Shown: positions 1-64,000 of the stretch, one piece after another
Position numbering within the stretch: position 1 is the stretch's first letter
How the letters are laid out: every line of letters starts with the position of its first letter
Assembly (NCBI GenBank): GCA_904420045.1
Contig: CAJFTY010000059.1
Span: 1-64,000, forward strand
Source of the DNA: Candidatus Metaruminococcus caecorum
GTDB taxonomy: Bacteria; Bacillota; Clostridia; Oscillospirales; Ruminococcaceae
Direction: 5' to 3'
Length of the DNA: 64,000 nt
Notes under the pieces: generated by a model
The model's input: the letters and a program-made list of their open reading frames with translations, nothing else
Told to the model about the DNA's origin: nothing
The model's database searches: none
Translations under genes and position numbers: made by a program

Positions 1-59
1 ATCCAGCCCTCCGGCTGTATCGGTTGAGCAAAAGTCAGCGTGGGATTGATGTGGTATCT

Positions 60-197
60 TTATCTAAGTGAACCCCCGGTTTCCCATTTTGAAACCGCCT
101 TGTTGGTCACCCCCAACAGATCGGCCAGCTGTTGCTGGGTCAGGTTTTGTTCTTTTCGTTTTTGCGCGATTAGCGCCCCTGTTTTCATCGTGTCCAT
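60..197 (-). pseudogene. Truncated XRE-family HTH regulator (N-terminal HTH only, MDTMKTGALIAQKRKEQNLTQQQLADLLGVTNKAVSKWETG...)
   Basis: HTH_3 signature; RBS-like GGAAAGGAAGGG upstream of ATG at 197; the ORF stops right after SKWETG where the family normally continues. Confidence 0.65.
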
Positions 198-404
198 AAT
201 TTGTATTCCCTTCCTTTCCCAGATGCGGGTTGCATTCCCGCCTCTGCCTTTGAGCATACCCAAGAAAGCGGCGGAATACAACCTACGCCTGACTGTAATC
301 GGCTCCACGCAGCGTGGAATATCAGGCGCGGCGGGGATCTGCAAAACAAAGCATGGTTTCGGGAATATCATTTTCCCAGCCATAGGCATAGCTTAAAACA
401 AACC

Positions 405-433
405 GGCGGCGGGGATTTATTCCCCCGCCGCCG
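405..433 (-). terminator. Rho-independent terminator
   Basis: GC-rich inverted repeat GGCGGCGGGGA/TCCCCCGCCGCC followed on the minus strand by a T-rich stretch. Confidence 0.6.
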
Positions 434-447
434 CATCTTTTACGGAT

Positions 448-666
448 TTACTTTTTCTTGTTTTTTGAAAGAATCATGCACACAATGCCCGCCACCAGGC
501 AAACACCCAGAATAATCAGCAGAACGGGGAACACTTTGCGCATCAGATCGCTGGTGAAAGGGTTTGAAGCGTACAGCGGGGAAGCCGCTCCTGCGGGGAG
601 CGCTGCACAGGCTGCGGACAGCGCCGCAATCAGCCCGACAAGCAAAAATTGATTGACTCGTTTCAT
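448..666 (-). CDS. Small predicted membrane/exported protein (72 aa), unknown function
   Basis: N-terminal signal-like helix, second TM helix and KNKKK tail. Confidence 0.55.
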   Translation of the reverse strand: MKRVNQFLLVGLIAALSAACAALPAGAASPLYASNPFTSDLMRKVFPVLLIILGVCLVAGIVCMILSKNKKK

Positions 667-693
667 CCATATGCACCTGCTTTCATGTGTAAT

Positions 694-2184
694 TTATTCG
701 TCGATGTTTGGGTTGTCCTTGGCAATTTCATACGGACTGTCGTTTTGGTATTTTTTCACTGCCGCGGAGGCTTTGTTGAGCGGCATCAAGGTTCCTGCGC
801 CGCCGATGCAGCCGCCCGGGCAGGCCATACCCTCCAACAGGTAGCCATTGCGCTTGCCGGCCTTGGCCAGCATCAGCATCTTTTTGCAGTCCTTTAAGCC
901 CTCAGCCCGATCCACTTTGACTTCTTTATCCGGGTACAGGGCGTTGATGTTTTTGACGATGGCATCCGCTACGCCGCCGGCTACCGCGTAGCCGCGTCCG
1001 TCGGCGGATGCGTCGTTTAAAGGCTCATCGTTTGTCAGATCGCCGAATTCCACGCCTTTGGCCACGAACATGCCCATCAGTTCCTCAAAGGTGATGACAA
1101 AATCCACATACCCCGCCACGATCTTCCGAGTGGCTTCCAGCTTTTTGGCCACACAGGGGCCTACAAACACCACCTTGGTGTTGGGATTGCGCTTTTTAAT
1201 AACCTTGGCGGTCTCGATCATGGGCGTGTCGCTTTCCGAAACGCAGTCCACCAGATCCGGGAGAGTGCGCTTTGCCAGCACCGACCAGGATGGACAGCAG
1301 GAGGTCGCCAAAAACGGCTGCTCCTCCGGGATTTTATGAGCGTAGTGATGGGCTTCTGCCACGGCGCCCTTGTCCGCACCCAGGGCGACCTCCACCACAT
1401 CGTCAAAGCCCAGGATTTTGAAGGCCTCGTGAAGCTTTTCCGCGGTGGCCAGAGGTCCGAGCTGTCCCGCAAAAGAGGGCGCGATGGCCGCACAGACCTT
1501 GTCGCCCCGCTTGATGGACTGGATGATCTGGAAGATCTCCGACTTGTCCGCAATGGCGCCAAACGGACAATTTACAATGCACTGGCCGCAGGAAACGCAT
1601 TTGTCGTGGTCGATTTTCGCACGGCCCAAGTCGTCGCTGCCAATGGCATCCACGCCGCAGGCCGCCGCGCAGGGACGGTCGTAGTGGACGATGGCGCTAT
1701 AGGGACAGGCCTGCTGGCAGCGGCCGCAGCGCACACATTTTTCCTTGTCAATGAAGGATTTTCCATCCACGATGGAGATTGCCTTGACTGGGCAGACCGA
1801 TGTGCAGGGGTGTGCAAGACATCCCCTGCAGTTGTTGGAAACTTCATAGGAGTTGGTGGGACAGGCGTTGCAGGCAAAGCTGATCACGTCCACCAGCGGT
1901 GCAGAAAAAAACTTTTTGGGAACCGCGCATTCGGTCACGCCTTTGGACAGGGCGGAATGCTCGTCCGCGCGGCGAAGGGGAAGCCCCATCGCCAAGCGGA
2001 GGCGTTCGCCCACGATGGCGCGCTCCACAAAAACGCTGTCCCGATAAGTGGGGACTTCGCCCGGGATGATCTGGTACGGAAGCTCCTCAATCGAAGAGTA
2101 TTCGTCGTGTTCATAGGCGAGCTTCGCCACGGCGGCAAACACCTGCCTGCGGATTTTCGTCACGGATGTGTAAATTCCCTGCAT
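694..2184 (-). CDS. [FeFe] hydrogenase, group B-like, with N-terminal 4Fe-4S ferredoxin domains
   Basis: Multiple CxxCxxCxxxC motifs; H-cluster motifs TSCCPSW, PCVAKKLE and EGMACPGGCIGGAG. Confidence 0.9.
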   Translation of the reverse strand: MQGIYTSVTKIRRQVFAAVAKLAYEHDEYSSIEELPYQIIPGEVPTYRDSVFVERAIVGERLRLAMGLPLRRADEHSALSKGVTECAVPKKFFSAPLVDVISFACNACPTNSYEVSNNCRGCLAHPCTSVCPVKAISIVDGKSFIDKEKCVRCGRCQQACPYSAIVHYDRPCAAACGVDAIGSDDLGRAKIDHDKCVSCGQCIVNCPFGAIADKSEIFQIIQSIKRGDKVCAAIAPSFAGQLGPLATAEKLHEAFKILGFDDVVEVALGADKGAVAEAHHYAHKIPEEQPFLATSCCPSWSVLAKRTLPDLVDCVSESDTPMIETAKVIKKRNPNTKVVFVGPCVAKKLEATRKIVAGYVDFVITFEELMGMFVAKGVEFGDLTNDEPLNDASADGRGYAVAGGVADAIVKNINALYPDKEVKVDRAEGLKDCKKMLMLAKAGKRNGYLLEGMACPGGCIGGAGTLMPLNKASAAVKKYQNDSPYEIAKDNPNIDE

Positions 2185-2235
2185 AGGTACCTCCCAAAAC
2201 TGCTTACAAATAAAATCGATAGCTGGTATGTAGTG

Positions 2236-2499
2236 TTAATCTTTTATTGCCGCAATAATCTTGGACATCACCATATCGCCGGTGGCCTGAGTGATCAGCT
2301 CGTCGTTGATTTTTACAACGGGAGCCAGGTTTTCGTTTTTGCACGGGCCTAGACATTTACAAGGGACAATTTCGATCTGGGCTTTCAGCTTGAGCTGCTG
2401 TTTGACCTGTTTGAGTCCTTCGATCGCCTCGATGATGTCCATGGAGCCCATCATCACGCATTCACTGCCGGAACATACTTCGATCTTCACCTTTTTCAT
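2236..2499 (-). CDS. Thioredoxin-like [2Fe-2S] ferredoxin (NuoE/HydC-like small protein)
   Basis: CSGSEC...CKCLGPC (Cx4C...Cx3C) pattern; MKKVKIEVCSGS start. Confidence 0.75.
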   Translation of the reverse strand: MKKVKIEVCSGSECVMMGSMDIIEAIEGLKQVKQQLKLKAQIEIVPCKCLGPCKNENLAPVVKINDELITQATGDMVMSKIIAAIKD

Positions 2500-2641
2500 T
2501 CTTGCTATCCGTCCTTTCACCACCGCCGGGCGGCCCGGCAGATTGTTCACTCGCATTCTATTCCATTATAACGGCTGGCGGAGGGGAGTGTCAAGGCGAA
2601 CCGGACAAAAAACGCCAATTTTCCGGACAAAAGAGGATGGA

Positions 2642-2683
2642 AAAAACAGCGGGCTCTTTTTTAAAAAAGAGCCCGCTGTTTTT
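2642..2683. terminator. Perfect palindromic bidirectional terminator
   Basis: AAAAACAGCGGGCTCTTTTTT/AAAAAAGAGCCCGCTGTTTTT. Confidence 0.75.
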
Positions 2684-2704
2684 GTGCGGGGAAGCCGGCT
2701 GCGG

Positions 2705-3742
2705 CTATTGTCCCGAATTCGCGCCGGAAGAAGCGCCTGAGGAGGACGCCTCGGCGCTGGAATCCGTCCCCGAAGAACCGTTTGCCGAGGTCGTCTGAGA
2801 CGCCGGGGAGCTTGCCGCGCCCGAGGAGCTGGAGGAGCCGGGTTCGCCGCCGAAGTTTACGTCGGGGTAGAGCAGCGAAGCGATCTGCCGGACGCTTTCC
2901 ACGGTTCTCATGGACTGCGCCTGCAGCAGGGCGGGGTCAATGGAAAACACCCGGTTTTCCTTGACTGCCGCAAAGTCCTTATAGGCTTCAGAAGATGCCA
3001 AATGGTTTTGCACATAGGGCTTGGCCACAAAAAAACGCTGGGGGTTTTTCTCTTTCGCGGCGGTGAGGTCGGCGGTGTATCCGGCGCCGGCGGCTACGTT
3101 GTCCCCGAACAGAGAGAGCACCGCGCTGTCAAAAGTGTCAGGAGTGGCGGCGGTTCCCGTCAGATCCACCGCGTAGAAAAAGCTTTGTTTTTCCGGGAGC
3201 TTTGAGACGATTAAATTGATCTCCCGCTCCACCTGGGAGTAGATGGTCTGGCCTTTTTTCGCGCCGTCCACCTTGCCGGCGAATACGGTGGCCAGATCCT
3301 CATAGATTTTTTCAAGGCCTTCAAAGCTGGTGGCGGCGGGGATGCACAGCACCTGTACGCCGGCGCTGCTTAACGTCTCCAGGTCCTGCTTGCTGAAGGA
3401 GTTCTGGGACAAAAGCAGATTGGGCCCCAGCTCGGCGATTTTCTCCACGTCCGGCTCGGCGGCGCTGCCCACCGATGGCAGGGCGGCGACTTCCGCCGGC
3501 TGGTCGCATTCGTCCGACCGCCCGATCAGGGTGGAACCGTATCCCAGCTCCTGCAAAATGTCGGTGAGGTTAGGGGAAAGGGACACCACAGAAGTGGGGG
3601 CTTTGGTAATTACCAGGTTTTCCACCTGAGCGGGGTAAGGGGCGTCGGGGTAGGCCAGTTCATTGGCGGCCTCGCACCCGGAAAACAGCACGGCGGCGGC
3701 AGCGGCAATGGCCGCCAGGGGGAGCAGTCGTTTGATGCGCAT
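2705..3742 (-). CDS. ABC transporter substrate-binding lipoprotein, BtuF/FhuD-like
   Basis: Lipobox LFSGC; periplasmic-binding-protein sequence (PTSVVSLSPNLTDILQELGYGSTLIGRSDECD...); Ser/Ala-rich C-terminal tail. Confidence 0.75.
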   Translation of the reverse strand: MRIKRLLPLAAIAAAAAVLFSGCEAANELAYPDAPYPAQVENLVITKAPTSVVSLSPNLTDILQELGYGSTLIGRSDECDQPAEVAALPSVGSAAEPDVEKIAELGPNLLLSQNSFSKQDLETLSSAGVQVLCIPAATSFEGLEKIYEDLATVFAGKVDGAKKGQTIYSQVEREINLIVSKLPEKQSFFYAVDLTGTAATPDTFDSAVLSLFGDNVAAGAGYTADLTAAKEKNPQRFFVAKPYVQNHLASSEAYKDFAAVKENRVFSIDPALLQAQSMRTVESVRQIASLLYPDVNFGGEPGSSSSSGAASSPASQTTSANGSSGTDSSAEASSSGASSGANSGQ

Positions 3743-3757
3743 GGCTAAAGTCCTCCT

Positions 3758-5077
3758 TTACGATAACAGCGGCAGGCCCAGCTCGCTGCGGGCCTGAATG
3801 TGGTCCACATACTGCCGCGCCAGCCTGGGTGTGCGCGCACCTTTGTTGAGGGCGAAGCGCTCCGCCCCCTGAAACAGGGTTTCCACATCCACGTCCAGGT
3901 TCCGGTCGTCCGCGATGGCCTTGACGATGGCCAGGAAATTATCCTTCGTAGGCATCAGGAAGGTCAGCGTCAGCCCGAACCGGTCGGACAGGGACAGGTT
4001 TTCGTCGATGGTATCCGCCTTGTGAACCTCGTCCCCCTCCCGGGCGGTAAAGGTCTCTTTAATCAGGTGACGCCGGTTGGTGGTGGCGTAGATCACGATG
4101 TTTTTCGGGCGTTTGACAAGGCTTCCCTCCAAAACCGCCTTGAGCATGCCAAAGTTGTCGTCGTTGTCCTGAAACGTCAAATCGTCGATAAAGATAATAA
4201 ACTTCAAAGGGATATCCGCAACCTGTTCAATCAGTTCTCCCAAGCCGCACAGGTTGCTTTTATCCACCTGGATGATCCGAAGGCCGCGGGTTTCATATTC
4301 GTTGAGCAGCGCCTTGACAGTGGAGGATTTGCCCGTTCCCCGGTCGCCGTACAAAAGGGTGTTGTTGCAGGGCTTGCCCTCTAAAAACGCCAGGGTGTTT
4401 TCCACAATTTTTTTCCGCTGGCTTTCATACTGTTTTAAATCCGTCAGGCGGATGTCGTCGGGTTCCAGCACGGGCTTGAGCACAAAAGACTCCCCCTGCC
4501 GGATAAAGGTAAACGCCTTATACTTGGCGTACGCTCCCACGCCGTGCTCCCGGTAAAAATCGGCGATCTTTAACAGGTTGTCGCCCCAGCAGCCCTGGGG
4601 ACTGTACACCCCGTGGCGGCTGGAGTAGTCGGGCAAAAGCTTGATGTATTCGCTTTTGTCCGGGAATCGCTCGAACAGGGCGTCTTTAATGTCCTGGGCG
4701 GTGATGAGGGACAGGGCGTAAAAAGCGTTCAAATCCCCCAGAGCCGCAGATTTGATGTGGGGCGGAATTTTAAAGAAGTTGTTTTTGGCGCACTCCCGGC
4801 TGAACACGTTGTCGTGATAAAGGATCAGGTCAAACAGGTAGTCGGGCAGACTGCCCATAAATTTGGTGTTGTACAAAAAGTAGCAAAAGTCCGAGTAGTA
4901 CCGGGCGGCCGCTTCAAAGTTCGCATCCTGTTTGTCGTAGGTGTTAATCAGGGTGTAGTGAAGATATTCCAGCACCTTGGTTTCCACATCGTCGTCGTTT
5001 TCGGTAATTCGGGTGTAGACGGTCAAATTGTATATCAAAAAGTCCGCTGTTTCCAGCTTTTTCAGCGCGCTGTCCAT
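3758..5077 (-). CDS. AAA-type ATP-binding protein, DUF815 family
   Basis: Walker A GDRGTGKSS; FIIFIDDLTF Walker B; DUF815-like layout. Confidence 0.8.
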   Translation of the reverse strand: MDSALKKLETADFLIYNLTVYTRITENDDDVETKVLEYLHYTLINTYDKQDANFEAAARYYSDFCYFLYNTKFMGSLPDYLFDLILYHDNVFSRECAKNNFFKIPPHIKSAALGDLNAFYALSLITAQDIKDALFERFPDKSEYIKLLPDYSSRHGVYSPQGCWGDNLLKIADFYREHGVGAYAKYKAFTFIRQGESFVLKPVLEPDDIRLTDLKQYESQRKKIVENTLAFLEGKPCNNTLLYGDRGTGKSSTVKALLNEYETRGLRIIQVDKSNLCGLGELIEQVADIPLKFIIFIDDLTFQDNDDNFGMLKAVLEGSLVKRPKNIVIYATTNRRHLIKETFTAREGDEVHKADTIDENLSLSDRFGLTLTFLMPTKDNFLAIVKAIADDRNLDVDVETLFQGAERFALNKGARTPRLARQYVDHIQARSELGLPLLS

Positions 5078-5357
5078 CAAAGAAACGCTCCTTTCTTTAT
5101 CCGGGCCTTTCCTGTAAAAAGAAAAGAAGAAAGTTTGTACCACCCGCCGCCGGGATGGGAGTTTAAAACCAGATTATGTTTCATTTTACCCCATTCTCCG
5201 ACGGAATGCAATGGAAAATGAACCAGAAATCCCTCAGTATGAAAGCAGGTTTTTAATGGCTTTGACAGCAGCGTTGTCAATTTTACTGCTTTACCACAGT
5301 GAAACGACGTAAAATTCGTGGATTTGCTTATTTTGGGAGAAAATCCATGAAAACCTA

Positions 5358-5387
5358 TTGACGGAAGCGGGGAAAAGCTCCTATAAT
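5358..5387 (+). promoter_or_regulatory. Sigma-A-type promoter for ilvBNC
   Basis: TTGACG at 5358, TATAAT at 5382, 18 bp spacer. Confidence 0.6.
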
Positions 5388-5483
5388 AAATAATTAATAA
5401 TAGTGAATGTAGGCTCTTTGTGAAAAGGTCCGCCGGTTTTACACGGAATCTTTTAACGGAGGCTTTTCATATTTTGCGAAAGG

Positions 5484-7115
5484 ATGGGGTGCCCAGTGAA
5501 AGCTGCTCAGGCGATGATTAAATGTTTGGAGCTCGAGGGCGTCAAGGATTTATTCGGTTATCCCGGCGCTGCGATCTGCCCGTTTTACGACGCGCTGGCC
5601 CGTTCGAACATTCGCCATATTTTGGTCCGGCAGGAGCAAAACGCGGCCCATGCCGCCAGCGGCTACGCCCGGGCTACCGGCAAGCCCGCGGTCTGTGTGG
5701 CGACCTCCGGCCCCGGGGCTACCAATCTAATCACCGGAATTGCCACGGCCTACGCTGACTCAATTCCCATGGTAGCCATCACCGGCCAGGTGGTCAGCGA
5801 TCTTTTGGGGCGGGATGTGTTCCAGGAGGCCGACATCACCGGCGCGGTGGAGCCGTTTATCAAGCACAGCTATTTAATTAAAAATGCGTCGGACATCCCC
5901 CGGGTGTTTAAAGAAGCCTTTTATATCGCGGGAACCGGCCGTCCCGGCCCAGTGCTCATCGACGTGCCCATGGACATCCAGAACGAGGAGATTGAGTTTT
6001 CTTATCCCGAGACGGTGTCCATCCGGGGGTACAAGCCCAGTGTGAAAGGGCATCCCTTGCAGATCAAACGGGTGGTAAGCGCCGTCAAAGAGGCGAAAAA
6101 GCCGGTGATCTGTGCGGGGGGCGGCCTGTTTGCCACCGACGCCCGGGAGGAACTTGCCCGCCTGGCGGAGCGCTGCCATATCCCGGTGATTACCACCATG
6201 ATGGGGATCGGGGCGATCCCCTCCGCGCATCCCCTGCACTACGGGATGCTGGGAACCCACGGCCGCCGGGTGGCCAACACAGCGGTCAACGAGTCCGACC
6301 TGCTGATTTTGATCGGGGCACGGGTGGGCGACCGGGCGGTGACGACTCCCGGAGTGCTGCAAAAGCGCACCAAGATCATCCACATCGACATCGACCCGGC
6401 GGAGATCGGGAAGAATATGGACGCCCAGATCCCCCTGGTGGGCGACGCAAAGATCATTCTCCGGCAGATTCTGGACGCGGTAGGGGAAGACTGCGATCCC
6501 CATTCGGAATGGCTGGCTGCGCTGGACGCCCTGCGGGACAAAGAGCCGGTCCAGTCTGAGCGGGAGGATGGCGGTATCAATCCCAAGCTGTTTTTGAAAA
6601 AGCTTTCTGCCGCTGCGGACGAGGACTGCATCGTGGTGGCCGACGTGGGGCAGAACCAGATCTGGACCGCCAACTATTTTCAGGTGAAAAAAGGACGGCT
6701 TTTGACCACCGGAGGCATGGGCACCATGGGGTATTCCGTGGGGGCGGCCGAGGGCGTCAAAACGGCCAAGCCTGACACCCAGGTGATCGCGGTCTGCGGA
6801 GACGGTAGCTTCCAGATGCAGATGATGGAGCTTGGTACCATCTGCCAGAACCGTATTCCCGTCAAAATCATCGTGATGAAGAATAACCGCTTAGGGATGG
6901 TGCGGGAGCTTCAGAAAAACCTCTACAAAGGCAATTACTCTGGGGTGGATCTGGACGGAAGCCCCGATTTTGTCAAGCTGGCGGAAGCCTACGGCATCGC
7001 TTCCAAGCGGATTTCCCGGGCACAGGAAGAGCCCGATGCCATTCAGGAGCTGCTGGCGTGCGAAGGCCCCTTCCTGCTGGAATGCGTGGTAAGCCCCGAG
7101 GAGACCACCCTGTAA
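5484..7115 (+). CDS. ilvB: Acetolactate synthase large subunit
   Basis: ThDP-dependent enzyme; GYPGAAICPFYDAL, GDGSFQM...NN motif; adjacent to ilvN and ilvC. Confidence 0.93.
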   Translation: MGCPVKAAQAMIKCLELEGVKDLFGYPGAAICPFYDALARSNIRHILVRQEQNAAHAASGYARATGKPAVCVATSGPGATNLITGIATAYADSIPMVAITGQVVSDLLGRDVFQEADITGAVEPFIKHSYLIKNASDIPRVFKEAFYIAGTGRPGPVLIDVPMDIQNEEIEFSYPETVSIRGYKPSVKGHPLQIKRVVSAVKEAKKPVICAGGGLFATDAREELARLAERCHIPVITTMMGIGAIPSAHPLHYGMLGTHGRRVANTAVNESDLLILIGARVGDRAVTTPGVLQKRTKIIHIDIDPAEIGKNMDAQIPLVGDAKIILRQILDAVGEDCDPHSEWLAALDALRDKEPVQSEREDGGINPKLFLKKLSAAADEDCIVVADVGQNQIWTANYFQVKKGRLLTTGGMGTMGYSVGAAEGVKTAKPDTQVIAVCGDGSFQMQMMELGTICQNRIPVKIIVMKNNRLGMVRELQKNLYKGNYSGVDLDGSPDFVKLAEAYGIASKRISRAQEEPDAIQELLACEGPFLLECVVSPEETTL

Positions 7116-7142
7116 GGCGGGAACATTCCAACGAGAAAGGCG

Positions 7143-7649
7143 GTGCGTATTTTGAAACGAACGATTTCCATCCTGGTGGAAAACCATCCGGGCGTTCTGT
7201 CCAGAATTTCCGGCTTGTTTTCCCGCAGGAGCTTTAACATTGAAAGCCTGGCGGTGGGCGTCACCGATGACAGCACCATGTCCCGGATCACCATCGTGGT
7301 GGACGGGAGCGACTACACGGTAGAACAGGTAGAAAAGCAGCTCAATAAGCTTATCGACGTCATCAAGCTGAAAACCCTGGAGCCGGACGAGATCATCAGC
7401 CGGGAGCTGATGCTGGTCAAGGTGGCGGCGGGCGCCGACCACCGGGGGGATATTATCAACATCGCCAAGGTGATGGACGCCAAGATCTGCGACATCACCC
7501 GCACCACCATGACCATCGAGGTCAGCGAAACCACCGAAAAGCTGGACAACATGCTGGAAATCCTGCGGCCCTACGGCATTCGGGAGGTGGTGCGAACCGG
7601 CACCATCGCCACCCAAAAGGGAAGCGACATCATCACGGCAAAGAAGTAA
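7143..7649 (+). CDS. ilvN: Acetolactate synthase small subunit
   Basis: ACT domain VENHPGVLSRISGLFSRRSFNIESL. Confidence 0.93.
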   Translation: MRILKRTISILVENHPGVLSRISGLFSRRSFNIESLAVGVTDDSTMSRITIVVDGSDYTVEQVEKQLNKLIDVIKLKTLEPDEIISRELMLVKVAAGADHRGDIINIAKVMDAKICDITRTTMTIEVSETTEKLDNMLEILRPYGIREVVRTGTIATQKGSDIITAKK

Positions 7650-7666
7650 TCTAGGTTGGAATCTGA

Positions 7667-8743
<1,077 letters not shown>

Positions 8744-8750
8744 TACCGGG

Positions 8751-8801
8751 TTCTAAAATCAAAAGCCCTCCGCGTGCAGCGGAGGGCTTTTGATTTTAGA
8801 A
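8751..8801. terminator. Terminator downstream of ilvC (23-bp perfect inverted repeat, 5-nt loop)
   Basis: TTCTAAAATCAAAAGCCCTCCGC gtgca GCGGAGGGCTTTTGATTTTAGAA. Confidence 0.85.
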
Positions 8802-8921
8802 GAAAACAGCGTTTTTCCAAAGAAGGCTTGTCGCATATTCTGGACAAATCCGGGCGGATGTGATAAGCTGGTCACAGAAATTGATTTGCCGCATGGAAGC
8901 GGGGAAAGGGGGCGTTTAGCA

Positions 8922-9269
8922 ATGGCGACGTTTTATGTGACAGTGGATGTGCAGACCGCGGCAAATTTGGTCAGCGATGAAATCCTCAACGGCAGCGTCA
9001 CTGGGGAGATGATCGACTGTTACGGGATCCAGACAGACGATGCCCACGGCGTGATCGTACAGGTGTTTGAAAAGCATTATTACCGGGCGGGCAACCGGCT
9101 GACCCTGACGGTGACCATCGACAACCTGCGGGGAAAGACGGTGGTGCACACGGTAGGCGGAGGCGGGGGAGAAGGATTTTTCCGCTTCGACTGGGGCGCC
9201 GCTGAAAGCTTTGAAGAGGTGGCGCAAAAGGCGTTAAAACCGTACATCGTTCCTTGTCATGACCTTTAA
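8922..9269 (+). CDS. Hypothetical protein, possibly DUF6054-like
   Basis: Intact 115-aa ORF; family assignment from memory only. Confidence 0.5.
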   Translation: MATFYVTVDVQTAANLVSDEILNGSVTGEMIDCYGIQTDDAHGVIVQVFEKHYYRAGNRLTLTVTIDNLRGKTVVHTVGGGGGEGFFRFDWGAAESFEEVAQKALKPYIVPCHDL

Positions 9270-9293
9270 CGGCAATTTGGATAGGGAATCCCA

Positions 9294-9332
9294 AAACAGC
9301 CGTCCGGGAAAGAATTTCCCGGACGGCTGTTT
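9294..9332. terminator. Rho-independent terminator
   Basis: AAACAGCCGTCCGGGAAA/TTCCCGGACGGCTGTTT. Confidence 0.8.
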
Positions 9333-9379
9333 GACTGGATCACAGGCGCCGTTTAGCGAACCACACGGCAGAGAGAACT

Positions 9380-9961
9380 CTATTCATAGCTGCGGATACA
9401 GGCGATCACCCGGCCTAAGATGACCACCTGGTCGGTGAGAATTGGTTCAAACTCATCATTTTCCGGCTGGAGCCGGAAGTGACCGTCCTCTTTATAAAAC
9501 CGCTTGACGGTGGCTTCGTCCTCGATCATAGCGACGACAATCTCGCCGTTTTGGGCCACAGGTGTGCGTTTGACCACCACCACGTCCCCGTCCAGAATGC
9601 CGATGTTTTTCATGCTTTCGCCCCGTACGTGCAAGGCGAACAGATCGTCTGGATTCCCCCGGTACCCGGAAAACGAGACGTATCCCTCGATGTTTTCGAT
9701 GGCGGTGATGGGGATGCCCGCCGTGACTACGCCCATCACTGGCACGCTGGCGGCGTGTTTATGGGGAAGCTTAATGGTGCGGTTCTGTCCGCCCTGTTTT
9801 TCAATCAGGCCTTCCTCGCACAGTTGGTTTAAATATTTATGTACCGTAGAGGTGGACTTGATGTTTAAATCCCGGCAGATTTCCCGCACCGTAGGGGGGA
9901 TGTCATCCACCGAACGAAGCTTGATGTAATCATAAATCCGTTTTGCGGTATCGTGCAGCAT
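9380..9961 (-). CDS. lexA: SOS repressor LexA
   Basis: N-terminal wHTH (RSVDDIPPTVREICRDLNIKSTSTVHKYL) plus S24 peptidase domain with GESMKNIGI. Confidence 0.95.
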   Translation of the reverse strand: MLHDTAKRIYDYIKLRSVDDIPPTVREICRDLNIKSTSTVHKYLNQLCEEGLIEKQGGQNRTIKLPHKHAASVPVMGVVTAGIPITAIENIEGYVSFSGYRGNPDDLFALHVRGESMKNIGILDGDVVVVKRTPVAQNGEIVVAMIEDEATVKRFYKEDGHFRLQPENDEFEPILTDQVVILGRVIACIRSYE

Positions 9962-9990
9962 AGGTTCACGTCCTTTACACTCGATCAAAA

Positions 9991-10027
9991 GAACAAATGT
10001 GTTTTTTTCATCATAACACAAATGTAC
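9991..10027 (-). promoter_or_regulatory. lexA promoter with two degenerate LexA-box-like sites
   Basis: GAACAAATGTGT (9991-10002) and ACACAAATGTAC (10016-10027), overlapping minus-strand TTGAGT-17-TATGAT. Confidence 0.45.
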
Positions 10028-10199
10028 AAAAAACTCAACAGGGAACTTCCCAGCGGGAAAACAAACAAATTGCGGCCTTGGTTTGAACGTTTTTTGATGA
10101 AAACGCTGATTTCAAACATAGTCATGAAACGTTCAAAAAACATCGTCAATCCTTTACCGGGCGTTTACAAGTTGGTAACACTCTAATTCCCTGATGAGA

Positions 10200-10330
10200 T
10201 ATAATAAGACCATACCTTAACGTTGCCGCAATTCGTTAAGGTATACTGACCCCCTCCTCAAAAGATAAAGTACCCCCTCAAAACAAAAGGCCGCCGGAGT
10301 AAACCGCAATTGCTCCGGCGGCCTTTTGTT
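10200..10330 (+). ncRNA. Candidate small intergenic RNA
   Basis: TATAAT at 10200, 11-bp inverted repeat 10212-10244, C-rich ACCCCCTCCTC and ACCCCCTC, terminator at 10286-10328. Confidence 0.3.
10286..10328. terminator. Bidirectional terminator
   Basis: AAAAGGCCGCCGGAG/CTCCGGCGGCCTTTT. Confidence 0.8.
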
Positions 10331-10365
10331 GCGCTTTTTCGGCGGAGTCCGTCCGGAAAAAGCGG

Positions 10366-11028
10366 TCAGGTATCCAGCTTAAGGGCTTCGTTAATGCTGT
10401 GTAGGGCGGTGTTCTGGGACATGATTAAAATTTTGTCCCCGCTGTAAATGGGCGTGTTTCCGCGGGGAATGATTACCTCTCCGTTCCGGGTGATGGAAAC
10501 GATAATCATCTGCTCGGGAAGCTTTAACTCCGCCAGGATTTTGCCGTGGTAGCGGTAATGTTCCGGCACGTTGATCTCGCTGATGGAGCTCTGCCCCTGA
10601 TTGAGGCTGATAAGCTGTTTGATCCGGGAAGTGTCCACCTCCCGTTCCAGCAGGCGGGCGATGGCGTCGGTGCTGCTCACCGCGATGTCGATGCCAAGCT
10701 GACGCATGATCGAGGCGTTTTTGGGGTTGTTGACCTTAGCGACCGTCCGCTTGATGTGCAGGATGTTTTTGGCGATCTGGCAGGCCACCAGATTGTCCTG
10801 GTCTTTGCCCGTTACACAAATTAATGCGTCGCATCCGGAGATCCCGGCATTTTCCAACACATCCAGGGAGGTCCCATCGCCCGAGATCACCGGAATATCC
10901 AGGTCGTTGGCAATAAACCGGGCCAGGCGCTTATCAATTTCAATCAGCGTCGGATCGTGGCCGTGCTCCAACAGGGTTTTGACAAGGTAATAGCCGACTT
11001 TACCGCCGCCGACAATGACAACTTTCAT
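10366..11028 (-). CDS. TrkA-family potassium uptake regulator (RCK: TrkA_N + TrkA_C)
   Basis: MKVVIVGGGKVGYYLVKTLLEHGHDPTLIEID Rossmann motif. Confidence 0.88.
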   Translation of the reverse strand: MKVVIVGGGKVGYYLVKTLLEHGHDPTLIEIDKRLARFIANDLDIPVISGDGTSLDVLENAGISGCDALICVTGKDQDNLVACQIAKNILHIKRTVAKVNNPKNASIMRQLGIDIAVSSTDAIARLLEREVDTSRIKQLISLNQGQSSISEINVPEHYRYHGKILAELKLPEQMIIVSITRNGEVIIPRGNTPIYSGDKILIMSQNTALHSINEALKLDT

Positions 11029-11055
11029 GACTACATACTCCTTTAAAGACGGATT

Positions 11056-11670
11056 TTAGTCCACAATTTTGGAAAGCAGCAGCGTGTCTCCCGGCCGCAG
11101 GCGGATCGAAGCGGTGCCCGCCAGAGTCAGGGTGTGATCGGCGTGCTCCACGCCGAAGACAGACTGATCGGGTTCGCATTCCACTTCCTCCAGCGGCTCG
11201 TCGAACAGCGCTTTGGGAACTGGATACCGGGAAAAGTTGACGGTGTGCGCCCCAAAGTGGAGCTGTTGGTCCTTGTGCTGCTCAAACAACGCGGATTTGA
11301 CCGATGCCACCGTCAGCTTGGTGGGGCAGATGGTGTGCATGCCGAAGTGGGTAAAGACTTCCTCCATACGGGGGTCGTAGATCCGGCAGATGATGTTGGG
11401 GACGTGAAAAACCTGTCTTGCCACCTGAGAGACCATGATGTTGGTGGTGTCGTCATGGCTTACTGCCGCAATGGCGTCGCAGGTTTCGATGCCTGCCTTG
11501 CGCAGCACATCCTGATCAATGGGGACGCCGGCGGTGGTCAGGCAGTCCTCGGTCAAATCGTCAAAGCTGGAAGCGTCTTCATCCAGAAGGGAAACGTCAT
11601 GGCCGTCCCGGCACAGGGATTCCGCCAGCCGGATGCCGACCTTTCCGCAGCCGACAACGAGAATATTCAT
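11056..11670 (-). CDS. TrkA-family potassium uptake regulator, second copy
   Basis: MNILVVGCGKVGIRLAESLCRDGHDVSLLDED Rossmann motif. Confidence 0.85.
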   Translation of the reverse strand: MNILVVGCGKVGIRLAESLCRDGHDVSLLDEDASSFDDLTEDCLTTAGVPIDQDVLRKAGIETCDAIAAVSHDDTTNIMVSQVARQVFHVPNIICRIYDPRMEEVFTHFGMHTICPTKLTVASVKSALFEQHKDQQLHFGAHTVNFSRYPVPKALFDEPLEEVECEPDQSVFGVEHADHTLTLAGTASIRLRPGDTLLLSKIVD

Positions 11671-11936
11671 AATGATTGTTCCTTTCCGGGCTGGTTGTGT
11701 TTAGCCCAAGATCTTCTTTTCCAGGTTGTCCCGACAGCGTCGGGGAAAAGATGGGAGTGTCGAAGCGAAAGCCGGGCGTTTGACCCGGCAACAATTGCAT
11801 TATACAAAATCCCTTGTGTTTTTTCAAGGGAAAACCGCATGCAAATCGCCTGTCCGATTCGAAACTTTTCATAAACTTACACAAAAAACAGCGCCGCTTG
11901 GAATGGAAAAAGAAATCGGTTGTTACCGTTTCGCAA

Positions 11937-11965
11937 TTGACAAGCCGGTGCAGAAAGTCTATTAT
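11937..11965 (+). promoter_or_regulatory. Sigma-A-type promoter
   Basis: TTGACA-17 bp-TATTAT upstream of the lipoprotein/two-component operon. Confidence 0.65.
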
Positions 11966-12065
11966 GAAATTATGCTGGGCAAATTGAACCCTTTGCCGGT
12001 TAAATTCATAAAAATGCCATCATACAGCGCCCGGCTTGTGCTAAAATAAGAGAAGTTTTCCGCCT

Positions 12066-13457
12066 GTGGATGAAACGGAAATTCGCAGGCGCAATAAAGT
12101 AGGTGTGCGATTGAAACGAATAGGATGCCTTTTTCTGTCCTGTGCGCTGGTTCTGTCTTTCGGAGGATGTTCCCAGACGGACTTTGCCAATATCGACGGA
12201 GTGATGTCCCCTCCGAAGCTGACGGAGGAACAGAACATGATCTACGCTGCGCTGGAGGATTCGGTCGGGAAAAATATCCGGCTGAAGTACCCCAAGACCG
12301 GCGACTACAAATCGGCGTTTGTCATGCAGAACATTGACGACGAACCCGGCGAGGAAGCGATCGTGTTTTATGAATCCACCTCCAAAGGGCCGGATGCCAG
12401 CCTGAACGTCCATGTAAAGGTGCTGGACAAACAGGATGGGGAGTGGAAAGCCGCCGGCGAGGTGACCGGCGACGGAACGGAGGTGGATAAAATCTGTTTC
12501 GGGCAGTCCAAAGAATACGGGAAAACCTATATTGCCATTGGATACAGTCTGGTCAATCAGACCGAAAAGATTTTAAAAGTATACCTTTATGAAAACCGGA
12601 GCCTGAATCTTGTATATTCCCAGGGATATTCGGTTATGGAAGTAATGGATCTGGATATGGATTCCGACGACGAGCTGGTGGTCATCTCTTCAGGAGGGGC
12701 GAAAACCGATCCGACGGCAAGGCTTACAAACCCCGAGGCCAAACTCCTGGATTATACGGCGGGCGGGTTTCAGGTGTCCGGGACCGTCAAAATGGATGTG
12801 TCGGTATACGAATATGCCAATGTCCAAAAAGGCAAGGTTTATCCCCGTAAAACCGCTCTGTACTTAGATGGGCTCAAGGGAACAGACTTATACGGCACAG
12901 AAATTTTATATGTGGAAAACGGCGCGCTTTGCAACGCCGTCTACAACAGCAGGGAAAATATGACGCTGCAAACCATCCGCGTGGGACTTAAATCCATGGA
13001 TGTGAACAACGATGGAATCTTGGAAATTCCAGTGTCTTATCCTGCGCCGGGATATGAGGAAGCCGCGGAAGGCGATCAGCTTTTGCTGACCGACTGGAGC
13101 GACCTGATGGACGGCCAGTTGATGAAGATCATGACCGCCTATGTCAACGGGAGCGAAGGATACATCTTTAAATTCCCGGAGGAATGGGTGGACAAAGTGA
13201 GCGTAAAAAAAGACGGAACAAGCGGCGATGTAGTGTTTTTTCGGTATAATGGATCGCTTAAAAACGATCAAACGGTATTTTTAAAGCTGCGCTCCAGCAA
13301 ACGCAGCGATATCCAGCAGCAGGGCGTGCCGGAAGGCTTCCGTGAAGTCAAGGACTACGGTCAGATGACCTATTTGGCAAACATTCCAGAGGGGACCGGC
13401 GACGACCTGGCAGTGGACTTAAAAGAAGTGGAAGCAAACCTGATGCCGATGACGTAA
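12066..13457 (+). CDS. Predicted lipoprotein, unknown function (TTG start at 12111 is more likely)
   Basis: LKRIGCLFLSCALVLSFGGC lipobox; immediately upstream of a two-component system. Confidence 0.65.
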   Translation: MDETEIRRRNKVGVRLKRIGCLFLSCALVLSFGGCSQTDFANIDGVMSPPKLTEEQNMIYAALEDSVGKNIRLKYPKTGDYKSAFVMQNIDDEPGEEAIVFYESTSKGPDASLNVHVKVLDKQDGEWKAAGEVTGDGTEVDKICFGQSKEYGKTYIAIGYSLVNQTEKILKVYLYENRSLNLVYSQGYSVMEVMDLDMDSDDELVVISSGGAKTDPTARLTNPEAKLLDYTAGGFQVSGTVKMDVSVYEYANVQKGKVYPRKTALYLDGLKGTDLYGTEILYVENGALCNAVYNSRENMTLQTIRVGLKSMDVNNDGILEIPVSYPAPGYEEAAEGDQLLLTDWSDLMDGQLMKIMTAYVNGSEGYIFKFPEEWVDKVSVKKDGTSGDVVFFRYNGSLKNDQTVFLKLRSSKRSDIQQQGVPEGFREVKDYGQMTYLANIPEGTGDDLAVDLKEVEANLMPMT

Positions 13458-13517
13458 GGCGCCGGCTATTTTGAAGCATATTTGCCGGAGCTCCGGCTGG
13501 AATGGAGGAATGTGAAG

Positions 13518-14207
13518 ATGAAAAAAATTCTGGTGTGCGAGGATGAGGACGTCATCCGCGACTTTGTGGTAATCAACCTTCAGCGGTCGGGATATACGGT
13601 CGTCGATGTGAGCAGCGGCGAGGACGCGCTCCGGGTGTTCGAAGAGCAAAACGGCGACTTTGACATCGCGCTTTTGGACATTATGCTGCCGGGCATCGAC
13701 GGGTTCACCGTCTGCAAAAAGCTGCGCGCCCTAAGCCCGGAGCTGGGCATCATTATGCTGACCGCCAAAACCCAGGAGATGGACAAGGTGGGGGGCCTGA
13801 TGATGGGGGCGGACGATTATATGACCAAGCCCTTTTCCCCCTCTGAACTGGTGGCCCGCATCGATGCCATCTACCGCCGTGTGAATATGGCGGCGGAAAA
13901 GCAGACTAAAAACATCGAATCGGGGCCGTTTTTGCTCAACCTGAAAAGCCGGGCCCTGTTTAAAAACGGCCAGCCCATTGAGCTGACGCAGGTGGAATAC
14001 CAGATTATGGAGATGTTTTTAAAAAATCAAAATGTGGCGCTGGATCGCGCCAGCATCCTGACAGGGATCTGGGGAGAGAACTACTACGGGGACATTAAAA
14101 TTGTGGATGTGAACATCCGGCGCCTTCGCATGAAGGTGGAGGATGAGCCCAGCAACCCGAAATACATATTGACAGTGTGGGGATACGGATATAAATGGAA
14201 CGCATAA
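13518..14207 (+). CDS. Response regulator, OmpR/PhoB family
   Basis: Receiver (LLDIMLPGIDGF) plus winged-helix C-terminus. Confidence 0.92.
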   Translation: MKKILVCEDEDVIRDFVVINLQRSGYTVVDVSSGEDALRVFEEQNGDFDIALLDIMLPGIDGFTVCKKLRALSPELGIIMLTAKTQEMDKVGGLMMGADDYMTKPFSPSELVARIDAIYRRVNMAAEKQTKNIESGPFLLNLKSRALFKNGQPIELTQVEYQIMEMFLKNQNVALDRASILTGIWGENYYGDIKIVDVNIRRLRMKVEDEPSNPKYILTVWGYGYKWNA

Positions 14208-15745
14208 AGCTGTCGGCGCTGGCGAAACGGCCGTTTAATATGAAGCACAGCATCGCCCGCCGGTGGGCGGTCAACACCCTGGGGCTCATCCTGATCGTGC
14301 TGATCGCGGCGGAGATCGCGTTTTCCTTTGCGGTGAAAAATTTTTATTACAGCGCCATCAAGCAGACGCTGGTCTCCAAGGCCAGCACCACCAGCGACCT
14401 GCTGGTGAAGTACTCCGGCAGCGACACCACCAACTTCACCCAGGAAGTGAGAAGCGTGGTGGAAAATTTTGAACAGAAGGATCAGATGGAGCTGATGGCC
14501 ATCGACCATCAGGGAAAGATCACCTTGACTTCCAGCGGGTTTTCTTACTGGTTTAAAACCGACCTGCCGGATTATCAGGCGGCGCTGGACTCCGCCAGCG
14601 GCACGGGAATGTTCATTGGAAAGCTGGACAGCGGGGAAAAGGTCATGGCGGTCACGGTGCTGCTCCCAGTGGACAATGCGGAGTATTCCGCGCTGCGGTT
14701 TGTGGTTTCGCTGCAGCAGGTGGACAGCATGATCTTCAAGTCGTTTTTGGTGTTTTCGCTCATCTGCCTGGTGATTATCTTATTTGTGGTGATCTCGGGA
14801 ATTTATTTCTTAAAATCCATTGTCCTGCCGGTGCAGCAGCTTTCCGCGGCGGCGAAAAAGATCGCACAGGGGGATTATGACACCCGGATTATCAAAGAGA
14901 GCAACGACGAACTGGGCCAGTTGTGCGACACCATCAACCAAATGGCCGGAGAGCTTTCGGCCAGCGAAAAAATGAAAAACGAATTTATTTCCTCCGTGTC
15001 TCACGAGCTTCGCACGCCGCTGACCGCCATCAAGGGTTGGGGCGAAACGCTGGCGACCTCCAGCGCGCAGGACACCCAGACCATCCAAAAGGGCATGCGG
15101 GTGATTCTGCATGAAACCGAACGCCTGTCCCAGATGGTGGAGGAGCTTCTGGATTTCTCCCGGATGCAGAGCGGGCGGTTCACCCTGTTTAAAGACCGGA
15201 TGGACGTGTTGGCGGAGCTGGGGGAAGCGGTGCTCATCTACACCGAGCGGGCCCGGCGGGAAAACATCGAGCTGAGGTACGACGAGCCCATTATGCTCCC
15301 GCCGGTGTATGGCGACCGCAACCGCATTAAGCAGGTGTTTATCAACATCATCGACAACGCGGTCAAATACACCGATCCCGGAGGGGTGGTTTCGGTGGGG
15401 GCCGCCGAAGACGGGGAAGGAATGATCCGCATCGCCGTCAGCGACACGGGATGCGGCATCAGCCCGGAAGATCTGCCTCACGTAAAAGAAAAATTCTATA
15501 AGGCCAATCTGACCCGCCGTGGCTCGGGGATCGGCCTGGCGGTTGCCGCCGAGATTATCGCCATGCACGACGGCGATCTGACGGTGGACAGCGTGGAGGG
15601 AAAAGGGACGACGGTGATCATCCGGCTGCCGGTTCTTCATAAACAGGATGAAGCAGACGATCAAGCAGGATTTGAAAGGAGCGGCGCAAGTGAGCCAGAA
15701 GGAAAAACAGCAGTACAAGGTTCCGGACCGGAACAACAGCTATAG
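14195..15745 (+). CDS. Sensor histidine kinase (HAMP, HisKA, HATPase)
   Basis: SSVSHELRTPLTAIKGWGETL; NIIDNAVKY; GSGIGLAVA. Confidence 0.92.
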   Translation: MERIKLSALAKRPFNMKHSIARRWAVNTLGLILIVLIAAEIAFSFAVKNFYYSAIKQTLVSKASTTSDLLVKYSGSDTTNFTQEVRSVVENFEQKDQMELMAIDHQGKITLTSSGFSYWFKTDLPDYQAALDSASGTGMFIGKLDSGEKVMAVTVLLPVDNAEYSALRFVVSLQQVDSMIFKSFLVFSLICLVIILFVVISGIYFLKSIVLPVQQLSAAAKKIAQGDYDTRIIKESNDELGQLCDTINQMAGELSASEKMKNEFISSVSHELRTPLTAIKGWGETLATSSAQDTQTIQKGMRVILHETERLSQMVEELLDFSRMQSGRFTLFKDRMDVLAELGEAVLIYTERARRENIELRYDEPIMLPPVYGDRNRIKQVFINIIDNAVKYTDPGGVVSVGAAEDGEGMIRIAVSDTGCGISPEDLPHVKEKFYKANLTRRGSGIGLAVAAEIIAMHDGDLTVDSVEGKGTTVIIRLPVLHKQDEADDQAGFERSGASEPEGKTAVQGSGPEQQL

Positions 15746-16688
15746 AACCAGCATCGGCGGCCAGGCCCTGATTGAGGGCGTGATGATGCGTGGCGTGGAC
15801 AAGGCGTCCATGGCCGTGCGGCTCTCGAGCGGAGAAATCGATGTGGAAACCTGGAGCGTGCAGAGCACCAAGGACCGCAAGTGGTATCAGAAAGTGCCGA
15901 TTGTGCGGGGGGTGTTTAACTTTGTCAGCTCCATGGTGCTGGGGTACAAGTGCCTGATGAAATCCGCGGAAAAAATGGAGCTGGACGACGGGGAGGAAGA
16001 AGAGAAGCCCGGCAAATTCGAGCAGAAGATTCTGGACCTGTTCGGCGACAACCTGATGAAGGTAGTCACGGTGGTGGGCATGGTCATCGGAGTGGCCGTG
16101 GCGGTGCTGTTGTTTATGTATCTGCCCGCCCTGATCGCCAAGGGCGTCAATACTCTGACGGTCAATTTTCTTTCCACTGAGCTGGGGTGGTTCCGCACCC
16201 TGATCGAGGGGATCATCAAAATCGCGCTGTTTGTGGGATACCTCGCCATTGTGGCCTGTATGAAGGATGTCCGCAGGACGTTTGAGTATCACGGTGCGGA
16301 GCACAAATCCATCGCCTGTTACGAGGGCGGGGAGGAACTCACCGTGGAAAACGTCCGGCAGTACAGCCGGTTTCATCCCCGGTGTGGGACGAGCTTTTTA
16401 ATCATCGTTTTAATCATTAGCATCATCGTGTTTTCCGTGGTGACCTGGGACAACCTGTTTATCCGGCTGGCGCTGAAGATTGTGCTGCTCCCTGTGGTGG
16501 TGGGGATCGCCTATGAACTGATTAAAATCGCCGGGCGGCACGACAATGTGTTTACCCGGATCTTGTCCGCGCCCGGTCTGGCCCTGCAGCGGCTGACCAC
16601 CCGGGAGCCCGACGACGAGGAGATCGAAACGGGGATCGCCGCCTTAAAAGCGGTGCTGCCGGACAACAAGGGGGACGACCAGTGGTAA
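15690..16688 (+). CDS. DUF1385 family membrane protein
   Basis: GGQALIEGVMMRG...EYHGAEHKSIACYE signature; GTG start with GAAAGGAGC RBS. Confidence 0.85.
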   Translation: MSQKEKQQYKVPDRNNSYRTSIGGQALIEGVMMRGVDKASMAVRLSSGEIDVETWSVQSTKDRKWYQKVPIVRGVFNFVSSMVLGYKCLMKSAEKMELDDGEEEEKPGKFEQKILDLFGDNLMKVVTVVGMVIGVAVAVLLFMYLPALIAKGVNTLTVNFLSTELGWFRTLIEGIIKIALFVGYLAIVACMKDVRRTFEYHGAEHKSIACYEGGEELTVENVRQYSRFHPRCGTSFLIIVLIISIIVFSVVTWDNLFIRLALKIVLLPVVVGIAYELIKIAGRHDNVFTRILSAPGLALQRLTTREPDDEEIETGIAALKAVLPDNKGDDQW

Positions 16689-17533
16689 TCACCGTCCGGG
16701 AGTTAAAACGCGCGGTGCAGGCGCTTCTGGAACAGGCCAGAATTGAAAACGCGGCGTGGGAGGCGGGCGTTCTTACGGCTTTCTGCCTGTCCCAGGAGGT
16801 AAACCGCCTGCCCTTGCTGTACGACCGACCGGCGGAGGAATCAGCCGTCCGCCGCGCCTTGGAAATGGCCCGGCGCCGGGCGGAGCATTATCCCCTTCAG
16901 TACCTGTTGGGAGAATGGGACTTTTACGGCCGCCGCTTTGCGGTGGGCGAAGGGGTTCTGATCCCCAGACAGGACACCGAACTTTTGTGCGAGGTTTCGC
17001 TGGAGCTTTTGAAGGACAAGCCGGGAGCAAAGGTGCTGGATCTCTGCTCCGGCAGCGGGTGTGTAGCGGTCACTTTAAAAAAGGAGCGGCCGGATTTGCG
17101 GGTGGCGGCGCTGGAAAAATCCCAAAAGGCCCTTTGTTATCTCAGGCAAAACGCGGAACAAAACGGCGCGGAACTGGAGATTTTGGAGGCGGACGCCCTC
17201 GTCCCGCCGGGGGAGCTCACAGGCATTGACCTGATCGCCTGCAATCCGCCCTATTTAACCCGGACGGATATGGATGCCCTGCAAAAAGAGGTTTCGTTTG
17301 AACCCTCCATGGCCCTGTACGGGGAAGAGGACGGCCTGTTTTTTTACCGGGAACTCACCCGGATCTACCGCCCCAGGCTAAACGACGGCGGCGCGCTGTG
17401 CTATGAAATCGGCATGGGCCAGCAGGACGCGGTGGCGGAATGGATGCTCGAGCAGGGGTTTACAGACATTTGCTTTCACAGGGACTTGTGTGGTATAATA
17501 AGAACAATATGCGGTACGGCCGGCGGGCGCTGA
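16682..17533 (+). CDS. prmC: Peptide chain release factor N5-glutamine methyltransferase
   Basis: [12 protein letters not shown] and IACNPPYL motifs; N-terminal PrmC domain. Confidence 0.9.
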
Positions 17534-17579
17534 CCCAGTCAGCAGAACGCGCCGCCGGGGAACAGAACGGAGAATGAAA

Positions 17580-18773
17580 ATGGCAACTGTAAAAACAACC
17601 AAGCAGCCCGTGACCCGGGTAGCCAATGAGGATAAACAAAAAGCGCTGGACACCGTGCTGGCGCAGATTGAAAAGCAGTTCGGAGCGGGCGCTGTGATGA
17701 AGCTGGGGCAGGCCACCACCATGAAGGTGGATGCGATCTCCACCGGCTCTATTGGCTTAGACCTGGCGCTGGGGATCGGCGGCGTTCCCCGGGGGCGGAT
17801 TGTGGAGGTCTACGGCCCGGAATCTTCCGGTAAGACCACCGTGGCCCTTCAGATGATCGCCGAGGCCCAAAAGGCCGGAGGCGAGGCCGCCTTTATCGAC
17901 GTGGAGCACGCGTTGGACCCCATCTATGCCAAGGCGCTGGGGGTGGACGTGGACTCCCTGCTGGTGTCCCAGCCGGACACCGGCGAGCAGGCGCTGGAAA
18001 TCACCGAGGCGCTGGTGCGCTCCGGCGCCATCGACATCATCGTGCTGGACTCGGTGGCGGCCATGGTCACCAAGGCGGAAATCGAGGGCGAAATGGGCGA
18101 CACCCATGTGGGTTTGCAGGCAAGGCTGATGTCCCAGGCGCTGCGAAAGCTCACCAGCGTGATCTCCAAATCCAACTGCGTGGCAGTGTTTATCAACCAG
18201 GTGCGTGAAAAGATCGGCGTGGTGTACGGCAACCCCGAAGTCACCCCCGGCGGCCGGGCGCTCAAGTTCTATTCCTCTGTGCGGATCGAGGTCCGCAAGG
18301 GGGAGGCGCTCAAAAACGGCAGTGAAATTATCGGCAACCGAACCAAATGCAAGATCGTGAAAAACAAGGTGGCGCCTCCCTTTAAAGAGTGCGAATTTGA
18401 CATCATGTACGGCGAGGGAACTTCGGTGGAAGGCGAGGTGCTGGACTTCGCGGTGAGCTTGGACATCATCAACAAATCGGGCGCCTGGTTCAGCTACAAC
18501 GGCGAGCGTCTGGGCCAGGGTCGGGACGCGGTGAAGGAATACCTGCGCCAGCATCCGGAGTTCTGCGAGGATTTGAGAAAACAGATCATGGACAATGCCG
18601 AAAACCTGACGCTCACCTCCAAAAAGGCCCAGCGCATGGCCGCTAAAGCCGCCGCTGCGGCTCCTGCGGCGGCTGCGCCTCCGGCAGCTCCCGCGAAACC
18701 GGCTCCCAAGCCCGCTGCGGTGAAAAAGGAAGCCATGGTGGACGTGGAGCCGGACGAAAAGGACTTCCAGTAA
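17580..18773 (+). CDS. recA: Recombinase RecA
   Basis: GPESSGKTT Walker A and overall RecA core; followed by recX. Confidence 0.97.
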
Positions 18774-18779
18774 TCCGGC

Positions 18780-19427
18780 ATGAAGATCACGGGAATTGAG
18801 AAAAAACAGGGTACCCGGTACACGGTGTATGTGGACGGGGAGTACTGGTACATCCTGGATGTTGAGATCATCGCTTCGGTGAACCTTACCGAGGGGATGG
18901 AGGTCTCGGAGGCATTTTTGGAAGAACTCCTGCGCCGGGCGCAGGTTCGCAAGGCCAGAGAGCGGGCGCTGTACCTGTTGTCTTACCGGGATCACTCCCG
19001 CAAGGAGCTTGTGGACAAGCTGCTGCAATCCGTCGACGAGGACATTGCCCTTCAGACTGCGGACAAGATGGAGGAGTTCGGGTATTTAAACGACGAGCGG
19101 TACGCTCGCAAGCTCGCCCGGGACTGCATGCAGCGCAAAAAGCTGGGGGATCGCAGAACCCGGTTTGAGCTCCAGAAAAAGGGCGTCTCCCGGGCGGTCA
19201 TCGACCAGGTGCTAATGGAGCTTGAGGACGAAATCGACCCCCGGGAACAGTTGCGGGAGCTTGTGGAGCGCAAATACGCCCGGTATCTCACCGACCGCAA
19301 GGGAATGCAGAAGGTCACAAACGCCCTGGCAAGGCTGGGGCACAGCTATGGGGATATCCGAGCGGTTTTGCAGGAATACCTGGATGAAAACGGCGGCTTT
19401 TTGGAGGAAGAGGACCTCTGGGGCTGA
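18780..19427 (+). CDS. recX: Regulatory protein RecX
   Basis: RALYLLSYRDHSRKELVDKL repeats, downstream of recA. Confidence 0.88.
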   Translation: MKITGIEKKQGTRYTVYVDGEYWYILDVEIIASVNLTEGMEVSEAFLEELLRRAQVRKARERALYLLSYRDHSRKELVDKLLQSVDEDIALQTADKMEEFGYLNDERYARKLARDCMQRKKLGDRRTRFELQKKGVSRAVIDQVLMELEDEIDPREQLRELVERKYARYLTDRKGMQKVTNALARLGHSYGDIRAVLQEYLDENGGFLEEEDLWG

Positions 19428-19447
19428 ACAGGCAAGGAGATAGGAAG

Positions 19448-19831
19448 ATGAAAAATAAAATCGCCAGGGCGTTTGTTAGTGCGGGAACGCTGTTGTTTGT
19501 ACTGGGCCTGATCGGAAGCGTTATCTGCGGGGTATTTGTCCCCGCGTACGAGAATTCCAAGATGTTCAATTGGGGCATTACGCTCCAGGTGGGGCTGTTG
19601 AGCTGCGTTCAATTTGCGGTGTTTGTGGGCTTTGCTCAGGTGATCGAGCTCTCCGACCGCCGCAGACGGCTGGGCCAGCAGTCTTTGGAGGCTCTGTCTA
19701 AAATTCAAAAGAGCATGGACCGGGTGGAAGAAGCCGTGGCGGGGCCGAAGCCCTACGACGACCGTGCGGACAAGTACGAGTTTCACTCGCTGGATGATCT
19801 GAACAAAGAACAAAATACTCCCGGCGCGTAA
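19448..19831 (+). CDS. Hypothetical membrane protein
   Basis: Two predicted TM helices; in a same-strand run between recX and rimO. Confidence 0.6.
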   Translation: MKNKIARAFVSAGTLLFVLGLIGSVICGVFVPAYENSKMFNWGITLQVGLLSCVQFAVFVGFAQVIELSDRRRRLGQQSLEALSKIQKSMDRVEEAVAGPKPYDDRADKYEFHSLDDLNKEQNTPGA

Positions 19832-19858
19832 AGCCGGACGGGATGGAGTGAACAGAGT

Positions 19859-21199
19859 TTGGCAATCAAAGTGGGAATGGTGTCCCTGGGGTGTCCCAAA
19901 AACCAGGTGGACGCGGAAATACTGATGGGCCTGCTGCGGCAGGACGGGTTTGAGCTCACACCCGACGCGGGCCTGGCGGACGTGGTGGTGGTCAACACCT
20001 GTGGATTTATTGAAAGCGCCAAGCAGGAGTCCATTGAGAACATCCTGGAGTTCTGCCAGCTGAAAAAAGAGGGCCGGATCAAATGCGTGGTGGCCACCGG
20101 CTGCCTGGCGGAGCGCTACCGGGAAGAGCTTGTTAAAGAAATCCCGGAGCTGGACGTGGTGCTGGGGATCGGTTCCAACGAGCAGATCGCCGCGGCGGTG
20201 CGTACCGCCCTGGACGGCAAAAAAAGCGTGCTGTTCGACGCAAAAAAAGAGGATCTGCCCTTAAACGGAGGCCGGGTGCTGTCCACCCTGCCGTTTTATG
20301 CGTATTTAAAAATTGCCGAGGGCTGCGACAACCGGTGCAGCTACTGCGCCATCCCCATGATTCGGGGACGGTTCCGCAGCAGGGAGATGGCGGATATTTT
20401 AGAGGAAGCCCGGTGGCTTTCTGAAAACGGCGTCACCGAGGTGGTTGTGGTGGCTCAGGACACCACCCGCTACGGGGAGGATCTCCCCGGCGGGGAAACC
20501 CTGGCCGCTTTGCTCACAGAACTGTGCAAAATCGACGGCTTCCGCTGGATCCGGGTGCTATACTGTTATCCGGAGCGGATCACCGATGAGCTGTTGGAGG
20601 TGTTCGCCCGGGAGGAAAAGCTGGTCAAATATCTGGATATCCCTTTGCAGCATGCAAACGGCCGGGTGCTGAGGGCGATGAACCGCCACGGCGACCGTCA
20701 GGAGCTGACCGCGCTGATGAAAAAAATCCGGGACAAGGTGCCCGGCATTGTGCTGCGCACCACCCTGATTGCCGGGTTCCCCGGGGAGACTCCCGAGGAG
20801 TTTGAAGAGCTCTGCGAATTTGTAAACGACATCCGGTTTGAACGGCTGGGCTGCTTTGCCTATTCCCAGGAGGAGGGAACCCCCGCCGGCCAGATGAAGG
20901 ATCAGATCGAGGAAGAGGAAAAAATCCGCCGGGCGGAGCTCATCATGGAACAGCAAATGTTCATCATGAACGATTACAACGAGGCGCAGGTGGGAAATGT
21001 CCTTACCGCAGTGGTGGAGGGTTACGACCGCTATGCACAGGCGTTTTTCGGCCGGACGGCCATGGACGCTCCGGACATCGACGGCAAGATCTTTTTCACC
21101 TCTCCCAAGCCCCTGTCTATCGGCCAGTATGTAGGCGTGCGGGTGGACGAGGTGCTGGACTACGACCTGATGGGCGAAGCGGTGGAGTTTGACCGCTAG
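19859..21199 (+). CDS. rimO: Ribosomal protein S12 methylthiotransferase RimO
   Basis: GMVSLGCPKNQVDAE; radical SAM CDNRCSYCAIP; TRAM domain. Confidence 0.94.
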   Translation: MAIKVGMVSLGCPKNQVDAEILMGLLRQDGFELTPDAGLADVVVVNTCGFIESAKQESIENILEFCQLKKEGRIKCVVATGCLAERYREELVKEIPELDVVLGIGSNEQIAAAVRTALDGKKSVLFDAKKEDLPLNGGRVLSTLPFYAYLKIAEGCDNRCSYCAIPMIRGRFRSREMADILEEARWLSENGVTEVVVVAQDTTRYGEDLPGGETLAALLTELCKIDGFRWIRVLYCYPERITDELLEVFAREEKLVKYLDIPLQHANGRVLRAMNRHGDRQELTALMKKIRDKVPGIVLRTTLIAGFPGETPEEFEELCEFVNDIRFERLGCFAYSQEEGTPAGQMKDQIEEEEKIRRAELIMEQQMFIMNDYNEAQVGNVLTAVVEGYDRYAQAFFGRTAMDAPDIDGKIFFTSPKPLSIGQYVGVRVDEVLDYDLMGEAVEFDR

Positions 21200-21234
21200 G
21201 CGCCACTATAATACAAGAAAGGCCTGACACAAGG

Positions 21235-21801
21235 ATGAATTTACCCAATAAACTCAGTGTGCTTCGGGTGATATTAGTGCCATTTTTTGTGGCGCTTTTG
21301 CTGTTGGACTGGATTCCGTTCCACACAATGATCGCGCTGGCGGTCTTTATCGCAGCGTCAGTGACCGATGCCATCGACGGAAAATACGCCAGAAAACACA
21401 ACATGGTCACCACCTTTGGAAAGTTTTTGGATCCGTTGGCGGATAAGGTGCTGGTAATTTCGGCCATGCTGTGTTTTGTGGATATGGGGCTTGTGTCTTC
21501 GGTGCCTGTCATCATCATCATCGCACGGGAGTTTTTAGTGACCTCCCTGCGGCTGGCTGCAGTGGAGACTGGCGAAGTGATCGCCGCCAGCACCATGGGT
21601 AAAATTAAGACCGCCTACACCATGGGAGCCCTGGTGGCAGTGCTGCTGCTGGAGTCCATCGCGGCGTTTGGGGTGTTCCCCGCCTGGCTGCACCTGCGGG
21701 CGGTCTATGAGATCCTCATGTGGATCGCGGCGGTTCTGACGGTGGCCTCGGGCGTGGAATACGTCTGGGTCAACCGCAAATGCATCAACGTCACCAAGTA
21801 G
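21235..21801 (+). CDS. pgsA: CDP-diacylglycerol--glycerol-3-phosphate 3-phosphatidyltransferase
   Basis: MNLPNKLSVLRVILVPFFV; DAIDGKYARKHN...GKFLDPLADK. Confidence 0.93.
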   Translation: MNLPNKLSVLRVILVPFFVALLLLDWIPFHTMIALAVFIAASVTDAIDGKYARKHNMVTTFGKFLDPLADKVLVISAMLCFVDMGLVSSVPVIIIIAREFLVTSLRLAAVETGEVIAASTMGKIKTAYTMGALVAVLLLESIAAFGVFPAWLHLRAVYEILMWIAAVLTVASGVEYVWVNRKCINVTK

Positions 21802-21817
21802 AAGGAGCAAAAGCAAT

Positions 21818-22825
21818 ATGGAGCCAAATATGCCTGTGCTTTCGGTGATTATGCCGGTGTACAACGGGGAGCAGATGATCGAGCAGGCGATAAACAGTGT
21901 GCTCCGTCAGGGCGTGGCGGAGCTGGAGATCATCGCGGTGGACGACGGATCGGCGGATCAGAGCGTGGCGGTTTTAACCCGTCTGGCCCGGGAGGATTCC
22001 AGGCTGCGGGTGCTGACCCAGAAAAACGCCGGGCCCTCCGCCGCCCGGAACCTGGGGATCGACGAGGCCCGAGGAGAATATCTCTACTTTATGGACTGTG
22101 ACGACTGGATGGAGCCGGGAGTGCTGCCGGGTCTTGTCTCCCTGTGTCTGGAGCACCGGCCCGACCTGTTGGCCTTCGGCTACCAGAAGGATTTTGAACG
22201 GGGGGGGAGTGTCACCCACAGCAAATTTTACCGGGGCCGGCTCCAATGGGCAAAAACGCAGGAAGAGCTTAGCGCCCTGCTCCCGGAGCTTTTAAAGAAC
22301 CGGTTGCAGGCGTATTTGTGGAACAAGTTATACCGCAGGGACTTTGTGGGGGACGAACGGTTTGACACTTCCGTCCGTCTGCACGAGGATGCGCTGTTTA
22401 ACTTTGCCCTTTATCGGCGGATGGCCTCCATGACGGTCAGCGACGCGGTAGGATATCACTATATGCAGCGGGAGTCGGACAGTTTGGTCAAGCAGTTTCC
22501 CCGGCAGCGCCCCATCTGGATGGAACAGATGCTGGAAGAGCTGGCCGGCCTGTTCCGCCAGTATGGAGTGTGGGAGCAAAACCGGCAGCTTGTCTACCAG
22601 TCGGTGATGGATCACATCATCCTGTGCGTGCGCGCGGCCATTGCGCCCCGAAACGGATTGGCAAAGGCGGAACAGGCCCAGGTCATCCGGGAAATGCTCG
22701 GTCTGCCGATGATTCGGGAGGGGCTGAAGGGCCTGTCCAGACAGCCTTTGAAACGGGAGCTGATCCGAACGGTGCTGGCAACCCAAAGCCCGTTTTTGAT
22801 CCGCACATTTTTTCACATCATATAA
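21818..22825 (+). CDS. Glycosyltransferase family 2
   Basis: VSVIMPVYNGEQMIEQAINSVLRQ; DDGSADQS. Confidence 0.88.
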   Translation: MEPNMPVLSVIMPVYNGEQMIEQAINSVLRQGVAELEIIAVDDGSADQSVAVLTRLAREDSRLRVLTQKNAGPSAARNLGIDEARGEYLYFMDCDDWMEPGVLPGLVSLCLEHRPDLLAFGYQKDFERGGSVTHSKFYRGRLQWAKTQEELSALLPELLKNRLQAYLWNKLYRRDFVGDERFDTSVRLHEDALFNFALYRRMASMTVSDAVGYHYMQRESDSLVKQFPRQRPIWMEQMLEELAGLFRQYGVWEQNRQLVYQSVMDHIILCVRAAIAPRNGLAKAEQAQVIREMLGLPMIREGLKGLSRQPLKRELIRTVLATQSPFLIRTFFHII

Positions 22826-22859
22826 CACCGTTGCAAAATCAGTCGCAATGTGCTACCAT

Positions 22860-23135
22860 AAAGCATAGAATACATGGATATTGGATGCGTTATAAACGGG
22901 GAAGAGTAGCGTCCGGCCTCCGGGAACCAGAGAAAAACGCCATGGCTGAAAGCGTTTTACAACCGCAGGGCCGCCGTGAAGTGCGCTCCGTGAGCACGCG
23001 GGGGGAACCAGACTAGTATCTCCGCGCGCGTGGCCCGCGTTACAGGCCCAGTGGTAAAGCGATAAATCGAAGTGGAACCGCGGCAGAATGTCCGCCTTCG
23101 CAGCTGTCCGACGGGACTGCTTGCGGAGGTTTTTG
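22860..23135 (+). promoter_or_regulatory. T-box leader upstream of cysE-cysS
   Basis: GGGAAGAGTAG stem I motif; GTGAAGTGCGCTCC candidate specifier (TGC, Cys); AAGTGGAACCGCGG T-box at 23070-23083; terminator hairpin ending in GGAGGTTTTTG. Confidence 0.85.
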
Positions 23136-23225
23136 TTTTTTATCATCATTAGCAGATGGTTCCCCTGTTTTGCATGGGGAATGAAGCTGCGTTTGCCATA
23201 CTGTTTAGAAGGAGGAGTCGACAGC

Positions 23226-23882
23226 GTGTTTAAACGACTGCGAGCCGACATCCGGGCCATCAAAGAACGCGACCCCGCCGCCCGAAACGGCGTGGAAATT
23301 TTTCTGCTGTATTCAGGAGTGCACGCGTTGATCTGGTACCGGATCGCGCACTGGTTTTACAAGCATCGCCTGTTTTTCATTGCCCGGCTGCTATCCCAGC
23401 TGGCCCGGTTTTTCACCGGAATTGAAATTCACCCCGGAGCCACCATCGGGACGGGGCTGTTTATCGACCACGGCAGCGGAGTGGTGATCGGCGAGACCAC
23501 CGAGATCGGCGACAACTGCACCATCTACCAGGGAGTAACCCTGGGAGGAACGGGCAAGGATAAAGGAAAACGCCATCCCACCCTGGGAAACAACGTCCTG
23601 ATCGGGAGCGGCGCCAAAGTGTTGGGGCCTTTTAAAGTGGGGGATAACTCCCGCATCGCCGCCGGCGCCGTGGTGCTGGAAGAAGTGCCTCCCGATTCCA
23701 CTGCGGTGGGCGTGCCCGCCCGGGTGGTCAAGCGGGACGGCGTGCGGGTCTGCCAGAACATGGATCAGATTCACGTCCCCGACCCGGTATCCCAGGAGCT
23801 TTGCAGAATGTCCATACAGATCGAAAAGCTAAAAGCCGAAATTCAATCGTTAAAGGAGCAGCATGCCGATGAAAATCTTTAA
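23226..23882 (+). CDS. cysE: Serine O-acetyltransferase
   Basis: Hexapeptide-repeat region [36 protein letters not shown] start with AGAAGGAGG RBS. Confidence 0.94.
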
Positions 23883-25269
23883 TACTTTGGACCGTAAAAA
23901 AGAAGAATTTGTCCCCATTACGCCTGGGAAAGTCAAAATGTATGCCTGCGGGCCCACCGTTTACAATTTTATTCACATTGGCAACGCCCGCCCCATCTGC
24001 GTATTTGACACTCTGCGCCGGTATTTAGAATACAGGGGCTACGACGTAACCTTTGTGCAGAACTTCACCGATGTAGATGACAAGATCATTCGCAAGGCCA
24101 ACGAGGAGGGCGTGCCCGCTCATGAGATCAGCGAACGGTTCATCGCTGAGTACAAAAAGGACGCCAAGGGCCTCAACGTTCGGGAGGCCACCGTCCATCC
24201 CAAGGTCACCGAGAATATGGACATCATTTTGGACATCATCCAGACGCTGGTGGATAAGGGCTACGCCTATGAATCAAACGGCGACGTGTACTTCCGGGCG
24301 GCAAAGTTTGACGAGTACGGCAAGCTTTCCCACATGCCCTTAGAGGAGTTGGAGGCCGGCGCGCGCATCGATGTGAGCGAGCAGAAGGAAGATCCCATGG
24401 ACTTCGCCCTATGGAAAGCGGCAAAACCCGGCGAGCCCTACTGGGAGTCTCCCTGGGGAAAAGGGCGCCCCGGCTGGCATATCGAGTGCTCCGCCATGGC
24501 CAGAAACTACCTGGGGGACACCATCGATATCCACTGCGGAGGGCAGGACCTGATCTTTCCCCACCACGAAAATGAAATCGCCCAGAGCGAGTGCGCCACT
24601 GGGGTGCAGTTCGCCCGGTACTGGATGCACAACGGATACATCAACGTGGACAACCGCAAGATGAGCAAATCCCTCAACAACTTTTTCACCACCCGGGATG
24701 TGGCGGAAAAATACGGGTATGAGCCCATCCGGTTTTTGATGCTCCAGGCCCACTATCGCAGCCCCATCAACTACAGCGTTGAGGTCATCGAGCAGTGCAA
24801 GGCTGCTTTGGAGCGCCTGTACACCTGCCGGGACACAGTGGACCGGGTGATGGCAGTTCTCCCCGAGGGGGAGGCGGACGCTGCCGTGCGGGAGCTCTGT
24901 GACAAGCGCCGGGCCCAGTTTATTGAGGCGATGGAGGACGATTTGAACACGGCGGACGCCATCGCGGCGGTGTTCGATCTGGTCAAGGATATCAACACCC
25001 TGGCAAACGGCGATCCCGCCCAAACGGCGAAAGGGACGTTGGGGCTAATGCGGGATCTGTTTGACGAACTCACCGGCGTGCTGGGCCTTTGCTACAACCG
25101 GGAGCAGAAACAAGAGATCCCGGCGGAGGTCATGGAGCTGGTGGAACAGCGCCAGGCTGCCCGGAAGGCCAAGAACTTTGCCAAAGCGGACGCGCTGCGG
25201 GATCAGATCGCCCAGATGGGCTTTGTGGTAGAAGAAACCCGCCAGGGAACCAAGATTTCTAAAAAATAG
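23863..25269 (+). CDS. cysS: Cysteinyl-tRNA synthetase
   Basis: [28 protein letters not shown]. Confidence 0.97.
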
Positions 25270-25333
25270 GGTTTGTACGGCGAACGGGAACGGCCTTTCG
25301 GCCGGGACGGAAAAAGCAGGGGAGAGGGCCATA

Positions 25334-26275
25334 ATGTTCGACAAGGTGTTGACGATTACAGTCAATCCGGCGCTGGACGCCACGCTGTGGCTGTCGGCGC
25401 TGGACTTCGACGAGCCGGTCAAGGCGACGCGGGAAACAGTGTGCGCAGGGGGAAAAGCCCTGAACGTGGCCCGGGTCCTCACGAGCCTTGGGATTCCCGC
25501 CCGGCTCACCGGCCTGGCGGGCCAGCAAAATATTTTGTCGCTGGAAAAGCTTTTGTTAAAGGATAAGGTGGACTTTGACCTGATCCCGGTGCGGGGAGCT
25601 GTGCGGGAAAACCTAACGCTGGTGCTCCCCGACGGGCGTGTACTCAAGGTCAACCGAATGGGCAGTCCGCCAGAACGCCGGGCGCTTTCGGAACTTAAAT
25701 CCAAAATCCGCACCGTGCTGCGGGAACACACCGGCGTACTGGTGGTGTTTGCGGGAAGCCTTCCCCCAAGCATGACCAAAGAGGACTATAAGGAGATCAT
25801 TCGGTATACCCAGAAGCTGGGGGCTCCCGTGGCGGTGGACACGCCGTTTTTCACCCAAGAGGATTATCAGCAGATCAAACCCTTTGCCATCAAGCCGAAC
25901 CTGACCGAGTTAAAAACAGTGCTGAGCCGAAGTCTCCGGGGAGATGCGTCGGTTGAAAAAGCCGCTCGGGAGCTTTCCAAGGATGTGGAACATGTGCTGA
26001 TCAGCTTGGGATGCAAGGGCCTTGTATACGCAAACAGGGAAAAATTGGTGCGGTTTTCCGTTCCCCAAGTAGAGGTGAAATCCACAGTGGGAGCGGGCGA
26101 CACCACCTTGGCAGCGTTTTTGGCACAGCTATCCCGCAAGGGGGATCCGGTTGCCGCCGCCCGGTACGCCACGGCGGCGGGAACGGCCTCGGTGACTTTG
26201 GATGGAACCGGTGTAATCACCCGGGCGATGGTGGAAAAGATCCTTCCCAAGGTGTTGGAGCAGGGAAATAAGTAA
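25334..26275 (+). CDS. 1-phosphofructokinase / tagatose-6-phosphate kinase family (PfkB)
   Basis: TITVNPALDATLW; GGKALNVARVL; VGAGDTTLAAFL. Confidence 0.88.
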   Translation: MFDKVLTITVNPALDATLWLSALDFDEPVKATRETVCAGGKALNVARVLTSLGIPARLTGLAGQQNILSLEKLLLKDKVDFDLIPVRGAVRENLTLVLPDGRVLKVNRMGSPPERRALSELKSKIRTVLREHTGVLVVFAGSLPPSMTKEDYKEIIRYTQKLGAPVAVDTPFFTQEDYQQIKPFAIKPNLTELKTVLSRSLRGDASVEKAARELSKDVEHVLISLGCKGLVYANREKLVRFSVPQVEVKSTVGAGDTTLAAFLAQLSRKGDPVAAARYATAAGTASVTLDGTGVITRAMVEKILPKVLEQGNK

Positions 26276-26383
26276 ACCGGTTTTGGAACAATTTTTAAAC
26301 CCTATTCATGAATTTTTTCGCCGGCTGCGGTATACTGAATAGAGTCAAAACCAATGGGTTTTCAGAAAAAAGGAGGATGTTTT

Positions 26384-26896
26384 ATGTTGGAGAAAAAAGT
26401 AGCGGAACTGCTCAATCAGCAGATCAACAAAGAGTTTTACTCCGCGTATCTGTATCTGGACTTTGCCAATTACTATGAGGCAAACGGCTTGCAGGGGTTT
26501 GCCAACTGGTATCAGGTCCAGGCCCAGGAGGAGCGGGATCACGCGATGCTGTTTTACCAGTATCTGCACAACAACAGCGAAGCGGTGACGCTTGAAGCCA
26601 TCGACAAGCCGGATAAAACGTTCGATTCCCTGCTGGAACCTCTGCAAGAGGGTCTGGCTCACGAGCAGTACGTCACTTCGCTGATCCATGAGATCTATGC
26701 GCAGGCCAGCAGCGCGCACGATTTCCGCACCACCCAGTTCCTGGACTGGTTTGTCAAGGAGCAGGGGGAGGAAGAAAAAAACGCGGATGATCTGATTACG
26801 AAAATGAAGTTGTTCGGCAGCGACCCCAAGGGTCTGTATATGCTGGATGCAGAGCTGGCTGCGCGTACCTACGCCGCGCCTTCGCTGGTGCTGTAA
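26384..26896 (+). CDS. Ferritin
   Basis: LNQQINKEFYSAYLYLDFANYYEANGLQGFANWYQVQAQEERDHAMLFY. Confidence 0.93.
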   Translation: MLEKKVAELLNQQINKEFYSAYLYLDFANYYEANGLQGFANWYQVQAQEERDHAMLFYQYLHNNSEAVTLEAIDKPDKTFDSLLEPLQEGLAHEQYVTSLIHEIYAQASSAHDFRTTQFLDWFVKEQGEEEKNADDLITKMKLFGSDPKGLYMLDAELAARTYAAPSLVL

Positions 26897-26910
26897 ACAA
26901 AGATGTTTGA

Positions 26911-26938
26911 AAATCCGGGAACTTTGGTTCCCGGATTT
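26911..26938 (+). terminator. Rho-independent terminator of ferritin gene
   Basis: AAATCCGGGAAC TTTG GTTCCCGGATTT TTTG. Confidence 0.85.
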
Positions 26939-26972
26939 TTTGCTTAACAGCATATGAAAAAACGGCTTTTTG

Positions 26973-27035
26973 TTGACATTGCGTTTCTCCTGTGGTACAA
27001 TATCATTAACGATAACATTAACGATAATGTTAATG
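26973..27035 (+). promoter_or_regulatory. Sigma-A promoter with repeated LacI-type operator
   Basis: TTGACA-17-TACAAT, then CATTAACGATAA twice in tandem (27004-27027) and TGTTAATG, partly palindromic. Confidence 0.65.
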
Positions 27036-27083
27036 TGGCATTTTCCAAGGCATTCACAATACTATGATGCAGGAGGAAACAGT

Positions 27084-30000
27084 ATGAAACGTAGAGGAGG
27101 ACGCGCAAAACAAATCTTGACTGCGCTGCTTGCGGCGGCTGTGGCGGGGTCGTCTTTGCTGACGCTGGCGCAGGCAGCAGAGCAAAAGCCCTACAATCAG
27201 GGCCTGTGGGCGGAATATTACAGCGGGGACAATTTTCAGATCTATGTGACGGGAAAAACGGAACAGATCCTGGATTTTCAGTGGACCGATTCCAACAAGC
27301 CCCTTCCGCAACTGGGGCTGGAACACTTTTCCGTGCGTTTTTCGGGTCGGATTTTCGCTCCGGAAACCGGGACGTATGACCTGAGTGTCAACATTGATGA
27401 CGGGGCGAAGGTCTGGCTGGACGGAAATTTGGTGATGGAGGACAAAGGCCCGCATTATCCGGCGGTTTCTTATACCCAGGCGGTCATGGAAAAAGGCAGC
27501 TACCACGACCTTGTAGTGGAGTATTACAACGGGGAACTGGGGGGAACCGCTCAGCTTTCCTGGAAAACTCCTTCCGGAAAATCCGGGATTATCCCGAAAG
27601 AAAACCTGTATATGCCGGATCAGGCGGCGGTTGAATGGAAGGTCAGCGGCAAGCAAATCAGTGCTTCGGCCCGGATGCAGTGCGGGTCAAACGAAACCGC
27701 GGAGCTTGTGCTGGAACGGGTGGGGAAAACCGGCGAGGTTGAGCAGCATTTGACCGCCTCACGCACCGATGCAAATACAATGAGTTGGGAGTCTGAAAAA
27801 ATGGCATATCAGGAAGGCGCTTCTTACAAGGCGTATGTCCTGGGGGAGGACGGGAAAACCCTCTTGTCCTCTGTGCAGGAAAAGCAATATGGAATAGATG
27901 GTATTTTGACGGTCAACTCCGATCAGACTGTGGGAGAAGTCAGCCCTCTTTTGTACGGAGCGTGCATGGAGGACGTCAATCACGAGCTATACGGCGGCAT
28001 CTGGTCCCAGATGGTGTACGGCGAAAGCTTTGCGGAACCCGCTTCTACGATAGCGGTGCAGGCGTTTACCTCCTATGGCGGGACTTGGAATACCAAACAG
28101 GAAAACGGCGTCAACCAGATCACGGTGGACCGCTTGGACGGCACTGGCCCTAAGCTGATGATCGACGGCACCCAGTGCGAATCCGGCGTGGTTTCCGCCG
28201 ATGTGCTGGTGGGCGGAGGCGAAGGCCCTGCGGGCTTTGTTGTTAAGGTCACCGACCCCAGAATCGGAGCAGACAATTTTAACGGTTACGAGGTGGGCCT
28301 GTTAAACAACGCGGTGCGCATCGGCGCCCACCGGTACAACTACACCGCAGTGGGGGACTATCCCTGCAACGCCCCGGCGGGCAGCTGGGCAAATCTGAAA
28401 GTCGCCATGACCAAAAACACCCTGACTGTGTACGTCAACGGGGAAAAGGCGGCGGAGTACACCGATCCCAATCCCTTGGTAAACGGCTCTGTTGGATTCC
28501 GGGCGTGGAACTGCTCCGCGCAGTTTCAAAACATCCGGTTCGGTGCGGACGAAGCGTCCATGAAAGAGATTGAGATCCCGGATTTCAGCCAAAACAAAGT
28601 GAGCGTCAGCGGTATGTGGGAAAGCGTGTTCCGGGGCGGAGCTCAGGGCGAGCTTTCTTTGACAAAAGAGAATCCCTATAAGGGAAGCCAGAGCCAGCGG
28701 ATTGTGTACACCTCCGGCAAAGGCGCGGTGGGCGTCAACAACATGGGACTCAACCGCAAAGGCATGAACTTTGAAAAAGACAAGGCGTACGAGGGATATT
28801 TCTACGCCAGAAGCGATGAGGGCGCGCAGGTTTCTGTGGTACTGGAAAACGCAGACGGCTCCCGGCAGTATGCAAAACAGGCGGTTGCGGTTTCCGGCGG
28901 CGAGTGGAAAAAATATGCTTTCACCATCACGCCGAACGCCAAGGACGCGGCGGGCCGCATGACCCTGGAGCTTGAAAATCCCGGAACAGTGGATTTGGGC
29001 TACGTCTTTTTACAGCCCGGCGAATGGGGGCGGTACAAGGGCCTTCCCGTGCGCAAAGATGTGGGTGAAGCATTGGAAAACCAGCATTTAAGCGTGCTGC
29101 GATTCGGCGGATGCATGGCCAACGCCGAGGGTTACAAGTGGAAAAACATGCTGGGCGATCCGGAAACCCGGCCGGTTTACAAGGGCTGGTGGTATGAGTA
29201 TTCCTCCTTCGGCTTTGGTATCGTGGAGTTTTTAAACCTGTGCGAGGCTTTAGGCGTAGTGGGAATCCCGGACTTTAACGGCCACGAGTCCGCACAGGAC
29301 ATGGCGGATTTTATCGACTTTGCCACTGGCACCGACAAGAACAATCCATGGGTGCAAAAACGGATTGAAATGGGCCATCCCGAGCCCTACAAGCTGCCGT
29401 ACCTGCAATACGGCAACGAGGAAAAGGTCAACCTGGACTTTGCCGGCCGCTTTAACGCCGCCGCCAAAGCCATCTGGGAAAAGGACGACGACATTATCCT
29501 GGTGGTGGGCGATTTTGCTTACCAGCAGCCCATCGGGGACCCCTACAACTTTACCGGAGCGGATTCCGGCATCACCTCGCTGGAGGGGCAAAAGGCGATC
29601 CTGGACCAGGCGGTGAAATATGACCGGGAGGTCTGGTTCGACGTCCACGTCTTTACAGAGACCCAGGGAAATTCCCACCACTATTTCGAAGCGCTGACAA
29701 GCTTTTATTATCAGCTCAAGCAGATCTGCCCCGACGCCAAGGTAAAGCTTCCGATCTTTGAGTTTAACGCCAACACCCACGACGTGGAGCGCGCCCTGGA
29801 AAACGCCTACGGCACCGCCGTGTGTGAGCGGCTCAGCGAGATTTTCCCCATTGTCTGCTCCGCCAATAGTCTGCAGGTGGACGGCCACAACGACAATGCC
29901 TGGAACCAGGGCCTAGTCTTTATGGACAACGACAGCGCATGGATGCAGCCTCCCGGATATGTGACGGGGATGTTTTACGACGCGTACCAGCCCAATTTGG

Positions 30001-30662
30001 TGGAGGCAAGGCTCACCCCTTGGGATCAAAACCTGTCGGTGACGGCCACTGCCAGCGACGACGGCAAAACGGTTGTCCTCAAGTTTGTCAATCAAAATAA
30101 ATCCTCCAAAAACGTGCAGGTGGATCTTGGGGAGTTTACCGGCAATCAAAACAGCGGGACGGTTCGTGTCTTAAAAGGCGCCGCTAAGGCAGTGAACACG
30201 GCGGACAACAAACAGGCGGTGGTTCCCACCTCCCAAACACTGGAAAACCCTGTGCAAAATGGGAAAATGACCATCAAACTGGATGCGTACTCCCTGACGG
30301 TGCTGGAGCTGACCGCCCAGTCCGATCCAGAGCCGCCTGTTTCCTCAGAGGAACAAAGCAGCTCCGAACCCGGAAGCGAATCGGATGGTTCCAGCGCGCC
30401 GGAATCCAGCAAGCCTGAATCCTCCAGCGATGAAAGCGTTCCCCCCCAGCCGGAAAGCTCCACGGCCGGCGAAAACAGTCAGAGCAGCACCCCGGACGGG
30501 CAGGAGCCGGCAGAGGAGCATTCCTCCCGCGGGGAACAAAGCCATCCGGAGGAGCAAAAACCCGCCAATCCCACCACTGGAGGAATCTTCTGCGGGGGCG
30601 CTTTGCTCACCTTGGCAGCCGCATCCTGTGCATTCGCTGTTTACAAAAAGCGCAAAGCGTAG
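27084..30662 (+). CDS. Secreted multidomain glycoside hydrolase: PA14 + GH51-like (alpha-L-arabinofuranosidase-type) with NPTTG C-terminal anchor
   Basis: Signal peptide; PA14 (GLWAEYYSGDNF...); LLYGACMEDVNHELYGGIWSQMVYGESF; YGNEEKVN and IFEFNANTHD as candidate catalytic Glu; Ser-rich linker; NPTTGG-TM-KKRKA; AGGAGG RBS. Confidence 0.8.
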   Translation: MKRRGGRAKQILTALLAAAVAGSSLLTLAQAAEQKPYNQGLWAEYYSGDNFQIYVTGKTEQILDFQWTDSNKPLPQLGLEHFSVRFSGRIFAPETGTYDLSVNIDDGAKVWLDGNLVMEDKGPHYPAVSYTQAVMEKGSYHDLVVEYYNGELGGTAQLSWKTPSGKSGIIPKENLYMPDQAAVEWKVSGKQISASARMQCGSNETAELVLERVGKTGEVEQHLTASRTDANTMSWESEKMAYQEGASYKAYVLGEDGKTLLSSVQEKQYGIDGILTVNSDQTVGEVSPLLYGACMEDVNHELYGGIWSQMVYGESFAEPASTIAVQAFTSYGGTWNTKQENGVNQITVDRLDGTGPKLMIDGTQCESGVVSADVLVGGGEGPAGFVVKVTDPRIGADNFNGYEVGLLNNAVRIGAHRYNYTAVGDYPCNAPAGSWANLKVAMTKNTLTVYVNGEKAAEYTDPNPLVNGSVGFRAWNCSAQFQNIRFGADEASMKEIEIPDFSQNKVSVSGMWESVFRGGAQGELSLTKENPYKGSQSQRIVYTSGKGAVGVNNMGLNRKGMNFEKDKAYEGYFYARSDEGAQVSVVLENADGSRQYAKQAVAVSGGEWKKYAFTITPNAKDAAGRMTLELENPGTVDLGYVFLQPGEWGRYKGLPVRKDVGEALENQHLSVLRFGGCMANAEGYKWKNMLGDPETRPVYKGWWYEYSSFGFGIVEFLNLCEALGVVGIPDFNGHESAQDMADFIDFATGTDKNNPWVQKRIEMGHPEPYKLPYLQYGNEEKVNLDFAGRFNAAAKAIWEKDDDIILVVGDFAYQQPIGDPYNFTGADSGITSLEGQKAILDQAVKYDREVWFDVHVFTETQGNSHHYFEALTSFYYQLKQICPDAKVKLPIFEFNANTHDVERALENAYGTAVCERLSEIFPIVCSANSLQVDGHNDNAWNQGLVFMDNDSAWMQPPGYVTGMFYDAYQPNLVEARLTPWDQNLSVTATASDDGKTVVLKFVNQNKSSKNVQVDLGEFTGNQNSGTVRVLKGAAKAVNTADNKQAVVPTSQTLENPVQNGKMTIKLDAYSLTVLELTAQSDPEPPVSSEEQSSSEPGSESDGSSAPESSKPESSSDESVPPQPESSTAGENSQSSTPDGQEPAEEHSSRGEQSHPEEQKPANPTTGGIFCGGALLTLAAASCAFAVYKKRKA

Positions 30663-30679
30663 TAGGATAAAAGTAGCAA

Positions 30680-30715
30680 TTCCGATCCAAGCAGGGAAGA
30701 TCGCTTGGATCGGAA
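30680..30715 (+). repeat. Intergenic inverted repeat (13-bp stem)
   Basis: TTCCGATCCAAGC agggaagatc GCTTGGATCGGAA. Confidence 0.6.
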
Positions 30716-30758
30716 AATCTACAGGAACCTGCTCACGGAGCGGAGAAAAGGGTGCGGC

Positions 30759-31772
30759 ATGAGCAACAAAAAAAGCGTAACACTCAGGGACATCGCGGAA
30801 AAGACAGGCGTTTCGATCAATACGGTTTCCCACGCGCTGAAGGACAAACCGGATATTTCCGTGAAAACCAGAGAGCGGATCAAACAGGTCGCCCAGGAGA
30901 TGGGCTATATCGGCAACGCCTCGGCGAGCTTTTTGCGCTCGGGGATCAGCAAGACCATTGCCATTATTTTAGGGGATATTTCCAACCCGCATTTTTCCAT
31001 CATGGTCCGGGAAATCGAGACGTTTATCCGTGAATTCGGCTACACCACTTTTATTCTGAACACCGAGGAAAACGAGCAAAATGAGCGGCAGGCGATTGTG
31101 TCCGCCGTGCAGAAAAATGTGGACGGCATCCTGTGGTGCCCCGTCCAGCAAAGCGAGGACAATCTCCGCTTTATCCGCAAAACCGGCGTCCCCTTTGTGT
31201 TGATCGGCCGGCGGTTTCCAAACCGAAACGTGGACTATGTGGTCTGCGACGACGCCAACGGCGGTTTTGTGGCGGCGGATTATTTAATTCAGCAGGGGCA
31301 TCGGGAAATCCTGTTTTTAAACGGCCCCATGCATGTTTCCAGTGCTCAGGAACGACTGCTGGGCTATCAGGGAGCGTATGCCAAGCACGGCCTCGACAAT
31401 CCGGAGCGGCTTGTTTACAGCGGCTGCGCCAGGGCAGGGGAGGCCAGCATTTTGCTGGAAAAGGCGCTGGGGGATAACCTGTCCGCCACAGCGGTGCTGG
31501 CCTTCAGCGATCTGATTGCCTGGGAGGCGATTTTGACCCTCAACCGGATGGGACTGCGGGTGCCCGAGGATATTTCGGTGGTGGGGTTTGACAACATCCA
31601 GTCCCAGTTTTTGTTTCCGGTTCTGTTGACCAGCGTAAGCTCTTCCAAAAGCGCCATGGCCAAAGCCGCTGCTCAGCTGCTTCTAAACCGGATTGAAGAT
31701 AAGGGCGGAGACCCCCAGCATATTGTCATACCAACAAAACTAATCATCAGGGAATCGGTTCGCCGGTTATAG
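30759..31772 (+). CDS. LacI-family transcriptional regulator
   Basis: VTLRDIAEKTGVSINTVSHALKDKPDIS; periplasmic-binding-like sensor domain. Confidence 0.93.
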   Translation: MSNKKSVTLRDIAEKTGVSINTVSHALKDKPDISVKTRERIKQVAQEMGYIGNASASFLRSGISKTIAIILGDISNPHFSIMVREIETFIREFGYTTFILNTEENEQNERQAIVSAVQKNVDGILWCPVQQSEDNLRFIRKTGVPFVLIGRRFPNRNVDYVVCDDANGGFVAADYLIQQGHREILFLNGPMHVSSAQERLLGYQGAYAKHGLDNPERLVYSGCARAGEASILLEKALGDNLSATAVLAFSDLIAWEAILTLNRMGLRVPEDISVVGFDNIQSQFLFPVLLTSVSSSKSAMAKAAAQLLLNRIEDKGGDPQHIVIPTKLIIRESVRRL

Positions 31773-31806
31773 CGGAACCGAATCTGCGAATGGAGTGTCA
31801 GCAAGC

Positions 31807-33843
31807 ATGGATGCACGCGTACAACAGCTTCGGCAAATGATTTTAAAGAAGGCCCACGATCAATACCGAGTGAACATAGAACGTTCCGCCAAAGAATATG
31901 CAACGCTCAATCTGTCGGATGTGGAGCGGGCCTGCCGCCGTCTGTGCGCCATGCTGGAAGCTGAAACTCCCGTGGTGTTCCCAGAAGAACGCATCTGCTA
32001 TACCCGTACCGTGAAAAACCTGTTTCCTCTGTATACCGATGAGGAGTGGGAGGTGCGCTCCAAGCCTTTTGTGTGGGGCGTGGGAAACATCTGCCCGGAT
32101 TATGCCACCACCATCGGCATGGGGCTTAATGCCCAGCGGGAGCGGTGTGCCCAAAAGCTGAAAACCGCGGATGAAAAGCAGCGGGAATTTCTCTCCTGCC
32201 TGATCCGGGATATCGACGCGGTACTGGATTTAGCCCGCCGCTATCGGGAGGAAGCCCTGCGCGTGGGAAACCAAATCGTCGCCGACACCCTGACGCGGGT
32301 CCCCGCCCAAGGGGCCAGAACGTTTTTGGAGGCCCTGCAGTTTTTCCGTATCCTTCATTTCACCCTGTGGTGCGAGGGGGAAAATCACAATGGCATCGGC
32401 CGGTTTGACCAGTACATGTACCCCTATTGGAAGCGGGACATCGAAAACGGCGTTTTGACCGAGGAGGAAGCCTTTTCCCTGCTGGAGGAATTCTTTTTGA
32501 CCTTCAATCGGGATAACGACCTGTACCCTGGAGTGCAGAAGGGAGACAACGGCCAGAGCATGATGCTCGGCGGGGTGGACCGGGACGGAAAGCCCGCGTT
32601 TAACGAGCTGTCCTCCCTGTGCCTGCGGGCCTCCCGGGAGCTTTTGCTCATCGACCCCAAGATCAACATCCGGGTGGATAAAAACACCCCGGCCTCGGTG
32701 TTCTATGAAGGGACGCTTCTCACCAAGCAAGGGCTGGGATTCCCTCAGTACTCCAATGACGACGTGGTGATCCCAGGACTTGTAAAGCTGGGATACAGTT
32801 TGGAGGACGCCCGGGATTACACAGTGGCCGCCTGCTGGGAGTTTATCATCCCCCAGTACGGCATGGAAATTCCCAACATCGACGCGTTCAGCTTTCCCGA
32901 CGCGGTGGATGAGTGCGTGAAGATGCTGGACTCCTTCGACAGCTACGAGGCGTTTTTGGAGGCGCTCAAAGCCCGGATGCAGATTCAGTGCGACCGCCTG
33001 GTGGAGCATGCCAATACAATGACGCTTTTGCCGGCTCCCTTTGTGTCCATGATGATGGATGACTGCGTGGAGCGGGGAGAGGATATCTCCGCCGGGGCGC
33101 GGTACAACAACTACGGGCTCCACGGCGTGGGGCTTTCTGCGGCGGTGGACGCGGTGGAGTCCATCCGGCTGCACGTGTTTGAAAAACGAGATGTCTCCCC
33201 CCAGGAGATGATGGACGCGGTGGAGACCGATTTTGCCGGCCGGCCGGAGCTTTTGCACTTGCTGCGGTATGAAACCCCGAAGTTTGGGGACGGTGATCCC
33301 GAGGTGGACGAAATCGCCAGCCTGTTGGCCGGGCGGTTTGCGGACTGCCTGGAGGGGAAGAAAAACAACCGCGGCGGTATTTACCGGGCGGGCACCGGAT
33401 CCGCCATGTACTATCTGTGGTACGGGGATCACAGTAGAGCCACTCCCGGCGGGCACCGCAAAGGGGAACCTTGGGGGGCCAACTATGCGCCGGAGCTTTC
33501 GGTGCGCAGCAAGGGGCCGCTGTCGGTGATCCAGTCGTTTACTGCGCCTGACCTGATGCGGATAATCAACGGCGGGCCGCTGACCATGGAGTTTCACGAC
33601 AGCGTGTTCCGGGACGAGGAAAGCATCTGGAAGGTGGCGCGTCTGGTGCAGGCGTTTGTACTGCGGGGTGGACACCAGATGCAGCTCAACTCGGTGAACC
33701 GGGAGGTTTTGCTGGATGCTCAGAAGCATCCGGAAAACTATCAGAACTTAATTGTGCGGGTCTGGGGCTGGAGCGCGTATTTTGTCCAGTTGGATAAGAC
33801 CTATCAGGATCACGTGATCGCCCGGCAGGAATTTCAGGTGTAA
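31807..33843 (+). CDS. Glycyl radical enzyme (PFL-like family, substrate unknown)
   Basis: C-terminal glycyl loop IVRVWGWSAYFVQLDKTYQDHVIAR; ACWEF (CxE) candidate thiyl motif; adjacent activase. Confidence 0.87.
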   Translation: MDARVQQLRQMILKKAHDQYRVNIERSAKEYATLNLSDVERACRRLCAMLEAETPVVFPEERICYTRTVKNLFPLYTDEEWEVRSKPFVWGVGNICPDYATTIGMGLNAQRERCAQKLKTADEKQREFLSCLIRDIDAVLDLARRYREEALRVGNQIVADTLTRVPAQGARTFLEALQFFRILHFTLWCEGENHNGIGRFDQYMYPYWKRDIENGVLTEEEAFSLLEEFFLTFNRDNDLYPGVQKGDNGQSMMLGGVDRDGKPAFNELSSLCLRASRELLLIDPKINIRVDKNTPASVFYEGTLLTKQGLGFPQYSNDDVVIPGLVKLGYSLEDARDYTVAACWEFIIPQYGMEIPNIDAFSFPDAVDECVKMLDSFDSYEAFLEALKARMQIQCDRLVEHANTMTLLPAPFVSMMMDDCVERGEDISAGARYNNYGLHGVGLSAAVDAVESIRLHVFEKRDVSPQEMMDAVETDFAGRPELLHLLRYETPKFGDGDPEVDEIASLLAGRFADCLEGKKNNRGGIYRAGTGSAMYYLWYGDHSRATPGGHRKGEPWGANYAPELSVRSKGPLSVIQSFTAPDLMRIINGGPLTMEFHDSVFRDEESIWKVARLVQAFVLRGGHQMQLNSVNREVLLDAQKHPENYQNLIVRVWGWSAYFVQLDKTYQDHVIARQEFQV

Positions 33844-33862
33844 GAAAGCAGTTTACTGATTT

Positions 33863-33898
33863 AAAAAGCCTTTGCCGTACTGGCGGCAAAGGCTTTTT
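33863..33898 (+). terminator. Hairpin/attenuator between the glycyl radical enzyme and activase genes
   Basis: AAAAAGCCTTTGCCG tactgg CGGCAAAGGCTTTTT. Confidence 0.7.
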
Positions 33899-33930
33899 GT
33901 GAAATTCATCCATCAAAAGGGGAGCTGTTT

Positions 33931-34779
33931 ATGCAGGGGACCATCTTTGACATCAAGGAGTTCACTGTCCACGACGGACCGGGGATCCGCTCGACCATCT
34001 TTCTGAAGGGCTGCCCCCTGCGGTGTATCTGGTGCCATAACCCGGAGGGGCTGTCATCGGCGCCCCAGCTAATGATTACCCAGAACGGATGCACCGGCTG
34101 CGGACTGTGCCGGAAGCCCTGCGATCATCCCCGATGCCAGGGCCTTGGCCGGTGCGCGTTTCGATGCCCGCAGGGACTTGTCAAGATCGCAGGGGAGAGG
34201 GTGGAGGCCAAGGATTTGGCAGACCGAATGCTCCGGCAGCGGGAATTTTTTGAAAGCTCCGGTGGGGGAGTGACCATCTCCGGCGGGGAGCCGCTGTTTC
34301 AGCCCGCCTTTTTAATGGAGCTGTTGGAGCGGCTGGCTCCCCTGCACCGGCTGATCGAAACCTCGGGGTACGCGCCGGAGGAGGTATTCCGCCAGGCGGC
34401 AGAGCGCTGCGAGCATGTATTTTTGGACATCAAGCACCCGGATGATGCGGTTCATCGCCGGGTGACCGGTGTGTCCAACAAACAAATTTTAAAAAACCTT
34501 TCCTACCTGAAGCAAAGCGGCCTCCCCTATACCATTCGAATTCCCTTGATTCCGGGAATCAACGACGATCCGGCGGTGATCCGGCAGATCGCCGGGCTGT
34601 TAAAGGGCGAGCGGGGCGCGCTCCAGCGGGTGGAGTTCATGCCCTACAACCCTTTTGCCCCCGCCAAATATGAAATGACAGGCATGCCCTTTGCCTATAA
34701 AAAGCCTCGGGACAACGATTTGGATTCCCTGCCGCTGGAGGAATTCCATGCGCTGGGGATTCAAACGAAAGTGCTTTAA
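33931..34779 (+). CDS. Glycyl-radical enzyme activating protein (radical SAM)
   Basis: TVHDGPGIRSTIFLKGCPLRCIWCHNPEG; ISGGEPLFQ; Cys-rich insert. Confidence 0.92.
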   Translation: MQGTIFDIKEFTVHDGPGIRSTIFLKGCPLRCIWCHNPEGLSSAPQLMITQNGCTGCGLCRKPCDHPRCQGLGRCAFRCPQGLVKIAGERVEAKDLADRMLRQREFFESSGGGVTISGGEPLFQPAFLMELLERLAPLHRLIETSGYAPEEVFRQAAERCEHVFLDIKHPDDAVHRRVTGVSNKQILKNLSYLKQSGLPYTIRIPLIPGINDDPAVIRQIAGLLKGERGALQRVEFMPYNPFAPAKYEMTGMPFAYKKPRDNDLDSLPLEEFHALGIQTKVL

Positions 34780-34821
34780 AAAAGCGATCAACACAATGGA
34801 TCCCTGTTTGGATATTACAAA

Positions 34822-34865
34822 AAAGGAAAGAACCCTGTGAAATTTTTCACAGGGTTCTTTCCTTT
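34822..34865. terminator. Bidirectional terminator (21-bp perfect stem) between convergent genes
   Basis: AAAGGAAAGAACCCTGTGAAA tt TTTCACAGGGTTCTTTCCTTT. Confidence 0.85.
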
Positions 34866-34879
34866 ATAAATGCTTTTTG

Positions 34880-37429
34880 CTATTTCCGTTTTTTCGCGTA
34901 GACAAGGCACCCGCCCGCGGAAGCGATCAGCAGGACGCCCAGCCCCCACATAGCGGGAGCGGAGGTTTGCGGATTGCTGCCGTCCGGATTGCCGGATCCG
35001 TTTGTACCGGGATCTTCCGTGCTGGTGCTGCCAGCCGGATTGTCGGAAGAAATGTTGTCATCCGGTTCGGAGGAATCCTGATCGCCGGGCGTCTCGGGCT
35101 TAGAGGAATCCTGCTCCGAAGAACTGTCTTCCTCCGGTTTGGAGGGAGTGCTGGGAGTGGAGCTTTCGCCCTGCTCCAGTTTTTGGATGGCTTTGACAAG
35201 GTCCGCCAGCTTGGTTGTCAGTTCGGTCCCGATCAAAGCTTTTTGCTCGTCGGTCATGGCTTCCAGTTCCTGGGCGGCTTTTTCCACCGCAGCTTTATGC
35301 TCCAAAGTGACTTTGTCTGCGGATGGCAGGTCAGAAATCGTCTGTTTTAGGGTTTCGGCCTGGGCCTTTTGCGCTTTGGCCTGGGCGGCCAGCTTTAAAA
35401 GCGTTTCCTTCTGAGCTTTGTACTCCTGCGCCCGGTCCTCCGGCAGGGAGTCGATATCCCGCAGCAGGGCGTCGATCTGATCCGCCTGGCCGATCAGGCT
35501 GTCGGTCTGTTTTTCCATCTGCGCAGTCAGCCCTTTGATGTTCTGGGCGAGATCCACAATAAACTGGGCGTTGGAAACCCATTTGCCATTTACAAAATCC
35601 CGTCCACGCACCAAAACTTTGTCGGTGTACACTTCTACATAATAGCCCTGGCTGCCCTCTTTGCCCACTTCCTCATCGGTCCAGAGGTATCCCACAGAAG
35701 CGTCGTTAAACATGTTGGCATCCACGCCGTTGCCGGCGTACATGGGACTTTTGGAATCCAGTTCCCAGTGGGTGTGTCCGGTAATAAAGATGGTCTGGGG
35801 ATACTGCTTGAAGATCTCCCGCAGTTCCTTGTCCTGATACACGCCGTCCCAGTTCTGACCGGGGAGAGTTCCGGAAACCGTATTGTACAGCGGCTGATGC
35901 AGGAACACAAAGACAGGGTTCATACCATCCGACGCTTTTTTGAGCTCAGCTTTCAAAAAGTCTAGCTGGTCTTTGTTGAGCTGCGCGTGGCAGTCGGCGG
36001 GCTCCACGATCTGGGATCCCAGCATAATAAAGGTAGCATCGCCGATTTTTTTAGAGTAGTAGGTGCTGGGAGCATTGGTGCCCTCCAGAAAATCGTTGAT
36101 CTCTTTTTCGTAGTTCGATCCCTTTAAGTCGTGGTTGCCAGGGGTGCAGTAGATATAGGGAATGCCGTCAAAGCTGTTGACGATGTCGTTATACTGCTTA
36201 TACTGGGCGATGTCGCCGGTGTCCGCTACGTCGCCGGAGTTAATGATGGCAATGCTGTCCGGGTCATTTTTCTCAATATCCGCCAGAGCCATCCGCAGGT
36301 GCTGGTTGTGAAGGTGGTTGGCATCAGACTGAATATGCGTGTCGGAAAACGCCTGGAAGGAATAAAGCGGTTTTTCCTCCACTGCGGCGCATCCCTTGGG
36401 AAGCTCGGTATACACCGACTGGGGGGACTGCGTGCGTCCGTCGTACACTGCGAAGGCATAGAGACGGGTGGCTCCATAGGGAATCATGGTGTTGTCGTTT
36501 AACTTGTGGGTGACAGCGCCGTTTCCGGCTTTGACGGGGATCTCGGAGTATTCCTCAAACACGCCGGAGTCATCGCCCCAGTACAGCCGGTAGCCGGTCA
36601 GGCCGGCGGTTTGATCGCCGGGGGTGACGGTTACCGTTCCGTCCGCGTATCCCTGGCGGGCGGCGGTGCGGTTGTATTCCACTTTTTTAGGAGCGTAGCA
36701 CTGTGAAGGATCCCGGTCTTTTAAGGTAAAGGTACAGGTGGCCACAATGTTATAGGCGCCGTCCGCAAACAGATAGACGTAGTAATCTCCCACCGGAAGC
36801 TGATCGATGGTGGTGGTGCCGTCAGCCTGCTTTAGGTCGGTGGAGCCGTTTGGCTGGCCGATCTGACGGGTGTATTTCCACACCAGCGACGGATTGTCCG
36901 CTCCAGGGGTTTTCCGGTCGGCGGGATAAATGCCGATCCAGGCGTCGTTGTGGGTACTGCCCGTGTAAGAGATCACCGGCCGTTCGCCTTCCTCGTAAAC
37001 CGCCTTGTCGGTGGAAATGGAAGGGCCGGACTGCTTGATGACAAAGGAGGTTTTTGCCAGGATATCATATCCGTCGTTTTTCAACAGGTACATGTCATAG
37101 TTTCCAGGAGCCAGATCCTTGACGTCCCCCCGGTCGGTGTCCTTAAAATCCATGGTGCCGTCCGGCTGACCTGTTTTCGAGGTGTACTCGTAGACAATGG
37201 ATTCAGGGCCGCCGGGCTGATCCCCCTGCTTGTAGATGGCAATCCAGTCCTTGCCGCTGGCGCCGGTGTAATCGGCCTTAATTTCTTCCCCCTGGATAAA
37301 TTCTGTTTTTGCAAGGCGCAGGGTAGGGGCGTCGGCCGCAGAGGGAAACACGGCTGAGGCGCATAAAATCCCCATCGACAGCGCCGCGGCGGCAAACCGC
37401 CGCCAGATGTGCTTACCATTCATAACCAT
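34880..37429 (-). CDS. Secreted metallophosphoesterase with two tandem N-terminal beta-type repeats and NPQTS C-terminal anchor
   Basis: Signal peptide; DTHI...GDVAD...GNHD...GHTHWE metallophosphatase motifs; NPQTS-TM-KKRK tail. Confidence 0.82.
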   Translation of the reverse strand: MVMNGKHIWRRFAAAALSMGILCASAVFPSAADAPTLRLAKTEFIQGEEIKADYTGASGKDWIAIYKQGDQPGGPESIVYEYTSKTGQPDGTMDFKDTDRGDVKDLAPGNYDMYLLKNDGYDILAKTSFVIKQSGPSISTDKAVYEEGERPVISYTGSTHNDAWIGIYPADRKTPGADNPSLVWKYTRQIGQPNGSTDLKQADGTTTIDQLPVGDYYVYLFADGAYNIVATCTFTLKDRDPSQCYAPKKVEYNRTAARQGYADGTVTVTPGDQTAGLTGYRLYWGDDSGVFEEYSEIPVKAGNGAVTHKLNDNTMIPYGATRLYAFAVYDGRTQSPQSVYTELPKGCAAVEEKPLYSFQAFSDTHIQSDANHLHNQHLRMALADIEKNDPDSIAIINSGDVADTGDIAQYKQYNDIVNSFDGIPYIYCTPGNHDLKGSNYEKEINDFLEGTNAPSTYYSKKIGDATFIMLGSQIVEPADCHAQLNKDQLDFLKAELKKASDGMNPVFVFLHQPLYNTVSGTLPGQNWDGVYQDKELREIFKQYPQTIFITGHTHWELDSKSPMYAGNGVDANMFNDASVGYLWTDEEVGKEGSQGYYVEVYTDKVLVRGRDFVNGKWVSNAQFIVDLAQNIKGLTAQMEKQTDSLIGQADQIDALLRDIDSLPEDRAQEYKAQKETLLKLAAQAKAQKAQAETLKQTISDLPSADKVTLEHKAAVEKAAQELEAMTDEQKALIGTELTTKLADLVKAIQKLEQGESSTPSTPSKPEEDSSSEQDSSKPETPGDQDSSEPDDNISSDNPAGSTSTEDPGTNGSGNPDGSNPQTSAPAMWGLGVLLIASAGGCLVYAKKRK

Positions 37430-37543
37430 TCCATCCTCCTATTGGGTTGATTCTACGGTCAATATACCACAGGGGAATTGGAAATTCAAGGATTTTATTT
37501 GATTTGTTTTGATTTTTGTGGAAATGCACACAGCAGTTGCCGC

Positions 37544-38314
37544 TTATTTATGGAGAATGGCGATTTTCTCTTTTATAAAACGAGCTTCGGTTTCCGGCGA
37601 AAGCTTGGAGTCGGTGACAATTGCCTTTACTTCCTGCAAAGAGCAGACCCGAATTAAAGAGGTGTGGTCGAATTTGCTGCTGTCGGCCAGCACATAGTTG
37701 ACCGAGGAATTTTGCATAATCTTTTTTTTGATGGTGATTTCATCAATGCCGAAATCGGTCATCCCGCCGTCCAGCGAGATGCCGCTCATGCTGATAAACC
37801 CTACATCTGCATGGAGCGCGGACATGTTTTCCTCTGCCATCGGCCCGATGATCGACTGCTCTCCATACCGGCAGACGCCGCCGGGAATCAGAATGGTAAA
37901 TCCCTGCTTTTGAGACAGCTCATTGATGACAGGAAGATAGTTGGTAATGACCGTCAGCGACTGAAAGTGTTTTTTCAGAGCGATGGCGGCGGCGTGATTG
38001 GTGGTACTGGCGTCCATGGCGATCACCTGGCCCTCCCGCACCAGGCGGCAGGCGGTTTCGCCCAGCTCCAGCTTTTCCTGCCAAAAGCGAACCTGGCGCT
38101 CCTCTCGCTGGGTGGTTTCGGCTGTAGGCGAGGCTTTGACCGCGCCGCCGTGAATTCGCCGCAGCAGGTGCTGATCCTCCAGATATTTTAAGTCCCGGCG
38201 GATGGTTTCGATGGACACGTCAAACCGGGCGGACAGGTCGTTTACCTTGACAACATCTTCCTGCCGAAGCAAGTCCAGAATGGTTTGATAGCGCTGTTCG
38301 GTTAAAAAAGCCAT
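37544..38314 (-). CDS. DeoR-family transcriptional regulator
   Basis: QRYQTILDLLRQEDVVKVNDLSARFDVSIETIRRDLKYLEDQHLLRRIHGGA. Confidence 0.93.
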   Translation of the reverse strand: MAFLTEQRYQTILDLLRQEDVVKVNDLSARFDVSIETIRRDLKYLEDQHLLRRIHGGAVKASPTAETTQREERQVRFWQEKLELGETACRLVREGQVIAMDASTTNHAAAIALKKHFQSLTVITNYLPVINELSQKQGFTILIPGGVCRYGEQSIIGPMAEENMSALHADVGFISMSGISLDGGMTDFGIDEITIKKKIMQNSSVNYVLADSSKFDHTSLIRVCSLQEVKAIVTDSKLSPETEARFIKEKIAILHK

Positions 38315-38436
38315 GAAGATACTCCTTTGACTGCAATAAAATCCACAAAAATCCAAATAGTATCGTCATTATAGCATGCGCCGGAAAAAAGGTCAACGCT
38401 GACAGGCAGGAAAAAACTTGGCTCAATACGCAAAAA

Positions 38437-38464
38437 GGCCGGTGTGGATTGTACCACACCGGCC
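38437..38464 (-). terminator. Rho-independent terminator of the C39 peptidase gene
   Basis: GGCCGGTGTGG attgta CCACACCGGCC, with a T-run on the minus strand. Confidence 0.75.
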
Positions 38465-38489
38465 GAAAGCCATAGGGATCGGAGCGGGG

Positions 38490-39227
38490 CTACTTGGCGC
38501 GGATCACTGCCAGGGCGCGTTTTCCAAGCTCCTGGAACCGTTGTTCCACCAGCGCCCGGGGATAGGAGACCCTGCCGTTCGAGCGGTAAGGGTCGTTGAA
38601 ATAATACTGCGTTTCGCTGTATCCGGTCAGCACCAGGCAGTGCTCCGGCCGGGTCCAGGTGAATGTCTGGCCGGTTTCCTCCACTGTCCAGACGGAGCCG
38701 GAAGAGGACGGCTGCATGTCAATGGTGGCCCAGATCAGCACTGGAACCGACTGGTCCAGATAGTCCTTCGCCAACTTAGAAAGGGAGCTCCCCGTCCGGT
38801 CCTGCACCTGATACCGGCTGTCCAGCAGGCTTTCCAGGGCGGTTTTTAAAACGGGCGGGTAACAACCGTATCCATAGGGTGTGCGTGGGTCGCCCACAAA
38901 CGCCCTGTCCGGATGGGGGCCGGACAGGGCGCCGTCCTCACCGGCGGCCAAACGCTGCACCGGCGTGTGGGCCACCATCTGCTCGGGGGTGACGCTGACG
39001 CCGTAATAGTCGAGCACCATCATAGCGCTGACCAGCTCGCACCCAGTGGGAAGGGTGTTCTCCTGCGACCGATAGGGGACGTTTAACAGAACGTCAGCGC
39101 TGTCCGAATCCAAAGCGGATGACTCCGACGAGGGTTTCGAGCTTCCGGCAGTTTCCAGCGGGATTAGAAACAGGCACCCTGCGGCCAGCAGCACCAGCGT
39201 AATCAGTACAACACAAGTTTTTCCCAT
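38490..39227 (-). CDS. C39-family (peptidase_C39_2-like) cysteine peptidase, exported or membrane-anchored
   Basis: LNVPYRSQENTLPTGCELVSAMMVLDYYGV; EHCLVLTGY; N-terminal signal/TM. Confidence 0.85.
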   Translation of the reverse strand: MGKTCVVLITLVLLAAGCLFLIPLETAGSSKPSSESSALDSDSADVLLNVPYRSQENTLPTGCELVSAMMVLDYYGVSVTPEQMVAHTPVQRLAAGEDGALSGPHPDRAFVGDPRTPYGYGCYPPVLKTALESLLDSRYQVQDRTGSSLSKLAKDYLDQSVPVLIWATIDMQPSSSGSVWTVEETGQTFTWTRPEHCLVLTGYSETQYYFNDPYRSNGRVSYPRALVEQRFQELGKRALAVIRAK

Positions 39228-39237
39228 GTTCGTTCCT

Positions 39238-39271
39238 CCTTTTGACGGTATAACCAGTATCCGTCAAAAGG
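39238..39271 (-). promoter_or_regulatory. Inverted repeat overlapping the C39 peptidase Shine-Dalgarno region
   Basis: CCTTTTGACGG...CCGTCAAAAGG; AAAAGGAGG lies in the 3' arm on the minus strand. Confidence 0.5.
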
Positions 39272-39314
39272 CCGCAGGAAGTATTCATGGAGTTGTCAGG
39301 AAGTTGTAAAAACG

Positions 39315-40172
39315 TTATTCATCCTGCAAATGGAAGCCGCAAAACTGATTGGAGGACTGATCGTAGATCAGAAAACGCCGAATGCCATTTAACGACCCCA
39401 AGGAAATTAACAGCTCATGGCTGCCAAACTGAATGGGAGCTTGCGGCAGATATCCTTCTGTTTCACCGGCGGCATAATCCTCAAAGGCCAGCAGCAGCTT
39501 TTTCTGGCCGTAAGCACTCGCCAGTTCCAGAAGCATATACACATACTTGTCAATATGGCCTGCGTCCAGACCGTATTCGGGAAGGTCAGCCTCTTCGGCC
39601 AGGCCGCTTCCATTGCTTTCTGCATCACCGGCAGACGCGTTTTGATAGGGATACAGGGAAAACACTTGGCCGTCCGAATCCACCGCCGCCCGAAAGGAGT
39701 AGTCCCTGTACATACTGAAGGAAAACGTGGAGCTGTCCAGCATGTCATATTGCCGGGGAGTTCCCTCCGCGTCCTGGACGGTGACCCGGCGGAACGCATT
39801 GAGAATCTGTTGCAGCCATCGGGAGCCGTCGTCGGCGAAGCCGTATTCCATGTCGCTCACTGCGGGATTGACAATCAGGTTGGCGATAAAATGGGGAACC
39901 TGGCTGTCATAAAGCAAGGAACGTTCTTTTTCAGTCAATGCAGGAGAGGTATTTAAATTGGCTGTGTTCCAGGGATAGAGTGAAAAGAGCTCAGACGGTG
40001 TAAAGATGTAGGTTTGATTTTGCAGTTCATCTGCGTTGCGCTCGATGACTTCCCCGGAGGGGGACGAAAAAAGAGTTAGGGATAAAAAATCAACCGCCGT
40101 GCCGGACAGTAAAATCAGGGCCGCGCAGAACATGGTCATCCCAATTCCGGGATGACGGGTGGTTCGCTTCAT
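39315..40172 (-). CDS. Hypothetical membrane-anchored extracytoplasmic protein, co-operonic with a two-component system
   Basis: N-terminal TM helix; overlaps the histidine kinase stop by 4 bp. Confidence 0.65.
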   Translation of the reverse strand: MKRTTRHPGIGMTMFCAALILLSGTAVDFLSLTLFSSPSGEVIERNADELQNQTYIFTPSELFSLYPWNTANLNTSPALTEKERSLLYDSQVPHFIANLIVNPAVSDMEYGFADDGSRWLQQILNAFRRVTVQDAEGTPRQYDMLDSSTFSFSMYRDYSFRAAVDSDGQVFSLYPYQNASAGDAESNGSGLAEEADLPEYGLDAGHIDKYVYMLLELASAYGQKKLLLAFEDYAAGETEGYLPQAPIQFGSHELLISLGSLNGIRRFLIYDQSSNQFCGFHLQDE

Positions 40173-41614
40173 GCCGTCGTTTCACCTCCTTGAAACTCGA
40201 TTGCAACGCAGGTGCCGCCGCCCACCCGGCTGTGGATGGTCAGGCGCGCGCCATGGAGCTGGGCGATCCGCGCGCACAGCGCAAGCCCCAGCCCAGCCCC
40301 GCCCGACTTGCGGGACCGTGCCTTGTCCACCATGAAGAAGGGTTCGGTGATCTGAGAGATCTTATCCGGTGGGATGCCGATGCCTTGGTCGGCCACCGCG
40401 ACCACCGGCAGGCCATCCCGCAATAGGGCGGAAAGCGTTACCTCCTGACCGGGGCGGGAGGCCTTGGCCGCGTTGTCCAACAGATTTACGAGCATCGACT
40501 GGAACAGCTCGGGGTCCACCGCCAGGGAAAACTCCTCGCTTTGTACGGCGAGGGCGATTCCCCGGGACTCGTACAGGGGCAGGATGGCGGAAGCCGCTTT
40601 TTTCAGCAGCTCCCGGACGGGGAGCACCGTACGGTTTTCCTCGGCAAACGCGTCCATGGAGATCAGCTCCATCAGCTTGCCGGACAGCGCCTGCAGGCGC
40701 TTTGCTTCCTCCACGATCATCCCGCTGTAATCCCGGCGTTTGTCCTCCGGCAGATCCTGGGTGATACGCAGCATGTCTGCATACCCTAAAATCGTGGTCA
40801 GGGGCGTTTTCATCTCGTGGGTCAGGTTGTCGATAAACAGCTTCCGGTTTTGTGCAACCTGCTCCAGCGAACAGACCTTTTCTTGAATTGAGGCGGCCAT
40901 CCGGTTCATGTTTTCCGACAGTTCTCCCAGTTCATCCCGGCGTTTTACGGGCAGCCGGCGGCGGTATTCCCCCCGGGCGATCTGTTTGACTTCCCGGTTC
41001 ATCCGCGTAAGGGGAGACCACAGCTTTTGGATCACCAGAGCCAGCAGGATGGCGATCCCCACGGCGCTGGCCGCCGCGATGACTAAAAGCCGGATGGTCT
41101 GCTGCCGGTGCAGGACGTACACCGCCGTAATGTCGGTGCTGGAGATCAGATCATAGCTGTCATTTTGAATTTGCTCTTTGGAATAGACCAGCAGCAGGGT
41201 CTTGCCGTCCTGGGCGTGCTGGGTCAGCCGGTAGCGGCCGCTGTTTGCGTTCTGAGGGATCAGGGCTTTTTCGGCCTTTGCCTCAGCGGAACGGTAGCTG
41301 TAGATCCGGTTTCCGCTTTGATAAATCGAAACCCCGGCCTGGGACTGGCCGCCCAGGGCGGACTGAAACACGTTGGCGAGTTCCTGCCGGCTTAAACTCT
41401 GCTTGTTCTGCCGGAGCTGTTCGTACAACACGGTGTTCTGCACCGATGACGCCAGATAGGCGTGGGTGCGCCCGGCGGTGTCTTCTTCCCTGGAAATCAT
41501 GTTGGACAGACTGCTGTCGATCAAAAAGGCGCAGGCGGCGGAAAGGGAGCAGATCACCAGCGCCAGGGTGACCAGATAGATTTTCTGCCACAGCCGCAGC
41601 CCCTGCCGTTTCAT
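40169..41614 (-). CDS. Sensor histidine kinase
   Basis: HAMP; DNLTHEMKTPLTTILGYADML; NLLDNAAKA; GGAGLGLALCARI. Confidence 0.92.
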   Translation of the reverse strand: MKRQGLRLWQKIYLVTLALVICSLSAACAFLIDSSLSNMISREEDTAGRTHAYLASSVQNTVLYEQLRQNKQSLSRQELANVFQSALGGQSQAGVSIYQSGNRIYSYRSAEAKAEKALIPQNANSGRYRLTQHAQDGKTLLLVYSKEQIQNDSYDLISSTDITAVYVLHRQQTIRLLVIAAASAVGIAILLALVIQKLWSPLTRMNREVKQIARGEYRRRLPVKRRDELGELSENMNRMAASIQEKVCSLEQVAQNRKLFIDNLTHEMKTPLTTILGYADMLRITQDLPEDKRRDYSGMIVEEAKRLQALSGKLMELISMDAFAEENRTVLPVRELLKKAASAILPLYESRGIALAVQSEEFSLAVDPELFQSMLVNLLDNAAKASRPGQEVTLSALLRDGLPVVAVADQGIGIPPDKISQITEPFFMVDKARSRKSGGAGLGLALCARIAQLHGARLTIHSRVGGGTCVAIEFQGGETTA

Positions 41615-42276
41615 AGGGAGCCCTCCGCCCGCAGCCGGTATCCCAGCCGTGGGATGGTGATGAGGTCGTCTTGAAGCCCGCATTTTTTGCGCAGTTGCTG
41701 CACATGGGTGTCTACGGTGCGGGTCTGCCCTTCAAAACCGTAGCCCCACACGGCGCAGAGCAGCCGTTCTCTGGTCAGGGCGATGGTCTGGTTTTGTATA
41801 AAAAACGCCAACAGGTCAAACTCCTTGGGGGTCAGCAAGACCGGCTGCTCTCCGATGTGGGCGGTATGCTGGGTGAGGTTCAGGGTGATGTCCCGGTATG
41901 TGAGCACGGAGTCCAGCCGGTGAAACCGGCGCAGCACCACCTCGATCCGGGCCAAAAGCTCCACCACCTCAAAGGGCTTGACGATGTAATCCTCCGCCCC
42001 CAGGCGCAGGCCCTTGACCTTGTCCGCCACATCCTGGCGGGCGGTGAGGAAGATCACCGGCACGCCTGCGTTTTTGATGTTTGTAAGGACGGAAAAGCCG
42101 TCGATCCCCGGCAGCATCACATCCAGCAGGATCAAATCGTACTCCCCGCTCAAAGCTGTGCTGACCGCCCCGGTCCCATCGGAGCAGATCTCGCTTTGAT
42201 ATCCGCCGAGGGACAGGGCTTCGCGGATCATCTGAGCGATGGGCGCGTCGTCCTCCACAATTAATATGTTCGGCAT
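41611..42276 (-). CDS. Response regulator, OmpR/PhoB family
   Basis: LLDVMLPGIDGFSV receiver plus winged helix. Confidence 0.93.
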   Translation of the reverse strand: MPNILIVEDDAPIAQMIREALSLGGYQSEICSDGTGAVSTALSGEYDLILLDVMLPGIDGFSVLTNIKNAGVPVIFLTARQDVADKVKGLRLGAEDYIVKPFEVVELLARIEVVLRRFHRLDSVLTYRDITLNLTQHTAHIGEQPVLLTPKEFDLLAFFIQNQTIALTRERLLCAVWGYGFEGQTRTVDTHVQQLRKKCGLQDDLITIPRLGYRLRAEGSL

Positions 42277-42471
42277 CCTAGACCGCCTTTCTGTAAAGGG
42301 ATAGTTTCATCATACCAGATCGGCCGGAAAATTTCCACCGCCGGCACAAGGCAGAAATGTTTGCTATTTTTTGCGCTTTCCCGTATAATAAAAGTAAGTT
42401 TTTACAGGATAACTGGTAGACAAACCAGTTGCCTGCCAGACGTCATCTTGTTATCACATGGGAGGTAGCGA

Positions 42472-43179
42472 ATGAAACGGAATTTTGGCGCGCTTTTGTT
42501 TGGAATCCTGCTGCTGATCTTAGGCGGTGCATATCTGGGATCGGCGTTCGGGCTGTGGCCTATGACGATTTTTGTGGACGGCTGGTGGGCGCTGGCGCTG
42601 GTGATCTTTGCGGTGTATCTCATGCTGACTAGCCGCCCCAACTGGTTGAATGTGGGGATGTTTTTGCTGGGCGTGTTTTTCTTTATCCGGGAACAGTCCT
42701 GGACGGCGCGCATCGACGACAAGGCGCTGTTTGCCGGGATGGCTTTGCTGTATCTGGGCGTGATGCTGATCGTCCACTTTGTTCGCAAGCCGAAGTACAG
42801 CCAGCCTGGGAATCCCCCGAAATTTGCCTTTCAAGGCCAGCCGGATTTCAGCGATTATCCGGAGTACACCGCGGTGCTCAGCGGGCTGGAGCAGCGCAAC
42901 TGCTGCAAGGACTTTAAAGGCGCGAAAATTACTGCCGTGCTGGGGGGCATCGACCTGGATCTGTCCGATGTTTCGGTCTCCCAGGACGTGACGGTTTACG
43001 TTACTTGTGTGCTGGGTGGAGCGGATATCCGGGCGCCGAAAAACTGCCGGATCGTGATGCGTTCCCAAAATTTCCTGGGAGGCAGCGACAACAAGGCCCA
43101 GTCCCTTCCCATGGACGCGGTGGCTCCGCTGGTGACCTTTGTGTGCACCTCGGTGCTGGGGGGAACGGATATCCTTTGA
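42472..43179 (+). CDS. Membrane protein with LiaF-like C-terminal domain
   Basis: N-terminal TM helices; AVLGGIDLDLSDVSV...VLGGADIRAPKN...VLGGTDIL. Confidence 0.75.
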   Translation: MKRNFGALLFGILLLILGGAYLGSAFGLWPMTIFVDGWWALALVIFAVYLMLTSRPNWLNVGMFLLGVFFFIREQSWTARIDDKALFAGMALLYLGVMLIVHFVRKPKYSQPGNPPKFAFQGQPDFSDYPEYTAVLSGLEQRNCCKDFKGAKITAVLGGIDLDLSDVSVSQDVTVYVTCVLGGADIRAPKNCRIVMRSQNFLGGSDNKAQSLPMDAVAPLVTFVCTSVLGGTDIL

Positions 43180-43304
43180 GAAACGTCTTAGCAAAGGCCT
43201 GCTGAAAAGATCACCGTTGGAAAGGCGCTGTCGTCATCAGCGCCTTTCCGGCTGTGGGCAGGGCGGGAGCGGATCTCCTCAAAACGACGGCCCCCGGCGC
43301 TCCC

Positions 43305-43333
43305 TTGACTTTTCAGGGGAGAGCCGATACAAT
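43305..43333 (+). promoter_or_regulatory. Sigma-A-type promoter upstream of the topoisomerase genes
   Basis: TTGACT-17-TACAAT. Confidence 0.65.
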
Positions 43334-43406
43334 GAATAGATATTGTACCGGCGTGTTTTAAAAACACCTAGATGTTGGTTTACAAACAAGATGGAGGAAC
43401 TTTTTC

Positions 43407-45392
43407 ATGGCAAAGAAAACCGGAAAAGAATACGGCAACGAAAGCATTTCAATGCTCAAGGGCGCGGACCGGGTCCGAAAGCGCCCGGCGGTTATTTTCG
43501 GCTCCGACGGGCTGGAGGGCTGCGAGCATTCGGTGTTTGAGATTCTTTCCAACTCCATCGACGAAGCCAGGGAGGGATACGGCTCCCGGATCGTGTTGAC
43601 CCAGTACGCCGATCACTCCATCCAGGTGGAGGACTTCGGCCGGGGCATTCCGGTGGATTTTAACCCAAAGGAGCAGCGGTATAACTGGGAGCTCGTGTTC
43701 TGCGAGCTGTACGCCGGGGGAAAATACGGCAACAACGAGGGAGAAAGCTACGAGTTCTCCCTGGGGCTCAACGGCCTGGGACTTTGTGCCACCCAGTACG
43801 CCTCCGAGTACATGGATGTGGAGATCCACAACGGCGAGCACAAGTATACCCTGCGCTTTGAAAAGGGCGAAAACGTAGGGGGGCTTCACAAGGAGGAAAG
43901 CTCCCGCCGGCAGACCGGCACCAAAATCAAATGGAAGCCCGACCTGGACGTGTTCACCGACATCGCCATTCCGGACGAGTACTTTGCCGACGTGCTCAAA
44001 CGGCAGGCGGTGGTCAACAAGGGGCTGGTATTCGAGTACCGCCGGCAGAACGGGAGCTCCTTTGACAAGCAGGAGTTCTGTTATCAGGACGGTATCACCG
44101 ACTATGTGAAAGAGCTGGTGGGCGACCAGGCGATGACCACCGTCCAGTACTGGGAGTGCGAGCGCCGGGGCCGGGACCGGGAGGACAAGCCCGAGTACAA
44201 GGTCAAGCTGTCGGTTGCCATGGCGTTTTCCAACCGGGTCAAGCAGCAGGAATACTATCATAACTCCAGCTTTCTGGAGCACGGCGGCTCCCCGGAGCGG
44301 GCGGTGCGCCAGGCATTTGTCTCGATGATTGATTCCTACCTCAAACAGAATAACAAGTACCTGAAAAACGAGGGGAAAATCGCCTTTGTGGACATCGAGG
44401 ACTGCCTGGTGCTGGTGTCGTCCAGCTTTTCCACCCAGACCTCCTATGAAAACCAGACCAAAAAGGCCATCACCAACAAGTTTGTGTACGAGGCCATGAC
44501 CGATTTCCTCAAGCACCAGCTGGAAATCTACTTCATCGAAAACCCCGACGAGGCCACCCGTATCTGCGAGCAGGTGCTGGTCAACAAGCGCAGCCGGGAA
44601 AATGCAGAGAAAACCCGGCTCAATTTGAAAAAGAAGCTGGCTGGTTCCATCGACATCTCCAACCGGGTGCAGAAATTTGTAGACTGCCGCACCAAGGACC
44701 TTTCCCGCCGGGAAATCTACATCGTGGAGGGCGACTCCGCCCTGGGCGCCTGTAAGCTGGGCCGGGACGCGGAGTTCCAGGCCATTATCCCTGTGCGGGG
44801 CAAGATCTTAAACTGCCTGAAGGCGGAGTACGACAAGATCTTTAAAAACGAAATCATCACCGACATTATCAAGGTGCTGGGCTGCGGCGTAGAGGTCAAA
44901 AGCAAGGCAAACAAGGACCTTTCCTCCTTTGACCTGTCCGGCCTGCGCTGGAACAAGGTGGTCATCTGCACCGATGCGGACGTGGACGGCTTCCAGATCC
45001 GGACGCTGATTTTGACCATGCTGTACCGGCTGACTCCCACCCTGATCGAGGAAGGATACGTCTATATTGCGGAATCTCCGCTGTTCGAGATCAACACCAA
45101 GGACGGCACCTATTTCGCCTATACGGAAAAGGAAAAACAGGATATTTTAGAGCGCCTGGGGAAAACAAAATACACCATCCAGCGCTCCAAAGGTCTGGGT
45201 GAAAACGAGCCGGACATGATGTGGATGACCACCATGAATCCCGAGACCAGACGGCTCATCAAGGTTTCCCCCGACGAGGCGGAAGCCACCTCCCGGATGT
45301 TCGACATGCTGCTGGGGGACGACTTGCAGGGCCGTAAGGACTACATTTCGGAGTACGGCTACGAATACCTGGAGCTGGCGGACATCAGTTAG
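43407..45392 (+). CDS. Divergent type IIA topoisomerase subunit B (GyrB/ParE-like)
   Basis: GHKL ATPase region, TOPRIM VEGDSALGACKLGRD...PVRGKILN...DADVDGFQIR; QRSKGLGE. Confidence 0.88.
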   Translation: MAKKTGKEYGNESISMLKGADRVRKRPAVIFGSDGLEGCEHSVFEILSNSIDEAREGYGSRIVLTQYADHSIQVEDFGRGIPVDFNPKEQRYNWELVFCELYAGGKYGNNEGESYEFSLGLNGLGLCATQYASEYMDVEIHNGEHKYTLRFEKGENVGGLHKEESSRRQTGTKIKWKPDLDVFTDIAIPDEYFADVLKRQAVVNKGLVFEYRRQNGSSFDKQEFCYQDGITDYVKELVGDQAMTTVQYWECERRGRDREDKPEYKVKLSVAMAFSNRVKQQEYYHNSSFLEHGGSPERAVRQAFVSMIDSYLKQNNKYLKNEGKIAFVDIEDCLVLVSSSFSTQTSYENQTKKAITNKFVYEAMTDFLKHQLEIYFIENPDEATRICEQVLVNKRSRENAEKTRLNLKKKLAGSIDISNRVQKFVDCRTKDLSRREIYIVEGDSALGACKLGRDAEFQAIIPVRGKILNCLKAEYDKIFKNEIITDIIKVLGCGVEVKSKANKDLSSFDLSGLRWNKVVICTDADVDGFQIRTLILTMLYRLTPTLIEEGYVYIAESPLFEINTKDGTYFAYTEKEKQDILERLGKTKYTIQRSKGLGENEPDMMWMTTMNPETRRLIKVSPDEAEATSRMFDMLLGDDLQGRKDYISEYGYEYLELADIS

Positions 45393-45462
45393 AGATTTTT
45401 AAAATAAACTCAAACCGCCCCGTATTTTTTATCATCACCCCGGAAAGGAATGGTCATCAGAT

Positions 45463-47700
45463 ATGGCGAAGAAGAAAACAGATCCTTCAGCCGCCTATAA
45501 AAAAGTGAATGTAAACGCCCACATCGAGGGTGCGGGCATTATGGTGGACCAGAAGATTACCGAAACCCTGGAAAAAAACTATATGCCCTATGCCATGAGC
45601 GTGATCGTCTCCCGCGCCCTGCCCGAGATCGACGGGTTCAAGCCCTCTCACCGGAAGCTTCTGTACACCATGTACAAGATGGGGCTGCTCACCGGGGCCA
45701 AGACCAAATCCGCCAACATCGTGGGCTCCACCATGCGGTTAAATCCCCACGGTGACGGCCCGATTTACGAGACCATGGTCCGCATGAGCCGGGGATACGA
45801 GGCCCTTTTGCACCCCTATGTGGATTCCAAAGGAAACTTCGGCAAGGCGTATTCCCGGGATATGGCCTACGCCGCCTCCCGATACACCGAGGCCAAGCTC
45901 GACCCCATCTGTGCCGAGCTGTTCCGGGACATCGACAAGGACACGGTGGATTTTGTCCCCAACTACGACAACTCCACCACCGAGCCGATGCTGCTGCCCG
46001 CGTCGTTCCCCACGGTGCTGGTCAACTCCAACGTAGGTATCGCGGTGTCCATGGCCAGCTCCATCTGCTCGTTTAATTTAAAAGAGGTGTGCGAAACCAC
46101 CATCGGGCTGTTAAAAGATCCCCAGTTCGACGTCTCCCAGACGCTCAAGGGACCCGACTTCGCGGGAGGGGGCCTCATTGTCCACAACCAGTCGGAGCTT
46201 GAGAAAATTTACCGCACCGGCCGGGGCAGCGTCAAGGTGCGGGGCCGGTACACCTACGACAAGCAGAACAACTGTGTGGAGATCACCGAAATCCCCCCCA
46301 CCACTACGGTGGAGGCCATCATGGACAAGATCGTCGACCTGATTAAGCAGGCTAAGATTCGGGAGATCTCCGACATGCGGGATGAAACCGACCTGTCGGG
46401 CTTAAAGCTCACCATTGACTTAAAACGGGGCGTAGACCCGGACAAGCTAATGACAAAGCTCTACCGGATGACTCCGCTGGAGGACAGCTATTCCTGCAAC
46501 TTTAACATCCTGATCGGGGGCATGCCCCGGGTCATGGGCGTGTACGAGATTTTAAACGAATGGACCGCGTTTCGCACCGAGTGCGTTAAGCGCCGGATCT
46601 ACTTTGACTTAAACAAAAAGAAAAAGCAGCTGCACCTGTTGAAAGGCTTGGGCAAAATCCTGCTGGACATCGACAAGGCCATCCGCATCGTGCGGGAGAC
46701 TGAGGAGGAAAGCGAGGTTGTCGCCAACCTGATGATTGGCTTCGGCATCGACGAGGTACAGGCGGAGTATGTGGCGGAAATCAAGCTGCGGCATTTAAAC
46801 CGGGAGTACATCCTCAAGCGCACCCAGGAGACCGAGCAGCTGGAAAAAGACATTGCCGAGATGGAAGAGATTCTGGCCGATTCCAGAAAGATCAAGAAAA
46901 TCATCATTGGGGAGCTTCAAGACGTGATCAAAAAATACGCCCAGCCCCGCAAGAGCCTGTTTGTCTACCCCGGTGACGAGGACGAAAAGGTGGAGGAAGA
47001 AGAGGTCCCCGACTATCCGGTGAACCTGTTTCTCACCGAAGAGGGGTATTTTAAAAAGATCACTCCCCAGTCCCTGCGGATGAGCTCGGAGCAAAAGCTC
47101 AAGGAAGGGGACAAGGTGGCGGCGCATGTGGAGTCCACAAACACCGCGGAGCTTCTGTTTTTCTCCGACCGGTGCCAGGTGTACAAAACCAGAGCTTGTG
47201 ATTTCGACGACGCAAAGGCAAGCGTTTTAGGCGAATACATCCCCGCGAAGCTTGGCTTCGACGAAGGGGAAAAGGTGCTGGGTATGGTGGTGACCACCGA
47301 TTACAAAGGCCAGGTGCTGTTTTTCTTCCAAAACGGCAAGGTGGCAAAGGTTCCCCTGTCGGCCTACGAGACCAAGACCCGGCGCAAAAAGCTCACCGGG
47401 GCGTATTCGGACAAATCACCGGTGGTGGCGCTGTTTGCAGCGCCCGAGGATGGGGAGTACGTGATCACCTCCTCCGCAACCCGGAAGCTATTGTTCCACA
47501 CCTCGATGATTGCCTTAAAAACTACCAAGAATACCCAGGGCGTTCAGGTGATGACCCTGAAGAAAAACCACTTTGTCACCGGGGTGGAGCCCTTTGATGA
47601 AAACGCGTTTGCCAACCCCCACCGCTACCGGACCCGGACGCTTCCCGCAGCCGGCGCCATCGTGCGGGAAGAGGATTTGGGCGAACAGTTGATGTTGTAA
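45463..47700 (+). CDS. Divergent type IIA topoisomerase subunit A (GyrA/ParC-like)
   Basis: YAMSVIVSRALPEIDGFKPSHRKLLYTM; catalytic-type ASRYTEAKLD; FPTVLVNSNVGIAVSMASSI. Confidence 0.9.
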   Translation: MAKKKTDPSAAYKKVNVNAHIEGAGIMVDQKITETLEKNYMPYAMSVIVSRALPEIDGFKPSHRKLLYTMYKMGLLTGAKTKSANIVGSTMRLNPHGDGPIYETMVRMSRGYEALLHPYVDSKGNFGKAYSRDMAYAASRYTEAKLDPICAELFRDIDKDTVDFVPNYDNSTTEPMLLPASFPTVLVNSNVGIAVSMASSICSFNLKEVCETTIGLLKDPQFDVSQTLKGPDFAGGGLIVHNQSELEKIYRTGRGSVKVRGRYTYDKQNNCVEITEIPPTTTVEAIMDKIVDLIKQAKIREISDMRDETDLSGLKLTIDLKRGVDPDKLMTKLYRMTPLEDSYSCNFNILIGGMPRVMGVYEILNEWTAFRTECVKRRIYFDLNKKKKQLHLLKGLGKILLDIDKAIRIVRETEEESEVVANLMIGFGIDEVQAEYVAEIKLRHLNREYILKRTQETEQLEKDIAEMEEILADSRKIKKIIIGELQDVIKKYAQPRKSLFVYPGDEDEKVEEEEVPDYPVNLFLTEEGYFKKITPQSLRMSSEQKLKEGDKVAAHVESTNTAELLFFSDRCQVYKTRACDFDDAKASVLGEYIPAKLGFDEGEKVLGMVVTTDYKGQVLFFFQNGKVAKVPLSAYETKTRRKKLTGAYSDKSPVVALFAAPEDGEYVITSSATRKLLFHTSMIALKTTKNTQGVQVMTLKKNHFVTGVEPFDENAFANPHRYRTRTLPAAGAIVREEDLGEQLML

Positions 47701-47720
47701 ACGGAGTGAATGAAAAAAAG

Positions 47721-47752
47721 AACCGCCGAGCCGGGAATCCGGTTCGGCGGTT
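47721..47752 (+). terminator. Terminator-like hairpin after the topoisomerase A gene (copy 1 of a duplicated hairpin)
   Basis: AACCGCCGAGCCGG gaat CCGGTTCGGCGGTTTT. Confidence 0.75.
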
Positions 47753-47865
47753 TTAGGCAGTTTTATAGCATGAAAGCAAAATGAAATCCCGGCGTCCATT
47801 TTATCGAATGCATAGGACCTTCAATGTTATTTTACCTGTTTGCCATATATAAGGGCGATAAAATT

Positions 47866-48021
47866 GCAAAACCGGCGACATGTGCGGCGGTTTTGCCGAC
47901 GGCAAATCCCAGGACGATGGGATTTGCGGGGAGTTGTTGGAAGAGGGGGGCCCCCTCTTCCAGAAGTTGTCGGATTGCCGACAACGCACAACCGCCGAGC
48001 CGGGAGTCCGGTTCGGCGGTT
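47866..48021. repeat. Cluster of five consecutive hairpins; the last duplicates the 47721-47752 hairpin
   Basis: GCAAAACCG/CGGTTTTGC; GCAAATCCC/GGGATTTGC; GGAAGAGGGGG g CCCCCTCTTCC; TTGTCGG/CCGACAA; AACCGCCGAGCCGG gagt CCGGTTCGGCGGTT. Confidence 0.7.
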
Positions 48022-48244
48022 CACATTACAGACTTTATGCAAACGCAATTTTTAAATAAAGCGGTAATGTGTTATTAGTGTTTCGCCGTGCCTGCGGGAT
48101 ACACATGGTATTTTTCTCCAATTTTTAACCAAAATTTTTGTCAGTGGATGAGGACAATCTGTCTTGCTCTTTGCCGGTGAGTGTGATAGTATCAGTGTAT
48201 TGCGATCATTTTCGTGATCTTAATGGAAAAAGGAGCAGCAGAAC

Positions 48245-50023
48245 ATGAATCAGACGATCCCGCGGCCGGAATATCCACGGCCTGATTTTATTCGCAAAGA
48301 CTGGATGAACTTAAACGGACAATGGAGCTTTGAAATCGACCAGGGGACCAGTGGGAAAGACCGCGGCCTTTTCCGGGCGGACGCAGTGTTAAAGGACTCC
48401 ATCACCGTCCCCTTCTGCCCGGAGAGTAAGCTGTCCGGGGTGGAGAATAGGGACTTTTTAAACGGTGTGTGGTACCAGCGGAGATTTTCGATCCCCGGCG
48501 AGTGGGCAGGCCGGCGGGTGCTGCTCCACTTTGGGGCGGTGGATTACCGTACGCAGGTCTGGGTCAACGGAAAGCTTGCAGGCGGGCACATCGGAGGATT
48601 TACGCCATTTTGCCTGGACATCACCGATTATCTGGAAAACGACAATCTGCTCACGGTGTACGCCGAGGACGATCCCCGGTCCCAAAAACAGCCGCTGGGA
48701 AAACAGTGCCGGTCGTACGACTCCAAGGGGTGCGACTACACCCGCACCACCGGTATTTGGCAGACTGTCTGGATGGAGCCGGTAAATCTTCTTTTTATCA
48801 CCGGGATGAAAAATATCCCTGACGTGAAAAACGGCATCCTGGCGCTGGAGATCGCGTTCAGCGGGAATGTGTCGGGCGCGGTGCTCTCGGTGGAGGCCTC
48901 GTTTGAAGGTGAATCTTGCGGCACAGCGGAGTTTCACCTGACCGGGAGTTCCCTGCGGGGTGCGCTTACACTCGACAAGCTGGTGTTGTGGGAGCCAGGA
49001 AAGGGAAATCTGTACGACTTAAAGCTCACTTTGAAAAAAGACGGGGAAATCCTGGACGCGGTAGACAGCTATTTCGGCATGCGCAGCATTGAGATTTCCG
49101 GGCAAAAGGTGTTAATCAACGGAAAATCGGTGTTCCAGCGGCTGGTGCTGGATCAGGGGTTTTATCCGGACGGGATTTACACCGCGCCGCAGGCGGACGC
49201 GCTGAAAGCCGACATCGAGCTGTCCATGTCCCTGGGCTTTAACGGGGCCAGAATGCACCAGAAAGTGTTCGAGCCCTACTATCTGTACTGGGCGGACAAG
49301 CTGGGCTATCTGGTCTGGGGGGAATACGGCGACTGGGGCATGGATCTGAGCCGCTATGAAGCAGTCCGGGAATTTTTGCCCCAGTGGCTGGAGTCTGTGG
49401 ACCGGGACTTTAATCATCCCGCCGTGGTGGGCTGGTGCCCGTTTAACGAAATTCAGGACGCCTCCAAAAACTTCTGCATGGAAAACGGGGATCTGGTGCT
49501 TCAGCCAGTGCAGGACGACGATGCGGTGCGCACCGTGTTCCGGATGACCAAGCGGGTGGATCCCACCCGTCCGGTGATCGACGTCAGCGGATTTTTCCAT
49601 GTGGAAACGGACATCTACGACTCCCACTGCTACAACCGCAACGTGGAGGAGTTTAAACAGTACTTTGAAGCATTTAAAGAGGGCGGTCAGCCCTATGTCA
49701 GCTTTAACTATTCCACCACCCAGAAGTACGGCGGCCAGCCTTATATGGTCAGCGAATACGGCGGCGGCTTTTACTGCCCTGGGGTAGAGCTTCCCAAAGA
49801 GTGGGAGCCAGGCCGCTTTGCCACCCAGCAGGCGTTTATGGAGCAGTATGATGGGCTTACCCTGGCGATGCTCGACCACCCAAACATCTGTGGGTTCTGC
49901 TACACCCAGCTTTACGACGTTGAGCAGGAGATGAACGGGCTGTGCACCTATGACCGTACGCCGAAATTTGATGTGGAGGCCATTTGCAAGATTAACACGC
50001 ACAAAGCCGCCATTGAGGATTAA
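48245..50023 (+). CDS. Glycoside hydrolase family 2 (beta-galactosidase/beta-glucuronidase-like)
   Basis: RPDFIRKDWMNLNGQWSFEID; NHPAVVGWCPFNE acid/base region; VSEYGGGF. Confidence 0.88.
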   Translation: MNQTIPRPEYPRPDFIRKDWMNLNGQWSFEIDQGTSGKDRGLFRADAVLKDSITVPFCPESKLSGVENRDFLNGVWYQRRFSIPGEWAGRRVLLHFGAVDYRTQVWVNGKLAGGHIGGFTPFCLDITDYLENDNLLTVYAEDDPRSQKQPLGKQCRSYDSKGCDYTRTTGIWQTVWMEPVNLLFITGMKNIPDVKNGILALEIAFSGNVSGAVLSVEASFEGESCGTAEFHLTGSSLRGALTLDKLVLWEPGKGNLYDLKLTLKKDGEILDAVDSYFGMRSIEISGQKVLINGKSVFQRLVLDQGFYPDGIYTAPQADALKADIELSMSLGFNGARMHQKVFEPYYLYWADKLGYLVWGEYGDWGMDLSRYEAVREFLPQWLESVDRDFNHPAVVGWCPFNEIQDASKNFCMENGDLVLQPVQDDDAVRTVFRMTKRVDPTRPVIDVSGFFHVETDIYDSHCYNRNVEEFKQYFEAFKEGGQPYVSFNYSTTQKYGGQPYMVSEYGGGFYCPGVELPKEWEPGRFATQQAFMEQYDGLTLAMLDHPNICGFCYTQLYDVEQEMNGLCTYDRTPKFDVEAICKINTHKAAIED

Positions 50024-50127
50024 AAGCTCGTTCAGCAAACGAATTTAAAAAAGGCCCTTGCAATTTTTGCCGTCTTATGCTATACTTTAAAAAGTTATTG
50101 ATGAATTCCGTTGGAGGGAATAAAAAG

Positions 50128-50382
50128 ATGCAGATTATTGAGATTATCGGCGGCGTGTTGCTGCTTCTTACAAGCATTTTGATTATTGCGGTCGTGATGA
50201 TGCAGGAAAGCAGACAGACCGGACTGTCCGGCTCGTTCACCGGCGGTAGCAGCGATTCGTATTTTGGTAAAAACCGCGGCCGTTCGCTGGACGCAAAACT
50301 CAGCCGGGCCACTAAAATTGCGGCGGTGATCTTTTTCGTTGTCACTATTGCGGTCAATCTGGTGGGCGTTTTTGTAAAATAG
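50128..50382 (+). CDS. secG: Preprotein translocase subunit SecG
   Basis: Two TM helices, GLSGSFTGG...YFGKNRGRSLDAKLSRATKIAA; upstream of rnr. Confidence 0.92.
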   Translation: MQIIEIIGGVLLLLTSILIIAVVMMQESRQTGLSGSFTGGSSDSYFGKNRGRSLDAKLSRATKIAAVIFFVVTIAVNLVGVFVK

Positions 50383-50448
50383 CCTGAAAGTTCCCGTATA
50401 CAGCCCGGTTTTTGGGTATACTATTTCGGGGATGTCAATGGTTACTCG

Positions 50449-50475
50449 AAGCTCTGCGTATCGGACGCGGAGCTT
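50449..50475 (+). terminator. Rho-independent terminator between secG and rnr
   Basis: AAGCTCTGCGT atcgg ACGCGGAGCTT TTTATTTT. Confidence 0.75.
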
Positions 50476-50582
50476 TTTATTTTGTTTGCGGCTGGGCGGC
50501 GGATACCGCTTCCGGTTCGCCGTTCGTTTATGGAATCGAATTGGGGAGTTCCCCGGAAGATGGAAAGGATCGCAGAAAGAAT

Positions 50583-52697
50583 ATGAAAGATACCTACGGC
50601 AAAAAAATTGTGACTGCGTTGGCGAAAGCTGGAAAAAAGGGGCTGTTTGCCCGGGATCTCGCCAAGGCGTGTCACGTATTCAAAAAAGAGAAAAAGGCAT
50701 TTGGAGAAGAAATTGCCCTGTTAAAAAAAGAAGGCCGGATCGTCACGGTCAAGGATAAGCTGGTGCTCAGCAAGCTTTTGGGGGCGTATCCGGCGGTAAT
50801 CGTGCGGTTAAACCGCACCTTTGGCTTCGCCCGTCCGGTGTCGGACGAGCAGGATGTGCAGGACGTATTCATCCCCGGCAAGTTTTTAAAGGGCGCGCTG
50901 ACCGGCGATAAGGTGCTGGTGCGCCCCGCCCGTTCCCCCCGGGGAGATTCTCCCGAAGGGGAGGTCTACGCGATTTTGGAGGAGGGCTTTTCCAACTTCA
51001 CCGGCGCAATCGTCAAAGAGGAGGGGAAGCTCTGCATCCTTCCGGACTCCTTTGCCCGGTTCCCCATCGCTTTGGAAAAGGGCGAGAATATGGACTACCG
51101 GGAAGGGGACAAGGTATCCGCCCAGATTGTCCACCGGGGCGGTAGCCACCGGGATCACCGGGCGAAGGTTCTTATGGTGTACGGGGATGCCCAGAACGCG
51201 GCGGCCTGCGCCCAGGCGCTGGTGGAGTCCGAAGGGGTGCCGGTGGAATTCCCCGAAGAGGTGCTGGCCGAGGCCCGGGAAGTGAGCGGAAGGGGAATTA
51301 AGGATTCTGAAACCGCCCGGCGGCTGGATCTGCGGCCGGAGATTATTTTCACCATCGACTCCGCCGAGAGCAAAGACCTGGACGACGCCATCTCCCTGCG
51401 CAAAATGGGGGACGTCTATCAGCTGGGGGTGCACATTGCGGACGTTTCCCACTACGTGCGGGGCAACTCCGCCCTGGACAAAGAGGCGTTTGCCCGGGGA
51501 ACCAGCGTGTACTACGCCGATCAGGTGATCCCCATGCTCCCCAAGGAGCTTTCCAACGGCATCTGTTCCTTAAATCCCGGTGAGGACAGGCTGGCGTTCT
51601 CCGCCCTGATTACCCTGGATCAAAATGGGAAGATGCTGGATTTTGATTTCCGCAAAAGCGTGATTAACTCCCGGGTCAAAGGCGTTTACAAAGAGATCAA
51701 CCAGATCCTCAATAAAACCGAAAGCGACAAAATCCGCCAAAAGTATGAGGGGCTATACGACACCATCTTTTTGATGAAGGAGCTGGCGGACAAGCTGATT
51801 GCCGGCAAGACAAACCGGGGTGCTCCGGCTTTGGAGACCAGCGAGAGCAAGATCATCCTGGAAAACGGCGTGGCGGTGGACATCGTTCCCCGGCAGCAGG
51901 GGGAAAGCGAGGAGATGATCGAGGTGTTCATGCTCCAGGCAAACGAGGCGGCGGCTACTCTGGCCACCATGCAGGGCCTGCCCTTTGTCTACCGGGTGCA
52001 CGAGGACCCCTCCATGGAGAAAATCGACGGCCTGCGCCAGACTATGGCCGCTTTGGGAATCGACACCCACGGCCTAACCGACGGCAAAAACCCTCGGGAG
52101 CTGGCGGACCTCCTCCGGCAGGTGAAGGGCACGCCGCTGTTCGAGATCGTCAACCGCACGGTGCTGCGCAGCATGGCGAAAGCCAAGTATTCCACCGATC
52201 CCATCGGGCATTATGGGCTGGTGCTGAAAAACTACGCTCACTTTACCTCACCCATCCGGCGGTATCCCGATCTGACCATCCACCGGATTTTAAGCGATTT
52301 TCTGTCCGGCGGGGATAAGAATAAAATCAAAAAGCGGTATGAAAAGTTTGTGGAGCGCTCCGCCGCCCAGTCCACCCAGACCGAGATAGCTGCGGTGAAA
52401 ATCGAGCGGGGGTGCGAGGACTTTTACAAGGCGGAATACATGAAGCCCCGGGTGGGGGAGGAATTCGACGGGGTGATTACCTCGGCGGTGCACCACGGCA
52501 TTTATGTGGAACTTCCCAACACGGTGGAGGGGTTGGTCAAAACCGAGGAGCTCCCCGACGGGGAATACGAGTATGACGGCATGATGGAGCTTCGGTGCCC
52601 CCAGACCGGCAGGCGGTTCCGGGTGGGCGATCCCGTGCGGGTGCGGTGCGTCAAGGCGGATGTGAACCTGGGCCAGGTGGACTTTGTGCTTGTCTGA
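50583..52697 (+). CDS. rnr: Ribonuclease R
   Basis: RNB domain (TIDSAESKDLDDAISL...HFTSPIRRYPDLTIHRIL) and S1 domain. Confidence 0.94.
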   Translation: MKDTYGKKIVTALAKAGKKGLFARDLAKACHVFKKEKKAFGEEIALLKKEGRIVTVKDKLVLSKLLGAYPAVIVRLNRTFGFARPVSDEQDVQDVFIPGKFLKGALTGDKVLVRPARSPRGDSPEGEVYAILEEGFSNFTGAIVKEEGKLCILPDSFARFPIALEKGENMDYREGDKVSAQIVHRGGSHRDHRAKVLMVYGDAQNAAACAQALVESEGVPVEFPEEVLAEAREVSGRGIKDSETARRLDLRPEIIFTIDSAESKDLDDAISLRKMGDVYQLGVHIADVSHYVRGNSALDKEAFARGTSVYYADQVIPMLPKELSNGICSLNPGEDRLAFSALITLDQNGKMLDFDFRKSVINSRVKGVYKEINQILNKTESDKIRQKYEGLYDTIFLMKELADKLIAGKTNRGAPALETSESKIILENGVAVDIVPRQQGESEEMIEVFMLQANEAAATLATMQGLPFVYRVHEDPSMEKIDGLRQTMAALGIDTHGLTDGKNPRELADLLRQVKGTPLFEIVNRTVLRSMAKAKYSTDPIGHYGLVLKNYAHFTSPIRRYPDLTIHRILSDFLSGGDKNKIKKRYEKFVERSAAQSTQTEIAAVKIERGCEDFYKAEYMKPRVGEEFDGVITSAVHHGIYVELPNTVEGLVKTEELPDGEYEYDGMMELRCPQTGRRFRVGDPVRVRCVKADVNLGQVDFVLV

Positions 52698-52754
52698 CAC
52701 AGGCGGTCGGCGGCGTGAGCCGCGTTGCTTCGAAAAAACACATCCAAACGGCTA

Positions 52755-52793
52755 AAAAAAGAGGCGGATTCGTGAGAATTCCGTCTCTTTTTG
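52755..52793 (+). terminator. Rho-independent terminator of rnr
   Basis: AAAAAGAGgcGGATTC...GAATTCCgtCTCTTTTT. Confidence 0.65.
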
Positions 52794-52795
52794 TA

Positions 52796-52824
52796 TTGAA
52801 AAGGACGCTCGTATTTGGTATGAT
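52796..52824 (+). promoter_or_regulatory. Sigma-A-type promoter for manA
   Basis: TTGAAA-17-TATGAT. Confidence 0.6.
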
Positions 52825-52951
52825 AACAAATAGGAGTGTTCCGGGCCTAAAATCCCGGCAACCGGCGTCCAAAAGAAACAGGCATGTTTTGAATGTGGGA
52901 CGAGTATATTTTTGAAGGGAAAATACCCATCAAAGAAAGGAAATCAGCAAT

Positions 52952-53914
52952 ATGTATCCGATGAAACTGACGGCAGCCCTGAAGGATTATCTGTGGGGCG
53001 GCACAAAACTAAAGACTGAGTACAACAAAAAAAGTGACCTGGAAAAGGTGGCGGAAAGCTGGGAACTTTCCTGCCACAAAGACGGCCCCAGCACCGTGGC
53101 CAACGGGGAGTTCGCGGGGATGACCCTGCCCCAGGTCATTGAAAAACAGGGCAAAGAAATCCTGGGCAGCGACTGCCAGCATTTTGAAGATTTTCCCATC
53201 CTCATTAAGCTCCTCGACGCCAAGGACAACCTGTCGGTGCAGGTCCATCCGGACAACGACTACGCCCGCCGGGTGGAGGGTGAGTACGGCAAGACCGAGA
53301 TGTGGTACATTGTGGATTGTGAGGAGGGCGCAAGCCTTCTGTACGGGTTTAAAAACGAAATCTCCACCGAGGAGTTCAAACGCCGGATTCAGGACAACAC
53401 CCTGCTGGATGTGGTCAACTCGGTTCCGGTGAAAAAGGGCGATATGTTCTTTATCGACGCGGGAACTCTGCACGCCATCGGCAAGGGAATCCTGATCGCA
53501 GAAATCCAGCAGAATTCCAACACCACTTACCGGATCTACGACTTCGGCCGGGTGGGCGCGGACGGAAAGCCCCGGGAGCTGCATGTGGACAAGGCCATCG
53601 ACGTGACCAAGCTGGCCCCGCCCACCCGGGATACAAAGCCTCAGGGCGAGCCTCAGCAGATGGACGGGTATGTAAGCACCCTGCTTTCCACCTGCGAGTA
53701 TTTCACCGTCCATGTGCTGGACATCGCTTCCAAAGCGGAGCTTGATGTAGATGAAAAATCCTTCCACTCTCTGCTGTGCCTGGAAGGGGAGGTTACCCTC
53801 GCCAGTTCCCACGGGGACATGAAGCTTGCAAAGGGCGACAGCGTCTTTTTGCAGGCAAACTACGGCAGCTACACCCTGACCGGAGCAGGCAAAGTGGTTC
53901 TAACCACTGTGTAA
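52952..53914 (+). CDS. manA: Mannose-6-phosphate isomerase, class I
   Basis: YLWGGTKLKTEY; LDAKDNLSVQVHPDNDYA; IDAGTLHAIGKG. Confidence 0.92.
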   Translation: MYPMKLTAALKDYLWGGTKLKTEYNKKSDLEKVAESWELSCHKDGPSTVANGEFAGMTLPQVIEKQGKEILGSDCQHFEDFPILIKLLDAKDNLSVQVHPDNDYARRVEGEYGKTEMWYIVDCEEGASLLYGFKNEISTEEFKRRIQDNTLLDVVNSVPVKKGDMFFIDAGTLHAIGKGILIAEIQQNSNTTYRIYDFGRVGADGKPRELHVDKAIDVTKLAPPTRDTKPQGEPQQMDGYVSTLLSTCEYFTVHVLDIASKAELDVDEKSFHSLLCLEGEVTLASSHGDMKLAKGDSVFLQANYGSYTLTGAGKVVLTTV

Positions 53915-53968
53915 GCGTGGGTTGCAACACTTCTTTCCAATAAAATTTTGAATATCGGAGGAACTCCC

Positions 53969-54928
53969 ATGAACTATTGTGTAGGAATCGACCTGGGCGG
54001 CACCAACATCGTCGCAGGCGTAGTGAACAAAGACGGAACCATTCTGGAAAAAGCCAGCTGCAAGACCAACCTCCCCCGGGAGGCGGCGGACATCGCGGCG
54101 GATATGGCCAAAGTCACCCGGGAAGCGGTAAAAAACGCGGGCCTTACCATGGAGGATATCTCCTGGGTGGGCGTGGGCTGCCCCGGCACCGTGAATCAGG
54201 ACACCGGTGTGATTGAGTACGCCAACAATCTGCAGTTTTACGATGTTCCCCTTCGGGACATGCTCAAAAACGACCTGGGCAAGGATGTTTTTATGGACAA
54301 CGACGCCAACGCCGCCGCTTACGGCGAGTTTGTGGCGGGCGCGGCCAAAGGTTCCAACACGGCGGTTGCCATCACCCTGGGCACCGGCGTGGGCGGCGGC
54401 ATCATCATCGACGGTAAGATTTATTCCGGCATGAACTTCGCGGGCGCGGAGCTTGGCCACAACGTGCTGGTGATGGACGGCCGTCCCTGCACCTGCGGGC
54501 GCAACGGCTGTCTGGAGGCATACGCCAGCGCCACCGCTCTGATCAACCTGACCCGGGAGGCCATGGAGGAGAACAAGCAGAGCAAAATGTGGGAGATGGT
54601 CGACGGCGACCTGGGCAAGGTCAGCGGCCGCACCGCGTTTGAGGCCATGCGTGCCGGCGATCAAACCGGCAAGGACGTGGTCGCTTTGTACACCAAGTAC
54701 TTGGCTACCGGCGTCACCAACATCATCAACACCTTCCAGCCCGACGTGTTGTGCATCGGCGGCGGCATCAGCAAGGAAGGGGAAACCCTGCTGGCCCCCC
54801 TGCGGGAGATCGTCAGCAAAGAGGTGTACTCCCGGTTCAGCAAAAAGCAGACCAAAATCGTGGAGGCCACCCTGGGCAACGACGCGGGCGTGATCGGCGC
54901 GGCTATGCTGGGCGCCATGGAGCGGTAA
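53969..54928 (+). CDS. ROK-family glucokinase
   Basis: GIDLGGTNIVAGVV; CTCGRNGCLEAYAS zinc motif. Confidence 0.93.
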   Translation: MNYCVGIDLGGTNIVAGVVNKDGTILEKASCKTNLPREAADIAADMAKVTREAVKNAGLTMEDISWVGVGCPGTVNQDTGVIEYANNLQFYDVPLRDMLKNDLGKDVFMDNDANAAAYGEFVAGAAKGSNTAVAITLGTGVGGGIIIDGKIYSGMNFAGAELGHNVLVMDGRPCTCGRNGCLEAYASATALINLTREAMEENKQSKMWEMVDGDLGKVSGRTAFEAMRAGDQTGKDVVALYTKYLATGVTNIINTFQPDVLCIGGGISKEGETLLAPLREIVSKEVYSRFSKKQTKIVEATLGNDAGVIGAAMLGAMER

Positions 54929-54947
54929 ATTTTATTCTTTGTACAGG

Positions 54948-54980
54948 AAAAAGGCTCCGGTTTTTCGCCGGAGCCTTTTT
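54948..54980 (+). terminator. Rho-independent terminator
   Basis: AAAAAGGCTCCGG...CCGGAGCCTTTTT. Confidence 0.85.
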
Positions 54981-54993
54981 GTCTGTCCATGAG

Positions 54994-55030
54994 AAAAACC
55001 GGTTTCACAATTATGTGGAACCGGTTTTTT
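54994..55030. terminator. Terminator between convergent glucokinase and upp
   Basis: AAAAACCGGTTTCACA...GTGGAACCGGTTTTTT. Confidence 0.75.
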
Positions 55031-55044
55031 GATTGCGTAAACGC

Positions 55045-55674
55045 CTATTTGGTGCCGAAAATACGGTCGCCCGCGTCTCCTAGGCCCGGGACGATGTAGC
55101 TGCGGTCGTTGAGCTTTTCGTCCAGCGCTGCGCAGTAGATCTGCACGTCGGGATGGGCCTCGGTCAGGGCCTTCATCCCCTCAGGGGCGGCGATGATGCA
55201 CATGTATTTGATGGTTTTCACGCCGTTTTTCTTGAGCAGGCTGATGGCGTCCACCGCGGAGCCGCCGGTAGCCAACATGGGATCGATGACAATGGCCTCC
55301 CGCTTGGCGATGTCGGTGGGGAGCTTGCAGTAATACTCTACCGGCTGCAAGGTCTCGGGGTCCCGGTAAAGGCCGATGTGGCCCACCTTGGCGGCGGGCA
55401 CCAACTGGAGTACGCCTTCCGCCATCCCCAGGCCCGCCCGCAGGATGGGAATAAACGCCAGCTTCCGGCCGGAGATCACTTTGGCTTTTGCCACCGCCAT
55501 GGGGGTTTCGATCTCCACCTCCTGCAAGGGCAGGTCCCGGGTGGCCTCATAGCACATCAGCATGGAAATCTCGCTCACCAGCTCCCGAAATTCTTTGGAG
55601 CCGGTGTTTTTGTCCCGCAAAAGGGTCAGCTTGTGCTGGATCAGGGGATGATCCATGATAAAGGGGTTTTGCAT
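55045..55674 (-). CDS. upp: Uracil phosphoribosyltransferase
   Basis: [28 protein letters not shown]. Confidence 0.96.
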
Positions 55675-55710
55675 GTCCTGTTTCCTCCTTGTACGAAAAA
55701 ATCCGGGGAA

Positions 55711-56151
55711 TTACTGTTCGTTTTCAATGGCGATGATCTTGTCAATCCGGGCCTGATGACGGCCGCCTTCAAATTCCGTGTTTAAAAACACATCCACCAT
55801 TTCGCAGGCAAGGCCCGGGCCAACCACCCGTCCGCCCAGGCACAGGGCGTTGGCGTCGTTGTGCAGCCGGGTAAATTTTGCAGAAAACCAATCGGAGCAC
55901 GCCGCTGCCCGGATCCCTTTGACCTTGTTGGCGGCCATGGAGATGCCGATGCCCGTTCCGCAGAACAACAGCGCTTTTTCACAGCGGCCTTCCACCACCT
56001 CAGCGCACACTTTTTTCGCAATGTCCGGGTAGTCCACCGAAGCCTCGCTGTAACAGCCCAGATCGGTGTAGGCCACTCCTTTTTCGTCTAAATAGGCTTT
56101 CACTTGCTGCATCAGCGCAAAGCCGCCGTGATCACATCCCATTGCTATCAT
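55711..56151 (-). CDS. rpiB: Ribose-5-phosphate isomerase B
   Basis: MIAMGCDHGGFALM; LLFCGTGIGISMAANKVKGIRAA. Confidence 0.95.
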   Translation of the reverse strand: MIAMGCDHGGFALMQQVKAYLDEKGVAYTDLGCYSEASVDYPDIAKKVCAEVVEGRCEKALLFCGTGIGISMAANKVKGIRAAACSDWFSAKFTRLHNDANALCLGGRVVGPGLACEMVDVFLNTEFEGGRHQARIDKIIAIENEQ

Positions 56152-56198
56152 GGGGACACATCCTTTCTTTTCTTACAAAGCCTGGAGAAAGCCAAGCA

Positions 56199-56906
56199 TT
56201 ATTTCATCGTTTTTCCTTCCCGCTCCAGCAGCTCCCGCTGGGCCTGGGGAAGCCGCAGATACGCGGGCATCAGCGTTTCGGCGTCCACCGTGTTCCCGGA
56301 CAAAAAGTCCGGCAGGGCGGCTACTCCCACGCTGGCCGCCCGGGCGGTGCGCACAGCAAGCGGCGCCAGCCGCAGGCGGGGGAGCTCCGGCATGGCCCGC
56401 AGGCAGAGCTGCGCGCCGTCCCCTACTAGGAATACCGGCTGGTTAAAGCCCGCAAGCTCGGCTTTCAGCTCCTCCACAGAAATGGCACGGTCTTCGCATA
56501 GCCGGGAAACTGCTCCGTCGCGGAGGGCGAACAGGGCGTTGTACACCTGATTCCGCCTTGCGTCCATCACCGCGCAGGCAATTCCCTCAAACCCCTGTAA
56601 ATTATAGGCCAGAGATTTGAGGGTGGAAACCCCCACGCAGGGGAGATTTTTGGCAAACGCCAGACCTTTAACCGCCGCCATGCCGATCCGCAGGCCGGTG
56701 AACGAGCCGGGGCCTTTGCTCACCGCAATCCCGTGAATGTCCTCCATCGTAAGCCCCGCGCACGCAAGCACCTGCTGGCACATGGGCATCAGCGTCTGGG
56801 AGTGGGTGAGCTTTACGTCCAGGTGAAAGGAGGCAAGCACTGCCTCCTCGCTGACCACCGCGGCGGAGGCCGCCTTGGCCGAACTGTCGATGGCTAAGAT
56901 GTTCAA
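56199..56906 (-). CDS. tsaB: tRNA threonylcarbamoyladenosine biosynthesis protein TsaB
   Basis: MNILAIDSSAKAASAAVV; GIAVSKGPGSFTGLRIGMAAVKGLA. Confidence 0.94.
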   Translation of the reverse strand: MNILAIDSSAKAASAAVVSEEAVLASFHLDVKLTHSQTLMPMCQQVLACAGLTMEDIHGIAVSKGPGSFTGLRIGMAAVKGLAFAKNLPCVGVSTLKSLAYNLQGFEGIACAVMDARRNQVYNALFALRDGAVSRLCEDRAISVEELKAELAGFNQPVFLVGDGAQLCLRAMPELPRLRLAPLAVRTARAASVGVAALPDFLSGNTVDAETLMPAYLRLPQAQRELLEREGKTMK

Positions 56907-57340
56907 AACCGCCCGCCTCCTTTTACGGTGATCGTCCGGGTGTTCTCCCCGGTTTTGTCAATGGAGATAAAAATTGTCCGCTCCGGGGGAAGATCGTCCG
57001 CGATGTGTTCGCTCCATTCCACCGCCAGAATGCCGTTATCCTCCAGATAATCGAAAAAGCCGGTGGTTTCCAGCTCGTCCGGGTCGGTGATCCGGTACAT
57101 GTCAAAGTGGAAAAGGGAAGGTCCTCCCTTTTGTCCGGGGTAGACGTTGACGATAGAAAAGGTAGGGCTCGCCACCTCTCCGGACACCGAAAGCCCTGCC
57201 GCCAGCCCCCGGGTAAAAGCGGTTTTGCCCGCCCCCATGCCGCCGGTAAAGGCGAGCACGTCCCCCGGTTTTAACCGGGGAGCGAGCTCTTTGGCGAATT
57301 GTTCGGTTTGCTGCGGCGAGTGGGATGTAAACGTCAGCAT
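56903..57340 (-). CDS. tsaE: tRNA threonylcarbamoyladenosine biosynthesis ATPase TsaE
   Basis: GGMGAGKTAFTRGLAAGL; overlaps tsaB. Confidence 0.94.
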   Translation of the reverse strand: MLTFTSHSPQQTEQFAKELAPRLKPGDVLAFTGGMGAGKTAFTRGLAAGLSVSGEVASPTFSIVNVYPGQKGGPSLFHFDMYRITDPDELETTGFFDYLEDNGILAVEWSEHIADDLPPERTIFISIDKTGENTRTITVKGGGRF

Positions 57341-57359
57341 GCTGATGGATTCCGCCTTT

Positions 57360-59030
57360 CTAAAACAGTCCGGTGATCTTGCCGTCCTCGTCTAGGTCGA
57401 TCCGCAGGGCGGCGGGGGACTTGGGCAGGCCCGGCATGGTCATAATATCCCCGGTGAACACCACTAAGAACCCCGCGCCGGAGGAAAGTTTTATATCCCG
57501 CACATGCAGGGTGTACCCTTCGGGACTGCCCAGCTTCGCCGGATCGTCGGACAGGGAGTACTGGGTTTTGGCCACGCAGATAGGCAGCTTGTCAAAGCCC
57601 AGCTTTTCGATCTGCACCATGGCCTTCTCCGCCTGAGCGGAGTAGGCCACCTCGCCCGCGTGGTAAATCGCACGGGCCACCGCCCCGATTTTTTCTTTAA
57701 TGGGAAGGGCTTCGTCGTAGATGGGAGCGAAATGGGACGGCTGGGTTTCGCAGACCTTGCAGACTTCTTGGGCCAGTTCCACGCCGCCGTCTCCACCCTT
57801 GGCAAACACCTCGGCCAGCTTGACGGGCACGCCTTTTTGGGCGCAGTATTCCTCCACTGCCTGGATCTCGGCGTCCGAGTCGGTGCCGAACCGGTTGATG
57901 GCCACCACCACCGGCACGCCGTACCGCCGCATGTTGTCGATGTGAGCGCCCAGGTTCACGATTCCCTTGTTTAAAGCCTCCACGTTTTCGGAGGCCAGAT
58001 CCTGCTTGGGAATACCTCCGTTGTATTTTAAGGCCCGGATGGTGGCCACCAGCACCACGCAGTCGGGCTTTAGACCGGCAAACCGGCACTTGATGTCAAA
58101 AAACTTTTCCGCCCCCAGGTCGGAACCAAAGCCCGCCTCGGTGATGGTGTAATCCCCAAGTTTTAGAGCGAGCCGGGTAGCGCGCACCGAGTTGCACCCG
58201 TGGGCGATGTTGGCGAATGGGCCGCCGTGCATAATAACAGGGGTATTTTCCAGCGTCTGTACCAGGTTCGGCTTTAACGCGTCCTTGAGCAGAACCGCCA
58301 TAGCGCCGTTTACCTGTAAATCTTTGGCGAATACCGGAGTGTCGTCGTACCGGTAGGCCACTAGGATGTCGCCCAGCCGGCGCTTTAAGTCCTGTAAATC
58401 CGAGGCGAGACATAGGATTGCCATCACCTCGCTGGCCACCGTGATTAAAAATCCGTCCTCGCGGGGGACGCCGTTAATCTTGCCGCCAAGGCCCACGTTG
58501 ATAAACCGCAGGGCGCGGTCGTTCATATCCATGCAGCGTTTAAACAAAACCCGTCTGGGGTCGATGTTCAGTTCGTTTCCCTGCTGAAGATGGTTGTCCA
58601 GCACCGCGCACAGCAGGTTGTTGGCGGCGGTGATGGCGTGCATATCCCCGGTGAAGTGGAGATTGATATCCTCCATAGGGACCACCTGGGAATAACCGCC
58701 TCCGGCGGCGCCTCCTTTCACACCGAACACCGGGCCCAGCGAGGGCTCCCGCAGGGCGATGACCGCCTTTTTGCCAATTTTGGCCATGGCCTGTCCCAGC
58801 CCTACGCTGGTGGTGGTTTTGCCCTCTCCCGCAGGAGTGGGGTTGATGGCGGTGACAAGAATCAGCTTCCCGTCGGGACATCCTTTCAGGCGCTCGTATA
58901 GCTCGTCGGACAGCTTTGCCTTGTACGCGCCGTAGGGTTCCAGCTCCTGTGCATGGATGCCTAAATTTTCGGCAATCTTAGTAATAGGAAGCATGGAAGC
59001 TCCTTGCGCGATTTCAATGTCAGTCAGCAT
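57360..59030 (-). CDS. fhs: Formate--tetrahydrofolate ligase
   Basis: [35 protein letters not shown]. Confidence 0.96.
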
Positions 59031-59058
59031 GGTGTACCTCCCAAGAAATGTTTGTCGC

Positions 59059-59138
59059 AGATCCCCCCGTAAGCCGCTTGAGGGGAGCGAGAACCAGCTA
59101 TGCATTGCGGCAGAAACGGGTTCTCGTATAATTGATCT
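59059..59138 (-). promoter_or_regulatory. Structured leader of fhs (possible three-way junction)
   Basis: P1 AGATC/GATCT, P2 CGAGAACC/GGTTCTCG, P3 CCCC-UC-AAG-CGG-CUU-AC-GGGG; TATAAT just upstream. Confidence 0.4.
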
Positions 59139-59349
59139 TTATTATAGCATAAACAGCGGGATAAAAACAGCTTTTTCTGTACAAATCCCCTGTCGGGGAG
59201 CAAAAAGGACAGGCTTACAAGAATCCGGAGAAGCAAAGCTTGCAAAACGCCTTGTTTCAGGGTATAATAATGTACCAAGTATATCGTCTTTTGTTGACGC
59301 CGCAGCCGGCCCAAGCCACACAGCCGGCGCCCCCGCCGGAGGAACAGGA

Positions 59350-60477
59350 ATGAAACGTGTTTTCCACGCAATCGCGACCTATATTAAAGAAACCGATAAA
59401 TTTTTATGGCTGTATTGCCTGGGTCTTTCAGGGCTGAGCGTGCTGCTTTTGTATTCGGTCTATGTCAACGGATTTGTCAACTCTCCCAGGATTGTCATCA
59501 TCCAGTCCGCGGCCATCGGCTTGGGGATTGTGGCGGCTATCGTCATCAGCAAGATCGACTACCGGTTGATGGCCAGCCTTTGGAAGATTTATGTCCCCCT
59601 CACAGTGGGGCTGGTTCTGTTGACGTTTACCCCGCTGGGCATTTCCCGGGAGGGGGCGGACGACAAGGCGTGGATCAGTCTGGGCATTGTCGACCTTCAG
59701 CCGTCGGAGCTTTTAAAGCTGGCGTTTGTGTTTACCTTTGCCATGCATTTATCCAGGGTCAAAGAGCATATCAACGATATGAAAACCTTTTTGCTGTTGT
59801 GCGTCCACGGCGCCATTCCCACCCTGTTAATCGTGGCCCAGGGGGATTTTGGTTCCGCATTGGTGTTTGTCTGTATCATGGTGTTTATGCTGTTTTCCGC
59901 GGGGCTTTCCTGGAAGTTTATCGCGGTGGGTGTGGGGGCAGCGGTGGTGGCGGCGCCGCTCGTCTACTTCTTTGTGTTTCAGGAACTTCACCGCCAGCGG
60001 CTGCGAATTCTGTTTAACCCCGAACTGGATCCCATGGGAATGGGGTTCCAGCAGATGCAGGGGCGCACGGCTCTGGGGTCCGGCCAGCTGTTTGGGCGGG
60101 GGCTTTTCAGCAACAACCTGATTAACATTCCAGAGCTTTATAACGACTTTATCTTTGCCTACATCGGACAAACTCTGGGTTTTGTGGGCTGCGTGGCCGT
60201 GGCGCTGGTGCTCACGCTGCTGTGCGTCAAGATTTTAATGACCGGTCGGATGTCCAAAGATCCCATGGGATGCTATATCTGCGTGGGAATTTTCTCGATT
60301 CTTTTGTTCCAGACGGTCATCAACATCGGCATGGTGTTAAGCGTGATGCCGGTCATCGGCGTCACCCTTCCATTTTTAAGCTACGGAGGCACCTCGGTGG
60401 TTACCATGTACGTCTCGATTGGGATCGTGCTCAGCGTCTATATGAACAACCGGCGCCGGGGAATGTTTGACGATTAA
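59350..60477 (+). CDS. rodA: SEDS-family cell-shape protein RodA/FtsW
   Basis: DFGSALVFVCIMVFMLFSAGL; MVLSVMPVIGVTLPFLSYGGTSVVTMYVSIGIVLSVY. Confidence 0.9.
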   Translation: MKRVFHAIATYIKETDKFLWLYCLGLSGLSVLLLYSVYVNGFVNSPRIVIIQSAAIGLGIVAAIVISKIDYRLMASLWKIYVPLTVGLVLLTFTPLGISREGADDKAWISLGIVDLQPSELLKLAFVFTFAMHLSRVKEHINDMKTFLLLCVHGAIPTLLIVAQGDFGSALVFVCIMVFMLFSAGLSWKFIAVGVGAAVVAAPLVYFFVFQELHRQRLRILFNPELDPMGMGFQQMQGRTALGSGQLFGRGLFSNNLINIPELYNDFIFAYIGQTLGFVGCVAVALVLTLLCVKILMTGRMSKDPMGCYICVGIFSILLFQTVINIGMVLSVMPVIGVTLPFLSYGGTSVVTMYVSIGIVLSVYMNNRRRGMFDD

Positions 60478-60590
60478 CGGAAAAAACAGGAAATATTCAA
60501 ACTTAGGATAGGAATTTGTCGCGGGATCGTGTATAATAAAAAGAAACCAGCGGCGTTGTTCTCCGATTCCGGAAAGGAACCAGAAACAAG

Positions 60591-61139
60591 ATGCGAGTAA
60601 TTACAGGTTCCGCCAAAGGGCGGAAATTAAAAACGCTGGAAGGGCTGGATGTGCGCCCTACCACCGACCGGGTGAAGGAGGCGGTGTTTTCCATCATCCA
60701 GTTTCAGCTTCCGGGAGCCGTGGTGTTGGATCTGTTTGCGGGATCCGGCCAAATGGGGATCGAAGCGTTAAGCCGGGGCGCAAAGCTGGCGGTGTTTGTG
60801 GACGCGGACAGGCGCGCCCAGGAAATTGTCCGGGAAAATCTGAAAACCACCGGGTTATCCCCAAACAGCCGGGTGGCGGCCATGGACGCCCAGGCGTTTG
60901 TGAGCTCCACCAAAGACGTGTTTGACATCGCGTTTTTGGATCCGCCCTACCGCAAAGGGCTGTTGGACGAGGTTCTGCCAAAGCTTGCGGATAAAATGTC
61001 GGATACCGGCGTCATCCTTTGCGAGCACGGCAAAGACGAGGAGCTTCCCCAGCGGGCAGGGGAATTTTTGAAGGCTCGCGACTACCGGTACGGCAAAATC
61101 GTGGTGACGGCGTACCGCAAACCCCAGGATGAGGAATAA
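60591..61139 (+). CDS. rsmD: 16S rRNA (guanine966-N2)-methyltransferase
   Basis: MRVITGSAKGRKLKTLEG; LDLFAGSGQMGIEALSRGA; FLDPPY. Confidence 0.95.
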   Translation: MRVITGSAKGRKLKTLEGLDVRPTTDRVKEAVFSIIQFQLPGAVVLDLFAGSGQMGIEALSRGAKLAVFVDADRRAQEIVRENLKTTGLSPNSRVAAMDAQAFVSSTKDVFDIAFLDPPYRKGLLDEVLPKLADKMSDTGVILCEHGKDEELPQRAGEFLKARDYRYGKIVVTAYRKPQDEE

Positions 61140-61159
61140 TCAGCGGGAGTGGACATCGA

Positions 61160-61651
61160 ATGGAACGAATTGCAGTGTGCCCCGGCAGCTTTGACCCGAT
61201 TACCAACGGACATTTGGATATCATCCGCCGGGCGGCAGGGCTGTTTGACCGGGTGATCGTGCTGATCTCCCACAACGCGGACAAGCATGAAGCGTTTACC
61301 GCTGAGGAGCGGGCCAGGCTGGTTCGGATGGTGGTGGAGGATCTGCCCAACATCGAGGTGGATGTGTTCGACGGGCTGTTGGCGGAGTATGTACGCCGGC
61401 GAAGGGCGTGCGCCATCGTCAAGGGTTTGCGGGCGGTCTCGGATTTTGAGTATGAATTCCAGATGGCTCTGGCTAACAAAAAGCTTAACGACCAGGCCGA
61501 GACGGTGTTTTTAACCACCAGTACCGAAAATATGTATTTGAGTTCCAGCATTGTCCGTCAAATCGCGGCGCTGGGCGGGGACATTTCCCCCTTTGTGCCA
61601 AAGCGGATTTTGCAGGCGATCAATCAACGTTTTCAAACGGAGAAGGAGTAG
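61160..61651 (+). CDS. coaD: Phosphopantetheine adenylyltransferase
   Basis: AVCPGSFDPITNGHLDIIRRAA; YLSSSIVRQIA. Confidence 0.96.
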   Translation: MERIAVCPGSFDPITNGHLDIIRRAAGLFDRVIVLISHNADKHEAFTAEERARLVRMVVEDLPNIEVDVFDGLLAEYVRRRRACAIVKGLRAVSDFEYEFQMALANKKLNDQAETVFLTTSTENMYLSSSIVRQIAALGGDISPFVPKRILQAINQRFQTEKE

Positions 61652-61657
61652 ATGGTT

Positions 61658-62116
61658 ATGGCAATGAGTGTAACGGATATCCTGGACATCATGGACGACC
61701 TGTTGGACAAGGCGTGGAGCCTGCCCCTGTCCGGCGGACGGTGCGTGATCGACGTAGAACGCTTTCGCGATCTGGTGGGCGATGTCCGGCTGAATATGCC
61801 CTCCGAGGTAAAACAGGCGAAGTTGATCGTGCAGGACCGCAAACAGATCATTGACGACGCCAAAGCGGAGGCGGAAATGATCGTTCGCCGGGCCCAGGAA
61901 AAGGCAAAGGCTATGGTCAATCAGGAAACCATTGTCAAACAGGCGCAGGAAAAAGCGAATGAGATGGTTTCCCAGGCACAGTTACAGTCCAGGGAACTCC
62001 GCCGGGCGACCAACGAGTTTGTGGACGGCATGCTTCAGAAAACCGAGGAGCACATGGCAAAAAATCTGTCGGAGTTGAAGCAAACCCGCCAGGCGGTCCG
62101 CCAGATGCAGAAATAA
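61658..62116 (+). CDS. Coiled-coil hypothetical protein (ATP synthase b / V-type E-like helix)
   Basis: Long helical repeat AKAEAEMIVRRAQEKAKAMVNQ; usual neighbour of coaD in Clostridia (from memory). Confidence 0.65.
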   Translation: MAMSVTDILDIMDDLLDKAWSLPLSGGRCVIDVERFRDLVGDVRLNMPSEVKQAKLIVQDRKQIIDDAKAEAEMIVRRAQEKAKAMVNQETIVKQAQEKANEMVSQAQLQSRELRRATNEFVDGMLQKTEEHMAKNLSELKQTRQAVRQMQK

Positions 62117-62136
62117 GGCTGGCTTTCGAAAAAGTC

Positions 62137-62166
62137 AAAATCCCCGGGAGACATCCCGGGGATTTT
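62137..62166 (+). terminator. Rho-independent terminator
   Basis: AAAATCCCCGGG...CCCGGGGATTTT. Confidence 0.85.
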
Positions 62167-62335
62167 TCATGGGGAATGAGTATTCGTTTTTAGACAGAGA
62201 CCATTTGCCGCAAAACCTCGCAAAGCCCGTGACTGCGGAACTCGACCGTCGGTCGAGCCGCGAAAACAGGAGTTTTTATTGACTTTGCAAAAAGGCGGTT
62301 CTATCATAAAAACGCAACGAAAGGAGGTCCCGACG

Positions 62336-62476
62336 ATGGAAGAAAAAACAATGTTTGGGAAATTTATCGCACAGAAACGAAAAGAAAACAATCTGACGCA
62401 AAAGGATCTGGCACAGCGTCTGTATGTGACGGAATCCGCCGTTTCAAAATGGGAGAGGGGGGTTTCCCATGCTTAA
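62336..62476 (+). pseudogene. Truncated XRE-family HTH regulator (MEEKTMFGKFIAQKRKENNLTQKDLAQRLYVTESAVSKWERG...)
   Basis: AAAGGAGG RBS; HTH_3 signature; stops immediately after SKWERGVSHA. Confidence 0.65.
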
Positions 62477-62541
62477 AGATACCACACTAAAAACCCACGC
62501 TTACATTACTTCCAAACAATACAATTTTGGAGGTAAACCCT

Positions 62542-62787
62542 ATGAAACGACTTATATCCTGCGAATATAACTTCGATAACTGCTGTGTGGAACTGAAATT
62601 CACCGATGGCAGTATGATTGCGATTGATACGATTGCTGTTGAGAGCGAGGTCGCCCGTAATATGTACGAACGGTCAGAACTTGACTATCTAATTTACAAC
62701 GCGCCTTTAGAGTATGCAGACCTCATTTTGAACGGTAATCCCGAAGCATATTTGAAAGCAGTTACCGAGTATAAACCTTTAGACTAA
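62542..62787 (+). CDS. Small protein, DUF6061-like
   Basis: MKRLISCEYNFDNCCVELKFTDGSMIAIDTIAVESEVARNMYERSELDYLIYN; TTGGAGG RBS; family from memory. Confidence 0.6.
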   Translation: MKRLISCEYNFDNCCVELKFTDGSMIAIDTIAVESEVARNMYERSELDYLIYNAPLEYADLILNGNPEAYLKAVTEYKPLD

Positions 62788-62798
62788 TCTTATAAGTG

Positions 62799-62840
62799 AT
62801 GCCGCCTGCAATGACAGTATAAAGTCAGTGCAGGCGGCAT
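62799..62840. terminator. Terminator-like hairpin between convergent genes
   Basis: ATGCCGCCTGCA...TGCAGGCGGCAT followed by TTTTT. Confidence 0.7.
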
Positions 62841-62843
62841 TTT

Positions 62844-63980
62844 TTATGTTGTATAGTATTGTGCTTGAGCCGTCCAAAGCTCGTAGTATTTGCCGTTTTC
62901 GTCGGCTAACAGTTCCTCGTGTGAACCGACTTGAACGATCTCGCCATTGTCAAATACAGCGATCTTGTCGCAGAAACGACAGGAGGACAGACGATGGCTG
63001 ATGTAAATAGCTGTTTTATCACCGACAATTTCATCAAACTTAGCGTATATCTCTGCCTCGGCAATAGGATCGAGTGCGGCGGTAGGCTCGTCGAGAATGA
63101 TAAAGGGAGCGTCCTTATAGAGTGCTCGGGCAAGAGCGATCTTTTGTGCTTCGCCCCCCGATACGTTAACGCCTTCATCGTCAAAATTTTTGTAGATAGG
63201 CGTTTCAAGTCCTTTTGCCATTTCTGCATACCGTTCTCCAAAACCAACCTCTCGCAAACATCTCTCTGCCTTTTCTCCATCCCATGAAGCAGCAGACGAT
63301 ACGTTATTGCCAAGCGGAAGTGCCAAGAGCGAATAATCTTGGAAGACAACCGAGAAAAGATCGAGATACTGACGGTAATCGTATTTACGAACATTGAAAT
63401 CATTCATATAGATCTCACCCTCGGTTGGATCATAAAGACGACACATCAGCTTGATAAATGTGGTCTTTCCCGAGCCGTTCATTCCTACAACCGCAAGACG
63501 CTCGCCTACCTTAAAGGTCAGATTGACATTCTTCAAAGCATAATTATCACTTCCTGCGTATTTGAAGCTGACATTTCTGAACTCAATATCATATTTCTTG
63601 TCACTTCGCTTTTCAACGGCAAGAGAGCCTTGGTACATATCATTGGGGATATCGAAATACTCTAAATACAGTTTGAGGAATTGCTCGTTTTCCTTGAAGG
63701 AACGGAACAGCGTATCCAAAAGCGCATTAAGATCTCCCATAAAGCGTCCAAGATATCCTGTGTATTTAATCACGTTACCTACAGGGAATGCACCCATGGC
63801 ACAGTAGAAACAAACCAACAGATAATTGAAAAGTGTACTTGACCAATTTAATATTCCTCTTGGAATACTTAACTTAAACCCGAGACTCTGCGCATTTGAA
63901 AACGCTTTCAAATGATCTTTGTTCATCTTTTCGCTCAGTTTCTGTATAATATCTGCTTGAAGATAGATTCTGTCGTCCAT
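62844..63980 (-). CDS. ABC transporter permease/ATP-binding protein, probably truncated at its N-terminus by the window edge
   Basis: Walker A GMNGSGKTT; VSGGEAQKIALARAL; FIILDEPTAALDP; partial TM region at N-terminus. Confidence 0.85.
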   Translation of the reverse strand: MDDRIYLQADIIQKLSEKMNKDHLKAFSNAQSLGFKLSIPRGILNWSSTLFNYLLVCFYCAMGAFPVGNVIKYTGYLGRFMGDLNALLDTLFRSFKENEQFLKLYLEYFDIPNDMYQGSLAVEKRSDKKYDIEFRNVSFKYAGSDNYALKNVNLTFKVGERLAVVGMNGSGKTTFIKLMCRLYDPTEGEIYMNDFNVRKYDYRQYLDLFSVVFQDYSLLALPLGNNVSSAASWDGEKAERCLREVGFGERYAEMAKGLETPIYKNFDDEGVNVSGGEAQKIALARALYKDAPFIILDEPTAALDPIAEAEIYAKFDEIVGDKTAIYISHRLSSCRFCDKIAVFDNGEIVQVGSHEELLADENGKYYELWTAQAQYYTT

Positions 63981-64000
63981 TCCAGTACTGTTCGTTCCTC

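Follow-up and report, generated by a model that had tools for sequence, protein, structure and literature searches.

An oxygen-sensitive glycyl radical enzyme (GRE) encoded at 31807-33843 of the window, by which we mean the whole 64,000-nt stretch of DNA analysed here, belongs to a monophyletic clade of short GREs, apparently uncharacterised and lying inside a known superfamily, whose members probably act as eliminases, cleaving a C-O bond in a sugar of plant origin or in a derivative of such a sugar. The clade, its predicted fold, its conserved catalytic residues, the gene order and a shared operator motif were established by computation. The operon, its LacI operator and the link to arabinofuranosidases, all absent from the initial annotation of this DNA, are the most informative on function.

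Gene and predicted operon in the window

The open reading frame was found where the initial annotation had placed it, and both motif stretches quoted there, DYTVAACWEFIIPQYGMEIPN and IVRVWGWSAYFVQLDKTYQDHVIAR, were recovered exactly. Matches to the Pfam domains PFL-like (335 bits) and Gly_radical (69 bits) exclude a chance reading frame. Translation from the ATG at 31807, which has GGAG 11 nt upstream, gives 678 aa; an alternative in-frame GTG at 31795 would give 682 aa. Residues are numbered here in the 682-aa frame (minus 4 for numbers counted from the ATG), with Cys347, Glu349 and Gly658 as the catalytic positions. The following features make up the gene's surroundings.

26910-26939, plus strand: terminator-like hairpin, 13-bp perfect stem and T run, after an upstream ferritin-like gene (repeat search, sequence)
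26973-27001, plus strand: consensus sigma-70-type promoter, TTGACA-17 nt-TACAAT (sequence reading)
27005-27036, plus strand: tandem LacI-type operator, ATTAACGATAAC ATTAACGATAAT GTTAATGT = ATTAACGATAACATTAACGATAATGTTAATGT (repeat search, sequence)
27084-30662, plus strand: secreted multidomain GH51-like alpha-L-arabinofuranosidase (Pfam; start codon from sequence)
30759-31772, plus strand: LacI-family transcriptional repressor with a periplasmic-binding-protein-like sugar-sensing domain (Pfam, NCBIfam; start codon from sequence)
31807-33843, plus strand: GRE of 678 aa with RVWGW and ACWEF motifs (Pfam, predicted model, alignment)
33863-33898, plus strand: terminator-like perfect inverted repeat of 15 bp with T5 at its end, in the gap between GRE and activase (repeat search, sequence)
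33931-34779, plus strand: GRE activase, a radical SAM protein with CX3CX2C and an auxiliary cluster domain (Pfam, NCBIfam)
34822-34865, no strand assigned: terminator-like hairpin of 20 pairs, after the activase (repeat search, sequence)

The spacing of these genes and the position of the terminators suggest that the genes for the GH51-like protein, LacI, GRE and activase are co-transcribed from the promoter at 26973-27001, in a predicted operon bounded upstream by the hairpin at 26910-26939 and closed by that at 34822-34865. The operator directly follows the promoter and includes ACATTAACGATAATGT at 27015-27030; its tandem form occurs once in the genome to which the window belongs. The LacI protein would act on this operator as a repressor. 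Between the GH51-like gene and the LacI gene no operator-like site was found, only a hairpin (30673-30722), which is imperfect, 20 nt long and 85% complementary, with a 10-nt loop and without a T run. The GH51-like protein itself combines PA14, ASD1, Alpha-L-AF_C and carbohydrate-binding domains with a C-terminal anchor. Convergent with the operon, a large secreted calcineurin-like phosphoesterase, also with a C-terminal anchor, is encoded at 34880-37429 on the minus strand.

The activase scored 262.8 bits against TIGR02494 (cut-off 174.35), and the hairpin at 33863-33898 would reduce its expression relative to that of the GRE. An activase-family gene is present in 57 of the loci fetched for relatives of the GRE. 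Seven Cys in the auxiliary cluster region, typically with CxHxxC, were observed in 46 of the 53 clade activases with the motif, where eight are usual; a few (e.g. in L007 and L022) retain all eight. Altered iron-sulfur ligation is possible in the seven-Cys proteins.

The WGW clade and its active site

The protein fits no named NCBIfam family, since its best scores, 320 bits for the PFL2-3 subfamily (cut-off 678) and 315 bits for HypD (cut-off 1100), lie far under the equivalog cut-offs; among HypD, CutC, sulfopropanediol dehydratase and arylacetate decarboxylase, for which the best score was that of HypD, no cut-off was reached. The nearest relatives of known structure share about 24-26% identity, and no characterised RVWGW homologue was detected in the PDB, with no chain above 26% identity among the fold matches listed. 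A close match to a characterised GRE, which would have spoken against the initial annotation, was not seen.

That annotation had stressed the Trp on both sides of the radical Gly. Both are present. However, the published C-terminal fingerprint of GREs, RVXG[FWY] (PMC11528403), is satisfied by RVWGW at Gly658 and already allows Trp after the Gly, so the motif alone is less unusual than had been claimed. Likewise, the short length of the protein is real (678 aa, against about 759-897 aa for most structure-known GREs found in the search) and is shared by clade members, mostly of about 640-726 aa, but other GREs of 659-732 aa exist without WGW. What is distinctive in the clade is the combination of the invariant WGW pair, C-W-E, short length and altered pocket residues.

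A scan of one-genome-per-species contigs yielded 152 coding relatives, 80 loci of which were fetched. In a set collected by similarity and not by motif, R[VI]WGWS was found in 77 of 77 members with an intact C-terminus and A-C-W-E in 78 of 78; WGW is lacking in two rows, of which one is a truncated ORF and the other a different GRE. A larger set of 98 sequences, partly chosen by the WGW motif, has C347, W348, E349, G658, R531, D251, N252, K289, N291, Y319 and H443 without exception. In the family alignment no Cys other than Cys347 is invariant. In the comparison with the PDB, the family profile reached 376 bits at most, against about 1080 bits for members. In a tree with glycerol dehydratase (GD), propanediol dehydratase (PD), HypD, CutC, YbiW, PflD and orphan GREs, the family formed one clade with 100/100 support on a long stem, apart from all the characterised GREs placed there; the tree was midpoint-rooted with several long-branched orphan rows, and the sister group of the clade is not resolved in it. 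Hosts are metagenome-assembled genomes labelled Clostridia, Oscillospiraceae, Lachnospiraceae, Planctomycetes (Thermoguttaceae), Verrucomicrobia and Lentisphaerae, many of them from animal guts. The distribution is patchy: the clade occurs in 19 of 388 genomes sampled across the window's class, but in 2 of 61 in its nearest circle, the window's own genome included. Gut genomes are rich in GREs without an assigned function (PMC11574389). In the open-access literature no match was found for the WGW clade, for a link between GREs and arabinofuranosidases, or for GREs combined with deoxyribose or pentitol chemistry.

The window's own genome carries further radical enzymes. One is an orphan GRE on a very long branch, with KTGCNWCAVPG and RVTGYSAFF (contig C49; L003:34-1821); in addition, C18 carries an NrdD-type gene and C20 a strong match to Gly_radical that is PFL-like by score.

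The reading of the active site as C-x-E instead of the Cys-Cys of pyruvate formate-lyase holds for the GRE, in which residues 345-349 are A-A-C-W-E with no adjacent Cys-Cys pair, as well as for all 78 members. A C-C cleaving enzyme of the pyruvate formate-lyase kind, which the common PFL-like and Gly_radical domains might suggest, is therefore hardly conceivable: the catalytic pair is missing, the score against the PFL equivalog is 65.6 bits (cut-off 994), and the gene on C20 is a separate, PFL-like one.

An AlphaFold2 model built from 45 family sequences (pLDDT 91, pTM 0.92) gave GD, PD, PflD and HypD, all eliminases, as best Foldseek matches; these and CutC group with the model at 22-26% identity and a query TM-score of about 0.86-0.89, and across many GREs that score is 0.85-0.89. 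Alignment with GD shows that Glu435 and His281 are kept (Glu349 and His198), whereas His164 is changed to Asn98, Ser282 to Asn199 and Tyr640 to an invariant Gly535, and the loop bearing Asp447 is about 8 residues shorter. In GD, His164, Ser282 and Asp447 bind the substrate; their counterparts were located by the alignment. Together the changes suggest a remodelled, perhaps roomier, pocket. The model is least certain at segment 249-252 (below 50), which holds the invariant Asp251 and Asn252, and this low confidence would fit a loop ordered by substrate.

These residues also bear on whether the enzyme dehydrates a small diol (glycerol, 1,2-propanediol or ethylene glycol) in the fermentation of sugar breakdown products. 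GD and PD are its best matches in sequence and fold, and Cys-x-Glu is retained, but the loss of GD His164, Ser282 and Tyr640 and the shortened Asp447 loop argue against such a substrate, and no microcompartment or propanediol-type genes were noticed near the GRE in the neighbourhoods examined. We consider this function quite unlikely; judged by active-site residues, small-diol dehydration and pyruvate formate-lyase chemistry are both disfavoured.

Operator sites and gene neighbourhoods

The operator was searched for as the 16-mer ACATTAWCGWTAATGT with up to two mismatches, with the reversed pattern as control. The own genome holds two sites (control, one). The only perfect one is at the operon; the other (C16:18331, one mismatch) is followed after about 52 bp by the start of a gene that adjoins a GH3 gene and encodes a secreted protein of 1456 aa, in which a GH127 beta-L-arabinofuranosidase domain scored 239 bits. 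Across 94 family loci, seven matches with at most two mismatches lay in the 300 bp upstream of the GRE, where the rate in the remainder of the same sequence predicts 0.12. The motif recurs ahead of the GRE or LacI in several other species; loci that bear it include L116, L118, L119, L120, L121 and L125, and in L005 a site heads a LacI-GRE-activase cluster. Elsewhere, genome G136 has a one-mismatch site in the gap separating LacI from a divergent operon for a sugar ABC transporter, which includes a GH88-like gene, and a two-mismatch site in G236 heads a related transporter operon; the latter is supported only by where it lies, two-mismatch matches in G236 being no commoner than in the reversed control.

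The GRE of the own genome is thus probably switched by LacI together with the GH51-like and GH127 arabinofuranosidases, and its substrate would most likely derive from arabinofuranose-containing plant glycans. This predicted regulatory link of a GRE clade to plant-glycan breakdown is new. In the same genome, whose assembly is about 92% complete, no match to AraA_N was found, and an ORF of about 500 aa is a distant relative of Fucose_iso_C (sub-threshold match). The idea that the GRE replaces the canonical arabinose pathway was dropped in view of that ORF and of the incompleteness of the assembly.

In other genomes, GH127-type genes adjoin the GRE (L022, L060, L063, L126), a GH51 gene follows the activase (L023), and raffinose-synthase/GH36-like genes lie beside or near the GRE-activase pair (L014, L015, L017, L032, L039, L048, L115, L119, L124, L125, L126). 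A XylE-like sugar porter is encoded directly upstream of the GRE in L007, L008, L045 and L058; L025, L033 and L049 hold, not every gene in each, an MglBAC-like transporter, a mutarotase, FucI-like isomerases, a class II aldolase and xylulokinase. FGGY kinases occur among the neighbours in some loci, and in six an SGNH hydrolase gene separates GRE from activase. For DUF4867 a role in ketose metabolism, as mutarotase or ring isomerase, has been proposed (PMC11968277). In L015 and L041 it either flanks the GRE-activase pair or sits inside it, and in L032 and L057 it lies near the GRE. A sulfosugar substrate was considered from the latter family and rejected, since DUF4867 is also widespread in ordinary aldose/ketose clusters (PMC11968277) and the isomerases fall far under the sulfoquinovose isomerase cut-off.

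The shared theme of these neighbourhoods is sugar and glycan use and not one set pathway: many loci hold only GRE and activase, and no single-pathway enzyme recurs across all of them. The glycosidases near the GRE are of arabino-, galacto- and GalNAc-type, and this variety makes it uncertain that the whole clade uses one substrate derived from arabinose; the arabinose link is best supported in the own genome, and the substrate may vary across the clade. Gut Clostridia are moreover rich in glycosidases, which makes GRE neighbours alone weak evidence.

One locus (L057:777-11638) carries, besides the GRE, IolB (above cut-off), a PfkB kinase, a class II aldolase, DUF4867, an FGGY kinase and a fused electron-transfer flavoprotein, possibly a deoxy-sugar-acid pathway. 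An inositol substrate was considered from it and rejected, IolB being present in this locus only.

Two further orphan GREs accompany a sugar cluster and a single activase in L125:11792-13798 (minus strand), L154:4957-7020 (minus strand) and L161:3945-8121. Encoded in these clusters are an FGGY kinase and a protein resembling SMP30, GH43 is close by, and one genome adds a DeoC-type aldolase and a dehydrogenase; the L154 cluster is preceded by an operator-like site, again of this LacI type. Their layout is like that of threonyl radical enzymes, for which tandem GREs with one activase have been reported (PMC11528403), but unlike them the L125 and L154 rows retain the Gly. The DeoC-type aldolase, FGGY kinase and dehydrogenase were pursued as a lead from the same LacI-type regulon; this was abandoned, as they are grouped with the two orphan GREs and DeoC was seen in one genome only.

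Proposed chemistry and comparison with known systems

In eliminase GREs such as GD, PD and HypD, a Gly radical, a Cys thiyl and a Glu base are the accepted catalytic scheme, and the conserved residues suggest that it would apply to the WGW clade. The activase would generate a radical on Gly658, which would abstract an H atom from Cys347; the resulting thiyl would remove the hydrogen of a carbinol C-H in a sugar or in a polyol derived from one, Glu349 serving as base on the substrate OH. The ketyl radical would then lose an adjacent C-O group, be it a hydroxyl, the ring oxygen or some other oxygen substituent, giving a deoxy-keto or deoxy-aldehyde product usable by ordinary kinases and aldolases. 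It is in this sense that we infer C-O elimination and a sugar-type substrate.

The same residues and neighbours can be read as a thiyl-radical sugar epimerase or isomerase, in which Cys347 removes H and returns it with inversion, leaving the C-O bonds intact. No GRE is known to act in this way. Aldose/ketose genes and mutarotases surround the GRE in several loci and many operons lack another catabolic enzyme, yet another H donor would have to act from the opposite face, Cys347 is the sole invariant Cys, and the kept Glu base is typical of eliminases, which makes this function very improbable.

Precedent for the proposed sugar chemistry is provided by E. coli YbiW and PflD, which cleave C-O bonds in anhydro-sugar phosphates (PMC12441222). 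The clade might contain ring-opening lyases of this type (1,5-anhydroglucitol-6-P for YbiW, 1,5-anhydromannitol-6-P for PflD), an assignment favoured by the same fold, by PflD being among the top structural matches, and by the presence in some clusters of class II aldolases and of kinases of the FGGY and PfkB types. It is nevertheless unlikely: both enzymes fall outside the clade in the tree, with PflD about 24% identical; no PTS component, FsaA or GldA was noticed in the neighbourhoods listed, unlike at E. coli pflD/ybiW; and the transporters of several loci are of MFS or ABC type, which bring in sugars without phosphorylating them.

Within the preferred reading, C-O elimination on a plant-derived sugar, a bolder version can be put forward tentatively, namely that a radical sugar dehydratase or 'glycoside lyase' cleaves C-O bonds in sugars that are intact and unphosphorylated, or in glycosides themselves. 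If true, this would constitute an unrecognised anaerobic route for plant polysaccharides, parallel to hydrolases and isomerase/kinase pathways. If the clade acts on sugars at all, fibre fermentation would include radical chemistry and give rise to unusual deoxy-sugars or to products of their fermentation. A practical handle is offered by the dedicated LacI repressor, since finding its ligand would make the substrate nearly known.

Among known systems, pyruvate formate-lyase (1h16) shares the superfamily and radical chemistry with the WGW enzyme, which differs in lacking the Cys-Cys site and in its very weak score. HypD is a C-O eliminase GRE and gave the second best NCBIfam score, but its substrate class does not fit the genomic context found here. 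PflD and YbiW are likewise GREs of sugar metabolism that cleave C-O bonds (PMC12441222), on separate branches of the tree and with PTS and FSA-type neighbours in E. coli, of which none was noticed around clade GREs. GD (PDB 1r8w) and GRE-type PD (5i2g, 9rco) have in common with it the barrel fold, Cys-x-Glu, the glycyl loop and a dedicated activase; by comparison, the WGW enzyme is 24-26% identical and about 100 residues shorter, has several pocket residues replaced or deleted, and stands beside a glycosidase and a LacI repressor instead of in a diol pathway.
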